A stretch of 64,000 nt of DNA from positions 56,768 to 120,767 of the forward strand of contig JAQYAV010000103.1 in assembly GCA_029338675.1 (NCBI GenBank). Direction: 5' to 3'. Shown in pieces: positions 1-64,000 of this stretch. The notes under the pieces are model-generated. The model had not been told where the DNA came from. It did no database searches and was given only the letters and a program-made list of their open reading frames with translations. The stretch comes from Lachnospiraceae bacterium (GTDB taxonomy: Bacteria > Bacillota > Clostridia > Lachnospirales > Lachnospiraceae). Position 1 is the stretch's first letter, and each line of letters starts with the position of its first letter. The position numbers were made by a program, and so were the translations under genes.

Positions 1-1803
1 TCGAAAGATAATTCTTCTGATATTGAAAAATCTAAGTTGGCTAAAGAATCCAATGATAAAGAAAAAGACAGCACTAATATAGAATCAGATAGTAAGAATA
101 ATAAGAATTCTTCTGAAGACAAGGATAATAAGAATTCTTCTGATGATAAGGATAATAAGAATTTTTCTGATGATAAGGATAATAAGGATTCTTCTGAAGA
201 CAAGGATAATAAGGATTCTTCTGATGATAAGGACAATAAGAATTCTTCTGCTGACAAGGATAAGACTTCAGATGATAGGTCTGCAAAAACGAAGAACAAT
301 AGCAATAATGAAAATAAGCCTTTAGATTCAAATAAAAAAGATGAAAAAACTACTAAGGGAAATCCAGATGTTCCATATATAGATCCTTCAATTTATTATT
401 ACAAAAAAAAGGAGAAAAGAACAAAAATTGTTTTAGCTATTGTGGCAGCTGTAATAATATGTGTTTATGTAGGTGGTTTTGTATATTTCTCAAATCATTT
501 TAGCACAAAAACATATATTAATGATATTGAAGTTTCTGGTAAATCAATTGCAGAGGTTGAAAGTATTCTTAATACTGAAATGGATAAGTATCACCTTGAT
601 ATTTTGTTTACAAACGGTAAAGAAACTTTAAATAAAGGTGATGGTGGCATAAGCTATTCATTAAAACAAAGTGTTTTGGACATAAGAAAACAAAACAATG
701 CAATTTTGTGGTTTATTGATTTGTTTACAGAAAGCCATTATAAAGTTGAATATGTTGTTAACTATGATAAAAAACAATTGTCAGATTACATATTAGGATT
801 TAATTACTTTTTAGCATACAATATGCAACCATCAATTAATGCTAAGGTTGAAATGACCAATGGAGAGGTTATTGTTACTCCAGAAAAATTAGGCACAAAA
901 ATGGATAAAGATTTGGTTATGGATAAAATCTGTAGTGCTCTTGATTCATATTTGACAACGATTGATTTAGTTGAAGCAGGTTGTTATATCCCAGCAGAAA
1001 TAACAGAAAATTCTGAGTCAATTATTAACACAAAAAAGAATGCAGAGGCTTTTCTTGCAATTAAAGCAGTTCTTTCTTTTGGCGATTATCAATTCCAGAT
1101 TCCTCGGGAGGATTTATCTGAAATTGGTACATTAAACGACAAAGGCGAGGTAGAAGTAACACGTAGAAATGTTGATTTATATGTAAAAAAGCTTGATGAA
1201 AGATTTACTACAATTGATAAACCACGAAAGTTTGAAACTAGTGATGGTAAAACTATTTTGATATATGGTGATGGATACTATGGATGGATAATGGATCCTG
1301 AAAAAGAATCTGAAGAACTATATGATTATTTATCAAAGAAAAAAGATTTTAATATAGAGGCGGCATACAAGCTTCAAGGATATGCAATGTGTGATACAAA
1401 TGATATTGGCAATAGCTATGTTGAAATTAATTTAACAAAACAACATGTTTGGTTATATATTAATGGACGCAAAATTATTGAAAGTGATTGTGTAACTGGT
1501 AGACCATCTTTGAATACTCCAGGAGGCTTATATGGAATTACATATAAGGCATATGACGCAACATTAAAAGGACCTGATTATGAGACAAAGGTTTCGTTTT
1601 GGATGCCTTTTAACTGGGATATAGGATTGCATGATGCAGCCTGGAGAGCTGATTTTGGTGGTGATATTTATACATATGATGGCTCCCATGGATGTGTTAA
1701 TTTACCATATGATGTTGCACAGACAATATTTGATTATGTAGAGGGAGGCTTCCCAGTTGTATGTTATTGGGAAGATGAGGTTCAAGTAATAAGTGAAAAT
1801 TAA
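1..1803 (+). CDS. L,D-transpeptidase (YkuD domain) membrane protein, 5'-truncated by the window edge
   Basis: Frame is open from base 1 (the listed start at 37 is an internal TTG). Acidic Asn/Asp/Ser repeat N-terminus, one TM helix (IVLAIVAAVIICVYVGGFVYF), C-terminal YkuD motif GSHGCVNLP. Confidence 0.9.
   Translation, partial: SKDNSSDIEKSKLAKESNDKEKDSTNIESDSKNNKNSSEDKDNKNSSDDKDNKNFSDDKDNKDSSEDKDNKDSSDDKDNKNSSADKDKTSDDRSAKTKNNSNNENKPLDSNKKDEKTTKGNPDVPYIDPSIYYYKKKEKRTKIVLAIVAAVIICVYVGGFVYFSNHFSTKTYINDIEVSGKSIAEVESILNTEMDKYHLDILFTNGKETLNKGDGGISYSLKQSVLDIRKQNNAILWFIDLFTESHYKVEYVVNYDKKQLSDYILGFNYFLAYNMQPSINAKVEMTNGEVIVTPEKLGTKMDKDLVMDKICSALDSYLTTIDLVEAGCYIPAEITENSESIINTKKNAEAFLAIKAVLSFGDYQFQIPREDLSEIGTLNDKGEVEVTRRNVDLYVKKLDERFTTIDKPRKFETSDGKTILIYGDGYYGWIMDPEKESEELYDYLSKKKDFNIEAAYKLQGYAMCDTNDIGNSYVEINLTKQHVWLYINGRKIIESDCVTGRPSLNTPGGLYGITYKAYDATLKGPDYETKVSFWMPFNWDIGLHDAAWRADFGGDIYTYDGSHGCVNLPYDVAQTIFDYVEGGFPVVCYWEDEVQVISEN
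97..258 (+). repeat. In-frame 27-bp tandem repeat, 6 copies, encoding (D/N)NK(N/D)SS(E/D)DK
   Basis: Direct reading: 97-123, 124-150, 151-177, 178-204, 205-231, 232-258. Confidence 0.9.
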
Positions 1804-1834
1804 ATAAACATTTACAAAATTAAGGAGGTACCCT

Positions 1835-2656
1835 ATGAGCAGATTATACGACGAATTAATTGAAGCATATGATAGCATTAAATCACGAATTCCTTTTGAA
1901 CCAGAAATAGCACTTGTTTTGGGCTCGGGATTAGGAGATTTTGCTAATAATATTACTAATCAAGTTTTAATTCCTTATGAAGATATTAAAGGTTTTCCAA
2001 TATCAACAGTTTCAGGTCATGCTGGTACCTTTGTTTTTGGCTTGATTGGAGATAAAAAAATAGTTGCAATGCAAGGAAGAGTTCACCACTACGAAGGCTA
2101 TAGTATGCATAAAGTAGTTATGCCAATTAGGTTAATGAAGCTTTTTGGAGCAAAGAAGCTTATTTTGACTAATGCAGCTGGTGGAATTAATGAATCATTT
2201 AAACCAGGTACACTAATGATGATAACAGATCAAATTACTTCTTTTGTTGATTCACCTCTTATTGGCGAAAATGTAGAAGAATTGGGAACTAGATTTCCAG
2301 ATATGTCTAATGTTTATGATGTTGAATTGCAGGCACTTATGAGAAAAACAGCATCTTCTTTAGATATCGACTTAAAAGAAGGTGTATATTTACAAACAAC
2401 AGGTCCAAGCTATGAAACACCAGCAGAAATAAAGATGTTTAGAGGTTTTGGAGCAGATGCAGTAGGAATGAGTACAACATGTGAGGCAATGGCAGCCAAG
2501 CATATGGGAATGTCTATAGCAGGAGTATCATGTATAACAAATCTTGCAGCTGGCATGAGTAGTACGCCATTAAATCATATGGAAGTAAAAGAAACAGCTA
2601 ATAGAGTTGCTAAGCAATTTGAAGCATTGATTAAAAACTTTATATTAGCAATATGA
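1835..2656 (+). CDS. punA: Purine-nucleoside phosphorylase
   Basis: 273 aa; LVLGSGLGDFA, GRVHHYEGYSMHKVVMPIR, TNAAGGIN, GPSYETPAEI motifs; RBS aaggaggta. Confidence 0.92.
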   Translation: MSRLYDELIEAYDSIKSRIPFEPEIALVLGSGLGDFANNITNQVLIPYEDIKGFPISTVSGHAGTFVFGLIGDKKIVAMQGRVHHYEGYSMHKVVMPIRLMKLFGAKKLILTNAAGGINESFKPGTLMMITDQITSFVDSPLIGENVEELGTRFPDMSNVYDVELQALMRKTASSLDIDLKEGVYLQTTGPSYETPAEIKMFRGFGADAVGMSTTCEAMAAKHMGMSIAGVSCITNLAAGMSSTPLNHMEVKETANRVAKQFEALIKNFILAI

Positions 2657-2758
2657 TAGATTATAATAAATTTTTTTAAAGAACAAAATTAATTCAATAT
2701 GAATTTGATGTTGTAAAATTCATATAAATGACAGTTTTAATATACAAGAGGATATACA

Positions 2759-5179
2759 ATGAATCGAGAATTATTCAAACGGTTAATAGATAGTAGAATA
2801 GTAATTTTGGATGGTGCAACAGGTAGTAACCTCCAAAAAGCAGGAATGCCAATTGGAGTATGTCCAGAAAAATGGATATTAGATAATCCAAAACATATTA
2901 TTAAGCTTCAATCAGATTATATTAAATCAGGAAGTAACATTTTGCTTGCACCAACCTTTACAGCTAATAGAATTAAGCTAGCTGAATATGGTCTTGAAGA
3001 TCAGATAAAGGAAATCAATACACAATTAGTCGCTTTGTCTAAGCAAGCAGTTGAACAAGAGGGAAACCGAGGTTATGTAGCAGGTGATTTGACTATGACT
3101 GGTCAACAGTTAAAGCCAATGGGTAATCTTGAATTCGAAGAATTAGTTGACATATACAAAGAACAGGCAACTATATTAGTTGATGCAGGTGTAGATTTAT
3201 TTTTTATTGAAACAATGATGAGCTTAGCAGAATCAAGAGCTGCTCTTATTGCAGTCAAAGAAATATGTGATTTGCCAGTATTAGTTAGTATGTCCTTTAA
3301 TGAGGATGGTAAAACTTTCTTTGGATCAACACCAGAATCAGCAGTTGTTGTTTTACAATCACTTGGAGCAGATGCGGTAGGTATTAATTGTTCTACAGGC
3401 CCTAAAGAAATGATTCCTCTTATAAAGCAGATGTTAAAATACGCTAAGGTACCTATTCTTGCCAAACCAAACAATGGTATGCCAGAGTTAATTGATGGTA
3501 AGACAGTATATAGAATGACTCCTGATGAATTTGCAACATACGGAAAAGAATTAGTTGATGCAGGTGTAAGATTAATTGGAGGATGTTGTGGATCAACACC
3601 TAAACATATTGAAACCCTAAAGAAATATGTAAGAAATGTTGATATCAAGCCTTTTGTTGCTAATCCAATTAATGACAGAGTTTTATCAAGTGAACGTCAA
3701 ATTCAGGAAATTTCATTAGATGGTCAATTTATAGTTGTAGGAGAAAGAATAAATCCTACAGGAAAGAAGCTTCTTCAAGAGAAACTTAGAGAAGGAAAGA
3801 TGGATTTAGTTTGTGATATGGCAGAAGAACAAACTGAATGTGGTGCTAAAATATTAGATATTAATATGGGAATGAACGGAATCAACGAAAAAGATATGAT
3901 GGAAAAATCCATTTACGAGGTAACATCCGTTGTAAATACACCTCTTTGTATAGATTCAAGTCATGTTGATGTAATAGAAAATTCCTTGCGTGTATATCCA
4001 GGTAGAGCATTAATAAATTCGATTTCATTAGAAGAAAGTAAATGTCGTCCGTTAATGAAAATTGCAGCGAAATATGGGGCAATGTGTATTTTATTACCAT
4101 TGTCTGATAAGGGATTACCTGAAAGCTTTGAAGAAAAGATAGAAATAATTAATACACTAATTAAAATAGCTGAAGAAGAACATGTTGATAGAAATTGTCT
4201 TGTAATAGATGGACTTGTAGCAACTGTAGGTGCAAACAAACAGGCAGCTATTGAAACCCTTGCAACAATAGAATATTGTAAGAATATATTACATATTCCT
4301 ACAATATGTGGATTATCCAATATTTCCTTTGGATTACCTGAAAGAATTAATGTTAATGTCGCTTTTTTAACTATGGCAATATCAAAAGGTCTTACAATGG
4401 CAATATGTAATCCAGGTCAAGCACAGCTTATGAATGCTGCATACGCTTCAGATTTACTTATTGCAAAGCAGGATTCAGATAATACATATGTAAGCAATGT
4501 TGTAAAACTAAATCAAACAACCGAACAAACTAGTGCTAAAATAAAAGATGATTTAGTTGGTAGTAAAGTGTTTTTGGATGTTGTTAAAGGAAATAAGTCC
4601 ACAATTGTTGATGACGTAAAAAAAGAGCTTGAAATTGGTAAGAGTCCAAAGGATATAATTGATAATGACTTGATCCCTGCTGTAAATAAAGTAGGCGAAT
4701 ATTTTGAACAAAAGAAATATTTCTTACCACAGCTTATTGCCGGTGCCACAGCAATGGACATGGCAATCGAATATATTACACCGTTCTTAAAATCAGATGA
4801 TGTAAATGAGAATAAAGGAACAGTAATTATGGCTACTGTAGAAGGAGATATTCATGATATCGGTAAAAATCTAGTTGTACTTATGCTTAAGAATTATGGA
4901 TATAATGTAATTGACTTAGGAAAAGATGTTCCAATAGATGTTATATTTAATGCGGCAAAAGAAAACAATGCAGACGTTATTGGACTTTCTGCTCTTATGA
5001 CAACAACAATGATGCGAATGAAAGACGCTGTAGATTATAGAAATAGCAACAAGCTCCCTTTTAAAATTATTATCGGTGGTGCAGTTGTATCACAAAATTT
5101 TGCAGATGAGATTGGTGCAGATGGCTACTCCAAAGATGCAAATGAAGCAGTAAAGCTTGTTGATAGACTATTGACATAG
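2759..5179 (+). CDS. metH: Cobalamin-dependent methionine synthase lacking the C-terminal AdoMet reactivation domain
   Basis: 806 aa; Hcy-methyltransferase domain (GGCCGSTPKHI), pterin-binding domain (VVGERINPTGKK), B12-binding DIHDIGKNL; ends after the B12 domain. Confidence 0.92.
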   Translation: MNRELFKRLIDSRIVILDGATGSNLQKAGMPIGVCPEKWILDNPKHIIKLQSDYIKSGSNILLAPTFTANRIKLAEYGLEDQIKEINTQLVALSKQAVEQEGNRGYVAGDLTMTGQQLKPMGNLEFEELVDIYKEQATILVDAGVDLFFIETMMSLAESRAALIAVKEICDLPVLVSMSFNEDGKTFFGSTPESAVVVLQSLGADAVGINCSTGPKEMIPLIKQMLKYAKVPILAKPNNGMPELIDGKTVYRMTPDEFATYGKELVDAGVRLIGGCCGSTPKHIETLKKYVRNVDIKPFVANPINDRVLSSERQIQEISLDGQFIVVGERINPTGKKLLQEKLREGKMDLVCDMAEEQTECGAKILDINMGMNGINEKDMMEKSIYEVTSVVNTPLCIDSSHVDVIENSLRVYPGRALINSISLEESKCRPLMKIAAKYGAMCILLPLSDKGLPESFEEKIEIINTLIKIAEEEHVDRNCLVIDGLVATVGANKQAAIETLATIEYCKNILHIPTICGLSNISFGLPERINVNVAFLTMAISKGLTMAICNPGQAQLMNAAYASDLLIAKQDSDNTYVSNVVKLNQTTEQTSAKIKDDLVGSKVFLDVVKGNKSTIVDDVKKELEIGKSPKDIIDNDLIPAVNKVGEYFEQKKYFLPQLIAGATAMDMAIEYITPFLKSDDVNENKGTVIMATVEGDIHDIGKNLVVLMLKNYGYNVIDLGKDVPIDVIFNAAKENNADVIGLSALMTTTMMRMKDAVDYRNSNKLPFKIIIGGAVVSQNFADEIGADGYSKDANEAVKLVDRLLT

Positions 5180-5237
5180 TTATATTATGTGGTTAAAATA
5201 TATTAATTAGGTAATATTGTTGAAAGGTGGATACATT

Positions 5238-5723
5238 ATGAAAAAAATGGTGCTATCATTACTAGTTGATAATACGTCTGGAGTATTAAGCAGAGTATCT
5301 GCAATGTTCAGCCGTAGAGGTTATAATATAGACAGTTTAACAGTTGGAGTCACTGAAAATCCAAAGTATTCAAGAATGACAGTTGCAGTACTTGGAGATG
5401 ATAGAATATTAAGTCAGATAAAAAAACAGCTTCTTAAACTTGAAGATGTTATTTCAATTACAGAATTAAAGGATGGCGAGTCAGTTTGTAGAGAACTTGT
5501 TCTTGTTAAAGTTAAAGCATCATTAGAAGAGAGACAGCAGATTATTTCTATGGTTGATGTATTTAGAGCAAAGGTTGTTGATGTATCATGCGATTCGCTA
5601 ATGATCGAATTAACGGGTAATGTTAATAAGATAGAAGCCTTTATCGCATTGTTAGATGGCTTCCATATTGAAGAAATGGTTAGAACTGGTTTAACAGGTT
5701 TAACAAGAGGCAATTGCCAATAA
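5238..5723 (+). CDS. ilvN: Acetolactate synthase small (regulatory) subunit
   Basis: ACT domain LLVDNTSGVLSRVSAMFSRRGYNIDSLTVG; start moved to ATG 5238 after AAAGGTGG. Confidence 0.92.
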   Translation: MKKMVLSLLVDNTSGVLSRVSAMFSRRGYNIDSLTVGVTENPKYSRMTVAVLGDDRILSQIKKQLLKLEDVISITELKDGESVCRELVLVKVKASLEERQQIISMVDVFRAKVVDVSCDSLMIELTGNVNKIEAFIALLDGFHIEEMVRTGLTGLTRGNCQ

Positions 5724-5781
5724 TATTGTAAAGTGATTACTTCAATAGAGTAATAACTATAAATTTAATTATTTATTTTAG

Positions 5782-6813
<1,032 letters not shown>

Positions 6814-6824
6814 GATTTAGTACT

Positions 6825-6863
6825 AAAAAGAACCTGGATCCGTATTAGATCTAGGTTCTTTTT
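6825..6863 (+). terminator. Rho-independent terminator after ilvC
   Basis: AAAAAGAACCTGGATC-cgtatta-GATCTAGGTTCTTTTT hairpin with T run. Confidence 0.88.
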
Positions 6864-6897
6864 AATATATTGATTTTATTTTAGGGGAGAAACTACC

Positions 6898-7455
6898 ATG
6901 ACTTGTTTGGAAGCACAATCAAATATCATGAAATTCATTGATAAAACTTTGCCTGACGATAAGGTAGTTGACTTTGCCAGGCATATAAAACATTGTCCTA
7001 ATTGCGCTGAAGAATTAGAGATTTCTTATACATTAATTATTGGAATGCGTCAATTAGATAACAATGAAGACTTATGCCATGATTTTAAAGCAGCAATCAA
7101 AGATGATTTTCAAAAAGCAGAAAACAAAATAAAAACAGCAAAAAGATTTAAGGTTTCAACATTTAGCATGATTTTTGCTGCAGTAGTAGTATGTTTATTA
7201 TTTTTATATGACCAAGGATTAAATAAGGTATATGAAATTGAACAGACAATAAAAAGTGTAGAGCAGGGAGACGCATATTTTTATGAGGAATTTAGTGATA
7301 TTTTATCTATATGTCAAGAAGATTTTGTTAATGAATATACTGTAATTGAACCAAAGCCTGGATTTACATTTTATCAAAAAATCAAATTATATAATTATAT
7401 ACATCCTAAAAAAGATGAGGATGAAGATGAAACAAAAGGTTATAATATAAATTAG
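6898..7455 (+). CDS. Anti-sigma-factor-like zinc-finger (zf-HC2) membrane protein
   Basis: HIKHCPNC (HxxxCxxC) near the N-terminus and one TM helix (FSMIFAAVVVCLLFLY); no adjacent sigma factor. Confidence 0.6.
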   Translation: MTCLEAQSNIMKFIDKTLPDDKVVDFARHIKHCPNCAEELEISYTLIIGMRQLDNNEDLCHDFKAAIKDDFQKAENKIKTAKRFKVSTFSMIFAAVVVCLLFLYDQGLNKVYEIEQTIKSVEQGDAYFYEEFSDILSICQEDFVNEYTVIEPKPGFTFYQKIKLYNYIHPKKDEDEDETKGYNIN

Positions 7456-7561
7456 AAAGTATTGATTTTAAATCGTTTAAATATATGAGTATTATGTTAA
7501 TGAAAATATTGAAAAATGCTATGAACAAAGTTCATATACATATTATATGAGGAGAATTAGT

Positions 7562-10195
7562 ATGAATAAGTTATTGTTAGTAGATGGAAATAGTATTCTT
7601 AATAGAGCGTTTTATGGTTTGCCGGATTTAACTACAAGTGAGGGCTTACATACTAATGCAGTATTGGGATTTTTAAATATAGTATTAAAGGTTTTAGAAG
7701 AGGAAAAGGCTACGCATTTATGCGTAGCTTTTGATGTAAAACAAAAGACCTTTAGACATGAAATGTTTGAAGAATACAAAGGTACTCGTAAATCCATGCC
7801 AGATGAGTTAAGAGAGCAGGTTCCTTTGATTAAAGATATTCTTACAAAAATGAATATTACAATATGCGAAAAAGACGGTTATGAAGCTGACGATATTTTA
7901 GGAACTCTTTCAAGAGTTGCAAATAAAGAAGGATATAAAGTTACTGTATTATCTGGCGATAGAGATTTATTGCAGCTCGCTACTGAAGATATACTAATAA
8001 GAATACCTAAAACAAAAGCAGGTAAAACAACAATCGAAGATTATTACGCCAAAGATGTAGAGGAATTATATGGTGTAACACCGTTAGTTTTCATAGATAT
8101 GAAAGGACTTATGGGAGATTCATCTGATAATATTCCAGGTGTTCCAGGAATAGGCGAAAAGACAGCAAGCAAATTGTTAATAGAATATGGCTCTATGGAA
8201 GGATTATATGACAATATTGATTCCTTAAAGAAAAGCAAGATGAAAGAAAATTTAATCAATTATAAGGAACAAGCGTTTATGTCTAAAATTTTAGCAACGA
8301 TTAAGCTTGATTGTGTTTTGGATGTGGATTTAAGTAATTCGACTGTTGACAATATGTTTAATCAACAGGTTTTTGATGAATTTACACGTTTAGAGCTAAA
8401 AAGTCTATTAAATAGATTTAAAGATAATATGAAAACCTCTAAAACACTTGAATATACAAAAGAGCTTGTTGATGATTTTGATAGAGTGAACGAAATATTT
8501 AAAGAAGCAGAAAAAAATAATACTTGTGGTGTAGCGTATATATGTGATAAAGAAGGCGAACCCCTAGGGGCAGCAATTTGTTACGATAAAACTAATGTTA
8601 AAGTGATAAGATTTATGAATTTTATTACTTTAGAGTTTTTTAATTCTAAGCTTTTAGAATTAAATAAAAATACAACGCTTTCTTTTGTTGATATTAAAAG
8701 TATTCTTCCAATAGTAGATTTGTCAGATGATGACAATATTTTTGATTGCTCATTAGCTGCATATTTAATTAATCCTCTTGTTGAGAGCTATGCTTACGAT
8801 GAATTATCAAAAATTTATTTAAATGTATCACTACAACCAGAAAAGGATTACATTAAAAAGCAGGATATTAATCTGTTTTCTTTTGAAGATAATAATTTAC
8901 TAGAATTATTTGCATTAAAAGCATTAATTCCTTGTATAACAAAGGAAATTCTAATCCATAAATTAAATGAATTTAATTTATTAGATTTATATAATAATAT
9001 TGAAATTCCATGTCTTTTTGCATTATATGATATGGAACAAAATGGAATCAAAGTCGATAAGGAAGCTTTAAGGTCGTTTGGAGATAAGCTAAAGCTTAAA
9101 ATAGATGAATTAACTAAAAAAATATATGAATTAGCAGGACAGGAGTTCAACATTAACTCAACAAAACAACTAGGTGTTATATTATTTGAACAATTAGGCT
9201 TAACATGCAGTAAAAAAACGAAAAGCGGATATTCTACAAGTGTAGAAGTTCTTGAAAAAATAAAAGATGAGCACGAGATCATTCCTTGTTTATTAGAATA
9301 TAGACAGTTAACAAAGCTTAATTCAACATATGTGGAAGGATTAGTCCCATACATTTCATCAGATAGCAGAATACATGGCAAATTCAATCAAACAGTAACT
9401 GCAACTGGAAGAATAAGTTCAACAGAACCAAATCTTCAAAATATACCTACAAGACTTCCTCTTGGAAGAGAAATAAGAAAAGTATTTATCCCAGAAAAAG
9501 ATTTCCTGTTTATAGGAGCAGATTATTCGCAAATCGAATTAAGAGTTCTTGCCCATTTATCTAATGATAAAGCATTGCTTGATGCATATAACAATAACCA
9601 TGATATACATGCAGCTACAGCATCAGAAGTGTTTGATGTTCCAATTGATCAAGTGGATAGTCTTATGAGAAGAAAAGCTAAAGCTGTTAATTTTGGTATT
9701 GTATATGGCATTAGTTCGTTTGGACTAGGACAAGATCTTGATATTTCAAGAAAAGAAGCTGAAAGCTATATTGCAAAATATTTTGAAACATATAAGGATG
9801 TTAAAGCATTCTTAGATAAAACTGTAGAAAGTGTAAAAGAAAAAGGTTATTCCGTAACATTATTTAACAGAATTAGACCTATCCCAGAACTTAAATCTAG
9901 CAATTTTATGCAAAGAAGCTTTGGTGAAAGAGCCGCAATGAATTCGCCAATTCAAGGAACTGCAGCGGACATAATAAAAATTGCAATGATTAATGTAAAC
10001 AAAGAACTTAAATTGAGAAATCTTCGTTCTAAGCTTGTTTTACAGATTCATGACGAATTGCTTATAGAAACACATAAAGATGAATTTGATGAAGTAAAGG
10101 AAATATTAACAACTAAAATGAGTGAAGCAGTTAAATTAAATGTTCCACTTATTGTAGATGTCAATTTTGGAAATAACTGGTATGAGGCAAAATAA
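7562..10195 (+). CDS. polA: DNA polymerase I (5'-3' exonuclease and polymerase; 3'-5' exo domain apparently inactive)
   Basis: LLVDGNSILNRAFYG, GVPGIGEKTA, YSQIELRVLAHLS, QIHDELL; start ATG 7562 after GAGGAG. Confidence 0.96.
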   Translation: MNKLLLVDGNSILNRAFYGLPDLTTSEGLHTNAVLGFLNIVLKVLEEEKATHLCVAFDVKQKTFRHEMFEEYKGTRKSMPDELREQVPLIKDILTKMNITICEKDGYEADDILGTLSRVANKEGYKVTVLSGDRDLLQLATEDILIRIPKTKAGKTTIEDYYAKDVEELYGVTPLVFIDMKGLMGDSSDNIPGVPGIGEKTASKLLIEYGSMEGLYDNIDSLKKSKMKENLINYKEQAFMSKILATIKLDCVLDVDLSNSTVDNMFNQQVFDEFTRLELKSLLNRFKDNMKTSKTLEYTKELVDDFDRVNEIFKEAEKNNTCGVAYICDKEGEPLGAAICYDKTNVKVIRFMNFITLEFFNSKLLELNKNTTLSFVDIKSILPIVDLSDDDNIFDCSLAAYLINPLVESYAYDELSKIYLNVSLQPEKDYIKKQDINLFSFEDNNLLELFALKALIPCITKEILIHKLNEFNLLDLYNNIEIPCLFALYDMEQNGIKVDKEALRSFGDKLKLKIDELTKKIYELAGQEFNINSTKQLGVILFEQLGLTCSKKTKSGYSTSVEVLEKIKDEHEIIPCLLEYRQLTKLNSTYVEGLVPYISSDSRIHGKFNQTVTATGRISSTEPNLQNIPTRLPLGREIRKVFIPEKDFLFIGADYSQIELRVLAHLSNDKALLDAYNNNHDIHAATASEVFDVPIDQVDSLMRRKAKAVNFGIVYGISSFGLGQDLDISRKEAESYIAKYFETYKDVKAFLDKTVESVKEKGYSVTLFNRIRPIPELKSSNFMQRSFGERAAMNSPIQGTAADIIKIAMINVNKELKLRNLRSKLVLQIHDELLIETHKDEFDEVKEILTTKMSEAVKLNVPLIVDVNFGNNWYEAK

Positions 10196-10816
10196 ATGAA
10201 AATATTAGGAATTACTGGTGGTGTTGGTTCAGGAAAAAGTAGAGTATTATATGATATAAATAAAATTTGTAAGGCATATATTATTGAAACTGATAAGCTT
10301 GCTCATGAATTGATGGAACCAGGTCAGATAATATATAACAAAATAGTAGATACTTTTGGTAAAGATATTCTTTGTGAAGATGAACCATATTATATTAACA
10401 GAGCAAAGCTTGGCGAAATAGTTTTTAATGATAAAAATAAATTAATGCAACTTAATAATATTACTCACCCAGGAGTAAAGGACTATATTAAGTCAATGAT
10501 AAATTCTATAAAAGCTAAAGGTTCATATGATTTGTTTGTAATAGAAGCTGCATTACTTATTCAAGATGGATATAAAGAAATATGCGATGAAATCTGGTAT
10601 GTATACGTAAGCGATGAAGAACGAATAAAAAGACTAATGGAATCTAGAAATTATACCCGTGAAAAATGCATTTCTATTATAAATTCACAGGAAAGTGTTG
10701 AATACTATAAAAACAATACAGATAATATTATTTACAATGATGGGTCATATGAAGAAACCTTTAATATAATCACTGAATTATTGAATAAGTTTATTTCAAA
10801 TGATATAATTAAGTAA
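10196..10816 (+). CDS. coaE: Dephospho-CoA kinase
   Basis: MKILGITGGVGSGKS P-loop, DKLAHELMEPG, follows polA directly. Confidence 0.92.
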   Translation: MKILGITGGVGSGKSRVLYDINKICKAYIIETDKLAHELMEPGQIIYNKIVDTFGKDILCEDEPYYINRAKLGEIVFNDKNKLMQLNNITHPGVKDYIKSMINSIKAKGSYDLFVIEAALLIQDGYKEICDEIWYVYVSDEERIKRLMESRNYTREKCISIINSQESVEYYKNNTDNIIYNDGSYEETFNIITELLNKFISNDIIK

Positions 10817-10856
10817 TGCATTTTTATGCATAATTCTTTTACATCAGGAGGTTGCC

Positions 10857-13043
10857 ATGGGAGCAGTAAAGTACCCGGAACCATTGGTTTTTGGATTAGA
10901 TATAGGTACAAGAAGTATTGTTGGTACCGTTGGATATAAAGATAAAGAAAAATTTAATGTAATTGCCATGGCTGTAAAATATCATGAATCAAGGGCTATG
11001 ATAGATGGTCAAATTCATGATATTGCAAAGGTAAGTGAGGCTATTGTAGAAGTAAAACGTTCTTTGGAAGAACAATTAAATGGCTACAAATTAAAGGATG
11101 TTTGTATTGCAGCCGCTGGTCGTGTATTAAAAACAGCTATAGGACATGGTGAATATGTTTTTTCGGAAAATACTTCAATTAATCAGGAATATATTCATTC
11201 AATTGAGTTAATAGGTGTAGAAAAAGCACATAATATGATACTTGAGGAAGCACATGATAAGGATGATTTAGAAAAGTATTATTGTGTAGGATATACAGTT
11301 GTAAAATATTACTTAAATGATTATGAAATTCTTAAACTTGAAGGACATAAGGGAACAAAGATTAGCGCAGATGTTCTTGCTACATTTCTTCCAGAAGAAG
11401 TAGTTAATAGCTTATATACTGCAGTTGAGCATGCTGGATTAAATGTATGTAATTTGACACTTGAGCCAATTGCTGCTATAGATGTTGCAATTCCTGAGAA
11501 TTATAGATTACTTAACATTGCACTTATTGATGTTGGTGCTGGTACATCCGATATATGTATAACAAAGGATGGAAGTATTATTGGATATGGTATGATTTCC
11601 TCTGCTGGAGATGAAATGACAGAAGCTTTAATTAAGAAGTATTTAATTGATTTTGATACAGCTGAGAAGCTTAAGTCTGCTTCACCTAAGAAAAAATCAA
11701 TTTCTTATAAAGATATAATGGGGATAACACACAAAATCACTCCGGCTGAGATAAATGAAACCCTTGAAACAGTTAAAGAAGAAATAACTAAAAAGATTTC
11801 TGACAAGATAATAGAACTAAATGGTGGAACACCTGTTTCGGCAGTATTTGTTGTTGGAGGCGGTGGTAAAATCACCGGATTTACAGATTTGCTTGCAGAC
11901 GCTTTGGAGCTTCCACATGAAAGAGTTGCGTTACGTGGTGAAGAAGTTATGAATGATATTAACTTTCTCCTTGAAGACTTCAAAAAAGACTCACTATATG
12001 TAACACCAGTTGGTATATGTTTGAATTTCTATGATCAGAAAAATAATTTTATTTTTGTAACTGTTAATGAAGATAGAATTAAGCTTTATAACAATGATAG
12101 ATTAACTATATTTGATGCTGCGGCACAGTATGGTCTTCCTAATGAAGCAATATTTCCTAAACGTGGTGATGATATTACCTTTACTATTAATGGCAAAAAG
12201 AGAATTGTTCGCGGATATGATGGAGAAGCGGCATTAATCAAACAAAACGGAAGAGTTGTTGGCTTAAATGAAGCAATACAGGCTAATGATATTATTACAA
12301 TAAAAGAATCAACAAAAGGAAAATCTGCCAGTGTATTATTATCATCCTTACCAGAATATTCAGGAACAATAGGCATAAATGTTAATGGAAATACAATAAC
12401 ATGTCCTAAATTTGCAGAGGTAAATAATGAACCTCAGCTTGCTTCCTACGAAATAAAAGATAATGATGATGTAATAATGCAAAATTATTATACATTAGAG
12501 CAATTGCTAGTTTTTCTTGATTATAGACCAGAAGGGAAAATATACATCAATAATAAAGAAGCTACATCTGAAGATAAAATTTACGAAAACTTTATTGTTA
12601 CATGGAATGATCAACTTACATACGAAGACTTAATCGAAGAATCGAAGGATGTTTTACAAAATAATCATAATAAAATAAATTCTTCTGAAACAAAGAATAA
12701 AAATATTTTGTCTGATACAAATAATAAGAATTCATTAAATGATACAATAAACAAAGATGATATTACAGATATTAAGTCAAATGATAGTAATTATGAAATA
12801 CAAAATACAATTCAAGATATACAACAACCAAAGCAGATAAAAAGTATTAAAATTAAAGTGAATCATACAGATACTATATTGACTGGTAAAGCAGATTATA
12901 CATTTGTTGATATCTTTGATTTCTACCCCTTTGATCTTTCTACATTAGGTGGAGATAAGTTGATTACTAGGATAAATGGTAAAGATGCTGAATATATTGA
13001 TCCGATTTTTGACGGATGCTATGTGGATTTATTTTGGGAATAA
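10857..13043 (+). CDS. FtsA-like actin-fold ATPase with long C-terminal extension
   Basis: FGLDIGTRSIVGTVGY, IDVGAGTSDICI, VVGGGGKI; about 350 aa C-terminal extension with beta-grasp-like segments and an Asn/Lys-rich linker. Confidence 0.8.
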   Translation: MGAVKYPEPLVFGLDIGTRSIVGTVGYKDKEKFNVIAMAVKYHESRAMIDGQIHDIAKVSEAIVEVKRSLEEQLNGYKLKDVCIAAAGRVLKTAIGHGEYVFSENTSINQEYIHSIELIGVEKAHNMILEEAHDKDDLEKYYCVGYTVVKYYLNDYEILKLEGHKGTKISADVLATFLPEEVVNSLYTAVEHAGLNVCNLTLEPIAAIDVAIPENYRLLNIALIDVGAGTSDICITKDGSIIGYGMISSAGDEMTEALIKKYLIDFDTAEKLKSASPKKKSISYKDIMGITHKITPAEINETLETVKEEITKKISDKIIELNGGTPVSAVFVVGGGGKITGFTDLLADALELPHERVALRGEEVMNDINFLLEDFKKDSLYVTPVGICLNFYDQKNNFIFVTVNEDRIKLYNNDRLTIFDAAAQYGLPNEAIFPKRGDDITFTINGKKRIVRGYDGEAALIKQNGRVVGLNEAIQANDIITIKESTKGKSASVLLSSLPEYSGTIGINVNGNTITCPKFAEVNNEPQLASYEIKDNDDVIMQNYYTLEQLLVFLDYRPEGKIYINNKEATSEDKIYENFIVTWNDQLTYEDLIEESKDVLQNNHNKINSSETKNKNILSDTNNKNSLNDTINKDDITDIKSNDSNYEIQNTIQDIQQPKQIKSIKIKVNHTDTILTGKADYTFVDIFDFYPFDLSTLGGDKLITRINGKDAEYIDPIFDGCYVDLFWE

Positions 13044-13083
13044 AATTGTATTAAATAAAAGACAATTTTTAGTAAACTATCTG

Positions 13084-13112
13084 TTGTATACAATATGATT
13101 TTGTTTTATACT
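13084..13112 (+). promoter_or_regulatory. Putative sigma-A promoter for pta
   Basis: TTGTAT-17 nt-TATACT; -35 lies within palindrome TTGTATACAA. Confidence 0.5.
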
Positions 13113-13147
13113 TATACATATACGACGTTCGAAAAGGTGGTAGAATT

Positions 13148-14146
13148 GTGAGTTTTATTGAAAAAATTAAACAAAGAGCAAAATCTAACAAAAAGACAAT
13201 CGTTTTACCTGAAACAGCAGACATGCGTACTCTTAATGCTGCACATAAGATATTATCAGAGAATATTGCAGATATTATTTTAGTAGGCGACAAGGATACA
13301 ATAATAAAAAAGGCTGAGGGTCTTGATTTATCCAAGGCAAAATTTGTTGATCCACACAATTGTGATAGATTCAATGATTATGTTTCCGTATTAATTGAAG
13401 CTAGAAAAAGTAAAGGAATTACTGCTGAAGAAGCAAAAGAACTTTTACTTAATAATGTATTGTATTTTGGTTGTGTAATGGTTAAAGCAGGAGATGCTGA
13501 TGGAATGGTTGCAGGAGCAGTTAATTCTTCGGCTAATGTATTAAGAGCAGCTCTTCAGGTATTAAAGACCGCTCCAAATACTAAATTGGTTTCTGCATTT
13601 TTCTTAGTTGTTGTTCCTAATTGTGATATGGGTGCAAATGGAACATTTGTATTCTCAGATGCAGGACTTAATCAGAGCCCTAATTCAGATGAATTAGCAG
13701 CAATTGCTGAAAGCTCTGCAAAATCTTTTGAATTATTAGTTGAAGAAGAACCAATTGTTGCGATGCTATCCCATTCAACAAAGGGAAGTGCAAAACATCC
13801 AGAAGTTGACAAGGTTATTGAAGCAACTAAGATTGTTAATATGGAATGTCCAGGGTTAAAATGTGATGGAGAATTACAGTCAGATGCGGCAATTGTTCCA
13901 GAGGTTGCAGCATCAAAGGCGCCTAATAGTACAGTTGCAGGACATGCTAATGTATTAGTATTCCCAGATTTAGATGCTGGTAACATTGGATATAAGCTTG
14001 TTCAAAGACTTGCTAAAGCAGATGCTTATGGTCCAATTACACAGGGAATCTCTAAACCTGTTAATGATTTATCAAGAGGATGTTCATCTGATGATATTGT
14101 AGGTGTTGTTGCAATAACAGCAGTACAAGCTCAAGCATTAGACTAG
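13148..14146 (+). CDS. pta: Phosphate acetyltransferase
   Basis: [52 protein letters not shown]; adjacent to ackA. GTG start. Confidence 0.95.
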
Positions 14147-14160
14147 ACATATAGATTATA

Positions 14161-14185
14161 AAAAGCCATTAATTTGGCTTTTTTT
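14161..14185 (+). terminator. Terminator-like hairpin between pta and ackA
   Basis: AAAAGCCA-TTAATT-TGGCTTTT followed by T run. Confidence 0.65.
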
Positions 14186-14213
14186 ACGTGATTTTTATAA
14201 GAAGGAGACAAAA

Positions 14214-15404
14214 ATGAAAGTTTTAGTAATTAATTGTGGTAGTTCATCACTTAAGTATCAGTTAATTGATTCAGAAAGTGAGAAGGTATTAGCAAAGGGA
14301 ATTTGCGAAAGAATCAAACTTGATGGAGTTTTAACTCATCAGATTCCAGGTAAAGATAAGATAAAGATTGAAGCTCCTATGCCAGATCATAGCGCTGCTG
14401 TTAAGATAGTATTAGACACATTAATTGATAAGGATATGGGTGCTATTACATCACTTGAAGAAATTAATGCTGTAGGTCACAGAGTTGTACATGGTGGTGA
14501 AAAATTCTCAAGTGCGGCTTTAGTAGATGAGAATGTTATTAAAGAAATTGAGGCATGTAATGATTTAGCACCACTTCATAATCCTGCAAACTTAATTGGT
14601 ATTAGAGCATGTCAGAATTTAATGCCTAATGTTCCTCAGGTTACTGTTTTTGATACAGCTTTTCATCAAACAATGCCAAAGCATGCGTATATTTATGGTA
14701 TTCCTTATGAGTATTATGAAAAATATAAGATTAGAAGATATGGTTTCCATGGTACAAGTCATAGTTTTGTATCAAAGAGAACAGCTGAAATTATTGGTAA
14801 AAAATTAGAAGATAGTAAGATAATTGTATGTCATCTTGGTGGTGGTGCAAGTATTTGCGCTGTTGAAGGTGGAAAATCAATTGATACTACAATGGGTCTT
14901 ACTCCATTAGAGGGTATCACAATGGGTACAAGAAGTGGTAATATTGATCCAGCGATTATTGAATTCATTGCAAATAAAGAAAATAAATCAATCGTTGAGA
15001 TTTTAGAGATACTCAACAAAAAGTCTGGTGTTTATGGTATTTCAGGTAAATCAAGTGACTTCCGTGATATTAATGATGGAATTGATCAGGGCGATGAGCG
15101 TTGCAAGATTGCAATGGATGTATTCTGTTATCAGGCAGCTAAATTCATCGCTGGTTATGTTGCAGCAATGAATGGTGTTGATGCAATTGCCTTTACAGCA
15201 GGTGTTGGAGAAAATGATCATTTAGTAAGAACTCTTACTTGTGAAAGATTAAAATTCCTTGGTATTGAAATTGATGAAGAAGCAAATAAAGCTCGCGGTG
15301 AGGAAATCAGAATTTCAACTGATAACTCAAAAGTACCTGTTTATATTGTTCCAACTAATGAGGAACTCGCTATTGCAAGAGAAACAGTTGCATTAGTAAA
15401 ATAA
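14214..15404 (+). CDS. ackA: Acetate kinase
   Basis: [41 protein letters not shown]. Confidence 0.97.
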
Positions 15405-15485
15405 AAAATTATTTGCAATTTTGTCATTTTAATCACATTTTTATAAAAAAGCAACAAAATTTTTCAAAAAAATATGATAATAGTG

Positions 15486-15514
15486 TTGACAAGTTATGAT
15501 ATAACTTATATAAT
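15486..15514 (+). promoter_or_regulatory. Consensus sigma-A promoter of rpmF
   Basis: TTGACA (15486-15491), 17 nt, TATAAT (15509-15514); spacer contains inverted repeat AAGTTAT-GAT-ATAACTT. Confidence 0.8.
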
Positions 15515-15547
15515 TGCAGAAGTGTGATTTTTAAGGAGGTGTACCAA

Positions 15548-15727
15548 ATGTCAATTTGTCCAAAGAATAAAAGCTCAAAAGCAAGAAGAGACAAGCGTAG
15601 AGCAAATTGGAAGATGAGTGTTCCTGGATTAGTTAAGTGTAGCAAATGCGGCGAGCTTATGATGCCTCATAGAGTTTGTAAGGCTTGTGGATCATATAAC
15701 AAAAAGGAAATCGTTAAAGCTGACTAA
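15548..15727 (+). CDS. rpmF: 50S ribosomal protein L32 (zinc-ribbon type)
   Basis: MSICPKNKSSKARRDKRRANWKM...CSKCGELMMPHRVCKACG; start moved to ATG 15548 after AAGGAGGTG. Confidence 0.95.
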   Translation: MSICPKNKSSKARRDKRRANWKMSVPGLVKCSKCGELMMPHRVCKACGSYNKKEIVKAD

Positions 15728-15740
15728 TCAGTTTAGTATA

Positions 15741-15779
15741 AAAATGAACCGTACCGATAGGTATGGTTCATTTTTTTTG
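15741..15779 (+). terminator. Rho-independent terminator after rpmF
   Basis: AAAATGAACCGTACC-gata-GGTATGGTTCATTTTTTTT. Confidence 0.92.
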
Positions 15780-15869
15780 TATTGAAAGGATTAAAAATAA
15801 TTTTGTAGTATGCATATTCTTATTTTATACAACGTAATATGTTACAAGAACATATATCTAATTTTTAAT

Positions 15870-16070
15870 ATGTATAAAATTGTAATATATGATAAAAGTA
15901 AAATATATGTAGATAATTATAAGTGTATTGATACGTTTTCATCAAATGAAATAGTAATACAATTTTCTAAAGAAAAATTATCACTTGTAGGATTAAATTT
16001 TTCTGTCAAATACATTACAAATAATAGCCTAATAGTTATAGGTGAAATTAAATCTATATTATGGAACTAA
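15870..16070 (+). CDS. yqfC: Sporulation protein YqfC/YabP family
   Basis: YDKSKIYVDNYKCIDTFSSNEIVIQF...ITNNSLIVIGEIKSILW; directly upstream of yqfD-phoH-ybeY. Start at Met21 of the listed ORF is an estimate. Confidence 0.75.
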   Translation: MYKIVIYDKSKIYVDNYKCIDTFSSNEIVIQFSKEKLSLVGLNFSVKYITNNSLIVIGEIKSILWN

Positions 16071-16097
16071 TTACAATAATCAAACAAGGAGAATAAA

Positions 16098-17312
16098 GTG
16101 CTAAAACAATTTGTAATGTGGTTATTTGGTTACAACAAAATAATAGTATGCAAAAGTGCAAATAGATTAATAAGCCTTTTGGCAAAAAATAATGTTAATA
16201 TATGGAAACTAGAAAATAATAAAGACGCCATTACATTTTATATCTTAAAGAAAGATATGAAAGTGTTAGATTTATATTGTAATAAAACATTAACAACATA
16301 TAAAATTGCATCTTCAAAGGGTTTATATATTATATTTAACAGGTTAAAGAAGAAGCTTCCCTTTTTGATTGGTTTATTGGTTTTTATTTCATTATCAATC
16401 TACACAAATTCTTACATATGGTACATAGATATAAAAGGAACTAATGTGTATACAAAGGAACAATTGCTAACAGAAATAAAAAAAAGCTATGTGCCAATTG
16501 GAACAAAAAAGCGAAATATTGATTGTAATACTTTAGAGAATAATCTTCGTATAAAATATGATAAAATTGCATGGATAAGCTGCAATATATCAGGTACTTG
16601 TTTAACAATTAACTTAAATGAAACTCTTAATAATGATATTATTTATGATGAAAAAACTCCTTCTAATATTATTTCAAATAAAGATTGTATAATAGAAAAT
16701 ATAGTTGCAACCACTGGAAAAGTTTGTTGCAAGAAGGGGCAGGAGGTAAAAAAAGGTGATATTCTTATCTCTGGAGCAGTTAATATATGTAATGAATATG
16801 ACGAGCTTATTGAAACAAATTATGTAAGTGCTAAGGGGATAATATATGGAATAAGTAAATATAATTATTATGATTCCTTTGACATGACTTATTTAACTAA
16901 GGAAATGTCAACAAAAAATAAATCTAAAAAGGTAAAAAATAAATATTACTTAAAGATTGGAAACAAATATATATTATTTAAGCCTGATAAAATACATAGT
17001 GGTAATACAACTGTAAAAACATTAAAAATAGGAAAAACATACTATTTGCCAATAAATATATATAGAGAAGATAATACAAAATATGATTATATCGAAAACG
17101 TATATACTAAAGAAAAAGCATTAGAAAAAGCAAATAAAAAATTACAATTATATATTAATTCGTTAAGAAAAAAAGATGTGGAAATACTACAAAATAATGT
17201 TAAAATATACTTTGAAAGTGGAAAATGTGTAGCAAAAGGAACAATTAAAGTAAAAGAACTAATTGGTATTCCGTCAAAGCTTGAAATAATTGAAGAACAA
17301 GGAGAAGAATAG
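16098..17312 (+). CDS. yqfD: Sporulation protein YqfD
   Basis: 404 aa, single TM, IKGTNVYTKEQLLTEI, KKGDILISGAV; between yqfC and phoH; GTG start after aaggag. Confidence 0.85.
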   Translation: MLKQFVMWLFGYNKIIVCKSANRLISLLAKNNVNIWKLENNKDAITFYILKKDMKVLDLYCNKTLTTYKIASSKGLYIIFNRLKKKLPFLIGLLVFISLSIYTNSYIWYIDIKGTNVYTKEQLLTEIKKSYVPIGTKKRNIDCNTLENNLRIKYDKIAWISCNISGTCLTINLNETLNNDIIYDEKTPSNIISNKDCIIENIVATTGKVCCKKGQEVKKGDILISGAVNICNEYDELIETNYVSAKGIIYGISKYNYYDSFDMTYLTKEMSTKNKSKKVKNKYYLKIGNKYILFKPDKIHSGNTTVKTLKIGKTYYLPINIYREDNTKYDYIENVYTKEKALEKANKKLQLYINSLRKKDVEILQNNVKIYFESGKCVAKGTIKVKELIGIPSKLEIIEEQGEE

Positions 17313-18329
17313 ATGGGAACATATTTTGAAAATATTACTGTACCTTCAGATCACATTCAAAATGTTTTTGGGCAATATGATAAAAATATAAATAACATCG
17401 GAAAAGCATATCATGTTGCATTTGTACTAAGAAATGATACCCTTAAGGTTATGGGGGAAGAAAGTGCAGTAAAGCGTGCATGTTCAGTTGTGAATCAGAT
17501 TATTAAACTGTCAGAGAATGGAACTGATATAACTGATCAAAATGTAAATTATGCTATTTCTATGGCTAAAAAAGGGACAGAAGAAGTTGTTAGTGAGTTA
17601 GACAATGACAAAAATATGATATGTCACACTGTTAATGGTAAACCAGTAAAAGCAAAAACTTTAGGACAAAAGAAATATATAGATGCAATTGACAATAATA
17701 TGATTGTTTTTGGGATTGGTCCTGCTGGTACAGGAAAAACATATCTTGCAATGGCTAAAGCAATTACAGCATTTAAGAATAATGAAGTAAATAGAATTAT
17801 TTTAACAAGACCTGCTATTGAAGCAGGTGAAAAACTTGGATTTTTGCCAGGTGATTTACAGAGTAAGGTTGATCCATATTTAAGACCATTATACGATGCG
17901 TTATATGAAATAATGGGAGCAGAAGCTTTTTTAAAGAATATGGAAAAAGGTTTAATTGAGGTTGCTCCACTTGCTTATATGAGAGGTAGAACGCTAGATA
18001 ACGCATATATAGTTTTGGATGAAGCTCAAAATACTACACCTGCACAGATGAAAATGTTTCTTACTCGTATAGGTTTTGGCTCAAAAGCAATAATAACAGG
18101 AGATTTGTCACAAAAGGATTTACCAAAGGATGCACAATCAGGACTTGAAGTTGCTGTAAAGGTTCTTAATAAAATAGAGGATATTTCTATTGTTAATTTT
18201 ACAAGTGAAGATGTTGTTAGACATCCATTAGTACAAAAAATTGTTAATGCCTATGAGGCGTATGAAAGTAGACAATCAAAACCTAAAAAACAACATTATA
18301 CTTCTAAAGAAAAACAAAATAATAAATAA
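17313..18329 (+). CDS. phoH: PhoH family ATPase
   Basis: FGIGPAGTGKTYLAMA, RPAIEAGEKLGFLPGDLQ, YIVLDEAQNTTPAQMKMFLTR. Confidence 0.95.
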   Translation: MGTYFENITVPSDHIQNVFGQYDKNINNIGKAYHVAFVLRNDTLKVMGEESAVKRACSVVNQIIKLSENGTDITDQNVNYAISMAKKGTEEVVSELDNDKNMICHTVNGKPVKAKTLGQKKYIDAIDNNMIVFGIGPAGTGKTYLAMAKAITAFKNNEVNRIILTRPAIEAGEKLGFLPGDLQSKVDPYLRPLYDALYEIMGAEAFLKNMEKGLIEVAPLAYMRGRTLDNAYIVLDEAQNTTPAQMKMFLTRIGFGSKAIITGDLSQKDLPKDAQSGLEVAVKVLNKIEDISIVNFTSEDVVRHPLVQKIVNAYEAYESRQSKPKKQHYTSKEKQNNK

Positions 18330-18421
18330 TTTATATATTGAAAAATGTAATTTGTACTAGACTTGAATAGTAAGACTATATGTTGTATAATACTAAAGTT
18401 ATAAAAAGTAGGAGAAAAAAT

Positions 18422-18931
18422 ATGGTATATTTTGAGAATGAAGTTGGTGAAAGACTTCCAGAAAGATACATTGAAATTGCTTTGGATGTAATTGAAGCAT
18501 CTCTTTTATATGTTAAATGTGAATATGAATGTGAGATAAATGTTTTATTTACAGATAATGAAGGAATTAAGGCTATTAATAAAGAATACAGAGCAATTGA
18601 TGCTCCTACAGATGTTTTGTCATTTCCTTTACTTTCTTTTGAAACTCCTGGTGATTTTAGTTTTGTAGAAGATAATTCTATAGATAATTTTAATCATGAT
18701 ACAGGTGAGCTTATGCTTGGCGACATTATTATTAATATTGATAGAGTTTTTGAACAAGCAAAACAATATGGACATACAAGAAGAAGAGAAGTAGCATTTT
18801 TAATTGCACATAGTATGTTACATCTGTCTGGATATGATCATATTGATGATGAAGAACGTAAGGATATGGAAAAAAGACAAGACGAAATACTTAACATGAA
18901 AGGATACACACGAGACAATGAAGAAGAGTAA
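18422..18931 (+). CDS. ybeY: Endoribonuclease YbeY
   Basis: TDVLSFPLL, LGDIIINIDR, AHSMLHLSGYDHIDDEER; start moved to ATG 18422 after AGGAG. Confidence 0.93.
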   Translation: MVYFENEVGERLPERYIEIALDVIEASLLYVKCEYECEINVLFTDNEGIKAINKEYRAIDAPTDVLSFPLLSFETPGDFSFVEDNSIDNFNHDTGELMLGDIIINIDRVFEQAKQYGHTRRREVAFLIAHSMLHLSGYDHIDDEERKDMEKRQDEILNMKGYTRDNEEE

Positions 18932-19991
18932 ACTATTATTAGCCTTGACTGGCGCATTAATTATTTCATCTGTAGCTACAGGCTGTGGAAATAAAAAGGA
19001 AGCTCCAACAACTGAAACAGTTTTACAAGTAGCTGATGATGCTACAATGACTGACGTTCCAGAAATGCAAGAACCTAAAAAGGAAGGTTTCATTTTAAGT
19101 CCATATACAGGTGAGTGGATTGAGGAATCATTTAAGGATAAAAGACCTTTATGTATAATGATTAATAATATAATTGATGCAATGCCACAGTCAGGTATTT
19201 CTCAGGCTGATTTAACATATGAAATGCTTGTTGAAGGTGGAATTACAAGATACCTTTGTGTATTTCAGGATTACTCAAAATTACAGAAGCTTGGTCCTGT
19301 AAGAAGTGCTCGTCCATACTACGTTAAGATGGCAAATATGTTAGATGGATATTATGCTCATATTGGTTGGAACTCATTTGCAGAAGAACAGATTAATTTA
19401 CTTGGTGTAAATAATCTTAATGGTCTTACTGGCGTATATGATGTAATGTTTTATAGAGATGATTCACGTTATGCACCTCATAATGTATATACTGATGCTG
19501 ACAGGATTAAAGCTGGTATTGAGTATGAAGGTTATAGAACTGAAAGAGATTCAAGATTCAAGAAGATGTTTGCTTTCAATTACGAAGAGAAAGAGCTTGG
19601 AACTGGTAAGGCGGCTAGTAAAGTAACAACAGCATTTGGAGATTATGCACCATGGTTCGAATACAATAGTGAAGACAAGATGTATTATAGATTCCAGTAT
19701 GGAGATAAGCAGATTGATGACCAGACTGGGGAACAATTGAAGTATAAGAACATAATCGTTATGTTTGTACAATATGAGGATATACATGAAGGCTTATTAG
19801 ACATAGACTTTACAACAGGTGGTAAAGCATACTATGTATGTGACGGAGAATATAAGCCAATTGAATGGATAAGTAAAGATTCTTCTGTTATGTTTGTTGA
19901 TGAAGACGGTAAACAGGTAAAAATGAATCCTGGTAACTCATTTATTACTGTATTTCCACAGGAAAAATATGATAATGTAACATTTGAGTAA
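18918..19991 (+). CDS. DUF3048 (YerB-like) lipoprotein
   Basis: Lipobox TGC after signal peptide; RPLCIMINNIIDAMPQSGISQADLTYEMLVEGGITRYLCVFQDY, GPVRSARPYYVK; overlaps ybeY by 14 bp. Confidence 0.85.
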   Translation: MKKSKLLLALTGALIISSVATGCGNKKEAPTTETVLQVADDATMTDVPEMQEPKKEGFILSPYTGEWIEESFKDKRPLCIMINNIIDAMPQSGISQADLTYEMLVEGGITRYLCVFQDYSKLQKLGPVRSARPYYVKMANMLDGYYAHIGWNSFAEEQINLLGVNNLNGLTGVYDVMFYRDDSRYAPHNVYTDADRIKAGIEYEGYRTERDSRFKKMFAFNYEEKELGTGKAASKVTTAFGDYAPWFEYNSEDKMYYRFQYGDKQIDDQTGEQLKYKNIIVMFVQYEDIHEGLLDIDFTTGGKAYYVCDGEYKPIEWISKDSSVMFVDEDGKQVKMNPGNSFITVFPQEKYDNVTFE

Positions 19992-20058
19992 TTAATTCGA
20001 TTTATTTACGAATAAAATATATGAAGTTTGGAAATAATTTCTTCAAGGAGTAAAAACC

Positions 20059-20688
20059 ATGAAGAAATTATTTTTATATCTAGCCATTATATATATAATA
20101 TTTATTATTCCATATACTTGCATTAATGCTATATTTAGTAATATACTATCCAATAAAAATAGTGAATTAATATCGATGGATTGTTTAGGTAATAATACTA
20201 GCAAAAATATTAATACATTAAATAAGATAAGTAATACTTTAGAAAAAAATACAATTGAAGGAAAAAATATTATTCAAGAAAATAATTCTAATTTAGAAAA
20301 TAATAGTATTAAAGAAAGTAATATTAAAGACAACGATATTATTAATAATAATATTAAAGATAATAATATTAAAGATAACAATAGTATTAAAGATAACAAT
20401 AGTATTAAAAGAAGTAATACAACTAATAATGATAATAAGCCATGTAATAATGATTTGCCTGTGACATCATATTACAGCGATAACAAAAAACACAAATATA
20501 TTGTTACTGAAGAAAATGGATTAGTTATTGTTTATTTTGATAATAAATTCAACGTATTTGAATATACAGATATAAGTATGGAAGAATTAAAACATCATAA
20601 TCTCACGCAGTACAATAAAATAATAAACAAAGTAATTTTTCATAATAAAGAAGATATATATAGATATTTACAATCGATTTCAAGCTAA
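20059..20688 (+). CDS. Membrane-anchored/secreted Asn-rich protein with BofC C-terminal-like domain
   Basis: N-terminal TM/signal; Asn-rich repeats (NSIKDNNSIK); C-term KYIVTEENGLVIVYFDNKFNVFEYTDISMEEL...EDIYRYLQSIS resembles BofC C-terminal domains of Clostridia. Confidence 0.55.
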   Translation: MKKLFLYLAIIYIIFIIPYTCINAIFSNILSNKNSELISMDCLGNNTSKNINTLNKISNTLEKNTIEGKNIIQENNSNLENNSIKESNIKDNDIINNNIKDNNIKDNNSIKDNNSIKRSNTTNNDNKPCNNDLPVTSYYSDNKKHKYIVTEENGLVIVYFDNKFNVFEYTDISMEELKHHNLTQYNKIINKVIFHNKEDIYRYLQSISS

Positions 20689-20744
20689 AATAAAAAGCCT
20701 CATTTATAGGGGCTTTACATAATACAGGGATGTAAGGAGATAGT

Positions 20745-21974
20745 ATGTACGATGTTTGTGTAATAGGTGCGGGGGCATCAGGTGTCATTGCCGGTATAGC
20801 TGCTGCCAAAAGAGGAAAAAAAGTTTTAATCCTTGATAAAAACAAAAAAATATGCCGTAAAATATATAGCACTGGTAATGGAAAATGTAATATGACTAAT
20901 GAGAACTTTTCTATAGCCGCAAATTATAATTCTGAAAGTGTTGATTATCCTTTATTTCTTGATAAAATACTTGGTCAAAATCCAAAGGATTCTGTAGTTA
21001 AACTGTTTAAGGAGTTTGGAATAATTCTATATAATGATAACTCATATTATTATCCAAAATCTAATCAAGCATCATCTGTTGTATGGGCATTACAGGATCA
21101 GATTAATAAGCTAAAAATTGATGTAAAAACAAAAACTTCTGTAAATAATATACATAAGCTAGAGGATAAATATGAAATTAAATGTTTGGATAACAAATCA
21201 TATTATTCAAGAAAGATAATAATTGCTTGTGGTGGTGCATCCTATTCTGCTATTGGTGGTTGTTTTGATGGATATAATATTGCAAAGAATATAGGGCATA
21301 AAATAAATACAGTTTCGCCTGCGCTTTGCGGTGTACATACAAAGCAAAATACTGAAGAAATATCAGGTGTAAGAGTAAAATCAATTGCCAAAATCAGAGT
21401 TAATGAAAATACGTTGCCAGTTCAATTTAATCATTTAGAAGAAAATGGAGAATTACAAATTACAGCTGATGGTCTTTCAGGAATAATGATTTTTAATTTA
21501 TCATCTAGAATGAATCAATTACTTGATAAAAAAATACCATTTTATTTAGAAATAGATTTAATTCCTAATATAAATTTTAATGAATATAGAAGCCTTTGGA
21601 AACTATCAGAGGATAGAAGTATTATGGGATTTATTAATTCTTTAATAAATGACAAATTAGCTCTATATATAACAAAAATCTTACAAATTAATCCAAAGGA
21701 AAATTTAAATAACTTAGATAGTAAATCTATGCTGAGTATCTATGACACATTAAAGCATTTACGTTTTGACATTACAAAATTAAAAGATTTAGATAATGGA
21801 CAGGTTTGTCATGGTGGTGTAAATATAGAAGAAATCAACCCAGATACTATGGCTTCAATTTATGATAATAATATATATATAGTAGGAGAAATGCTTGATA
21901 TTGATGGAGTATGCGGAGGATATAATTTAACCTTTGCTTTCTTGTCAGGATTAAAAGCTGGTATGAATGTATGA
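20745..21974 (+). CDS. NAD(P)/FAD-dependent oxidoreductase, HI0933/YhiN family
   Basis: VCVIGAGASGVIAGIAAAKRGKKVLILDKN; STGNGKCNMTN; HGGVNIEEINPDTMAS. Confidence 0.9.
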   Translation: MYDVCVIGAGASGVIAGIAAAKRGKKVLILDKNKKICRKIYSTGNGKCNMTNENFSIAANYNSESVDYPLFLDKILGQNPKDSVVKLFKEFGIILYNDNSYYYPKSNQASSVVWALQDQINKLKIDVKTKTSVNNIHKLEDKYEIKCLDNKSYYSRKIIIACGGASYSAIGGCFDGYNIAKNIGHKINTVSPALCGVHTKQNTEEISGVRVKSIAKIRVNENTLPVQFNHLEENGELQITADGLSGIMIFNLSSRMNQLLDKKIPFYLEIDLIPNINFNEYRSLWKLSEDRSIMGFINSLINDKLALYITKILQINPKENLNNLDSKSMLSIYDTLKHLRFDITKLKDLDNGQVCHGGVNIEEINPDTMASIYDNNIYIVGEMLDIDGVCGGYNLTFAFLSGLKAGMNV

Positions 21975-23596
21975 TAAGAATATCTCAAATTAAAGTTCCT
22001 GTTGATAGTAAGGAAACAGCAATAAAAAAAGCAATTGCAAAAACAATTAAAGATAGTAATTTTGAATTTGTGCGTATAGTAAAAAAATCAATTGACGCAA
22101 GAGATAAGAACAATTTGCTTTTTATTTATACGGTTGACATAAAATTACCAAATGAAAAGAAGATTCTACAACGTTTTAGGAACAATAATAATATTATGTT
22201 AACAAAAAACGAATCCTACATAATTCCTTACAAAAACATTTCGTATGATGGACAAAGACCAATTATAATTGGCGCTGGTCCTGCAGGTTATTTTTGCGGT
22301 CTTTATTTATCTAGAATGGGGTTTAAACCAATTATATTTGAAAGAGGTTGCTCTGTTGATGAAAGAGTTAAATGTGTAGAAGATTTTTGGAATGGAGGAG
22401 CTATTAATCCCGAATCAAATGTTTCATTTGGTGAAGGTGGAGCAGGTACATTTTCAGACGGAAAGCTTAATACAGGAATAAAAGATCCATTAAATAGAAT
22501 TAAAGCTGTAATAAATGATTTTGTTAGTTTTGGAGCACCTTTAGACATTTCATATCTTGCAAAGCCTCATATAGGTACAGATGAGCTTCGAGTAGTACTA
22601 AAAAATATGCGTCAGGAAATAGTTAATAATGGAGGCGAGGTGCATTTTAATCATAAATTTATTGATTATGCAAAAAGTAATACAGATAAAAATGAAATAA
22701 CAGTTTCAATTTTAAATCAAATAACTAACAAAATATCGACACATCATACAAATTCGCTTATTTTAGCAATAGGTCATAGTGCACGTGATACATTTAGAAT
22801 GCTATATAATAATAAGCTTAATATGGAGCCGAAATCCTTTGCCATTGGAGTTAGAATTGAACATAAGCGTGATATGATTGATAAAAGTCAGTATGGTAAT
22901 AGTGATAAGGCAAAATTATTACCAGCTGCTGATTATAAAATGACATTTAGATCAAGTGAGGGTAGAAGTGTATATAGCTTTTGTATGTGCCCTGGTGGAT
23001 TTGTTGTAAATGCTTCTTCAGGGGATAATCAATCAGTAGTAAATGGAATGAGTAATCATGGCAGAGATGAAGTGAATTCTAATTCTGCAATTGTTGTAAA
23101 TGTTACTCCAAAAGATTTTTGCAACGAGGGCTTTGGCGATAGCCCTTTATCAGGAGTATTGTTTCAGGAAAGTTATGAAAAAAAAGCTTTTGATGAGGGA
23201 AAAGGTAAAATACCAGTTCAAACTTTTATTGATTTTAAGCAAAACAAAGTAACTGAGCAATTTGGCGACGTAACGCCGAATATTAAAGGCTTATATACCT
23301 TTGGAAACCTTAATAATTGTTTGCCTAGCTATGTAAACAATGCTATAATTGAAGGGATTGAGTATTACGATAGAAAATTATGCGGTTTTGGAAGAGAAGA
23401 TAGTATTTTATCTGGAATAGAATCAAGAACTTCTTCTCCAGTAAGAATAATTAGAAATGATGATTTTATGAGTGATTATAAAGGAGTATTTCCTTGTGGC
23501 GAAGGAGCAGGATATGCAGGTGGAATAACTTCAGCTGCAGTAGATGGCATAAAAGTTGCCGAGGCAGTTGCTTCGTATCTAATTAATAATATTTAA
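21971..23596 (+). CDS. FAD-dependent dehydrogenase (COG2509-like)
   Basis: PIIIGAGPAGYFCGLYLSRMG, SFGEGGAGTFSDGKLNTGIKD, GEGAGYAGGITSAAVDGIK. Confidence 0.9.
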   Translation: MIRISQIKVPVDSKETAIKKAIAKTIKDSNFEFVRIVKKSIDARDKNNLLFIYTVDIKLPNEKKILQRFRNNNNIMLTKNESYIIPYKNISYDGQRPIIIGAGPAGYFCGLYLSRMGFKPIIFERGCSVDERVKCVEDFWNGGAINPESNVSFGEGGAGTFSDGKLNTGIKDPLNRIKAVINDFVSFGAPLDISYLAKPHIGTDELRVVLKNMRQEIVNNGGEVHFNHKFIDYAKSNTDKNEITVSILNQITNKISTHHTNSLILAIGHSARDTFRMLYNNKLNMEPKSFAIGVRIEHKRDMIDKSQYGNSDKAKLLPAADYKMTFRSSEGRSVYSFCMCPGGFVVNASSGDNQSVVNGMSNHGRDEVNSNSAIVVNVTPKDFCNEGFGDSPLSGVLFQESYEKKAFDEGKGKIPVQTFIDFKQNKVTEQFGDVTPNIKGLYTFGNLNNCLPSYVNNAIIEGIEYYDRKLCGFGREDSILSGIESRTSSPVRIIRNDDFMSDYKGVFPCGEGAGYAGGITSAAVDGIKVAEAVASYLINNI

Positions 23597-23630
23597 TTAA
23601 AATATATTTCACTTTAGAAGGGATAATAAT

Positions 23631-24482
23631 ATGAATTATAGAGAATTACTTAAGGACAAGAATAAGATTGTTATAAAGATTGGCTCGTCTTCAATTATAC
23701 ATAAAGAAACTGGTGGCGTCGATTTTAGAAAGCTCGAGAAGCTTGTTAGAATATTATGTGATTTAAAGAATCAAAATAAAGATGTAGTATTGGTATCATC
23801 AGGTGCAATTGGTGTTGGATTTCAGGCATTAGGCTTAAAATGTCGTCCCAAAACATTATCTTTAAAACAGGCATGTGCTTCAGTTGGACAAGGACAGCTT
23901 ATGATGATGTACCAAAAGCTTTTTATGGAATATAATCATCTTGCAGCACAGGTTCTTTTAACATTTGATGCTATAACAGATCCAGTAAGAAGAATTAATG
24001 CTGAAAATACAATGAATGAATTATTGCAACAGGGAGTTATTCCTGTTGTAAATGAGAATGATACAGTAGCAACAGAAGAAATTGAATTTGGTGATAATGA
24101 TACATTATCAGCAATTGTTGCACATTTAATCAAAGCGGATTTGTTAATCCTTTTAACTGATATAGATGGATTTTATACAGATGATCCACACAAAAATAAA
24201 GCTGCTGTTAAATTATCTGTTATTGAAGAAATAACTGAAGATATGAAAAACATGGCAAAAGGAGCTGTTTCTTCCTACGGAACAGGTGGAATGGCTACAA
24301 AGATTGCCGCTGCAAGAATTGCAACAGATTCAGGAGCTGATATGGCAATAATTGATGCATCAAATCTTAACCTAATTAATCAGTTGATTGACGGTGAAGA
24401 GGTTGGTTCATTATTCCTTGCACATAAGCAAGACGATTTTAATGTTGTTGACTTTATAATTAACAAAGATTATTTAAAATAA
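23631..24482 (+). CDS. proB: Glutamate 5-kinase
   Basis: VIKIGSSSI, VSSGAIGVG, NENDTVATEEIEFGDNDTLSAIVA, GTGGMATKIAAA. Confidence 0.96.
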   Translation: MNYRELLKDKNKIVIKIGSSSIIHKETGGVDFRKLEKLVRILCDLKNQNKDVVLVSSGAIGVGFQALGLKCRPKTLSLKQACASVGQGQLMMMYQKLFMEYNHLAAQVLLTFDAITDPVRRINAENTMNELLQQGVIPVVNENDTVATEEIEFGDNDTLSAIVAHLIKADLLILLTDIDGFYTDDPHKNKAAVKLSVIEEITEDMKNMAKGAVSSYGTGGMATKIAAARIATDSGADMAIIDASNLNLINQLIDGEEVGSLFLAHKQDDFNVVDFIINKDYLK

Positions 24483-24497
24483 AATGGGAGTATAAGA

Positions 24498-24725
24498 ATG
24501 ACTGAAGAAAAAATCAGACGTATTAATGAATTATATAAAAAATCAAAATCCCCTGAGGGGCTTACACCTTCAGAAAAAGAGGAACAACAAAAGCTTAGAC
24601 GCGAATATGTTGAAGCTTTCAAACGTAATTTAAGAGGAGTTCTTAATAATGTTGATATTAAGGAAAAAGACGGAAGTATAACACACGCAAAGGATATACC
24701 AAATAAGAAAAAAATCAAGGGATAG
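24498..24725 (+). CDS. DUF896 (YnzC-like) protein
   Basis: IRRINELYKKSKSPEGLTPSEKEEQQKLRREYVEAFKRNLRGVLNNVDI. Confidence 0.9.
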   Translation: MTEEKIRRINELYKKSKSPEGLTPSEKEEQQKLRREYVEAFKRNLRGVLNNVDIKEKDGSITHAKDIPNKKKIKG

Positions 24726-24733
24726 TATTTTTT

Positions 24734-25318
24734 ATGAATATAAAAAATAATTTAGAAAATATTATTATAACTAACAAACAAGCTAAAACAAAACTACGTC
24801 AAGAAATTCTTGCAATAAGAAATACTCTTACAAAAGAACAAGTAGTTGAATTATCAAATCAAATTATTAATAAGATTACTAATTCCAATTACTATAAAAA
24901 GGCTAATAAAATATGCATTTATATGCCAATTAGAAACGAAGTTGATTTGACACGTCTTGCATTAAATAATGATAAAGATTTTTTTATTCCAAAGGTTATT
25001 GATAAAGAAATGGAATTTTATGAATATAATAAAGCATCTCTTGTTAAAGGGGCATATGATATTTTAGAGCCGGCTAATTCTAATTTACTAATTCCTGATA
25101 AAGACACGTTAATTCTTATGCCAGGTTCTGTATTCTCACAAACAGGAGATAGAATTGGCTATGGTGGGGGATATTATGATAAATTTTTAGCCAAATATCC
25201 CTTATGTAAAACTATAGGTGTTTGTTATGACTTTCAAATTGTGGGAAGTATTCCAATAGAAGAATATGATGTAAAACCAGATATGATTATTAGCGACAAA
25301 CAACAAATTATTGTTTAA
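24734..25318 (+). CDS. 5-formyltetrahydrofolate cyclo-ligase
   Basis: KTKLRQEILAIRNTL, IYMPIRNEVDLT, DRIGYGGGYYDKFLAKYP. Confidence 0.92.
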   Translation: MNIKNNLENIIITNKQAKTKLRQEILAIRNTLTKEQVVELSNQIINKITNSNYYKKANKICIYMPIRNEVDLTRLALNNDKDFFIPKVIDKEMEFYEYNKASLVKGAYDILEPANSNLLIPDKDTLILMPGSVFSQTGDRIGYGGGYYDKFLAKYPLCKTIGVCYDFQIVGSIPIEEYDVKPDMIISDKQQIIV

Positions 25319-25339
25319 TGCTATATGGAGGTATTTAAT

Positions 25340-26581
25340 ATGTTAATTGATTTAGGGAAAAGAGCAAAAAAAGCTTCTAGAACAATGGCTACACTTGGAA
25401 CAACAGAAAAAAATAATGCTTTACTTAAAGTTTCAGATTATTTAATAGCTAACGCTGATATGATAATAAAAGCAAATGATATAGATATTGAAAATGCTAA
25501 AGCAAATAATATGTCAGAAAGCTTATTAGATAGATTAAAACTTACAAAGCAAAGATTTGATGATATAGCAGAGGGTATTCGACAGGTCGTTTCATTAGAA
25601 GATCCAATAGGTGAAGTGTTATCTATGAAGGAACGTCCAAATGGTTTATTAATTGGACAAAAAAGAGTTCCAATAGGTGTAATTGGAATAATATATGAAT
25701 CAAGACCAAATGTAACAGTTGATGCATTTTCACTATGCTTCAAAACTGGAAATGCTGTAGTACTTCGTGGTGGAAGTGATTGTATTAACTCTAATATTGC
25801 TCTTGTTAAAGTAATCAAAGAAGCATTAGTAGCATGCGATATTGATCCAGATGCAATTAATTTAATTGAAAACACTGATAGAGAGATAGCAAAACAATTT
25901 ATGCATCTTAATCAATATATAGATTTACTTATTCCTAGAGGTGGAGCAGGCTTAATTAAAACAGTAGTTGAAAATGCTACAATTCCAGTAATTGAAACTG
26001 GTACTGGTAACTGTCATATTTTTGTAGATGAATATGCTGATTTAGATAAAGCACTTCCAATTATTAAAAATGCAAAGCTGCAAAGACTTGGTGTATGCAA
26101 CGCATGCGAATCTCTTGTTATACATAAAAACATTGCTAATAAGGCACTACCAATGATTGCTAAAATGCTATCCGATAATGACTGTGAAATAAGAGGAGAC
26201 GAGGCAGCTTGTAAAATAGATGGAAGTATTGTAAAAGCTACAGAAGAAGACTTTGCAACAGAATATTTGGCAAAAATTATATCTGCAAAGGTTGTAGATA
26301 GCTTTGATGAAGCTGTAGCTCACATTAATAACTACAGTACTGGTCATTCAGAAGCAATTATTACAGAAAACTATAGCAATGCTCAAAAATTCCTTAATGA
26401 GATTGATTCTGCATGTGTATATGTTAATGCATCTACAAGATTTACAGATGGATTTATGTTTGGATTTGGTGCAGAAATTGGTATATCAACACAGAAGCTT
26501 CATGCTAGAGGACCAATGGGATTATTAGCACTTACTTCAACTAAGTATATTATTTACGGTAACGGACAAATTAGAGAATAA
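25340..26581 (+). CDS. proA: Glutamate-5-semialdehyde dehydrogenase
   Basis: [62 protein letters not shown]; start moved to ATG 25340 after GGAGG. Confidence 0.96.
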
Positions 26582-26622
26582 CTATGTCTATATGACATAT
26601 AACATTTAAGAGGAGTACTTTT

Positions 26623-27441
26623 ATGAGCAAAATGAAATTTACAGGATCTAAAAACTATGTTGCATCAAAAGAACTTATGGCCGCAGTTGATGTGGCGAGA
26701 GTTTTAGAAAAACCATTACTAATAAAAGGCGAACCAGGTACAGGTAAAACAATGCTTGCTGAAGCAATAAGTGAAGCCTTTGATATGAAATTATTTATAT
26801 GGAATATTAAATCAACAACAAAGGCACAGGATGGACTTTACGTGTATGATACTGTTCAAAGATTATATGATAGTCAGTTTGGAGAAGCAGGCGTTGATGA
26901 TATAAAGAAATACATCAAATTAGGTAAGCTTGGTGAAGCCTTTAAGGCTGATGAGCAGGTAATCCTTTTAATTGATGAAATAGATAAAGCTGATTTAGAG
27001 TTTCCTAATGACTTATTATGGGAACTTGATAAAATGGAATTTTATATTCATGAAACAAAAGAAACTATAAAAGCCAAAAAAAGACCTATTGTAATTATTA
27101 CCTCAAATGCAGAGAAGGAGCTTCCAGATGCATTTCTTAGAAGATGTATATTCCATTATATAAGCTTCCCAACTAAGGAAGAAATGGATGAAATAGTAAG
27201 AGTACACTTTGATAATATTGATGAAAATTTACTTAAATATGCAATGGATACCTTCTATTGGATAAGAGAGATTAAAGAAGTTAGAAAGAAGCCAAGTACA
27301 TCTGAGCTAATTGACTGGTTAAATGCATTATTAATTGGCGGTATTGAACCAGAAACAATTAAAGAAAAGCTTCCATTTTTAGGTGTGCTTATTAAGAAGG
27401 ATGAAGATATTGATATAGTAAAGAAGAGGAGAATACTTTAA
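26623..27441 (+). CDS. MoxR-type AAA+ ATPase
   Basis: Walker A GEPGTGKT, Walker B ILLIDEIDKAD, followed by VWA/CoxE protein. Confidence 0.9.
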   Translation: MSKMKFTGSKNYVASKELMAAVDVARVLEKPLLIKGEPGTGKTMLAEAISEAFDMKLFIWNIKSTTKAQDGLYVYDTVQRLYDSQFGEAGVDDIKKYIKLGKLGEAFKADEQVILLIDEIDKADLEFPNDLLWELDKMEFYIHETKETIKAKKRPIVIITSNAEKELPDAFLRRCIFHYISFPTKEEMDEIVRVHFDNIDENLLKYAMDTFYWIREIKEVRKKPSTSELIDWLNALLIGGIEPETIKEKLPFLGVLIKKDEDIDIVKKRRIL

Positions 27442-28638
27442 TTGTTTACTGAATTTTTGTATGTGTGCAAGGATAAAGGCTTAGACATTTCTACAACTGA
27501 ATGGTTAACCTTTATGGAGGCTCTAGATAAAGGACTTGCTTATTCATCTTTAGAGGGTCTTTATAATTTAGGGCGAATGATATTAATTAAAACAGAATCA
27601 GATTATGATAAGTTTGATCTTGCCTTTATGGAATATTTCAAAAATGTTCATGTAGAAGAAGAGCTTCCTGCAGACATAATGAAATTTCTTGATAAGGGAG
27701 ATATGGACACCTCTGGACTTAATAAAGATATATATTCCTTTGATACAAAACGTAATAAAGAAGATACTAAGCGTATGTTCAGGGAGCGTGTCACTGAACA
27801 AAAAGAAGAACATAATGGTGGAAATTATTGGATTGGAACAAGTGGAGGATCTGCTTTTGGACATAGTGGACGTAATCCGGGAGGATTACGTGTAGGTGGT
27901 CATACAGGATTACAAACAGCATTTCAGGTTATGGGTGAAAGAAAGTATGCTGATTTTAGACATGATAAAACAATTGACATTAGACAGTTTCAGATTGCCT
28001 TTAGAAATCTTAGACAATTTTCTACTAAACTAGAAGTACCGAAAACTGAATTAGATTTAGATAAGACCATTGAATCTACTTGTAATAATGGTGGATTTCT
28101 TAAATTGGAATTTGATAAGCCGCGTAAAAATTCAGTTAAACTACTTTTATTATTTGACTGTGGGGGAACAATGCTGCCATTCAGTGAATTATGCAATAAT
28201 TTATTTCAGGCAGTTCATAAGGCAAATCATTTTAAAGATTTAAAAACCTACTATTTTCATAATTGTATATATAGCAAGGTCTATAAAACAGCTGAGTGTG
28301 AGATGGGAGACTGGGTTGATTTAGATTATATTTTCAGACACACAGATAAAGATTATAAAGTAATCATTGTAGGAGATGCTCAAATGGCCCCTGAAGAGCT
28401 TTTTGATCTTAATGGTAACTATCGTGGCCCTAATGATGGAAGAAGCGGATATGAGTGGAATTTGATGTTTAGAGAAAAATATAAAAAGGCTATATGGCTT
28501 AATCCAAGATTCCATGGTAACCTTAATAGTTTGTTTTGGATGGAATCTGAAAATACTCTTGCTCAAATATATGATATGTATCCACTTACTGTTGACGGAT
28601 TAAAAGAAGGCATTAAAAAGCTTATGTCACCAAGATAA
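27442..28638 (+). CDS. VWA domain CoxE-family protein
   Basis: LLLLFDCGGTMLPFSELCNNLFQAVH (MIDAS-like); immediately downstream of MoxR ATPase; TTG start. Confidence 0.85.
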   Translation: MFTEFLYVCKDKGLDISTTEWLTFMEALDKGLAYSSLEGLYNLGRMILIKTESDYDKFDLAFMEYFKNVHVEEELPADIMKFLDKGDMDTSGLNKDIYSFDTKRNKEDTKRMFRERVTEQKEEHNGGNYWIGTSGGSAFGHSGRNPGGLRVGGHTGLQTAFQVMGERKYADFRHDKTIDIRQFQIAFRNLRQFSTKLEVPKTELDLDKTIESTCNNGGFLKLEFDKPRKNSVKLLLLFDCGGTMLPFSELCNNLFQAVHKANHFKDLKTYYFHNCIYSKVYKTAECEMGDWVDLDYIFRHTDKDYKVIIVGDAQMAPEELFDLNGNYRGPNDGRSGYEWNLMFREKYKKAIWLNPRFHGNLNSLFWMESENTLAQIYDMYPLTVDGLKEGIKKLMSPR

Positions 28639-28696
28639 TTGATAAGAATATACTTATAGAAAAATACTTTGATGTATGTTGAAGGAGAGAGGCTTT

Positions 28697-29617
28697 ATGG
28701 AAAACATGTCTAGAGTAGGATTAGTTTTATCAGGTGGTGGTGGTAAAGGTGCTTACCAGATAGGAGTACTAAAGGCGTTAAAAGAAAATGGATACCTTGA
28801 TGATATTACTGATATATCAGGTGCATCTATTGGTTCTGTAAATGCAATGCTTTATGCTATGGATAATATTGATATTATGTATGCTGCTTGGAACGATATT
28901 GATATGCGTACAGTATTTGATTTGGATTTAGCCAAACTAAAAATCGATAGCTTATATTTTTCTAGAGAAGAAATGCTAAAGCTAGTTGAAAAATATATTG
29001 ATTTCCAGAAGATATTAGGTGGCAGGTATAATATTTATTGCTCAATATGTAAAGTACTAGAAAAACAAAACTATGAGGTATTTTACAAAAGATTAGCAGA
29101 TTATGATATAGAAACAATCAAAAAAATTCTTCTTGCCTCAACAGCACTTCCAATAGTATATGAAGCTGTTGAAATAGAAGGCGCTTACTATCGTGATGGT
29201 GGCATATGTGACAATGAGCCCATAAAGCCTTTATATGATAGTGGCGTTAGACAATTTATAATTATTGGACTAAATCATAATAAAGTGTTTGATGCTTCAA
29301 AATGGCCAGATGCTTCATTTATTACGATATATCCAAGTAAAGACTTAGGTTCATTAATTGATGGAACACTTAACTTTACTGAACGTGCAATTGAATTTCG
29401 CCAAATGCTTGGTTATAAAGATGGCCTTAGAGCAATAAATACAAAATTCAAAAAAGAAGATATATATATCAATCTTGAAAGTGCTTTATCCGAAAATGAT
29501 TACAACGAAATAAAGATGCAGCTTCGTGCAAATACAGTTTATAAATCTGCTGAAGCTAGTATTAATAAAAACCTAGATAAATTTAATGAAATTGCTGCAA
29601 AATACGATAAATATTAA
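28697..29617 (+). CDS. Patatin-like phospholipase family protein
   Basis: LSGGGGKGAYQIGVLKAL oxyanion loop, GASIG (GxSxG), YRDGG (DG dyad); start 28697 after GAAGGAGAG. Confidence 0.9.
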   Translation: MENMSRVGLVLSGGGGKGAYQIGVLKALKENGYLDDITDISGASIGSVNAMLYAMDNIDIMYAAWNDIDMRTVFDLDLAKLKIDSLYFSREEMLKLVEKYIDFQKILGGRYNIYCSICKVLEKQNYEVFYKRLADYDIETIKKILLASTALPIVYEAVEIEGAYYRDGGICDNEPIKPLYDSGVRQFIIIGLNHNKVFDASKWPDASFITIYPSKDLGSLIDGTLNFTERAIEFRQMLGYKDGLRAINTKFKKEDIYINLESALSENDYNEIKMQLRANTVYKSAEASINKNLDKFNEIAAKYDKY

Positions 29618-29713
29618 CCATAAAAGGTCTTTATAATTTGACATTGTTTTGATAAAAAATTATAATATAAATATACTTTTAGAAACATATTTTTATATGG
29701 GAGGCTGATATTT

Positions 29714-30328
29714 ATGACTAACAAAATTATTACTATTGGTAGACAATTTGGCAGTAACGGACGTATTATTGGTCAGCAGTTAGCAAACAAGCTTGGTATT
29801 CCATTTTACGATAAAGAACTTCTTAATAAAACAGCTAAAAATTCTGGTTTAAGTGAGCAAATCTTAAGTAGTTTAGATGAAAAACCAACTAAAAGTTTTC
29901 TATACTCATTAGTTATGGATCCATATAATTACACATATAGTGGTGGTGGAATGCAGATTAATCTTAATCAACAGGCATTTCAAGCTACATATGATACAAT
30001 TAAGAAAATTGCAGATGAGGGTCCTTGTGTAATCGTTGGAAGATGTGCAGATTATGCTCTTAGAGAATATGACAATCTTGTTAGAATATTTATTTATGCG
30101 CCTTTACAAGAACGTATAAAAACAGTTGCATCAAAATTAGGAATTACAGAGGATAAGGCTAAATCTCTCATTAACAATGAAGATAAAGGAAGAGCAGCAT
30201 ACTACAATTATTATAGTACAAACAAGTGGGGAGCAATTGATACTTATGACTTACTTGTGAACAGTAGCTTAATGGATATAGATAAAGCAGTAGATTTTTT
30301 AATAAGCTTTATTAATGATATGAAATAA
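29714..30328 (+). CDS. Cytidylate kinase-like family protein
   Basis: IITIGRQFGSNGRIIGQQLANKLGIPFYDKELL, CVIVGRCADYAL. Confidence 0.88.
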   Translation: MTNKIITIGRQFGSNGRIIGQQLANKLGIPFYDKELLNKTAKNSGLSEQILSSLDEKPTKSFLYSLVMDPYNYTYSGGGMQINLNQQAFQATYDTIKKIADEGPCVIVGRCADYALREYDNLVRIFIYAPLQERIKTVASKLGITEDKAKSLINNEDKGRAAYYNYYSTNKWGAIDTYDLLVNSSLMDIDKAVDFLISFINDMK

Positions 30329-30383
30329 AATGTTTTATATATTTTACTTTCAAAAAGCTTTAATTTTATAATATAAAAATTAC

Positions 30384-30429
30384 CAAATGCTAATTTGACT
30401 ATAATATGCAAGTTAGCATTTGTTTTTTT
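30384..30429 (+). terminator. Rho-independent terminator
   Basis: CAAATGCTAA...TTAGCATTTG followed by T7. Confidence 0.8.
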
Positions 30430-30507
30430 ATAAAATACAAAGAATTAATTTATACAGCAAAAAAAGGTAAGTGTTTTTGACCTGCCAGAAGCGAAAGGAT
30501 TTTACTT

Positions 30508-31290
30508 ATGAAACTTATTTTTTTTGATATTGATGGAACGCTTATTGATGAAAATAATAATCAGATGTCTGATAGTACTAAAGAAGCGATTAATAAAGCA
30601 CGTGAAAATGGGCATATATGCATTGTTAACACTGGAAGAAGCTACAAGCTTGTAGGAGATTGGTTGCCAAAATTAGTAGAATTTGATGGATATTTATGTG
30701 GATGTGGAACGCACATAATATATAATAACAAAACTTTGTTGCATCAGACATTTACAGCCGAAGTTGCGAATCAAATAATACAAGGACTTGAAAAATACAA
30801 AATCGATGCAGTATTAGAGGGCAGCGATAATAATTTTCATAATAATATAGATAAAATACATACTAAGCTTTTTAAGGACTTTATGCTTACCTTCAGTAAT
30901 ATGAATTATGGTTTATATGAAGACGCAATTGGACGCTTTGATAAGTTTTATTGTTATGCCCCTGAAAAATGGCAAATTGAAGGATTTACGAAAGAATTTA
31001 GCCATATACTTGATTTCATTGACCGTGAAAAGGGCTTTTACGAAATAGCACCTAAGGGTTTTTCTAAAGCAAGTGCAATTAAATATATTGCAAATTATCT
31101 AAATATTCCTATGGAAGAAACAGTAGCAATAGGAGATAGCAACAACGATCTTCAAATGTTAAAATGTGCGCACATTGCAATTGCTATGGGCAATGGAAAT
31201 GATAATGTTAAGGGCATGGCAGACTATGTTACAACAAATGTTAGTGAGGATGGAATAAAAAACGCATTAATATGGTTAAATGTAATTTAA
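30508..31290 (+). CDS. Cof-type HAD family hydrolase
   Basis: LIFFDIDGTLIDENNN, AIGDSNNDLQMLKCAHIAIAMGNG. Confidence 0.92.
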   Translation: MKLIFFDIDGTLIDENNNQMSDSTKEAINKARENGHICIVNTGRSYKLVGDWLPKLVEFDGYLCGCGTHIIYNNKTLLHQTFTAEVANQIIQGLEKYKIDAVLEGSDNNFHNNIDKIHTKLFKDFMLTFSNMNYGLYEDAIGRFDKFYCYAPEKWQIEGFTKEFSHILDFIDREKGFYEIAPKGFSKASAIKYIANYLNIPMEETVAIGDSNNDLQMLKCAHIAIAMGNGNDNVKGMADYVTTNVSEDGIKNALIWLNVI

Positions 31291-31309
31291 TTATTTAAGC
31301 TCTTAATGA

Positions 31310-32359
31310 CTATTTTTCCCGTAATTGAACTTTATTACGAGCAGCACGTTTGCGTTGATCATCTAAGTCTGCATAATGTTTTCTTGTAGTATTAACATCT
31401 GAGTGACCTAATACATCTGCAACAAGATAAATATCAGAAGTTTCCTGATACAAAGCTGTACCATAAGTACTACGAAGCTTATGGGGTGTAATATGCTTAA
31501 GTGGAACAGCTGAAACAGAGTACTTTTTAACAAGATTTTCAATACTACGTACACCTAAGCGTTTTCGTTGAGAAGATAGGAAAAATGCCTTTTCGTGACC
31601 TTCAACTGGAATAATCTTTTTACGTTCTTCATAATATGCTTTTAGATAAGCAGAAGCCTCATCACTAAAATAAACGATAGCTTCCTTACCACCTTTTCTT
31701 GTAACTCTAATACACATATTTTCGAAGTCAATATCCTTAATATCAAGGCCAACACACTCGGATATACGAATACCGGTACTTAACATAAGAGTTAAAAGAG
31801 CTAAATCGCGATTTTTAGCCTTCTCATGGTGAAGTAATTGATGTTTAGTCAAATTAGAGCCATATTCAACGTTATCAAGGAAATTAGCAACCTCAGCCTC
31901 ATCCATTCGTGTAATTGGCTTATCATGTAATTTAGGCATATCTACCTTACTAATAGGATTTTGGCTTACATACTCATGTTTATACAAATATTTGTAAAAT
32001 ACGCTTAATGAGGCTAATTTACGCTTAATTGTAGCCTTATTATTAGTATATACACGTCCATTCTTACGATACATCTGCAAATAGTCTAAATAATCCTCAA
32101 TAAGCTCATGATCAATTGAAGATAGTACATCTAATGAAATATCTTTTAAAGAGTTAAAATTTGCATCTGTATATGAATCAAAAACATATTCATAAAAGCA
32201 TTTAATATCTCTAGCATAAACTAGCCTAGATCTGGAACTATGAGTTTGCTGTATACCTCTAAAAAACTTCTTAACATAATCAGGAAGTTCGCTACAAATT
32301 TTACGGACAAGTTCAATATTGTTTAATTCATTTTGTTGATGATAATTAAATTCCTGCAT
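31310..32359 (-). CDS. Tyrosine recombinase, XerS/XerC-like
   Basis: Core ATGIRISECVGLD, HITPHKLRSTYGT, LGHSDVNTTRKHYA; start moved to ATG 32359 after GGAGG. Confidence 0.9.
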   Translation of the reverse strand: MQEFNYHQQNELNNIELVRKICSELPDYVKKFFRGIQQTHSSRSRLVYARDIKCFYEYVFDSYTDANFNSLKDISLDVLSSIDHELIEDYLDYLQMYRKNGRVYTNNKATIKRKLASLSVFYKYLYKHEYVSQNPISKVDMPKLHDKPITRMDEAEVANFLDNVEYGSNLTKHQLLHHEKAKNRDLALLTLMLSTGIRISECVGLDIKDIDFENMCIRVTRKGGKEAIVYFSDEASAYLKAYYEERKKIIPVEGHEKAFFLSSQRKRLGVRSIENLVKKYSVSAVPLKHITPHKLRSTYGTALYQETSDIYLVADVLGHSDVNTTRKHYADLDDQRKRAARNKVQLREK

Positions 32360-32395
32360 AAAAACCTCCAAAGTAGTAGTGTATTACCTAAATCT

Positions 32396-32429
32396 AATTA
32401 TTCGCAAAACCATAGTTTTATGAATAATT
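32396..32429. promoter_or_regulatory. Candidate dif-like Xer recombination site
   Basis: AATTATTCGCAAAAC-CATA-GTTTTATGAATAATT: 15-nt arms matching 13/15, 4-nt centre; in the 5' leader of the Xer-like gene at the strand switch. Confidence 0.6.
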
Positions 32430-32440
32430 TGTATAGGAAT

Positions 32441-32469
32441 AGTATACTGCAAAAGCCTATATAAATCAA
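32441..32469 (-). promoter_or_regulatory. Putative sigma-A promoter of the Xer-like gene
   Basis: On - strand TTGATT (32464-32469), 17 nt, TATACT (32441-32446). Confidence 0.6.
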
Positions 32470-32511
32470 GGGTTTATATAGCTTTGAGTACTTTTTTAAA
32501 AAATTTGTGCA

Positions 32512-32562
32512 TAAAATAAATGCAATAAATAACTAAAATAATTATCTATTGCATTTATTTTA
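32512..32562 (-). terminator. Perfect 16-bp inverted repeat downstream of rluD (terminator-like, AT-rich)
   Basis: TAAAATAAATGCAATA (32512-32527), 19-nt loop, TATTGCATTTATTTTA (32547-32562). Confidence 0.55.
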
Positions 32563-32595
32563 ATATACTATATTTTATTATTTTCTCAAATACTT

Positions 32596-33519
32596 TTATA
32601 TACTATATTTTTTTATTATTTTCTCGAAATACTCAGGCAATTCGGATTTGAATTCCATATATTCACCAGTTATTGGATGATTAAATCCAAGTACACCTGC
32701 ATGTAAAACCTGACCATTTGAATTTACTGGACAATTCTTTGGACCGTACACTTCATCACCTAATAATGGATGATTTATACTAGCCATATGAACTCTAATT
32801 TGATGAGTACGTCCAGTTTCCAGTTTACATTCAATTAACGACAAATTATTTGATAACTCTTTAATTTGCTTATAATGAGTAATTGCTTTACGACCATTTA
32901 TATCAATGGCCATTTTCTTTCTATCTGTTTTATGCCTTGCAATTGGTTTATCAATTGTTCCTTCATTTTCTTTGAAATGATTATATACAATTGCTGTATA
33001 AATACGATTTATATCATGAATTTTAAATTTGTCTGACATAACACGGTGTGCTGCGTCGTTTTTACAAACAACAAGCAAACCTGTTGTATTCATATCAATT
33101 CTATGAACTATACCTGGTCTTTGGATACCATTAATTGATGATAACGAATCTTTACAATGATACATAAGAGCATTTACTAATGTGCCGCTAAGGTGTCCTA
33201 GTGCAGGATGCACAACCATACCTTTAGGCTTATTTACAACAATTATATCATTATCCTCATAACGAATGTCTAAAGGAATATTTTCTGGTAGTATTTCTAA
33301 AACTTCAGGCTCTGGAATACAAACATTAATTACATCATTTAATCGTAACTTATAGTTTGACTTAGCGTTTTTTTCATTTACCCTTATGTCTCCATTTTCA
33401 ATTAATTTTTGAATATACGCTCTAGACATATCTGGTAACTTATCAGACAAAAATTTATCAATTCTAAGCCCTGTAAATTCACTATATTCATCATTAATAA
33501 TTATATCAAATTCATCCAT
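32596..33519 (-). CDS. rluD: RluA-family pseudouridine synthase (RluD-like)
   Basis: S4 domain N-term; GIVHRIDMNTTGLLVVCKND; LETGRTHQIRVHMASI. Confidence 0.92.
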   Translation of the reverse strand: MDEFDIIINDEYSEFTGLRIDKFLSDKLPDMSRAYIQKLIENGDIRVNEKNAKSNYKLRLNDVINVCIPEPEVLEILPENIPLDIRYEDNDIIVVNKPKGMVVHPALGHLSGTLVNALMYHCKDSLSSINGIQRPGIVHRIDMNTTGLLVVCKNDAAHRVMSDKFKIHDINRIYTAIVYNHFKENEGTIDKPIARHKTDRKKMAIDINGRKAITHYKQIKELSNNLSLIECKLETGRTHQIRVHMASINHPLLGDEVYGPKNCPVNSNGQVLHAGVLGFNHPITGEYMEFKSELPEYFEKIIKKYSI

Positions 33520-33615
33520 ATTATATCCTCAAAAAAAACAGAAAGAATAAATTGTTATTTAGACTATTCTAAATATCTTTTATGTAATTTAATCTAGAAA
33601 TCAAACTATTATTTG

Positions 33616-33721
33616 ATTAAATTTATTATAGGTTAAATTTATTTTAGGTTATATTTATCAAATTTATTTTAGATTAAATTTATTTTATATTAAATTTATT
33701 TTAGATTAAATTTATTTTAGG
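33616..33721. repeat. AT-rich 16-bp tandem array (consensus ATTAAATTTATTTTAG, about 6 copies)
   Basis: Direct reading; lies between lspA 3' end and rluD 5' region. Confidence 0.85.
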
Positions 33722-34330
33722 TTAATTTGTTTCATCTTCCTTAGAAGCATCTGAAATATTATGTTTAGATGAATTTAATTCTTGATAATTTGAAGCATCA
33801 GATGCACTTTTTACATTAATTTTATTAGCGTTAAATAATAATTCAATTTCTTCGTTGTCATATTTGAAAATAATCAACAAACCAATTATAAGCATACTAA
33901 CAACAACATATATATCTGCTACATTAAAGATAGGAAAATTAATTAATCTAAAATCAAAAAAATCAATTACATATCCATTTGAAAATCTATCAATTAAATT
34001 ACCGATTGCACCTGATAATAATATAACTATTGCACCTCTAATAGATTTAAATTGTTCAAATTTCAATGATCTTATATATATATATCCACAACCAATCATA
34101 ATAATGACTGTTACAATCAAAAATAAAATTCTTTGTCCTTCAAGCATTCCCCAGGCCATTCCTTCGTTTCTAATGTATGTAAAATTAAAAACATCTTTTA
34201 TAATTGGTTTTGTTTCAAACAATTGAAATTTAGTTTCAACAATATGTTTTGTTAATTGATCAATGGCTGTTAAAAATGCAATACATAATATAGGCAAAAA
34301 ATAGATTTTTGTTTTCGATTTATTATTCAT
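33722..34330 (-). CDS. lspA: Lipoprotein signal peptidase II
   Basis: DQLTKHIVETKF, FTYIRNEGMAWGML, GAIGNLIDRFSNGYVIDF, FNVADIYV. Confidence 0.94.
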   Translation of the reverse strand: MNNKSKTKIYFLPILCIAFLTAIDQLTKHIVETKFQLFETKPIIKDVFNFTYIRNEGMAWGMLEGQRILFLIVTVIIMIGCGYIYIRSLKFEQFKSIRGAIVILLSGAIGNLIDRFSNGYVIDFFDFRLINFPIFNVADIYVVVSMLIIGLLIIFKYDNEEIELLFNANKINVKSASDASNYQELNSSKHNISDASKEDETN

Positions 34331-34331
34331 T

Positions 34332-35426
34332 CTAATTTATACCTTTCAATAGTTCTTCCATTGCTTTTATCATGTCTTCTTCAGTTACATCTAGACTAAT
34401 TAGTGAACTACCTATTCCATCAATTAAAACAAATTTTACTTTAGAGCCAATAGATTTTTTGTCATTTCTTGTAAGTTTCACAATCTCTTTGATATCAATT
34501 GAATCTGGAATTTTAGGAAGATCATATTTCATAATAGTGGAAATAATACAATCCTTAGTTATTTTATCAATAAGACCTTTGTTGTAAGAAATTATTGTAG
34601 AAAGAATGCAACCATACAATACACATTCTCCATGCATAAAAGAAAAATTCATATATTTTTCAATTGCATGACCTAATGTATGTCCAAGATTAAGTAATGC
34701 TCTATCGCCTTTTTCTGTTGGATCCTTTTCAACAACATTTTTCTTAACAATATTGCTTACATACACCATTTCCTTAAGAGTATCATAGTCCTTATCTAAA
34801 ATTAAAGAATGCTTATCATTTAACCAATTAAAATAATCAGCATCCTTGATTAATCCATGCTTAATGATTTCACCCATGCCTGAAACAAACTGTCTATCAT
34901 CTAAGGTCTTTAATGCATTTATATTAGTGTATACTAATCTAGGCATGTGAAATGCACCAACCATATTTTTATATGCGTTAAAGTCAACACCGGTTTTACC
35001 ACCAATGCTTGAATCTACCTGTGATAACAAACTAGTTGGAACCTGTATAAAATCAATACCTCTTAAATATGTTGCAGCTGTAAAACCTGTTAAATCACCA
35101 ACAACACCACCACCAAGAGCAATTAATAAATCACTTCGATTAAACTTTTCTTTGATTAAATGTTCATATAGCGTTTCAACAGTCTTTAAGTTTTTGCTTG
35201 CTTCACCCTCTGCAAATATATGTGTAATAATTCTATCACTCACTTTATGTATAGAACGTAATATAGCATCCATATAAAAGGATGCTACTTTACTTTCAGA
35301 TACAACACAGATATTTTTGCCTTCAAATCCTAAATCAATAAGATAATCAGCTAAATCATCATATGAATCTGAATACACTATATTATACTTGGGCTTTTCG
35401 TCATAATAAATCATTAACTTATCCAT
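34332..35426 (-). CDS. aroB: 3-dehydroquinate synthase
   Basis: LIALGGGVVGDLTGFTAATYLRGIDFIQVPTSLLSQVDSSIGGKTGVD; LNLGHTLGHAIE. Confidence 0.96.
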   Translation of the reverse strand: MDKLMIYYDEKPKYNIVYSDSYDDLADYLIDLGFEGKNICVVSESKVASFYMDAILRSIHKVSDRIITHIFAEGEASKNLKTVETLYEHLIKEKFNRSDLLIALGGGVVGDLTGFTAATYLRGIDFIQVPTSLLSQVDSSIGGKTGVDFNAYKNMVGAFHMPRLVYTNINALKTLDDRQFVSGMGEIIKHGLIKDADYFNWLNDKHSLILDKDYDTLKEMVYVSNIVKKNVVEKDPTEKGDRALLNLGHTLGHAIEKYMNFSFMHGECVLYGCILSTIISYNKGLIDKITKDCIISTIMKYDLPKIPDSIDIKEIVKLTRNDKKSIGSKVKFVLIDGIGSSLISLDVTEEDMIKAMEELLKGIN

Positions 35427-35460
35427 ATATCAGAAATGCTCCTCGTAATTATTTTATGTG

Positions 35461-36306
35461 TTATTCTTCTTCCGAATTAAATATAGGTCTTTGAGTAGTA
35501 CGTTTTTTACTAACATCAGCAACTTTTAAGTTACTTGAATTAGTAGCTTGCTTTGTCTTTGGTGGAGTACCATCATAAGGATTATATCTACCATCATCTT
35601 TTTCTTTATTTGAAAATGGATCAACGAAATCATCATTTGCGCCTAACATAGAAGTATAAACAGCACTAGTACTATTCTTTAAGTCATTAGGACTTGCATA
35701 GTTATATGTTGCTCCTGCTGATGCAGCTCCACCAAGTGATGATTCATCTCTCATCTGAGGATCTCCATCAAAAGTTCCAAAATCTGCTGATGCAGCTCCA
35801 CCTGGAATAACACCTGTTGCACCAAATAAGACACCTAATGCACGTTCGTCAATGTAAGAACCAAAATCAAAATCTGTTTCTTTTAAGAACTCTAATTGCT
35901 TCTTCATTAACATACAGAAGTTTGACTTATATGCAGCATACTGAGTTTTAATTAATTCTAATTCATCCTGTATAGCAACAAGCTTATCTTCAGCATCACC
36001 AACGATTGTTTTTGCCTTATTCTTTGCTTCTATTTCTATACTTTTTGCTTCTCTAAATGCTTTAGATTTCGTATCTTCAGAATTTTTTTCAGCAATCAAA
36101 AGCGATCTTTGTAAATCTGTTTCTTTGGATTTATAATTTTGTAATTCATCATTAAGTCTTGCAACCTTTTCAGTTAATTCTGCATTAGATCTGTAAAGTT
36201 TCTCATATGAATCAGATACAATATCAAAAAACATATTTACATCACGTTTTTCATAACCTAATCCAATCTTAAATCTTTTCTGTTGTATATCCAATGGTGT
36301 AATCAT
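35461..36306 (-). CDS. divIVA: DivIVA domain protein
   Basis: MITPLDIQQKRFKIGLGYEKRDVNMFFDIVSDSYEKLYR plus coiled coil. Confidence 0.9.
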   Translation of the reverse strand: MITPLDIQQKRFKIGLGYEKRDVNMFFDIVSDSYEKLYRSNAELTEKVARLNDELQNYKSKETDLQRSLLIAEKNSEDTKSKAFREAKSIEIEAKNKAKTIVGDAEDKLVAIQDELELIKTQYAAYKSNFCMLMKKQLEFLKETDFDFGSYIDERALGVLFGATGVIPGGAASADFGTFDGDPQMRDESSLGGAASAGATYNYASPNDLKNSTSAVYTSMLGANDDFVDPFSNKEKDDGRYNPYDGTPPKTKQATNSSNLKVADVSKKRTTQRPIFNSEEE

Positions 36307-36380
36307 ATTCTTCCCCCCTGATTTGCCATGCTATACACATGTCTTTAATCACTACTATTTATTAATTTATAATATAAATA

Positions 36381-36998
36381 TTAATATCTTCCTAATTGTG
36401 GTGAAATAGTAGTTTCATTAAGAATTTCTTCTCTTAAATCACCTGATACTTCTATTGAATTTGGTGCTGCAATAAAAATATTAGCTGATATAGCTTGTAA
36501 AGAACCATTCAATGCGTAACATGCACCACCAATAAAATCTATAATTCTCTGTGCAGGCGCTAACTCTAGTCCTTCCATATTTATAACAATTGTTTTACCA
36601 TTCTTTAAGAAATCAGTTACAGTTTGTGATTCACTAATCTCCTGTGGTTTAATAACATACACTTCGCTTCTTCCCCTAACACTATCTGTTCTTTGGCGTT
36701 GATTATTAAAATCAACAAGCTTACCTGAATTTTGACGACTAGATTGTCTTGTCTGTGTACTCTGATAAGATTGTGTTACACCACCTTGTGTTTGACCAGC
36801 TTTTGCTCCACCTTGGCTTCTAGCATCAGAAGTTCTAGAATATGTAGATTTATTTTTTCTTGATGGTGTATCGTAATATTCATCGTCATCATCATCATCG
36901 TCATCATCAAATAAATCATCATCAAATTCATCATCATCTTCCAAATTTCTTGGTTTCAAAAAATCTAAAAAGCTTTTTTTACCAGTATCTCTAGCCAT
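36381..36998 (-). CDS. sepF: Cell division protein SepF
   Basis: C-term VYVIKPQEISESQTVTDFLKNGKTIVINMEGLELAPAQRIIDFIGGACYALNGSLQAI; N-term poly-Asp tract. Confidence 0.92.
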   Translation of the reverse strand: MARDTGKKSFLDFLKPRNLEDDDEFDDDLFDDDDDDDDDEYYDTPSRKNKSTYSRTSDARSQGGAKAGQTQGGVTQSYQSTQTRQSSRQNSGKLVDFNNQRQRTDSVRGRSEVYVIKPQEISESQTVTDFLKNGKTIVINMEGLELAPAQRIIDFIGGACYALNGSLQAISANIFIAAPNSIEVSGDLREEILNETTISPQLGRY

Positions 36999-37013
36999 AA
37001 ATATTATCTCCCT

Positions 37014-37706
37014 TTACAGATTATAATTACGTTCGCCAAATATACCTGTGCCAACTCTAACCATAGTTGCACCTTCTTCAATAGCGACTTTATAATCATT
37101 AGTCATACCCATTGATAGTACGCTCATATCAATATTATCATAGTTTTTTGATTTTATGTCAAGTGATAATTGGTATAATTTTTTGAAATGACATCTATTT
37201 TCTTCGGCCTCTTCAACAAAAGGAGCTATTGTCATTAGACCTTTTACACAAATATGCTCCATTTCTTTAATGTTTTCAATGAAATCATATACTTCCTCAC
37301 AAGCAATACCGAATTTAGTATCTTCATTAGCTACATTAACCTGAATTAAAATATTAACTATAACATTTTTCTTAGCAGCTTCTTTGTTTATTTCTTTAGC
37401 GAGATGTAATGAATCTACAGAATGAATTAATTTTACTTTATCAACAATATATTTCACCTTATTTGTTTGCAAATGACCTATTAAATGCCAATTAACTGGT
37501 GAAGATATTCTCTCATATTTGTCAACTAACTCTTGAACCTTATTTTCTCCGTATTCTTGCACACCATATGTCATAAGCTCTTCAATATCTTCTAATGGTT
37601 TAGTTTTACTTACAGCAATAAGAGTTACTTCTTCAGGATTTCTATTTGCTTTTTTACAAGCTTTTAGAATTTCGTTTTGTACATTTTCTAAGTTTTCTTT
37701 TAACAT
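37014..37706 (-). CDS. yggS: YggS family PLP homeostasis protein
   Basis: VTLIAVSKTKP, YGENKVQELVDKYE, WHLIGHLQTNKVKYIV, LSMGMTNDYKVAIEEGATMVRVGTGIFG. Confidence 0.94.
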   Translation of the reverse strand: MLKENLENVQNEILKACKKANRNPEEVTLIAVSKTKPLEDIEELMTYGVQEYGENKVQELVDKYERISSPVNWHLIGHLQTNKVKYIVDKVKLIHSVDSLHLAKEINKEAAKKNVIVNILIQVNVANEDTKFGIACEEVYDFIENIKEMEHICVKGLMTIAPFVEEAEENRCHFKKLYQLSLDIKSKNYDNIDMSVLSMGMTNDYKVAIEEGATMVRVGTGIFGERNYNL

Positions 37707-37717
37707 TTACATCACCT

Positions 37718-39091
37718 TTAATATATTATTTGATTTTCACTAACTGACGAAGCGTCTAATATGATATTATCATATACCTTTATTTCTTCATCATTTTTTA
37801 TTAGGGAAAATTCATCTACTGTTTTTAATACGGTTACTCTTCTAAACTCTGCTGTACCTCTATTAGCTAAATAAACTCCTTGCAATTTGTTTAGCTCTAA
37901 AAGTGATACTGCAATTGTATTATTAGAAGTAATATCAAGTAACACATCTGAATTACTAAATACAGATGGATCAACATAACAGTATTCGTCATCCATCATG
38001 TAAATTGTAGGTAGAACCTGTTTAATTGTAACTTCTCCAGTTTCATTATCCTTAACCTGTATATTAAATCTATTATAGTTTGTCTGATTTCCACCACCTG
38101 ATAAATATCTAACAGGAATTTTATATGTATCTTTTTCAACAATAGATGAAACAGGAATTTTTAATCCTTCATCATCTGGTTTAATTATTTCGATGCTAAC
38201 AAATCTTTCAGCGATAAAGTTGCTCATATATTTGTTTAAGCTAATATTAATATACTTGCCATCAGGTTTTTCAATAATTGTATATGGCATATAAACTTCA
38301 AAAGATGAATTATTAATCTTAAATAAAACACTATCTCTATTTGATATTCGTTCTATTTGCTCGTCTGTTATTGGAGCTATAATATTCCAATTTTCACTTG
38401 GTAATACCTTTATTATTTGACTATTAGAAGTAACATCGTCGCCTGTTTTCAAGGTTTGCTTTTGATATTTTGATTTATCAAAAGCTTCCTTTGAAACGTT
38501 ATTAATATCATAATTTTCATATCCGTCAATATAATATGTTACAGTTCCACTGTATGGGGATGTAATAGTTGAAAGTCCTGTTATTGTTCCACTAACTCGT
38601 TTCATTAATATCTCATTAGTTACCTCAACAACTTTATTATTTATATTGTTGTTAAAATTATATGTATTATAAAAATTTTCGTTTCTATATGTTGATTTAT
38701 ATAATGAAATGGTTGTTCTAATATTATTATAATCAGAAGCTGTTAATATCTCTTCAGACTGGGCTCCTTCTTCAATATAGTCCTTCATTTTACCTGAACC
38801 ATCAATTGTACAAAGAGTTGCCCCTTTTTTAATCTTCTGACCATCTCTAACATAGTAGCAAACATAGCCGTTTTTGTTGGAATTTATTATTTTTTCTTCT
38901 CTAACAACAAGACCATTCAAAGAGATATTGTTATTAATATTACTTTTGCTTACTTTATATATTGTTATAGGATCTTTATTAATCATTCTAAACAAACTAA
39001 TAAGCGAATAAATAAACACTGCTGCAATAACAACAGTCGCTACATTAATTTTAACATCTCGATTATATTTTAAGATTCTATTATTTTTCAT
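37718..39091 (-). CDS. HlyD-like membrane-fusion/adaptor protein
   Basis: N-terminal TM; GLVVREEKIINSNKNGYVCYYVRDGQKIKKGATLCTIDGSG biotinyl-lipoyl-like half-motif; no adjacent ABC genes. Confidence 0.7.
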   Translation of the reverse strand: MKNNRILKYNRDVKINVATVVIAAVFIYSLISLFRMINKDPITIYKVSKSNINNNISLNGLVVREEKIINSNKNGYVCYYVRDGQKIKKGATLCTIDGSGKMKDYIEEGAQSEEILTASDYNNIRTTISLYKSTYRNENFYNTYNFNNNINNKVVEVTNEILMKRVSGTITGLSTITSPYSGTVTYYIDGYENYDINNVSKEAFDKSKYQKQTLKTGDDVTSNSQIIKVLPSENWNIIAPITDEQIERISNRDSVLFKINNSSFEVYMPYTIIEKPDGKYINISLNKYMSNFIAERFVSIEIIKPDDEGLKIPVSSIVEKDTYKIPVRYLSGGGNQTNYNRFNIQVKDNETGEVTIKQVLPTIYMMDDEYCYVDPSVFSNSDVLLDITSNNTIAVSLLELNKLQGVYLANRGTAEFRRVTVLKTVDEFSLIKNDEEIKVYDNIILDASSVSENQIIY

Positions 39092-39115
39092 ATTATCACC
39101 TTGTTTTTAATTAAG

Positions 39116-40102
39116 CTACTCAATAAGGCAAAGCATCCTAACTATTGCAGAATAAAGAGTATATTTTGACTCCCAAGAAGAAGCAACCATAATATATGAT
39201 TTACCATCTTTTTCTAAATACATTGTAAGACAATATCCTGCTGCATCTGTTGTTCCTGTTTTCCATACATTCATTGTATAATTGGAAGGTAAGACTGCCT
39301 GACCAGTTTTGAAATAATTAGTTGCCTCTATATCAGCATCTACTTCAATACCTTCATCTGTATAATATACATATGTATAATTTGCAAATTCATCTATTTG
39401 CTTAATAACATCATGAGTATATGCTTCTTTAGTAATCAAATATATATCATATGGACAAGAATAATGATTAGGATCATCTAAACCATGTGGATTAACAAAA
39501 TGTGTATTAGTTGCACCAATTTCCTTAGCTTTTTCATTCATTAATTTACAGAAAGAATCTACATCGCCTGCAATATATTCTGCAAGATATAATGCATAAT
39601 AATTATTTGATTCAATTAATAATCCACTTAAAAGATTCTTAAGTGATATTTTATATCCAGGAAATAAATCTGATGCAATAACTCCTTCGTATGTCAAATC
39701 ATAATATGTCTTAATTTCTACCATATCATCAAGTGATATCTCTCCTGCCTCAAGCTTTTCAGCAACAATAATAGCAGTCATAACCTTCGTCATACTAGCT
39801 GGATACATTCTATCGTAAATATTTTTTGCAACACAAAATTCCTTATCAGTGTCATTAATTAAAAGGGCATAGTAGCAATCGTCAAACTTGTCTTCATAAA
39901 GCTCTTCATCTCTAGCAAGAGTTGTATGATCAAAATTAAAAAATGCTATATCTTCTTTTTGCTCGAACATTTGAACAGTATAATTTATCTCTGATAAGGA
40001 TGGATATATATCTTTTATTCTTGAATTATTATATGTAATTACCACAAAAATGATTGCTAATATACAAAGAGCAATCATTTTTTTAATCGTACTATTAATC
40101 AT
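39116..40102 (-). CDS. D-alanyl-D-alanine carboxypeptidase (peptidase S11)
   Basis: SMTKVMTAIIVAE (SxxK), ESNNYYALYLAEY (SxN), WKTGTTDAAG (KTG); the listed ORF reads upstream into mgsA, so the start is a best guess. Confidence 0.88.
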   Translation of the reverse strand: MINSTIKKMIALCILAIIFVVITYNNSRIKDIYPSLSEINYTVQMFEQKEDIAFFNFDHTTLARDEELYEDKFDDCYYALLINDTDKEFCVAKNIYDRMYPASMTKVMTAIIVAEKLEAGEISLDDMVEIKTYYDLTYEGVIASDLFPGYKISLKNLLSGLLIESNNYYALYLAEYIAGDVDSFCKLMNEKAKEIGATNTHFVNPHGLDDPNHYSCPYDIYLITKEAYTHDVIKQIDEFANYTYVYYTDEGIEVDADIEATNYFKTGQAVLPSNYTMNVWKTGTTDAAGYCLTMYLEKDGKSYIMVASSWESKYTLYSAIVRMLCLIE

Positions 40103-40115
40103 TTTTTGACACCAA

Positions 40116-40514
40116 TCAGTGTTTGAATTGCTCACGCCAATCCAAATCACCTTTCTCTAAAGCTTTAATCAATAATTCCGCAGTTGAGAGATTAGTTGCT
40201 AATGGAATATTATGAACATCACAAAGCATAAATATATTATATATATCTATTTCATGAGAAGTATTGCCAAGTGGATCACGTAAAAAAATAACCATATCTA
40301 GTTGATTGTTTTCAATCATAGAACCAAGCTGTTGTTCTCCACCTGTCTGACCTGCTAAGAACTTGTGTACTGTAAGATTAGTTACTTCCTCAACCATTCT
40401 TCCAGTTGTTCCAGTAGCATATAATTCATGACGTGACATAATCCCACGATATGCTATGCAAAAATTTTGCATTAATTTCTTTTTTGCGTCGTGCGCAATT
40501 AATCCTATATTCAT
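40116..40514 (-). CDS. mgsA: Methylglyoxal synthase
   Basis: IGLIAHDAKK, YATGTTGRMVEE, GPxGG-like AGQTGGEQQLGSMI, MVIFLRDPL. Confidence 0.94.
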   Translation of the reverse strand: MNIGLIAHDAKKKLMQNFCIAYRGIMSRHELYATGTTGRMVEEVTNLTVHKFLAGQTGGEQQLGSMIENNQLDMVIFLRDPLGNTSHEIDIYNIFMLCDVHNIPLATNLSTAELLIKALEKGDLDWREQFKH

Positions 40515-40526
40515 ACTCTATCTCCT

Positions 40527-41645
40527 CTAAAAGTGTCTTCTCTGCATACTAATATTAAGTAACATTCCAATTCCAGCTGATATACTAATCAGCGAACTAA
40601 GTCCATAACTAATAAAAGGTAAAGGTATACCTGTATTAGGAATAATACCAGTTGCAACTGAAATATTAATGAATGATTGATACGCTATTAGCACACCAAC
40701 CCCCGTTGCAATAAGCATGCCTTGTGCATCCTTTGCAGTTCTTGCTATCTTTATACATTGTACCACTATTAGCAGTAATATTGCAATAATAATTACGCTT
40801 CCGATGAACCCGAGTTCTTCTCCAATTACAGAAAAAATAAAGTCTGTTTGCTGTTCAGAAATAAAGTTTGCGTCTTTTACTTTTGCAATTGTTGAAGTAT
40901 TTAGTCCTTTGCCATTTAGTTTACCTGAACCAATAGCCATAATAGAATTACTTTGCTGTGAATAATCTGCTCCATACTTACTTGGATTAACGAATTGTAA
41001 AATTCGATTGGCCTGATAATCCTTAAGAAGCTTTTGCCCTGGCCTTTGAATATACCATAGGAATCTATTTGATAATGGTATAGCAATAATAAGTACTATA
41101 CCAATAAGCTTATAACTTAGTCCAGATACAAAAAGTATTGTCACAAGTACCATCGAAAGACAAAGTGTAGTTGATAAATCAGGTTCAGATAAAATTAATA
41201 TCAGACAACCTGCAGCGCTAACTGCAAAAATCATCAAGCATTTAATGGTATTAATTTTCTTTTTTTCATAATACTTTGCTAATATAGTAGAAATAAATAT
41301 AATCATGAATATTTTAGCAAACTCAGACGGTTGAAACTGTATTCCATTTGCACCACCAATTAATATCCATCTTTTTGCATTGTTAACTTTAACACCGAAA
41401 AGTAAAACAGATAATAACATTACAAGATTAAAAATATAAATATAAATATAGAATTTACAAATAAAATTATAGTTTACAACGGACAAAAATATAATAATTC
41501 CCAGTCCTAGCACAGCACCAAATATCTGTTTAATTGTATCAGAGCTACTAGCACTGTTAATTACAACAATACCAAATATTTCTGCTATCAAAACAAGAAA
41601 TAACAATTTGAAATTATAGTCCTTGAGATTGAATTTTGTGAACAT
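40527..41645 (-). CDS. rodA: RodA/FtsW family SEDS glycosyltransferase
   Basis: FQPSEFAKIFMIIFISTILAKYY; QQTDFIFSVIGEELGFIGS; GIPLPFISYGLSSLIS. Confidence 0.93.
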   Translation of the reverse strand: MFTKFNLKDYNFKLLFLVLIAEIFGIVVINSASSSDTIKQIFGAVLGLGIIIFLSVVNYNFICKFYIYIYIFNLVMLLSVLLFGVKVNNAKRWILIGGANGIQFQPSEFAKIFMIIFISTILAKYYEKKKINTIKCLMIFAVSAAGCLILILSEPDLSTTLCLSMVLVTILFVSGLSYKLIGIVLIIAIPLSNRFLWYIQRPGQKLLKDYQANRILQFVNPSKYGADYSQQSNSIMAIGSGKLNGKGLNTSTIAKVKDANFISEQQTDFIFSVIGEELGFIGSVIIIAILLLIVVQCIKIARTAKDAQGMLIATGVGVLIAYQSFINISVATGIIPNTGIPLPFISYGLSSLISISAGIGMLLNISMQRRHF

Positions 41646-42426
41646 CTTTTTCCTTCTTCTTTAGCCATTTTAGTATATTTATTTTAGGTGAATCTGATTT
41701 GTCAATTGCTAAACCAGATATTCTTTTAGCAATTTCTTCATAAGCTTTTGCAGATTTTTGATTAATCGTACTTAGCTTCACTCCTCTGTTATTTGAAATC
41801 ACTACATTTTCATCATCTAATATTGTTCCAATAAGATTAATTGCAAGTATTTCAGATACATCATCAACACTCATCATATCCCCACGTTTAACCATATCCA
41901 TTCTTATACGATTAATAATTAAGTCTACTCTTTTAACCTCATTAGCATTTAATAGTCCTATTATTCTGTCAGCATCTCTTATAGATGAGACTTCAGGGGT
42001 TGTTACAACTATAGCTCTTTCTGCACCCGCAATAGCATTTTTGAAACCATGCTCAATGCCTGCTGGACAATCAATAATTATATAATCATAATCGATTTTC
42101 AGTGATGCAATAAGCTTCTTCATTTGCTCAGGAATGATAGATGTTTTATCCTTTGTCTGAGCTGCTGGAAGTAAAGATAAATCATATTTTGATTTATCCT
42201 TTACAATAGCTTGAGAAGCCTTACATTTTCCTTCGATTACATCAACAATATTATATATAATTCTATTTTCCAAACCCATTATAACATCTAGATTACGTAA
42301 TCCTAAATCTGTATCAATTAACAATACTTTAAATCCTAATTTAGCTAAAGCAGCCCCAATATTAGCAGTTGTAGTTGTTTTACCAACTCCACCCTTACCA
42401 GATGTAACAACAATTACTTCACTCAT
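41614..42426 (-). CDS. minD: Septum site-determining ATPase MinD
   Basis: VVTSGKGGVGKTTTTANIGAALA deviant Walker A; DTDLGLRNLDVIMGLENRIIYN; C-term amphipathic LKWLKKKEKD. Confidence 0.95.
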   Translation of the reverse strand: MSEVIVVTSGKGGVGKTTTTANIGAALAKLGFKVLLIDTDLGLRNLDVIMGLENRIIYNIVDVIEGKCKASQAIVKDKSKYDLSLLPAAQTKDKTSIIPEQMKKLIASLKIDYDYIIIDCPAGIEHGFKNAIAGAERAIVVTTPEVSSIRDADRIIGLLNANEVKRVDLIINRIRMDMVKRGDMMSVDDVSEILAINLIGTILDDENVVISNNRGVKLSTINQKSAKAYEEIAKRISGLAIDKSDSPKINILKWLKKKEKDVHKIQSQGL

Positions 42427-42428
42427 TA

Positions 42429-42944
42429 TTAATTCCTCCTTGATAAATTACCTGTTGCATCAAGACTGTATATAAACGATTCAATGCCTATAGTATTTGC
42501 TACATATGCTTCACCATAAATGTAACCAATAACAATGATATTACCTTTAGAGATAACACTTGCTCCTTGTTCAATATCTCCAACAATTATGATACTCTTT
42601 GCAGCCTCTATAGATTGCCCATTTTTGATAGTACCTATAATAAACAATCCATCTTTATCAATTGGTGAATTAATCATTTCATATTTCTCTAGTTTAGGTT
42701 TAGCCTTATTAACTTTTACATTAATTCCTTTATCATTAAGCATATCAATTATTCTTAGTTTTTCTTCTTTTGTTAGCTTTTTGCCATCAAAAGATAAAGA
42801 AATGGGTTTGATATTCTTATAATAATGTTTTGTTTCATGAAGTTTATCCTCTAAATCTCTCAAAATAGATTCAAAGGTTGCTTCAGGTGATATTATTAGT
42901 CGAATGCCCAAATTATTACCTTTGATAATAACAGGACTAATCAT
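42429..42944 (-). CDS. minC: Septum site-determining protein MinC
   Basis: GDIEQGASVISKGNIIVIGYIYGEAYVA; upstream of minD. Confidence 0.9.
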   Translation of the reverse strand: MISPVIIKGNNLGIRLIISPEATFESILRDLEDKLHETKHYYKNIKPISLSFDGKKLTKEEKLRIIDMLNDKGINVKVNKAKPKLEKYEMINSPIDKDGLFIIGTIKNGQSIEAAKSIIIVGDIEQGASVISKGNIIVIGYIYGEAYVANTIGIESFIYSLDATGNLSRRN

Positions 42945-42964
42945 TGTTCACCTCTAATCATGTA

Positions 42965-45808
42965 TTAATCTGATAATTTGTTGTCACCACTCATTTTAGC
43001 ATCTACCAATGCTTCTGGATCAAACATATAAGCCATAATAAATCCAGCTAATTCTCTGGCGTTACCTGACGAATATCCATTTTGAATTACACATGTAACC
43101 GAAACCTCTGGCTTTTCAAATGGTGCATATGCAATAAAAAGTGCGTGGTTAGGTTTTATCTCACTTTCCTGAGCTGTTCCTGATTTTGCAGCAACAGAAA
43201 CGTTTATTTTGTTGATTAATTCCGAATCTGGTGTACCTAATGAAATAACTCGTCTCATACCAGTTTGTACTGCGTCCCATGTTGAGCCACTAATTTGGGC
43301 GGTATTTCTAACCTCTGCTGTGTTGTCTTTGATTAGATTGCCCTCATAATCCTTAACCTTATCTAATAAGGTTAAATTATAACATGTTCCTCTGTTTGCA
43401 ACAGTTGTAACATATCTTGCAAGCTGAACAGGTGTATATAGATTTTTACCCTGGCCAATTGCACTTCGAACTATGTCATTATCTGAAACTCTTGGTTTGG
43501 TCTCAGGTAATTCAACACCTGATAAATCTGACAATCCAAACATATCAGCATATTTTGCTAATCTTTCCAAACCGTAGGCATCACTATATGAATCATCCTT
43601 TTTCTTTCCAAGCTGATAGCCAACCTCGTAAAAATACATATTACAAGAATCTTGTATAGCTTGCTGTATTTCAATTGATCCATGACCACCTGGGTAGGCC
43701 CAACAATGTGGAGCTGGGTTAACCTTATCAAATTCTCCAGCACAATTTATATAAGAATCCTGTGATATGACTCCTTCAGTTAAACCTGCTACAGAAGTAA
43801 GTATCTTATATGTTGAACCAGGAGCTGTTGCCTGTTGACATGCTCTATTATATAACGGAGCTGTTTTATCATTAAGCAATTTATTGTAATACTCACTATT
43901 TACTTCATTTGTTAAATAATTATTGTCGTAGCTAGGATAACTAACCATAGCTAAAACATCGCCTGTGTTAACATCTGTTACAACTACAGAACCAGAACAT
44001 GGTTCTATAGCAAGCATAGCTGGTGTAATTTGAAGAAGTTCAATTTTTTTGCGCATGAATTCATATGCATTATATTGACCGTTTTTGAATTGTTTATATT
44101 CTTTGTCACCTTCTATTGGTAAAAGGCCTTGAATATATACTAACTCAACAATATCTTCACCAGAAATTACACCTGATTCTAACATAACTTTTAAAATCTG
44201 TTTGTCGAATTCAGTATCCTGTTTCAAATAATCGAAAATATAATCACATAACATTGAATATATTTCATCATTATCATAATATGAGCTACTTACATCAAAA
44301 GATTTTATATCTATTGACTCTATACTTATTGCATACTTAAGAAAATCTGCTAAAGAAATTGTACCTTGAACATAATTATTGTATTCTTCATCCTCATATG
44401 TAAATAACGAAAAATCTAATATATTATTATTTGATAAAACTTCACATATATATTCCATATAATCCTGATATTGTTCATCTAAATCCATAACCTTTGTATT
44501 AGAGGTTCTAAGTATGTTTTCAAGATTAGATAATATACCATCTTTTGAGGAATTAAAGCTTGCTAATATATTTTTTTCTAAATCCGTTGCATCTTTGGCC
44601 TTCATTTTTTCGAGAGTTAAGTAATTATTATTAAATAAGCCAAAATATACAGCTGTAATAGGAATCTCAGCATTTTCTTTTTGTTCCGTAACATTTGCTG
44701 GTCTTAAATTAGATAAAATAATATTCGCAATTTCTTTTTCAAGAGTGTCATAACAATATTTTTCCAAATCTGCATCAATGGATAAATATACATCATTTCC
44801 AGCAACAGTTTGTTCAGAATCTACTGTTTCAATAATCTTTCCAAGATTATCAACGTACATTGTTTTTAAGCCATTTTTACCACGTAAATCACTTTCACAA
44901 TATTGTTCAATGCCCGTTTTTCCGATCATCTCTTCGCCGCCATACTTTAATTCATCAGACAAATTCTCATTATACTCTTTGAGCTCTTCATCTGAAATTG
45001 CTCCAATGTATCCAATAATATGAGCGAAATATTTCGCGTCATTATATCTTCTAAGAGATTTGACTGCTACATCGATTCCAATCAACTCATCTTTGTTTTC
45101 TGTTATAGCAGCATTACTTTTTTCGCTTATATCATATGCTATAGTAACAGGAACATATTGTTGGTATCTGTTCATCCATAACTTATATCTACAAGCTATT
45201 ATCTTCAGTAAATCATCTTTGCTATACTCATCTGAAACTTCAAAAACTTCATTTTTAAGATAAGTCATTACTTCTTCTGCATCAGCTTGTTTTTGATTGA
45301 CCTCAAGGCTATCATAGTCAGGACTTGAGTAAACATTTATCTTAAATAGCTTTAGCTGAGCGTCCTTGACAGTAAATTTATATTTTCCATCAGAACCCAT
45401 TACAATTGGAAAATCTACATATAATTTATCCTCATTGGATTCTAGAATTTTAATTGTATCATAGACTATTTTATTTTTTAGTTCATTAGCATCTACACCT
45501 AGCTCTTTAGCTCTAACACTTAATCTATCATCATTGCTAAATGTTACTGAATATGAAAGCTCATTATAAGCTAATACCTTTCCATTCCTATCAAGTATAT
45601 TTCCTCGTGGTGCTTCTACGCTTAATGTTTTCTTTGACTTATAAGTGAAGTTGTTCATATGTTCATCTCCTTCAACAATCTGAAGGACAAACAACCTTCT
45701 TATAAGAATAAAAAATAAAACAAATACAAGAACTGTAACAGGAAATAATCTATGTTTTACATAATCTAAAATTATTTCTTTAATTGAATTTAATATTTCA
45801 CGAATCAT
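42965..45808 (-). CDS. mrdA: Penicillin-binding protein 2 (class B transpeptidase) with large insertion
   Basis: APRGNILDRNGKVLAYNE; transpeptidase ATAPGSTYKI (STYK), SCN (DSCNMYFYEVG), AAKSGTAQ; 947 aa. Confidence 0.93.
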   Translation of the reverse strand: MIREILNSIKEIILDYVKHRLFPVTVLVFVLFFILIRRLFVLQIVEGDEHMNNFTYKSKKTLSVEAPRGNILDRNGKVLAYNELSYSVTFSNDDRLSVRAKELGVDANELKNKIVYDTIKILESNEDKLYVDFPIVMGSDGKYKFTVKDAQLKLFKINVYSSPDYDSLEVNQKQADAEEVMTYLKNEVFEVSDEYSKDDLLKIIACRYKLWMNRYQQYVPVTIAYDISEKSNAAITENKDELIGIDVAVKSLRRYNDAKYFAHIIGYIGAISDEELKEYNENLSDELKYGGEEMIGKTGIEQYCESDLRGKNGLKTMYVDNLGKIIETVDSEQTVAGNDVYLSIDADLEKYCYDTLEKEIANIILSNLRPANVTEQKENAEIPITAVYFGLFNNNYLTLEKMKAKDATDLEKNILASFNSSKDGILSNLENILRTSNTKVMDLDEQYQDYMEYICEVLSNNNILDFSLFTYEDEEYNNYVQGTISLADFLKYAISIESIDIKSFDVSSSYYDNDEIYSMLCDYIFDYLKQDTEFDKQILKVMLESGVISGEDIVELVYIQGLLPIEGDKEYKQFKNGQYNAYEFMRKKIELLQITPAMLAIEPCSGSVVVTDVNTGDVLAMVSYPSYDNNYLTNEVNSEYYNKLLNDKTAPLYNRACQQATAPGSTYKILTSVAGLTEGVISQDSYINCAGEFDKVNPAPHCWAYPGGHGSIEIQQAIQDSCNMYFYEVGYQLGKKKDDSYSDAYGLERLAKYADMFGLSDLSGVELPETKPRVSDNDIVRSAIGQGKNLYTPVQLARYVTTVANRGTCYNLTLLDKVKDYEGNLIKDNTAEVRNTAQISGSTWDAVQTGMRRVISLGTPDSELINKINVSVAAKSGTAQESEIKPNHALFIAYAPFEKPEVSVTCVIQNGYSSGNARELAGFIMAYMFDPEALVDAKMSGDNKLSD

Positions 45809-45834
45809 TAAAATGATACCTCTTTTTCTGTTTA

Positions 45835-46356
45835 CTAATTCAATCTATGAATTTTAGTCTTGTTAGACATCTTTTTTAGATGCTTATTAATTGATACATA
45901 TAGTTTATATATTATTATTGTTAGAAGTGCTGTACTTAATGCTTCTGGAATAATAACTCCTTTAAAATATGCTAAAAATTCTAGTCGGTTTCTTAATAAG
46001 AAATAGACTAAAAATACACAGGTATTAAAAACTATCTCATCAACAATAATAACTAATAGTGGCATTAATACATCTTCAATCATATAATTCTTGTGAAAAA
46101 ATCCATTCAAATATCCAATTAACATATATAAAAACATAAATGGACCTAACAAAGATGTCATATAGCAATCAGTTAAAAAACCACAAAAAAAACCTACAAG
46201 CATTCCCTCTTTTCTGCCTCTCATTAAACCAAATGACATAGTTAATATAAGCATTAAATTAGGAGTAATATTTCCGACAACGTGAAAACCAGTCAATGTA
46301 GTTTGAATGGCAAAATTGATTATTATTAATAAACCAAGTGATATTGCTCTTCTCAT
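45835..46356 (-). CDS. mreD: Rod shape-determining protein MreD
   Basis: 173 aa polytopic membrane protein between mreC and PBP2. Confidence 0.85.
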   Translation of the reverse strand: MRRAISLGLLIIINFAIQTTLTGFHVVGNITPNLMLILTMSFGLMRGRKEGMLVGFFCGFLTDCYMTSLLGPFMFLYMLIGYLNGFFHKNYMIEDVLMPLLVIIVDEIVFNTCVFLVYFLLRNRLEFLAYFKGVIIPEALSTALLTIIIYKLYVSINKHLKKMSNKTKIHRLN

Positions 46357-46375
46357 CTATTTTCCCTTCACAATT

Positions 46376-47227
46376 CTACTCTTCAATACTTTTCAAAGGA
46401 TCTGTAACAACTAATACCTCTGATATATTAGAAAAATTAACTGCAGGAGTAATTTTAGCTGTAATTGTTAGATTATTAGAATCATATGATATATCAGACA
46501 CATATCCAATCGTAATTCCAGGATGAAATCGATCAGATATGTGTGAGGTTACAACCTTATTTCCCTTAGAAATCTTTGAATTTTTATCGATATTTTTTAG
46601 CACAAGGCAACCATCTTGATATGTTTTTAAATTACCTTCAACTGTACAAAGTGCATTTGCAGGCATAACCTTTCCACTTATATTAGAATTATCATCAATA
46701 ATTGCCCTTACCTTTGAGTAGCTTTTGGTACATTCGATTATTATTCCAGCCAAACCATCATCACACATTACATTTGCACCTTCGAATAGTCCATCATCTA
46801 AGCCTTTATCAATATAAAAGATAGAAAACCAAGAAGTTGAATCCTTAGCAAATACATGGGCAGCAGTTTTGTTTAATTCTGGGTACATTTCATCTAGCTT
46901 ATATAAACTCTGTAAAGAAGCAAATAACTGCAAGTCGTTTTGATATTTTGTAACTGATGTTTTTAACTCAGCAATTTCTTTCTTTAACTGCTCATTTTCT
47001 TTATTTAATTCTTCAATTTCTCTTAAATTTTCAAGCTTACTATCAGTCCATACGCCTATATCATTTATTCCTTTTTGAACTGGAATAATTATTTTGCTAG
47101 TATAATATTTAAGTGTAGTTACACTATCAGCTGCAAAATATGAAAGTAAAAGACATATAACACAAATTATAGTAAATGTTAATAAAAGGTATTTTGGATT
47201 AACATCTTTTCTTCTATCAAATTTCAT
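46376..47227 (-). CDS. mreC: Rod shape-determining protein MreC
   Basis: N-term TM, coiled coil, IDDNSNISGKVMPANALCTVEGN; upstream of mreD. Confidence 0.93.
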   Translation of the reverse strand: MKFDRRKDVNPKYLLLTFTIICVICLLLSYFAADSVTTLKYYTSKIIIPVQKGINDIGVWTDSKLENLREIEELNKENEQLKKEIAELKTSVTKYQNDLQLFASLQSLYKLDEMYPELNKTAAHVFAKDSTSWFSIFYIDKGLDDGLFEGANVMCDDGLAGIIIECTKSYSKVRAIIDDNSNISGKVMPANALCTVEGNLKTYQDGCLVLKNIDKNSKISKGNKVVTSHISDRFHPGITIGYVSDISYDSNNLTITAKITPAVNFSNISEVLVVTDPLKSIEE

Positions 47228-47916
47228 TAAATCATTCCTCTTTCAAGCATACTCACATAACGATTATTTCCAACAATAATATGATCGGATAAATTAATGT
47301 CAATAAGCTTTCCTGCTTCTTTTATTTTCTTTGTTACTTCAATATCACATAAACTTGGTTCTGGAACTCCTGATGGATGATTATGAACTAATACAATATA
47401 AACTGCTTCATATCGAAGAGCTTCTATAAAAATTTCTCTTGGTGATATCAATGCTTGATTTACTGTTCCTTTAGAAAGCAATATCTCTTTTATAAGGATA
47501 TGTGCTGTTGAAAAAAGCATGAGATATGTGCATTCATTTCTTAAATATTTGCATTTTTCAATATAATATTTTGCTATTGAATCAGGACTATTGAATTGCA
47601 AATTATCATATAGTATCTTTGTTGATAATCTATGTGATAATTCAGCAAGAGATAAAATTATTGTAGCCTTTATATCGCCAATTCCTTTGATTTTAGTTAA
47701 ATCCTCACGATGTAAATATTTAAGTGAAACTAACCCCTTATATAAGGGATGAATATTAAATATTTTATTAGCGAGGTCAATGGAACTTATATCTTTTGTT
47801 CCTGATTTTAGTATAATTGCAAAAAGCTCTGCATCAGAAAGACTCTCAACACCATACATAAGGGCCTTTTCGTAAGGCTTTTCACAATCGGCTAAATCTT
47901 TAATTAAATTCTTCAT
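47227..47916 (-). CDS. radC: RadC family JAB1/MPN-domain protein
   Basis: HNHPSGVPEPSLCDIEVT; start moved to ATG 47916 after AAAGGAG. Confidence 0.93.
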   Translation of the reverse strand: MKNLIKDLADCEKPYEKALMYGVESLSDAELFAIILKSGTKDISSIDLANKIFNIHPLYKGLVSLKYLHREDLTKIKGIGDIKATIILSLAELSHRLSTKILYDNLQFNSPDSIAKYYIEKCKYLRNECTYLMLFSTAHILIKEILLSKGTVNQALISPREIFIEALRYEAVYIVLVHNHPSGVPEPSLCDIEVTKKIKEAGKLIDINLSDHIIVGNNRYVSMLERGMI

Positions 47917-47951
47917 TACACTCCTTTCACCTCTCCAGGTGCTAAAGTGCA

Positions 47952-48212
47952 TTAAAGCTTCTTATAGATAATTATTCCAAGTACAATACCAAGTATACTT
48001 GCAATATTAATTGTAATCGTGATACCAAAAGTAAGAACTAGTATTCCTAAATTAAGTATAATTGGACCTTCAAGACCAAATGTTTGTCCATACGAAAGCC
48101 AAGAAAGCCAACTAACCTCACTGCAAAGTTTCCCAATAAAACCACCTAATACAATACCACTTAGTAAAATTAAAACTAACGTCCACTTACTTTTTGATGT
48201 TGCTCCTGACAT
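47952..48212 (-). CDS. DUF4321-like small membrane protein
   Basis: 86 aa, two TM segments, GGFIGKLCSEVSWLSWLSYGQTFGL; upstream of radC. Confidence 0.7.
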   Translation of the reverse strand: MSGATSKSKWTLVLILLSGIVLGGFIGKLCSEVSWLSWLSYGQTFGLEGPIILNLGILVLTFGITITINIASILGIVLGIIIYKKL

Positions 48213-48281
48213 AAAAGTCCTCCTTTTACTTTCTATAAATGCACTAGTTACTCAACATAGCAAGTGTATATAGTGGTTAGT

Positions 48282-49565
48282 CTACCATACAATTAATCCT
48301 TTTTCTACAATTTTTTGTAAAGACATCATTATACCAAACTTGGCATGTTGATATGTCAAACCACCCTGGAAATACACAGCATATGGTTCTTTCATTGGTG
48401 CATCAGCACTAAGTTCTATTGAAGCACCAGAAATAAATGTACCAGCAGCCATAATAACCTGACTGTCATATCCAGGCATATCCCATGGAATTGGTGTAAC
48501 AAAAGAATCAACTGGTGCAGCAGCTTGGATACCTTCACAAAAAGCTTGAATAAATTCTGGCTTTCCAAATTCAACAGCCTGAATAATATCAAATCTATCC
48601 TCTGTTGCGTTTGGTACTGTTTTAAAACCTAATTTCTCGTATATGTTTGCCGCAAATATTGCTCCTTTAAGAGCTGAAGCTGTAACTGTTGGAGCTAGGA
48701 ATAATCCTTGAGCGATATTTCTTGTAATTCCAAGAGAAGCTCCCACTTCTTTGCCGAGACCTGGACTACTTAATCTATAAGCACAATTTTCAATACATTC
48801 CTTAGTACCACAAATGTATCCTCCAATCGGAGCTAATCCACCTCCTGGATTTTTAATTAATGATCCAACTACCATATCTGCACCAACAAAGGAAGGCTCA
48901 ATTGTTTCAACAAATTCACCATAACAATTATCAACCATACATATTACATCTGGTTTTATTTCCTTACAAAACTTAATAAGTTCACCAATTTGTTCAACTG
49001 ATAATGTTGGTCTTACATCATATCCCTTTGATCTTTGTATCTCAATTAAACGAGTATTTTTATTAATTGCCTTACGTATATTGTCATAATCAAAGGAACC
49101 ATCTGGCAATAAATCCACCTGTTTATATGTAATACCAAATTCTTTCAAGGAGCCTTTAGATTCTCTTACACCAATTACACCCTCAAGGGTATCATAAACC
49201 TTTCCAACAGGTGATAATATTTCGTCGCCTGGACGTAAATTACCAGATAATGCAATAGTTAATGCATGAGTTCCACAAGTAATCTGTTGTCTAACTAATG
49301 CATCTTCTGTATGAAATAAATTTGCATATACTTGTTCAATTGTTTCTCTACCAGAATCATTATAGCCATATCCTGTAGTTCCATTTAAGTGTTCCTCTGC
49401 AAATTTAGCATCTTGCAAAGCTTTTATTACTCTTATCTGGTTTTGCTCCGCAACCTTATCTATTTCATCAAATCTAGACTTTAATTTTTTTTCAATTGTA
49501 GCACAAAAATCATAAACTTTTTCATCAATTCCAATTCCTAAATAATAATCCTTTAAGTTATCCAA
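48282..49565 (-). CDS. Methionine gamma-lyase-like / aluminium-resistance family PLP enzyme (COG4100-like)
   Basis: HLNGTTGYGYNDSGRETIEQVYANLF; QITCGTHALTIALSGNLRPGDEIL; SLIKNPGGGLAPIGGYICG. Confidence 0.88.
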   Translation of the reverse strand: MDNLKDYYLGIGIDEKVYDFCATIEKKLKSRFDEIDKVAEQNQIRVIKALQDAKFAEEHLNGTTGYGYNDSGRETIEQVYANLFHTEDALVRQQITCGTHALTIALSGNLRPGDEILSPVGKVYDTLEGVIGVRESKGSLKEFGITYKQVDLLPDGSFDYDNIRKAINKNTRLIEIQRSKGYDVRPTLSVEQIGELIKFCKEIKPDVICMVDNCYGEFVETIEPSFVGADMVVGSLIKNPGGGLAPIGGYICGTKECIENCAYRLSSPGLGKEVGASLGITRNIAQGLFLAPTVTASALKGAIFAANIYEKLGFKTVPNATEDRFDIIQAVEFGKPEFIQAFCEGIQAAAPVDSFVTPIPWDMPGYDSQVIMAAGTFISGASIELSADAPMKEPYAVYFQGGLTYQHAKFGIMMSLQKIVEKGLIVW

Positions 49566-49591
49566 AATTAATCCTCCACAGAAAATATAAA

Positions 49592-50533
49592 TTAAATAAT
49601 ATTTTTTTCTTTTAAAATAGACATAATAAATTTCATTTGACTGTCTGTATCTAATAATTTATCTTTGTCAACAAACACGATATCTTTTTCCCTTCTAAAC
49701 CATGTAAGCTGTCTTTTGGCAAAATGTCTAGTATCTCTTTTCAATATGTATATTGCCTCTTCTAAAGATATTTCACCTTCCAAATAAGAAAATATTTCCT
49801 TGTATCCTAACCCTTGCATAGAAACCATATCTTTAGTAAGGCCTAAATTTTCACGTAAATTCTTAACCTCATTAACTAACCCCTGTTCAAGCATAATATC
49901 TACTCGCTTATCTATATTTTTATATAGCTTTTCTCTATCACAATTTAGTACAAAATAAGCATAATTATATGGTGACTCTTTTTTTGTTTGAGTTTTGTTG
50001 TGAGCTGATATTTTTTCATTATTAAGATGATAATATTCAAGAGCTCTAATAACTCTTTTAACATTGTTTTTATGTATATTTTTAGCTGATTCTTCATCTA
50101 TCTTTTTAAGCATTTCAAATAAATAATCAGCACCATTTTCGTTATATATATTCTCTAATTCTTTTCTATAATCATCCTGCTGTTCTTCTGAAAAATCAAT
50201 ATCCTTCAATACAGCTTGAATATAAAAACCTGTACCGCCAACAATTATGGGAAGCTTTTCTTTTTGTTGTATCTCTAATATCGCTTTTTTAGCCATAGCT
50301 TTAAAGTCAGCAACATTAAAAGAAATATTCGGATCAATTATATCTACAAGATGATGCTTGATCCCTTGCATTTCTTCAGGCATAATTTTTGCTGAACCAA
50401 TATCTAAATGTTTATAAACCTGAATAGAATCTGCAGATATTATCTCTCCATTTAGTCTTTTCGCTAATTCAATTGAAAGAGCTGTCTTTCCAACAGCTGT
50501 GGGTCCAGTTAATACAACTAGATTATTAGTCAT
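49592..50533 (-). CDS. miaA: tRNA dimethylallyltransferase
   Basis: VVLTGPTAVGKTALSIELAKRLNGEIISADSIQVYKHLDIGSAK. Confidence 0.96.
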   Translation of the reverse strand: MTNNLVVLTGPTAVGKTALSIELAKRLNGEIISADSIQVYKHLDIGSAKIMPEEMQGIKHHLVDIIDPNISFNVADFKAMAKKAILEIQQKEKLPIIVGGTGFYIQAVLKDIDFSEEQQDDYRKELENIYNENGADYLFEMLKKIDEESAKNIHKNNVKRVIRALEYYHLNNEKISAHNKTQTKKESPYNYAYFVLNCDREKLYKNIDKRVDIMLEQGLVNEVKNLRENLGLTKDMVSMQGLGYKEIFSYLEGEISLEEAIYILKRDTRHFAKRQLTWFRREKDIVFVDKDKLLDTDSQMKFIMSILKEKNII

Positions 50534-50546
50534 AAATATCTCCTAT

Positions 50547-52820
50547 TTATACAATTCTTTTAAACTTCTTTTCTAGTTCAGTTTTACTTATTGAAATTAT
50601 AGTTGGTCTGCCATGTGGACATGTATATGGGTTTTCTAATGTCAAAAGTAGTTCTAATAATTGTTCTACTTCTGCAAAGCTAATTTTTGTGTTGCCTTTT
50701 ATTGCAGCTTTACAAGCCATTGTAGATAATCGTCTTACAAATACATCTTTCGACACATATCCTGAATTATCTAATAAATCAGATACAAAACTAAGCATAA
50801 GCTCTTTTGCATCTATACCATATAAATTTGACGGAACACCATTAATCTTAAATTCGTTTCCACCAAACTCTTCAAGATCATATCCAATATTCATGAACAA
50901 GTCATAATTATCTAGAATAATTTGTCTTTCCGCATATGAAACAGTTATTACAATAGGTGGAAGCAATTGTTGTGAATAAACTTGCTTTTCGTTAAGATTT
51001 TTAATTAATTCTTCATATTTTACCTTTTCATGTGCAGCATGCTGATCCATAATGTAAAGTTTATCATCATATTCAATTAACCAATAAGTTTCAAATAACT
51101 GTCCAATAACTCTATGCTTTATTCTTGCAGTTTCAGACAAAAATTCATTATTAAACAAAGACGTCTGCGTATTATATTCAACAATATGTTTATTAGCTTT
51201 TTTATCATATAAAACGGATTGTTCTATATGAGATTTTTCTTTATTATTTTCCTCTATATGAGAACTTTCAACAACAGAGTCCTTATTATGAATATTTGAA
51301 TTATTTGTATCTTTATCTAAAGATGTATTACTACTTTGATTATTTTCTTTAGATGGAATATATACTGCTCCTGAATCCTTTAATAAATTATCAAATATAG
51401 TTGTATCAGAGTCTTTCTCATTTGATACAAGCTCTTTTAAAGCATTATAATTTGAAGTATTTTTATTTAAATTATTACTTATATTATTATTTAGATTACT
51501 ATTTAAATTATTAGCTACATTACTATCTGAATTATTATTTAGATTACTATTTAAATTAATATTTAGATTATCATTTAAATTATTAGCTATATTATTATTA
51601 ATATTATTATTAGTTTTTATATTAGTTTTTATATTAGATTGAATATTAGTATTTAATTCACTAGAACTCCTACCTGCTAATTCTCTTTTTTTCTTTTCAA
51701 CCATATCATTAATAATACTAGATATAACAGTATTATTACGATTTGTCTCAAAGGGTTCAGGAGGCTTTTTAGTTGCTTTTTCATTTTGTGTTTCCGATTT
51801 ATTTGGTGTATTGTCAATACCTGGTTTAGGAATTAGTTCTCGCTCTAATAAACCATTTCTTACACACTTTGTTACAACCTCAAACAGTTCCTTCTCATTA
51901 TCATACTTAAATTCCATTTTAGTTGGATGTACATTTACATCACATTTATCTGTTGACAATGTGATGTAAAGCACCGAAAATGGAAATTTATGTTGCATTA
52001 CAAAGGTTTTGTAGCCTTCTTCTATTGCTCGATTTACTATATTGCTTTTTATATATCTATTGTTAATAAAATAGTTTTCTAAACCCCTGTTTCCTCTTGA
52101 AACATAAGGTTTACCAATAAAACCACTTATCTTAATTCCATTTTCTTCATAATTTACTTCAATAATATTATTAGTAATATCACGTCCAAATAACTGATAT
52201 ATAGTATCCTTAACCTTACCATTTCCAGCTGTATTTATTCTTGTTTGATTATTTACAATAAGCTTAAATGAAATATCAGGATGTGATAAAGCAATCTTTA
52301 GTACTAGGTCATTTATATAAGATGCTTCTGTCATTGGTGATTTTAGAAATTTTTTTCTGGCTGGTGTATTGAAAAACAAATTTCTTACAACAACTGTAGT
52401 ACCGTTAGGGACTCCAACCTCTGAAAATTCTATTTCGTTTCCACCATGAATCACATATTTTACACCTATTAACGAATCAGCTTGTTTGGTAATCATTTCA
52501 GTTTGAGAAACCGCAGCAATTGTAGATAAAGCTTCCCCTCTAAATCCAAGTGATGCAATTGACTCTAAATCCTTAGCTGTAGATATTTTACTTGTAGCAT
52601 GTCTCATGTATGCAGTTTTTACTTCGTCTTTAGAAATACCACATCCATTATCAGTTACACGAATAAGAGACATTCCTCCTTCTTTAATCTCTACAGTGAT
52701 AGATGATGAACCTGCGTCAATGGAATTTTCTAGTAATTCTTTTACGACAGAATAGGGTCTTTCGATAACCTCTCCTGCCGCAATCTTATCAATTGTAGCT
52801 TTATCTAATAATTTAATCAT
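50547..52820 (-). CDS. mutL: DNA mismatch repair protein MutL with Asn-rich repeat linker
   Basis: IAAGEVIERPYSVVKELLENSIDAG, GFRGEALSTI; C-term endonuclease motif DQHAAHEKVKYEE; low-complexity linker. Confidence 0.96.
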   Translation of the reverse strand: MIKLLDKATIDKIAAGEVIERPYSVVKELLENSIDAGSSSITVEIKEGGMSLIRVTDNGCGISKDEVKTAYMRHATSKISTAKDLESIASLGFRGEALSTIAAVSQTEMITKQADSLIGVKYVIHGGNEIEFSEVGVPNGTTVVVRNLFFNTPARKKFLKSPMTEASYINDLVLKIALSHPDISFKLIVNNQTRINTAGNGKVKDTIYQLFGRDITNNIIEVNYEENGIKISGFIGKPYVSRGNRGLENYFINNRYIKSNIVNRAIEEGYKTFVMQHKFPFSVLYITLSTDKCDVNVHPTKMEFKYDNEKELFEVVTKCVRNGLLERELIPKPGIDNTPNKSETQNEKATKKPPEPFETNRNNTVISSIINDMVEKKKRELAGRSSSELNTNIQSNIKTNIKTNNNINNNIANNLNDNLNINLNSNLNNNSDSNVANNLNSNLNNNISNNLNKNTSNYNALKELVSNEKDSDTTIFDNLLKDSGAVYIPSKENNQSSNTSLDKDTNNSNIHNKDSVVESSHIEENNKEKSHIEQSVLYDKKANKHIVEYNTQTSLFNNEFLSETARIKHRVIGQLFETYWLIEYDDKLYIMDQHAAHEKVKYEELIKNLNEKQVYSQQLLPPIVITVSYAERQIILDNYDLFMNIGYDLEEFGGNEFKINGVPSNLYGIDAKELMLSFVSDLLDNSGYVSKDVFVRRLSTMACKAAIKGNTKISFAEVEQLLELLLTLENPYTCPHGRPTIISISKTELEKKFKRIV

Positions 52821-52823
52821 ATA

Positions 52824-55460
52824 CTAACCTCTTATTCTATCCTTTAGCTCCTGCAGGAATAACATAGCCTTCATAGGTGTCATATTATTTATGTCTAAAT
52901 TTTTTATTTCGTTAGTGATTTCCATATCTATTGGAGAAGCAAATAACGATAACTGCTCAAAATCATCTTTTTTTTCTGAAAATGTAGACTTTTCTTCTAC
53001 TGCTTTAACTTCAATTGATTTTGCCTTTCGTGCAATATCAGAATCAACAAGTTGAGCACATATTTCATCTGCACGCTTTAAAACCATTTCTGGTACTCCT
53101 GCTAATCTCGCAACCTGAATACCATAACTTCTATCAGCACCGCCTCTTATAATTTTACGAAGAAAAACAATATTATCTCCATCCTCTTTTATTGCAATAC
53201 AATAGTTGTTAACAGAGGAAAGCTTGCCCTCAAGCTCTGTTAATTCATGATAATGTGTAGCAAATAATGTTTTAGCTCCAAGTATCTCCTTATCGGCAAT
53301 ATACTCAACCACTGCCCAAGCAATACTAAGTCCATCAAAGGTTGATGTTCCTCGACCTATTTCATCTAAAATAAGCAAGCTATTACTTGTTGCATTTCTA
53401 AGAATATTGGCAACCTCATTCATTTCAATCATAAATGTAGATTGTCCAGAGGCTAAGTCGTCAGAAGCACCAACCCTTGTAAATATTCTATCACATAACC
53501 CAATATTTGCTGATGCTGCAGGTACAAAGGAGCCAATTTGAGCCATTAAAACAATTAAGGCTGTTTGTCTCATATAAGTTGATTTACCTGCCATGTTAGG
53601 CCCAGTAATTATTGATATTCTGCTTTCAATATTATTAAGATATGTATCATTAGCTACAAAAGAATCGTTATTTAATACCTTTTCTACAACAGGGTGTCTA
53701 CCTTCTTTAATATCAATAACACCGTCATTATTAATCGATGGTCTAACGTAATTATTTTTTTCTGCAACATGAGATAATGAAGCTAATGCATCAATTTCAG
53801 CAATATACTTTGCAGTTTGCTGTACACGAACTAAAGCTTCTCCTAATTTATCTCTTAGCAAAACATAAGTTTCATACTCTAAAGCGTAAAGCTTATCTTC
53901 TGCACCTAAAATTGTGTTAGATAACTCATCTAATTCATCTGTGGTGTATCTTTCTGCATTTGCTAGTGTTTGTTTTCTAATAAAATAGTCAGGCACCATA
54001 TCCTTAAATGAATTAGTAACTTCAAAATAATATCCAAATACTTTGTTATACTTTATCTTAAGACCTTTTATTCCAGTCTTGTCTCTTTCTTTTGATTCTA
54101 AATCTGCAAGCCAGTTTTTACATTCAGTTTTTGCAACTTTGAGTTTGTCGATTTGTTCCATATAGCCTGGCTTAAATATTCCACCTTCTTTTATAGAAAT
54201 TGGTGGTTCTTCTTCAATTGATGCCTCTAAAAGATTATATAAATCATCTAATACATCAAAAGAATTATATATATCTAAAAATCGTTTTGAATCAATTTCC
54301 AGCAAAATATTCTTTATGTCTGGAAGATACTTAATTGAATTCTTAAATGATAGTAAATCTCTTGGATTTGCAGTCTTTAAGGATATTCTTGTCATTAATC
54401 TTTCCAAATCATATATTGAATTTAAATATTCTCTTAACTCTTCTCTTGCAATAATTGCATTATTTAATGCCTCAATAGAGTCAAGTCTAGCTTCAATTTG
54501 TGTTTTGTCTAATAAGGGCTGTTCTACATATTCACGAAGCTTTCTAGCCCCCATTGCAGTTTTGGTTTTATCCAAAACCCAAAGAAGTGATCCTTTTTTT
54601 TGTTTATCTCTTAAAGTTTCTGTTAACTCAAGGTTACGTCTTGTAGATGAATCTAACAACATATATGAATCAACTGAATATAATTCAATAGTATTCATAT
54701 GCGTCAGACTATTCATTTGTGTATCATATAAATACTGAAGTAGAGCACCCGTAGATATAATTGTTTCATCAAAATCCTTTAACCCTAATCCTTCAACACT
54801 GGATACCTTGAAATGGCGTTTGATAGTTGTTAAGGCAGTATCAAAATCACAATAATGATCAGGTGAAACTGTAGTTGATATATTTAACTTCTCGACAGTA
54901 AAGCTTAAGTCTAAATTAGAACTATTTATAGTATTTTGATAAATTATCTCTGTTGGTTGATATTTATTTATCTCATCAATTACCTTATCGTTGGACAACA
55001 CGTAACAAGTTTTTAGTACTCCTGTTGATATATCAGCTACTGTAATTCCAAAATGCTGATTATAATATGAAATACTCATCAAATAATTATTTTTATTATC
55101 CTGTAATATCTCCATAGACATATTTGTTCCTGGAGTAACAATTCTAATTACCTCACGCTTTACTAACCCCTTTGCTAATTTAGGATCCTCTACCTGTTCA
55201 GCAATAGCAACCTTATAACCTTTTTCTATTAAACGATTAATATAACTATCTGCAGCATGAAAAGGAACGCCACACATTGGTGCTCTCTCTTCTAAACCGC
55301 ACTCTTTTCCTGTTAATGTAATTTCTAATTCCTTTGAGGCAGTTAAAGCATCCTCAAAAAACATTTCGTAGAAATCTCCTAATCTATAAAACAGGATACA
55401 ATCTTTATATTTTTCTTTTGTTTGTACATATTGCTCCATCATTGGAGATAATTTTGCCAC
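52824..55460 (-). CDS. mutS: DNA mismatch repair protein MutS
   Basis: YKDCILFYRLGDFYEMFFEDA; ITGPNMAGKSTYMRQTALI; LLILDEIGRGTSTFDGLSIAW. Confidence 0.97.
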   Translation of the reverse strand: MAKLSPMMEQYVQTKEKYKDCILFYRLGDFYEMFFEDALTASKELEITLTGKECGLEERAPMCGVPFHAADSYINRLIEKGYKVAIAEQVEDPKLAKGLVKREVIRIVTPGTNMSMEILQDNKNNYLMSISYYNQHFGITVADISTGVLKTCYVLSNDKVIDEINKYQPTEIIYQNTINSSNLDLSFTVEKLNISTTVSPDHYCDFDTALTTIKRHFKVSSVEGLGLKDFDETIISTGALLQYLYDTQMNSLTHMNTIELYSVDSYMLLDSSTRRNLELTETLRDKQKKGSLLWVLDKTKTAMGARKLREYVEQPLLDKTQIEARLDSIEALNNAIIAREELREYLNSIYDLERLMTRISLKTANPRDLLSFKNSIKYLPDIKNILLEIDSKRFLDIYNSFDVLDDLYNLLEASIEEEPPISIKEGGIFKPGYMEQIDKLKVAKTECKNWLADLESKERDKTGIKGLKIKYNKVFGYYFEVTNSFKDMVPDYFIRKQTLANAERYTTDELDELSNTILGAEDKLYALEYETYVLLRDKLGEALVRVQQTAKYIAEIDALASLSHVAEKNNYVRPSINNDGVIDIKEGRHPVVEKVLNNDSFVANDTYLNNIESRISIITGPNMAGKSTYMRQTALIVLMAQIGSFVPAASANIGLCDRIFTRVGASDDLASGQSTFMIEMNEVANILRNATSNSLLILDEIGRGTSTFDGLSIAWAVVEYIADKEILGAKTLFATHYHELTELEGKLSSVNNYCIAIKEDGDNIVFLRKIIRGGADRSYGIQVARLAGVPEMVLKRADEICAQLVDSDIARKAKSIEVKAVEEKSTFSEKKDDFEQLSLFASPIDMEITNEIKNLDINNMTPMKAMLFLQELKDRIRG

Positions 55461-55484
55461 ACTACCACCTCGTAAATAAATCTA

Positions 55485-57137
55485 TTATACTAACTCAGAT
55501 GCCCATTCAAGAGCTGCATCGATATTTTCTCTAAAGTTTTGTTCACCGACCAATTCCTTAAATCCAGCTTTTTCCATCATATGCATAGGTTGCTCAAGTA
55601 CATGGGAGAATACTAAGGTTACATTCTTCTCTTGACAAGTATCATATACCTTTTCAAGAGCATGTAAAGCTGTTATATCCATAGCCGGAACACTTCTCAT
55701 ACGTAATATTAATACTTTTATATCATCATTTACAGATACTTGAAGGAAATTATCTGCAGCACCAAAGAACATTGGTCCATCAATTTCGTATACAAGTACA
55801 TGTTCTGGTACCTGCTTTAAGTTAATGTGCATAGGGTCATTAGTTTCATCGTCATCAAATCCATTGATATAAGTCCATTCACGAACACTTGAAACATCTG
55901 ACATTCTTTTGATAAATAACAAAGATGCTAAAACAATACCTACTTCAATTGCAACAACCAAGTCAAATATTACTGTAAGTAAAAATGTTACGATTAAAAC
56001 ACATACATCACTCTTAGGTGCATGTACACATAAATCCTTAAAGGCTCTCCAACCAGACATATTATAAGCAACCATAATAAGAATAGCTGCAAGTGTTGCC
56101 ATAGGAATAAGTGCAGCAAGAGGCATAAGGAGCTTAAGAATTAATAATAATGTTATGGCATGTACCATACCTGCTACAGGTGTACGTCCACCATTTTTTA
56201 CATTTGCTGCAGTTCTTGCAATTGCACCTGTTGCAGGAATACCACCAAATAATGCTGAAGCAATATTACCAATACCCTGACCAACAAGTTCCATATTTGA
56301 TCTATGACGACTATTAATCATACCATCTGAAACAACACATGAAAGAAGAGATTCAATGCCAGCCAAAATTGCAATTGTAAATGCACTAGGAAGTAATTCT
56401 CTAATTAGTTCAAAATTAACTGCTGGAAGTGATGGTGCAGGAATACTTGATGATAATTCACCATAAACACTTCCTATTGTTGAAGTCTCTAGTGAAGTAA
56501 ATTTAACAAGTAAAGTTGCAACAATAATAGCTATTAAAGAACCTGGTATAACCTTTGAAATATAAGGCATTATTATTAAAATAGCCAATGAAATTACACC
56601 AACAATAACTGTATCAGTCTTAAATGTTGTAATATGCTCTGCATATGCTTTGATTTTTTCAATAAATTCTGAAGGAACTGAAGCCATATCAAGACCTAAA
56701 AAGTCCTTAATCTGTCCAGCAAAAATACCAACAGCAACACCTGCTGTAAAACCAGTAGTAATTGTATATGGTATATATTTAATCAAACTACCAAATCTAC
56801 ATAATCCCATTATAATAAGAATAATACCAGCCATAATAGTTGCAAGTGTAAGTCCTGGAACACCATATTTAGTTACTATTCCGTATATAATTACAACGAA
56901 GGCGGCAGTTGGCCCACCAATCTGTACGCGGCTACCACCAAAAAGTGATATAAAGAAACCTGCAAAAATTGCTGTATAAAGACCAGCTTCTGGTGATACA
57001 CCTGAAGCGATTGCAAGTGCAATTGATAGTGGAAGTGCTATAATTGCAACAATTATTCCTGCAATTATATCTTTTACAAATTGATTTTTGTTATATGTTT
57101 TCATTACCGAAAAAAACTTTGGTTTTAGCTTATTCAT
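55485..57137 (-). CDS. SulP family anion transporter with STAS domain
   Basis: 550 aa; ALPLSIALAIASGVSPEAGLYTAIFAGFFISLFGGSRVQIGGPTAAF; C-term STAS VLILRMRSVPAMDITALHALE. Confidence 0.93.
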   Translation of the reverse strand: MNKLKPKFFSVMKTYNKNQFVKDIIAGIIVAIIALPLSIALAIASGVSPEAGLYTAIFAGFFISLFGGSRVQIGGPTAAFVVIIYGIVTKYGVPGLTLATIMAGIILIIMGLCRFGSLIKYIPYTITTGFTAGVAVGIFAGQIKDFLGLDMASVPSEFIEKIKAYAEHITTFKTDTVIVGVISLAILIIMPYISKVIPGSLIAIIVATLLVKFTSLETSTIGSVYGELSSSIPAPSLPAVNFELIRELLPSAFTIAILAGIESLLSCVVSDGMINSRHRSNMELVGQGIGNIASALFGGIPATGAIARTAANVKNGGRTPVAGMVHAITLLLILKLLMPLAALIPMATLAAILIMVAYNMSGWRAFKDLCVHAPKSDVCVLIVTFLLTVIFDLVVAIEVGIVLASLLFIKRMSDVSSVREWTYINGFDDDETNDPMHINLKQVPEHVLVYEIDGPMFFGAADNFLQVSVNDDIKVLILRMRSVPAMDITALHALEKVYDTCQEKNVTLVFSHVLEQPMHMMEKAGFKELVGEQNFRENIDAALEWASELV

Positions 57138-57140
57138 TTT

Positions 57141-58589
57141 TTAAATCCTTTCACCTAAATAATAAAATCCTCTACATTCATTAAGCTTAACCTTAACAAT
57201 TTCCCCAACAAGTTCACCACTCCCCTTGAAGTGAACTGTAACATTTTCATCTGTTTTACCTGTAACTAAAGAATTATCCTGATGATTAATCTCTTCTACC
57301 AAGACATCTTTAACCAATCCATCAAACCTCTTAGTTTGTTCGCTGGATACTTTATTAACCAATTGAAGCAATCTACTAAATCTATCTTTTATAATAGCTT
57401 CATCGACTTGATTATCCATTGCTGCTGCAGGTGTTTTGCTTCTCTTGGAATAAATAAAAGTAAATGCCTGATCGTATCTTACTTTTTCAACAATATCCAT
57501 AGTATCAAGGAAATTCTCCTCGGTCTCACCTGGGAAACCAACTATTATATCTGTTGTCAAAGCAATATCAGGTATTGCTTTTCTAATTTTTGTTACTAAT
57601 TCTAAATAACTTTCCTTAGTATATCTTCGATTCATCTTAGTAAGAATCTCAGTAGATCCTGATTGAACTGGTAAATGAAGATGCTTACAAATCTTAGGTT
57701 CTTCTGCCATAACTTTTATTAATTCATCAGATAAATCTTTAGGATGACTTGTCATAAATCTGACACGTTGGATTCCATCAACTTTACAAACAAGCCTAAG
57801 TAATTCTGGAAAACTAACGTTATCGGATTCAACTTCACTTATTTTGTCATTATCATAAGCGTATTGTTTTCCATATGAATTAACATTTTGCCCAAGAAGC
57901 ATAACTTCTTTTACGCCACTCTTAGCTAGGCGCTTTACTTCACAGATTATTTCTTCTGGAGTTCTACTTTTTTCCCTACCTCTTACATAAGGAACAATAC
58001 AATAACTACAGAAATTATTACATCCGTACATTATATTAACTCCACACTTAAAACTATATTTACGTTTAGTTGGTAAGTTTTCTACATATCTATCATTTTT
58101 TTCAAGTACTTCAACAACCAACTCATCTTCTTCATAATGCTTATAAATTAGTTCTGCTAGCTTATATATATTATGAGTGCCAAAAACAATATCAACAAAT
58201 TTATATTTAGTTTTTATTGTTTCTATAACATGTGGTTCCTGCATCATACATCCACATAAACAAATAATCATATGTGGGTTTTTTTGCTTTATTTTCTTAA
58301 GGTGTCCCAAATGACCATATAACTTCAAATTAGCGTTTTCTCTAATTGTACATGTATTATAAATAACAAAATCGGCCTTTTCATCTTCAATTTCTTCATA
58401 ACCAATTTCATCTAAAATACCTTTTAATTTTTCAGAATCATGGGCGTTCATTTGACATCCAAAGGTTGTTACACAATATGTAACTGAACGATTCAATTTG
58501 GTCCTTAAATCTAAAAGCTGTTGCTTACATAGATTCATATAATAGTATTGTCTATCTGGTTCCATAACCGGAATCGTATTATTATCCAT
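57141..58589 (-). CDS. miaB: tRNA-2-methylthio-N6-dimethylallyladenosine synthase
   Basis: Radical SAM GCNNFCSYCIVPYVRGREKSR; TFGCQMNAHDSEKLKGIL; C-term TRAM. Confidence 0.96.
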   Translation of the reverse strand: MDNNTIPVMEPDRQYYYMNLCKQQLLDLRTKLNRSVTYCVTTFGCQMNAHDSEKLKGILDEIGYEEIEDEKADFVIYNTCTIRENANLKLYGHLGHLKKIKQKNPHMIICLCGCMMQEPHVIETIKTKYKFVDIVFGTHNIYKLAELIYKHYEEDELVVEVLEKNDRYVENLPTKRKYSFKCGVNIMYGCNNFCSYCIVPYVRGREKSRTPEEIICEVKRLAKSGVKEVMLLGQNVNSYGKQYAYDNDKISEVESDNVSFPELLRLVCKVDGIQRVRFMTSHPKDLSDELIKVMAEEPKICKHLHLPVQSGSTEILTKMNRRYTKESYLELVTKIRKAIPDIALTTDIIVGFPGETEENFLDTMDIVEKVRYDQAFTFIYSKRSKTPAAAMDNQVDEAIIKDRFSRLLQLVNKVSSEQTKRFDGLVKDVLVEEINHQDNSLVTGKTDENVTVHFKGSGELVGEIVKVKLNECRGFYYLGERI

Positions 58590-58763
58590 TATTTTCTCAT
58601 CTCCTATTTTATTTCCAACCGATTTATTATATGACAGAAAAAATCATTTTTCAACAAGTAAAAAATTAAGTTTATAAATTAAGTTTATAAATTAAAAGGA
58701 AATTTATACATATAAATCAAAATACAAATTATATCTAAAAGTTTGTAAATATTAATCTAATAA

Positions 58764-58790
58764 CGAAAAAAAGCCGCTTATGCGGCTTCA
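58764..58790 (-). terminator. Rho-independent terminator of the LysM gene
   Basis: On - strand GAAGCCGCATAAGCGGCTTTTTTTC. Confidence 0.9.
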
Positions 58791-58811
58791 ATAATGGTGT
58801 GTATGTAAAAT

Positions 58812-59126
58812 CTACTGTGGTGTTCCAGTATAATATGGAACTACTAAAGTTGAACCACTGCAGATTTTAGAGCCAGATAAATTATTAATAGAAATCACTT
58901 CATCAATATAATCTTTAATGTCATCATATTCTTCTGTAATATTGTCATTTGCAATTGACCAAAGAGTGTCATTCTCTGAAATTGTAATACACTTAAAATT
59001 CTTAATGTTAGTTGTTTTGGCATTTGATTTATCTCCGTTAAATATAACAAGAATCAAAGCAAAAACCACTATTGAAAAAATAATCATCCTCTTAAATCCT
59101 TTAAATACTAACTTACTCATAGACAT
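58812..59126 (-). CDS. Small TM + LysM protein, YneA-like candidate SOS cell-division inhibitor
   Basis: 104 aa; N-term TM MIIFSIVVFALILVIF; LysM ITISENDTLWSIANDN...ISINNLSGSKICSGSTLVVPY; LexA-box-like promoter upstream. Confidence 0.75.
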   Translation of the reverse strand: MSMSKLVFKGFKRMIIFSIVVFALILVIFNGDKSNAKTTNIKNFKCITISENDTLWSIANDNITEEYDDIKDYIDEVISINNLSGSKICSGSTLVVPYYTGTPQ

Positions 59127-59177
59127 TTATATATCCCTCCACATTAAATAATGATATTGTTCGAAATAGATCAACAA

Positions 59178-59252
59178 AGAACAAACGTTCTTTATGCTCG
59201 TATTATACCAAACAGATGTTCTTGTGTCAATAATAAATCGAACATATTTTCG
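59178..59252 (-). promoter_or_regulatory. SOS-type promoter: consensus sigma-A promoter with three LexA-box-like sites
   Basis: - strand TTGACA (59225-59230), 17 nt, TATAAT (59202-59207). Boxes: AGAACAAACGTTCT 59178-59191, CAAACAGATGTTCT 59209-59222 (in the spacer), CGAACATATTTTCG 59239-59252. Confidence 0.8.
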
Positions 59253-59337
59253 TACAACTATTGTTGCTTCTTTGATCTATTTCTTATATTACAGATTATA
59301 AATAACTATAAGTACAATAAAACTCCCTTTAAAACAA

Positions 59338-59519
59338 AAACATCTTATTATATTAAGAATATGCCTAATATAATAAGATGTTTAATATAATAAGATGTTT
59401 AATATAATAAGATGTTTAATATAATGAGATGTTTAATATAATAAGATGCTTAATATAATGAGACGTTTAATATAATAAGATGCTTAATATAATGAGACGT
59501 TTAATATAATAAGAAGAAT
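59338..59519. repeat. 17-bp AT-rich tandem array preceded by an inverted copy
   Basis: AATATAATAAGATGTTT repeated about 9x from 59367; inverted copy AAACATCTTATTATATT at 59338-59354 can pair with the first unit (17 bp, 12-nt loop). Confidence 0.9.
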
Positions 59520-59529
59520 AAAGAAGTTA

Positions 59530-60585
59530 TTATTTTTTTGCCCAACGTAGTTTGGTAGATCTTGCTCTTGGATTTCTATTACATTCTTCGGCTGATGGTC
59601 TAATCACGTCTTTAGATATTTCTGTGAAGATTCCCTGTCGTAAATATTCTTTGAAGGCCTTTTTTACTAATCTATCTTCTCCTGAATGGAAAGTTAATAT
59701 AGCAACTCTTCCACCCTCTTTTACAACATCTGGTAAACTATATAAAAAGGAATCAAGCACTTCGAATTCTGAATTAATATCAATTCTAATTGCCTGAAAG
59801 ACTCTTTGACACGTTTTCTTTATTATATCCTTCTTCTCCTTATTATCAGGTAAAAATGATAAACTTTCTTCAATGACTTCTTTTAATTTACTTGTTGTAT
59901 CAATATTCTTTCTTGATTTACGCCATTTAAGTATTGTATTAGTAATTTCAACAGCATATGGTTCGTTAGAATTTTCAACTAACATTCCAATAATTTCATC
60001 TTTTGTCATCATTGCAAGTTTTTCATGAGCAGGAACACCCTTATTCTGATTTAGTCTAAGGTCAAGTACCCCTTCTAATTTATATGAAAAGCCTCTTTTA
60101 GGATTATCAATTTGCATAGATGATACACCTAAATCTGCAAGAACAAAATCAAAAGGACCATACTGTTTGCTAATTTCACCAATATTAGCAAAATTAGTAT
60201 TTATTGACGTAAAAATATCTTCAGAAAAGCCCATATTACGTAAACGATTTGTTGTTTTAGCAATCTCTGTTTCATCAACATCTAATCCATACACATGACC
60301 GTTTCCATTAAGACAATTAAGCATTTTTCTAGTGTGACCACCATACCCAAGAGTTGCATCTAGACCTTTTTCACCCGGTTTAATATTTAACACATCTAAT
60401 ATTTCATTAACCATAATAGAAATATGCATTCCAGCTGGTGTACTACCTTTACTAATTACTTTTTCGATTGTATCTTTATATTTATCTGGATTGTGTTCTT
60501 TATATTTTTCTTCAAAGGTTTTTGGATGTGTACCGCTATATCTTTTTCTTCTAACATGTGGTTTTTCTTGTAAATTATTATCCAT
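59530..60585 (-). CDS. rsmH: 16S rRNA (cytosine-N4)-methyltransferase RsmH/MraW family, N-terminally extended
   Basis: DATLGYGGHTRKMLN, FVLADLGVSSMQIDNPKRGFSY, ILTFHSGEDRLVKKAF. Confidence 0.93.
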   Translation of the reverse strand: MDNNLQEKPHVRRKRYSGTHPKTFEEKYKEHNPDKYKDTIEKVISKGSTPAGMHISIMVNEILDVLNIKPGEKGLDATLGYGGHTRKMLNCLNGNGHVYGLDVDETEIAKTTNRLRNMGFSEDIFTSINTNFANIGEISKQYGPFDFVLADLGVSSMQIDNPKRGFSYKLEGVLDLRLNQNKGVPAHEKLAMMTKDEIIGMLVENSNEPYAVEITNTILKWRKSRKNIDTTSKLKEVIEESLSFLPDNKEKKDIIKKTCQRVFQAIRIDINSEFEVLDSFLYSLPDVVKEGGRVAILTFHSGEDRLVKKAFKEYLRQGIFTEISKDVIRPSAEECNRNPRARSTKLRWAKK

Positions 60586-60634
60586 AATCTTCTCTTTTCT
60601 TTTATAGCTAATTTATTATCTAGCTTCTATATTG

Positions 60635-60695
60635 TCTAATTTATTTTTGTCTAGTTTATTTTTGTCTAGTTTATTTTTTGCCTAGTTTATTTTTG
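60635..60695. repeat. 15-bp AT-rich tandem array (TCTAGTTTATTTTTG, 4 copies)
   Basis: Direct reading between MATE gene 3' end and rsmH 5' end. Confidence 0.8.
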
Positions 60696-60702
60696 TTTAT
60701 TA

Positions 60703-62079
60703 TTATGTAGCTTCTTCTACCAAATTTGTAATCCATATACCTTTTTTGATTAAGAAGTAACCTATTATTACCTTCAAAATATCAGCAGACTGTATAAGAA
60801 TAAATATTATATAAATTGAAATTCCTGTATACCTACACAATACTAAAGAAACAGGCACCGGAATTAACCATGTATATATACTATCGAATAAAAAGGTGAT
60901 TATAGTCTTTCCACCTGATCGTAATGTAAAATAAAGTGCATTTAGATAACCCTGAATTGGAAAAAACAAAGCCGTTAAAATAATAAATCTTGTACCAATT
61001 TGTCTTACCTCATCTGTTGTACTATATAACAATGGGAAGTATTTTGCAACGCAAATTAATACTACAGTTAAGCCAGCACAAAGTATTCCAGTAAATTTCA
61101 TAAGCTTTACAGAATCTTTTTTTGCTCTTTCATAATCTGATGCACCTAGCATCTGTCCTACTATAATTCCTACAGCATTTCCCATTGCAATAAATACAAC
61201 ATTAAGTAAATTACATAAAGTGTTAGCAATGTTACAACCAGCTACAATAGAAAGACCTCTTGTAGAATAGTTTTGAGTCATAAATGCAAGTCCGCCTGCC
61301 CATAAAAACTCATTTAAAAAAATAGGCAAACCATTAATAATAACCTTCTTAGATAATTCAAAAGGAACAATAAGCTTCTTAAATACACCTTTTAAGAAGC
61401 TATGCTTGTTTATTTCTTTTTTTGTCCAAATAACTAGAATTCCAAGTTCAACAACTCTTGCAATAACAGTTGCAACAGCAGCACCCTTTACTCCCATTTT
61501 AGGACATCCAAATTTACCAAAGATAAGTAAATAATTAAAAACTATATCAGTTACAACGGATCCCATTCCTGCAATCATTGGTTTTATACTTTCACCAGTT
61601 TCTCTTAATGAGCCTGATAAAACTTGTGTTAATGCAAATGGAAATAAACCAATTATCATAATCATTAAATACTCTCTTGCAGTATTAAGTGTAAGGACTG
61701 TATCAATATCTGCCGCTTCTCCTTGCAAATAAAGATTAATTAAATTGTCACCAAACAAAGAAAAAGTACATATTCCAATAAATACAACTAGAATTGATAT
61801 CCATAACTTCAGTCTGAAAATATTTCTAACCCCTTCTTCGTTACCCTGACCAAAATACTGTGCACCATATATACCGGGGCCAGACAACCCTCCAAATAAA
61901 GCTAAATTGAATACAAAAATAAGTTGTCCAACAATAGAAACGGCAGTCATTCGCTCTGTACCTAGACTACCAACCATTAAATTATCAATAAGACCTACTG
62001 CATTAGTAATTCCATTTTGAATCATCATTGGAATTGCTAAGCTTAACGCTTTTATATATATATCATTATTTCTTTTCAT
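60703..62079 (-). CDS. MATE family efflux transporter
   Basis: ALSLAIPMMIQNGITNAVGLIDNLMVGSLGTERMTAVSI; about 12 TM; start moved to ATG 62079 after GAGGTG. Confidence 0.93.
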   Translation of the reverse strand: MKRNNDIYIKALSLAIPMMIQNGITNAVGLIDNLMVGSLGTERMTAVSIVGQLIFVFNLALFGGLSGPGIYGAQYFGQGNEEGVRNIFRLKLWISILVVFIGICTFSLFGDNLINLYLQGEAADIDTVLTLNTAREYLMIMIIGLFPFALTQVLSGSLRETGESIKPMIAGMGSVVTDIVFNYLLIFGKFGCPKMGVKGAAVATVIARVVELGILVIWTKKEINKHSFLKGVFKKLIVPFELSKKVIINGLPIFLNEFLWAGGLAFMTQNYSTRGLSIVAGCNIANTLCNLLNVVFIAMGNAVGIIVGQMLGASDYERAKKDSVKLMKFTGILCAGLTVVLICVAKYFPLLYSTTDEVRQIGTRFIILTALFFPIQGYLNALYFTLRSGGKTIITFLFDSIYTWLIPVPVSLVLCRYTGISIYIIFILIQSADILKVIIGYFLIKKGIWITNLVEEAT

Positions 62080-62163
62080 ATAATTTATCACCTCATACAA
62101 ATACAAAGGATCTCATGCAGATAACTACATTTAATCCTTTTGTATAAGTAATATTATAAATAT

Positions 62164-62844
62164 TTAATCATCATTACTTCTTGTAATAATAAATAATCTT
62201 AATAGCTGTAGAATTGATGAAAAGAGTGCTGCTACATAGGTAAGTGCAGCTGCTCTTAAGACCTTCTTTGCTCCCTTTAATTCCGAATCAATAAGAATAC
62301 TTCTTTCCCCTAATATTTTAACAGCTCTTCTGGATGCATCAAATTCAACAGGTAATGTAATTAGCTGAAAAAATACCACAAATATAAATAAAATCACGCC
62401 AAACCTAGCAAGATTAGGAAATCCTAATACTAAACCTAATAAAACTAATGGCCATGATAAAGTTGAACCAATATTAGCAACTGGTACAGATGCTGATCTT
62501 AGATTAAGGGGACCATAGGATTCGTTATGTTGAATCGCATGTCCACATTCATGCGCAGCTACGCCTATGGCAGCAACGGAAGTAGAATTAATAACACTAT
62601 CAGATAATCGTAAAACCTTTTCATTTGGTGAATAGTGATCTGTCAATGAACCAGATATTCTTTCAATTCTAACATCATATATTCCAGCGCTATGAAGAAT
62701 TTGCATTGCAACTTCTTGTGCTGTAAAGCCTTTTTTATTATATACATCTCCAAATCTACTATATGTTGCCCTAACATTTAGCGAAGCAATCATACATATA
62801 ATTGCGCCAATAATAACCAAAATATAAGTTGTATCCCAAAACAT
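62164..62844 (-). CDS. Zinc metallopeptidase, YugP-like membrane protease
   Basis: GVAAHECGHAIQH (HExxH) plus hydrophobic segments; EFDASRRAVKIL. Confidence 0.9.
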   Translation of the reverse strand: MFWDTTYILVIIGAIICMIASLNVRATYSRFGDVYNKKGFTAQEVAMQILHSAGIYDVRIERISGSLTDHYSPNEKVLRLSDSVINSTSVAAIGVAAHECGHAIQHNESYGPLNLRSASVPVANIGSTLSWPLVLLGLVLGFPNLARFGVILFIFVVFFQLITLPVEFDASRRAVKILGERSILIDSELKGAKKVLRAAALTYVAALFSSILQLLRLFIITRSNDD

Positions 62845-62879
62845 AAAGAAAACCTCCTAATAATTTTATAATAAATAAA

Positions 62880-62906
62880 ACTGAAGAACCTTATGGATTC
62901 TTCAGT
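62880..62906 (-). terminator. Terminator of the FliD-like gene
   Basis: On - strand ACTGAAGAA-tccataagg-TTCTTCAGT followed by TTTTATTTATT. Confidence 0.75.
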
Positions 62907-62927
62907 CATAAATTACAATCATAAAAT

Positions 62928-63614
62928 TTAGATTTTTGTATTAAACCAGCTACCACTCATATTAAAATACGTTCCTAAATTAGTATACGTATTAGAATAC
63001 TTAAGCATTGTACTCTGTACATTCTTTGCCTTGTCTGCAATCTGATTAGCATAAGAGAAATCACCACTAAACAAAGCTTTTAATTCTTTTATATCAGCTG
63101 TCTTTATTTTTTCATCATCTACAGAAAGTTTGTTATCTGAATCTAAATTAATTCCAACCCTTTTTAGGGATGTGTTCATTGTATTTGTTAGACTTTTCAT
63201 CCATCTAGCACTTTGTTTAACAGATGTATTATTGCTAGCGTCAACACTGCTAATTACATCATTATAACTAGATATAAAATCTTTTATTGATTTAGTTATT
63301 TTATCAATATCGTATTCTCCATCTTTTTTATCCCAAATATCTTTAATGGATAAATCTGAAACCTTACTTTGAAGGGATTCAACACTTGATTTTACTTTAG
63401 TATCAATTAATCCATTTGTACCCATAGTATTAATTTTATCATTGATACTATTATCTGTTTTATTGTTAACTTTATTCTTAGAATACTGTGCTTTAACAAG
63501 CTTGCTATATGCACCATTTCTAATCAATGCCATGTCAGAATAATTCATACTATTCATTAGATTATTACTTTTTGAGTTATTGAATAAAAATGAATAATTA
63601 TTAATAAAACGCAT
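62928..63614 (-). CDS. FliD (flagellar cap) C-terminal-like orphan protein
   Basis: KSIKDFISSYNDVISSVDASNN...LKRVGINLDSDNKLSVDDEKIKTADIKELKALFSGDFSYANQIADKA resembles the FliD C-terminal region; 228 aa only, no flagellar neighbours. Confidence 0.5.
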   Translation of the reverse strand: MRFINNYSFLFNNSKSNNLMNSMNYSDMALIRNGAYSKLVKAQYSKNKVNNKTDNSINDKINTMGTNGLIDTKVKSSVESLQSKVSDLSIKDIWDKKDGEYDIDKITKSIKDFISSYNDVISSVDASNNTSVKQSARWMKSLTNTMNTSLKRVGINLDSDNKLSVDDEKIKTADIKELKALFSGDFSYANQIADKAKNVQSTMLKYSNTYTNLGTYFNMSGSWFNTKI

Positions 63615-63797
63615 TAATTCCCCCCCTTATCATCATAATATTTTTTATAATGTAGCATTTTAATATCACTATTGTCAAGATATGATAAATAAAGTTCATA
63701 CTTTATTCAAAATATAATTATATCTAATATTTTATGCTAATGGTATAATACTATTTAATAATATTATATGGAAATAATACTATATAATATTAATACC

Positions 63798-63877
63798 ATA
63801 TAAAAATAATTCTATATAAAAATAATACTATACGAAAATAATTCTATACAAAAATATTTCTATATAAAAATAATACT
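63798..63877. repeat. 16-bp AT-rich tandem array (ATATAAAAATAATACT, 5 copies)
   Basis: Direct reading of 63798-63877. Confidence 0.85.
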
Positions 63878-64000
63878 ATATAATTATTATAAAATATTCT
63901 AATTATAGATTTTTACAATTTTATTATATAAGCTGGAGGCAAGTATTGATAAAAATATTATTTTGCAAGATGCGTTAAATTTAAAAAAGAAATTATCGAT

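Follow-up and report, generated by a model that had tools for sequence, protein, structure and literature searches.

The replication terminus of this Lachnospiraceae bacterium very probably carries a single-recombinase module for chromosome-dimer resolution, self-contained in that one XerS-like gene (xer) has its dif site directly upstream, and the most likely role of this module is the separation of fused sister chromosomes. It is also probable, in our opinion, that the module represents a distinct and old class of single-recombinase Xer/dif systems, which would be the standard means of dimer resolution in Lachnospiraceae and many other Clostridia, would take its direction from two arm positions, and would be widely exploited by inoviruses and also by large phages of gut and rumen that carry the host dif sequence.

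The DNA analysed (the window) is a stretch of 64,000 nucleotides corresponding to positions 56768-120767, the right end, of the 120767 bp contig G000:C103. This contig belongs to a draft genome of 2.85 Mb in 171 contigs, whose own skew was followed over 120 kb. An ORF count in the window gave 27 non-overlapping plus-strand genes of at least 80 aa ending at or before 31290 and 29 minus-strand genes from 31310 rightward, placing the convergence point of the leading-strand genes in the 19 bp from 31291 to 31309. The first-pass annotation had proposed a full strand switch with a 19-bp convergent gap, 29 genes on each side of it and an XerS/XerC-like recombinase as the first minus-strand gene; the gap, the right-hand count and the Xer type of the recombinase were confirmed, and the left-hand count became 27. 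The GC skew flipped at the gap from about +0.22 (+0.21 to +0.25) on the left to about -0.20 (-0.18 to -0.24) on the right, with its zero crossing in the window at 30-34 kb. Over the whole contig the cumulative GC skew reached its maximum at window position 31587 and the AT skew at 32541, and the maximum likelihood estimate of the GC-skew change point was 31584 (2-lnL interval 31254-31654), about 0.8 kb from the dif-like site described below. Automatic gene calling over the same 120.8 kb showed 96 of 100 genes directed towards the terminus. The last gene of the left arm (30508-31290, plus strand) encodes a HAD-type hydrolase (PF08282, 2e-55) and the gene that follows xer on the right arm (32596-33519, minus strand) an RNA pseudouridine synthase with an S4 domain (PF00849 and PF01479); both lie outside the module. 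Rfam and tRNA scans of the window gave no matches.

The draft genome shows the switch on its own contig, and the geometry of origin and terminus was judged from complete relatives. In 10 complete chromosomes of the same family, 45.5-49.9% of the genome separates the orthologous xer gene from dnaA, and the separation is 47-48% in four complete genomes that belong to other families of the class; in G178, an assembly in two pieces, the distance was 33.5%. When the skew was sampled at 21 places of the complete relative G185, just two switches were found, one at dnaA and the other at the xer/site locus, the skew being positive on the way from dnaA to the xer locus and negative both ahead of dnaA and past that locus. 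In some relatives the switch, followed in 20-kb stretches, was several kb away from the site. The position of xer opposite dnaA in 14 complete chromosomes, together with the G185 skew, thus supported the earlier proposal that the 31.3-32.4 kb locus is the replication terminus. The same two observations make it very unlikely that the right half of the window is simply a local inversion, the outcome that had been named beforehand as speaking against a terminus. The broader reading, in which the switch is an inversion or a mobile element in the middle of a replichore and xer is a phage integrase, appears extremely improbable to us: it could appeal to the fact that Xer-like genes also serve as integrases and to two phage-labelled records encoding proteins about 50% identical, but those records are unverified scaffolds carrying the site and xer together. 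It is contradicted as well by skew and gene orientation that stay consistent over 88 kb on one side of the switch and 32 kb on the other, and by an ortholog that is antipodal to dnaA and nearly universal in the family.

The xer gene (31310-32371, minus strand) encodes a protein of 353 aa if translated from the TTG at 32371 or of 349 aa from the ATG at 32359. The ATG, which has GGAGG directly upstream, is the more likely start because the TTG falls within TTGGAGGTTTTTATG. The product belongs to the phage-integrase family (PF00589) and has the R-K-H-R-H-Y set of Xer-type tyrosine recombinases (R202, K226, H297, R300, H323 and Y333 in the 353-aa numbering), invariant in 24 orthologs. XerS was the best NCBIfam model (NF003462, 221 bits), followed by XerC (169) and XerD (156), and the score stayed below the XerS equivalog cut-off of 267 bits, whereas streptococcal-type and other true XerS members score 379-557 bits. 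The best XerS E-value among the 24 orthologs was 3.8e-66, about the same score as that of the window protein, and no ortholog seems to reach the cut-off. A tree of 39 proteins separated a clostridial clade (100/99), an XerS clade (99/95) and an XerC/D clade (100/100) and, having no outgroup, does not fix the branching order of the three. Judged by its sequence, the recombinase forms a clade of its own, close to streptococcal XerS. As a side observation, proteins exceeding the XerS cut-off also occur elsewhere in the phylum, in families whose genomes are larger (G601, G670, G799, G846 and G941; L287-L291), and neither difSL nor the clostridial site was present upstream of those of their genes that were checked.

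Orthologs of xer were found in 275 of 299 genomes of the family (238 of the 246 good ones, and all 25 of high quality), usually as a single copy, and in 61 of 293 genomes drawn from the class. XerD exceeded its cut-off in only 8 of the 25 high-quality relatives, so that the XerS-like protein is the only Xer common enough to serve dimer resolution throughout the family. Classification of the tyrosine recombinases of the genome under study gave five, namely XerD, the XerS-like protein, an integrase-like protein and two others, and no XerC. Its lone XerD passes the curated cut-off, which would favour a reading in which the recombination site is real and the enzyme acting on it is XerD or a phage integrase, the XerS-like gene having some other role. 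We regard this reading as very improbable, since the XerS-like gene is nearly universal and linked to the site, the site does not have the canonical dif sequence, and sites exist in genomes without matches at the XerC/XerD level; thus G185 and G178 have perfect sites and yet no XerC/D-like match above integrase level. In a few genomes of otherwise good quality the xer gene was interrupted by one in-frame stop (TAG, TAA or TGA), as at G265:C1:1089543-1090592 and G127:C6:129814-130866 and also in G193, G217 and G443. There was no dif-like site near the G265 gene, and these cases may reflect pseudogenes, sequencing errors or replacement.

The candidate dif site, a near-palindrome of 34 bp with 14-bp arms around a 6-bp centre (inverted repeat I4), is located at 32396-32429, just upstream of xer; its minus-strand letters are AATTATTCATAAAACTATGGTTTTGCGAATAATT, and its motif can be written as AACTATTCGYNAAA-N6-TTTNRCGAATAGTT. 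Comparison of upstream regions detected the same element ahead of xer orthologs in about a dozen genomes, and the window site was the only match in its genome at two mismatches or fewer. With the same tolerance 155 of 299 family genomes had the motif, almost all of them in a single copy, and about 20 had the reversed control; about half of the family genomes had no match at two mismatches. When tables of sites and genes were compared by hand, the site was upstream of xer in 52 of the 53 genomes with both on one contig, G159 being the exception. It also occurs in other families of the class, where the centre is often ACAAG. Contigs G260:C78 and G182:C47 both begin at the site, which would be expected of a site that is sometimes repeated. 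The procedure was checked on two genomes scoring 530-557 bits for XerS, and in this positive control it found difSL, taken here as TTTCCGAAAAACTATAATTTTCTTGAAA, at 76-79 bp upstream of xerS (0 and 1 mismatches). The difSL halves used agree with a published review (PMC5357621). Single, conserved, placed at the terminus and used by integrating elements, the site is likely to be dif; it went unnoticed in the first-pass annotation and, added to the Xer gene at the terminus, makes up a complete candidate dimer-resolution module.

Other sequences were considered for the role of dif. Matches to the canonical XerCD dif (11-6-11) in the terminus contig were no better than those in shuffled sequence. 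A palindrome at 32457-32481 (9-bp arms and a 7-nt gap) and a longer inverted repeat at 32512-32562 were rejected because, unlike 32396-32429, neither is conserved in relatives. In one sub-clade of the family a different conserved element, CTATACGACAAAtaccgaTTTTTCCAAAAGAT, occupied the dif position about 100-190 bp upstream of xer (L050, L052, L054, L055, L059 and L060); it is less symmetric than the main site and contains a difSL-like TTTTTCC stretch.

A palindrome in this position could also regulate xer transcription, as an operator or leader element, and have no part in recombination. It lies no more than about 60 bp from the start codon and just downstream of a TATACT belonging to a possible xer promoter (TTGATT-17-TATACT, 32441-32469, minus strand), identified by a consensus scan in which promoter-like sites were no more frequent than in shuffled sequence; if the predicted promoter holds, the site would sit at or just past the transcription start. 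Against this reading, the distance between site and xer in relatives ranged from tens of bp to 37 kb (G166), with other genes in between, the motif was recovered from viral stretches of which most of those examined had no xer relative, and an inovirus is inserted at the site. An RNA hairpin or terminator was likewise rejected, given that the arms at positions 10/25 and 11/24 were no more complementary than expected by chance and that no T-run comes after them. These results contradict an operator as the sole function of the palindrome, an explanation that we judge very unlikely, and autoregulation of xer may be a second role of the recombination site. In many relatives (G149, G253, G282 and others) a PP-loop gene (TtcA/TilS-like, PF01171) lies between the dif-like site and xer, apparently forming one operon with it.

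Among IMG/VR contigs the exact motif was detected in at least 120 viral stretches, which are pieces of contigs, against one for the reversed motif. The small isolate-derived contigs were inovirus prophages that encode a pI/Zot-type ATPase and a rolling-circle replication protein, and in one case a coat protein. An inovirus of G149 lies between the site on the xer side and a repeat of the centre and right arm of the site, 5.75 kb apart, and in G253 the genes flanking this inovirus meet at a single site; this one pair of occupied and empty loci shows that inoviruses insert at the site. L147 has two inovirus-like units in tandem, separated by the site. The sites of L127, L147, L151, L155 and L163 share one 6-bp centre, which fits recombination because strand exchange requires a common centre. 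In Enterocloster inoviruses, flanking direct repeats have been noted and the recombinase was not named (PMC10061712); these phages may use the site found here, which offers an explanation for their repeats. An intact dif-like site was also seen in large phage contigs (L112, L115, L129 and L135, which come from viral contigs 107-126 kb long) and in many rumen-type viral contigs, where it lies away from the contig ends and mostly without a Xer gene in the stretches examined. For these phages the host recombinase may serve in integration or in the resolution of multimers.

Outside the centre the two arms match except mainly at two positions, one arm reading TTCG-C-N-AAA (C arm) and the other TTCG-T-N-AAA (T arm). 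At the first of these positions 47 of 58 chromosomal sites paired C with T, and the arms differed there in 55 of the 58 against 33.7 for random re-pairing, a count in which kinship among genomes is ignored. The bias was weak in viral copies (43 of 70, P ~0.06). We infer that this polarity is a direction signal for a single recombinase.

The following mechanism is proposed. An odd number of crossovers would fuse the sister chromosomes; two protomers of the recombinase would bind the two arms of each site, FtsK at the septum would pair the two dif copies, and the recombinase would swap strands over the 6-bp centre to give two monomers. The difference at two arm positions would give the site its direction and set the strand that is cut first. 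Filamentous phages would carry or rebuild the site and probably enter the chromosome through the host recombinase. From position, conservation and linkage, and by analogy with XerS, XerH and XerL, we infer binding and recombination of the candidate site by the XerS-like protein, activation of this protein by FtsK, and selection of the module for dimer resolution.

The closest known system is XerS/difSL of streptococci and lactococci (PMC5357621), which also has one recombinase of about 350 aa, its gene beside the site at the terminus and a dif whose inverted arms enclose a non-palindromic centre, and which provides the best-scoring curated model here. The clostridial protein differs in scoring under the cut-off for XerS and in forming a clade apart, and its site, TTCGYNAAA-N6-TTTNRCGAA, departs from difSL in both sequence and spacing. 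In the control search difSL was found only by streptococcal-type xerS, and neither motif lay beside the other protein; it is thus not the cognate difSL but a different site that adjoins the gene. The XerCD/dif system of E. coli and B. subtilis shares a terminus dif with two unequal arms and a 6-bp centre, FtsK and exploitation by inoviruses. In contrast to its two paralogues and canonical dif, there is here one recombinase whose gene is linked to the site, no canonical dif above background was found in the contig, and the genome has XerD and no XerC. XerL/dif of Legionellales and XerH/difH of Helicobacter and Campylobacter likewise rely on one recombinase and are lineage-specific; an element inserted at dif led to the discovery of XerL, whose site has long inverted arms too, and XerH genes are near their site (PMC9765430, PMC5357621). 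XerL was compared by description, and dif and xerL of L. pneumophila are more than 400 kb apart, unlike the linked gene and site reported here; XerH is a weak sequence match to the window protein (1.7e-12).

Published reviews and surveys assign XerS to streptococci and lactococci and also mention Lactobacillus helveticus (PMC5357621, PMC3025954). Our literature search, which subscription papers and preprints lay outside, found no paper with both XerS and Lachnospiraceae and no described dif site or dimer-resolution recombinase for Lachnospiraceae; among papers combining XerS with Clostridi-, titles and abstracts apparently do not describe the system. The single-recombinase Xer/dif module of Clostridia is therefore undescribed in the literature searched, and priority is not certain. 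The Lachnospiraceae rank with the most common bacteria of gut and rumen. With the site defined, growth-rate estimates from read depth gain an exact marker of the terminus, and chromosomal insertions a natural location; a system whose arms are simple and whose polarity is clear also becomes available for comparison with XerS, XerH, XerL and XerCD.

Finally, the earlier suggestion that GAAGAAG is oriented along the two arms was examined for a KOPS role and did not survive correction for codon use. Sense occurrences in the window genes numbered 32 against 20.1 +/- 2.9 after synonymous shuffling, and this excess was not kept over the full contig (54 against 44.3 expected), while the count in G185 was below expectation; GAGAAGGG was absent from contig G000:C103. 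This contig also encodes an FtsK with a gamma domain, at a distance of about 80 kb from the terminus (window positions -47985 to -47800, G000:C103:8782-8967).

Follow-up and report, generated by a model that had tools for sequence, protein, structure and literature searches.

What is the imperfect palindrome that lies in the leader of a Xer-like recombinase gene in this Lachnospiraceae bacterium, and which recombination system does it belong to? The stretch of DNA that was analysed, called the window here, is 64 kb long. A first-pass annotation made from the letters alone had read the palindrome as a candidate dif-like site and had compared it with difSL, the site of the single recombinase XerS in streptococci and lactococci. 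In the surveys consulted, XerCD/dif is the norm for Firmicutes beyond these two groups (PMC5357621, PMC3025954), and a literature search, with most subscription journals outside its reach, found no paper on a dif/Xer system of Lachnospirales. The palindrome is very probably the site at which chromosomes fused into a double ring are separated. Below we go through the evidence for this, the explanations that compete with it, and the known systems that it resembles.

The palindrome and its surroundings

The palindrome is present exactly as it was first quoted, in the leader of the recombinase gene: it reads AATTATTCGCAAAAC-CATA-GTTTTATGAATAATT at 32396-32429, with arms that are complementary at 13 of 15 positions and a 4-nt spacer, and it lies 36 bp upstream of the recombinase ATG at 32359 (minus strand). 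The conserved core within it (32399-32426) is 28 bp long and has an 11-6-11 layout, meaning two 11-bp arms around a 6-bp centre. It is an intergenic imperfect palindrome of low GC in the size class of about 28-31 bp, as is typical of dif/Xer sites. The features of the region are as follows.

31310-32359, minus strand: Xer-type tyrosine recombinase, 349 aa, XerS-like (Pfam, NCBIfam, alignments, AlphaFold2)
31500-32500, no strand: GC-skew switch from plus to minus, replication terminus, with the cumulative maximum at 31587 (GC skew)
32365-32369, minus strand: ribosome binding site GGAGG of the recombinase gene (sequence)
32396-32429, no strand: full imperfect palindrome with 13/15 arms (inverted-repeat scan of the window)
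32399-32426, plus strand: dif-like recombination site of 28 bp, TATTCGCAAAA-CCATAG-TTTTATGAATA (conserved core, genome uniqueness)
32441-32469, minus strand: candidate promoter TTGATT-17-TATACT (consensus scan only)
32512-32562, minus strand: inverted repeat with 24-nt arms, 92%, downstream of an rluD-type gene (inverted-repeat scan)

Palindromes as good as this one are common in the AT-rich window, so the case has to be made by comparison and not by palindromy. Counting arms of 15, spacers of 3-8 and at least 13 matches, there are 25 palindrome windows in the 64 kb versus 2.5 expected from a Markov model, where some longer hairpins are counted in several registers. We consider this palindrome to be real because it is conserved, because it is unique in its genome and because it sits at the GC-skew switch. 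A dif should occur only once, as the first-pass annotation pointed out, and the search for a second copy found a single site in the genome even when up to 3 mismatches were allowed.

The inverted repeat at 32512-32562 is probably the terminator of the rluD-type gene, separating that gene from the recombinase gene. The candidate promoter comes from a scan in which consensus matches were no commoner than in shuffled sequence; it hints, weakly, that the dif-like site might lie between the transcription start and the ribosome binding site. With a promoter upstream of the site, binding of the enzyme might also lower transcription of the recombinase gene, which is speculation. Further along, between the rluD-type gene and an lspA-type gene, there is a degenerate AT-rich tandem array (33607-33732) of 7 copies of a unit of approximately GATTAAATTTATTTTA.

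The recombinase

The start of the recombinase was taken as the ATG at 32359, which has GGAGG in front of it. The protein matches Pfam PF00589 with a score of 119.7 bits, and alignments place all six catalytic residues (R-K-H-R-H-Y) at R198, K222, H293, R296, H319 and Y329. The best NCBIfam model is XerS (NF003462) with 221.5 bits, below its cut-off of 267. An AlphaFold2 model has a pLDDT of 86.9 and a pTM of 0.59 and gives a global fold match with a TM of about 0.43; the orientation of the domains is uncertain, and the global match is therefore uninformative on the subfamily. In a tree built without streptococcal XerS and without XerH sequences, the Lachnospirales recombinases form one clade (100/98), with two proteins of another family as its sister; the clade and this small sister group fall on the XerS side (96/95), and XerC and XerD stand apart.

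An orthologue of this XerS-like protein is found in 171 of the 196 Lachnospirales genomes. In four further genomes, all of one genus, a divergent homologue is encoded, and the site lies about 100 bp upstream of it. In two genomes of genus g26 (G118 and G201; loci L264 and L265) there is an extra XerS-like paralogue that has no dif-like site nearby.

Conservation of the site in the genus and the order

Leaders of orthologous genes were compared across the genus. Each of the 30 loci in which gene and leader are both present, one of them being the window's own, has the site with the core TTCGCAAAACTCAGGTTTTACGAA; its distance to the start codon ranges from 20 to 184 bp, and the flanks drift. A half-site matrix made from the genus finds an 11-6-11 site in other families as well, often away from the recombinase gene. 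The named loci place the order as Lachnospirales, with Roseburia, Anaerobutyricum, Enterocloster, Oribacterium, Lachnoanaerobaculum and others, and a strong site is present in 50 of the 65 named loci of at least 12 kb (score >18; the maximum in shuffled sequence is 8.5). Searching whole genomes with the pattern TTCGYWAAA-N6-TTTWRCGAA and at most one mismatch gives matches in 146 of 196 Lachnospirales genomes, mostly as one copy, with exceptions; the reversed pattern matches only a minority of genomes. Some genomes that carry the gene have no match to the pattern, and variant sites account for some of these and not for all.

Over 114 distinct sites the consensus of an arm is TATTCGYWAAA, in which T3, C5, G6 and AAA are nearly invariant. 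This consensus is common to both arms, and the sites are slightly asymmetric. In the window the right arm departs from it, with ATGAA instead of RCGAA. The centre CCATAG of the window's site reads on the strand opposite to the recombinase gene, and the identical centre in another locus (L030) reads with the gene, so that the arms of the window's site appear to be exchanged relative to the gene in comparison with that locus. Variant sites near the gene or near the skew peak were seen in L160 (~12400), L242 (9943), L251 (9908) and L216 (5321); examples of such variants are TATACGACAAACCCGAGTTTTTCAAATA in Blautia-like loci and TTCTTGAAATTCCTAGATTTGAAGAA in L160. The variants suggest that site and enzyme may have evolved together.

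A location just upstream of the gene, which is what the window suggested at first, is thus the rule in the window's genus and does not extend to Lachnospirales as a whole. In other families the site is found from kilobases to more than 1 Mb away from the gene. As an example, in G148 the site is at 1,587,356 and the gene at 454,076; a second hit in that genome, at 1565342, has a low score and is probably due to chance.

XerC, XerD and FtsK

The first-pass annotation had suggested a single-recombinase module, had proposed to look for a XerC/XerD pair and had named a canonical XerCD dif elsewhere as a point that would speak against its reading. XerC above cut-off is found in none of the 196 Lachnospirales genomes, but XerD is encoded in the window's own genome with a full score above its own cut-off (G000:C153; L001:1450-2382). 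That genome has no dif of the B. subtilis type at up to 3 mismatches, and its FtsK has a gamma domain (92.7 bits).

With XerC missing in the order and XerD above cut-off in this genome, the site could be the substrate of two proteins, with XerD bound to one arm and the XerS-like protein standing in for XerC at the other. The slight asymmetry of the sites fits this as well. We regard such a division of labour, a variant that is compatible with our preferred explanation, as unlikely: both arms share the one consensus, unlike XerC/XerD sites with their differing arms, and XerS and XerH, which are similar in size to the protein studied here, act alone. In two genomes (G043 and G045) the XerS-like protein is the sole match (E up to 1e-3), which is a weak test of the absence of XerD. 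Two nearly equal arms around a 6-bp centre fit with one enzyme on both arms, and it is likely that a single recombinase acts at the site.

The retained XerD probably has a different task. In B. subtilis, XerD is reported to unload SMC, and by analogy the XerD found here could perhaps act at the terminus in such a way.

Position at the replication terminus

In the window the cumulative GC-skew maximum lies within 0.8 kb of the site. Of the 70 loci of at least 19 kb, 61 have positive skew to the left of the site and negative skew to its right, and in 22 the skew peak lies within 500 bp of the site, versus 4 for random positions. In several loci from other families (L138, L139, L141, L146, L149, L047, L057, L155 and L163) the distance between site and skew maximum is only 20-40 bp. 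Nine control stretches from the same genomes have no flip in the sign of the skew. Site and skew peak fail to coincide in some loci.

In nine complete genomes, dnaA and the site are separated by an arc of 0.38-0.50 of the chromosome, which makes them roughly opposite to each other, even where the recombinase gene is distant from the site. The arcs are 0.46 in G006, 0.38 in G057, 0.48 in G062 and 0.49 in both G148 and G228; from rounded lengths they are about 0.5 in G073 and G158 and 0.47 in G166. The complete genome G080 has a site with zero mismatches near the origin and a site with one mismatch at an arc of about 0.5, near the terminus.

Filamentous-phage genes at the site

In four cases, genes of filamentous phages (inoviruses) that have no integrase are found at the dif-like site, and in two of these they lie between two copies of it, one intact and one modified. 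The first is L255:5215-10109 (G112:C67), where one intact and one modified dif-like copy are 4.9 kb apart. Between them there is a Zot-type ATPase (PF05707), a replication protein of the G2P type and a coat-like gene; no integrase was seen. A sister genome (L092) has the site empty, with an amidase and a D-Ala-D-Ala carboxypeptidase flanking the single copy, and in the alignment of the two loci the match of the right flank starts 3 bp before the site. The second is L233:1704-9344 (Hungatella sp. UBA5385), with a different inovirus-like element of 7.6 kb that includes a Zot-type gene; its two dif-like copies, which lie within a 48-bp direct repeat, are alike in left arm and centre and differ in the right arm. 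Elements at dif in Legionella and Neisseria are likewise reported to lie between one intact and one modified copy (PMC9765430), and the L255 and L233 copies match this reported pattern.

In the remaining two cases, L260:199-4888 (from the window's genus) and L231:1-4076, Zot and replication genes adjoin a site that is seen as a single copy, each locus being truncated on the phage side; these are probably elements of the same kind. Taken together, integrase-less filamentous phages appear to enter Lachnospirales chromosomes at the dif-like site; the phage genes, with the empty site of the sister genome, are an indirect sign of recombination there. Free gut inoviruses related by their Zot protein (~45%) have no complete dif copy, and two of them have one strong half-site. 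Second sites in three further loci were considered as phage insertions and set aside: in L145 ordinary chromosomal genes lie between the copies, those of L051 are separated by 318 bp, and L163 has a weak second copy.

Other explanations of the palindrome

The palindrome could instead be an operator that controls transcription of the recombinase gene, bound by the recombinase or by another regulator, with no role in recombination. Its place between the candidate promoter and the ribosome binding site is what such an operator would have, and it is kept upstream of the gene in the window's genus. In other families, however, the site departs from the gene and is still at the GC-skew switch, which is why the operator was rejected; a single copy per genome at the terminus, with phage genes inserted there, would also be unexpected of it. 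We hold this to be very improbable, and autoregulation alongside recombination to be possible.

Even less credible is a recombinase that belongs to a mobile element or an inversion switch, with the palindrome as its attachment or inversion site. A tyrosine recombinase with an adjoining palindrome would suit it, and several other tyrosine recombinases of the mobile-element type are encoded in the genome, but the gene is spread through the order as core genome in one clade, the window contains no surrounding element, and the site is single and at the terminus. Least likely of all is that the palindrome arose by chance in AT-rich DNA, for which one could cite the many similar palindromes in the window, or that it is part of an attenuator, riboswitch or other RNA element of the leader. 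An Rfam search gave no match, the sequence itself is conserved, the distance to the start codon varies, and in other families the site is found at a distance from the gene, which for the RNA element too was the reason for rejection.

Proposed mechanism and significance

We are confident that 32399-32426 is the dif of this chromosome and that the adjacent gene encodes its recombinase, which would resolve chromosome dimers in a system found throughout Lachnospirales. The dif-like reading of the first-pass annotation is in this way strongly supported, by the leaders of the orthologues, the usual single copy, the terminus, FtsK-gamma, the lack of XerC and the apparent use by phages. The computed basis is conservation, uniqueness, position at the terminus, intact catalytic residues, XerC absence, FtsK-gamma and phage genes flanked by intact and modified site copies; what we infer is that the enzyme binds and cleaves the site, resolves dimers, works without XerD and depends on FtsK. 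Homologous recombination would produce a chromosome dimer in which the site is present twice, as a direct repeat, and FtsK would pair the two copies at the septum. The XerS-like enzyme would bind both near-identical 11-bp arms, cut at the edges of the 6-bp centre via Y329 and swap the strands, giving two monomers. Filamentous phages without an integrase would use the same host dif for entry into the chromosome. The fuller statement, that all Lachnospirales have, in place of XerC/XerD, a lone XerS-like recombinase that forms a clade of its own and works on a 28-bp dif particular to it, and that integrase-less filamentous phages integrate through this system, is in our view probable.

Lachnospirales are a major component of the human gut flora, and this large order lacks XerC and apparently uses another enzyme and another site. 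The site can serve as a marker of the replication terminus in the assembly and orientation of Lachnospirales genomes, and its 28 bp offer filamentous phages, and perhaps genetic tools, a defined place of entry. The system is another case for asking how a single recombinase does the work of two, and the retained XerD raises the question of its role.

Comparison with known systems

The closest comparison is XerS/difSL, as proposed at the outset, and it holds in part. The proteins are similar in length (349 aa here, 356 aa in XerS), XerS is the nearest NCBIfam model and the tree places the recombinase on its side; the site is at the terminus, XerC is lacking, and in the window's genus the site is next to the gene. 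The differences are that the recombinase scores below the XerS cut-off, is about 27% identical to XerS-family proteins, forms its own clade and has 10 residues between the catalytic His and Tyr, versus 9 in the aligned XerS and XerD sequences, and that XerD is present in the window's genome. The site has 28 bp with a 6-bp centre, whereas difSL is described as spanning 31 bp, its arms being unequal and its centre 11 bp long (PMC5357621); the difSL arms were compared as quoted in that paper. By the tests applied, the Lachnospirales system is XerS-like but not XerS, and a candidate for a previously undescribed variant of dif/Xer.

XerH/difH of Helicobacter and Campylobacter shares the inner core AAAA-N6-TTTT with its central hexanucleotide, gene and site are often linked, and the proteins are similar in length (PMC2731167, PMC3325230). 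The Wolinella difH AAAACCATAATTTT and the corresponding AAAACCATAGTTTT of the window are one base apart. In Helicobacter, mutating bases in this core abolished difH recombination, and the core found here includes those essential bases (PMC3325230). The outer arms differ, TTCG/CGAA being those of the window's system, and the XerH profile matches the window's recombinase with an E of 3.8e-13, weaker than XerD (2.8e-31) and XerA.

XerL/dif of Legionellales is similar in being order-wide and missed by homology, in having its site near the GC-skew maximum with gene and site possibly distant, and in mobile elements between wild-type and modified site copies (PMC9765430). XerL is a separate recombinase group, set beside the present one by its description (PMC9765430). 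XerCD/dif of E. coli and B. subtilis has the same 28 bp in an 11-6-11 layout, the terminus position and FtsK-gamma, but Lachnospirales have no XerC, and their arms are alike where those for XerC and XerD are distinct. The phage elements, finally, resemble IMEX filamentous phages such as the vibriophages, with Zot-type and replication genes, no integrase and insertion at the host's dif; here the hosts are Lachnospirales, and the recombinase would be the XerS-like enzyme (PMC4246890).
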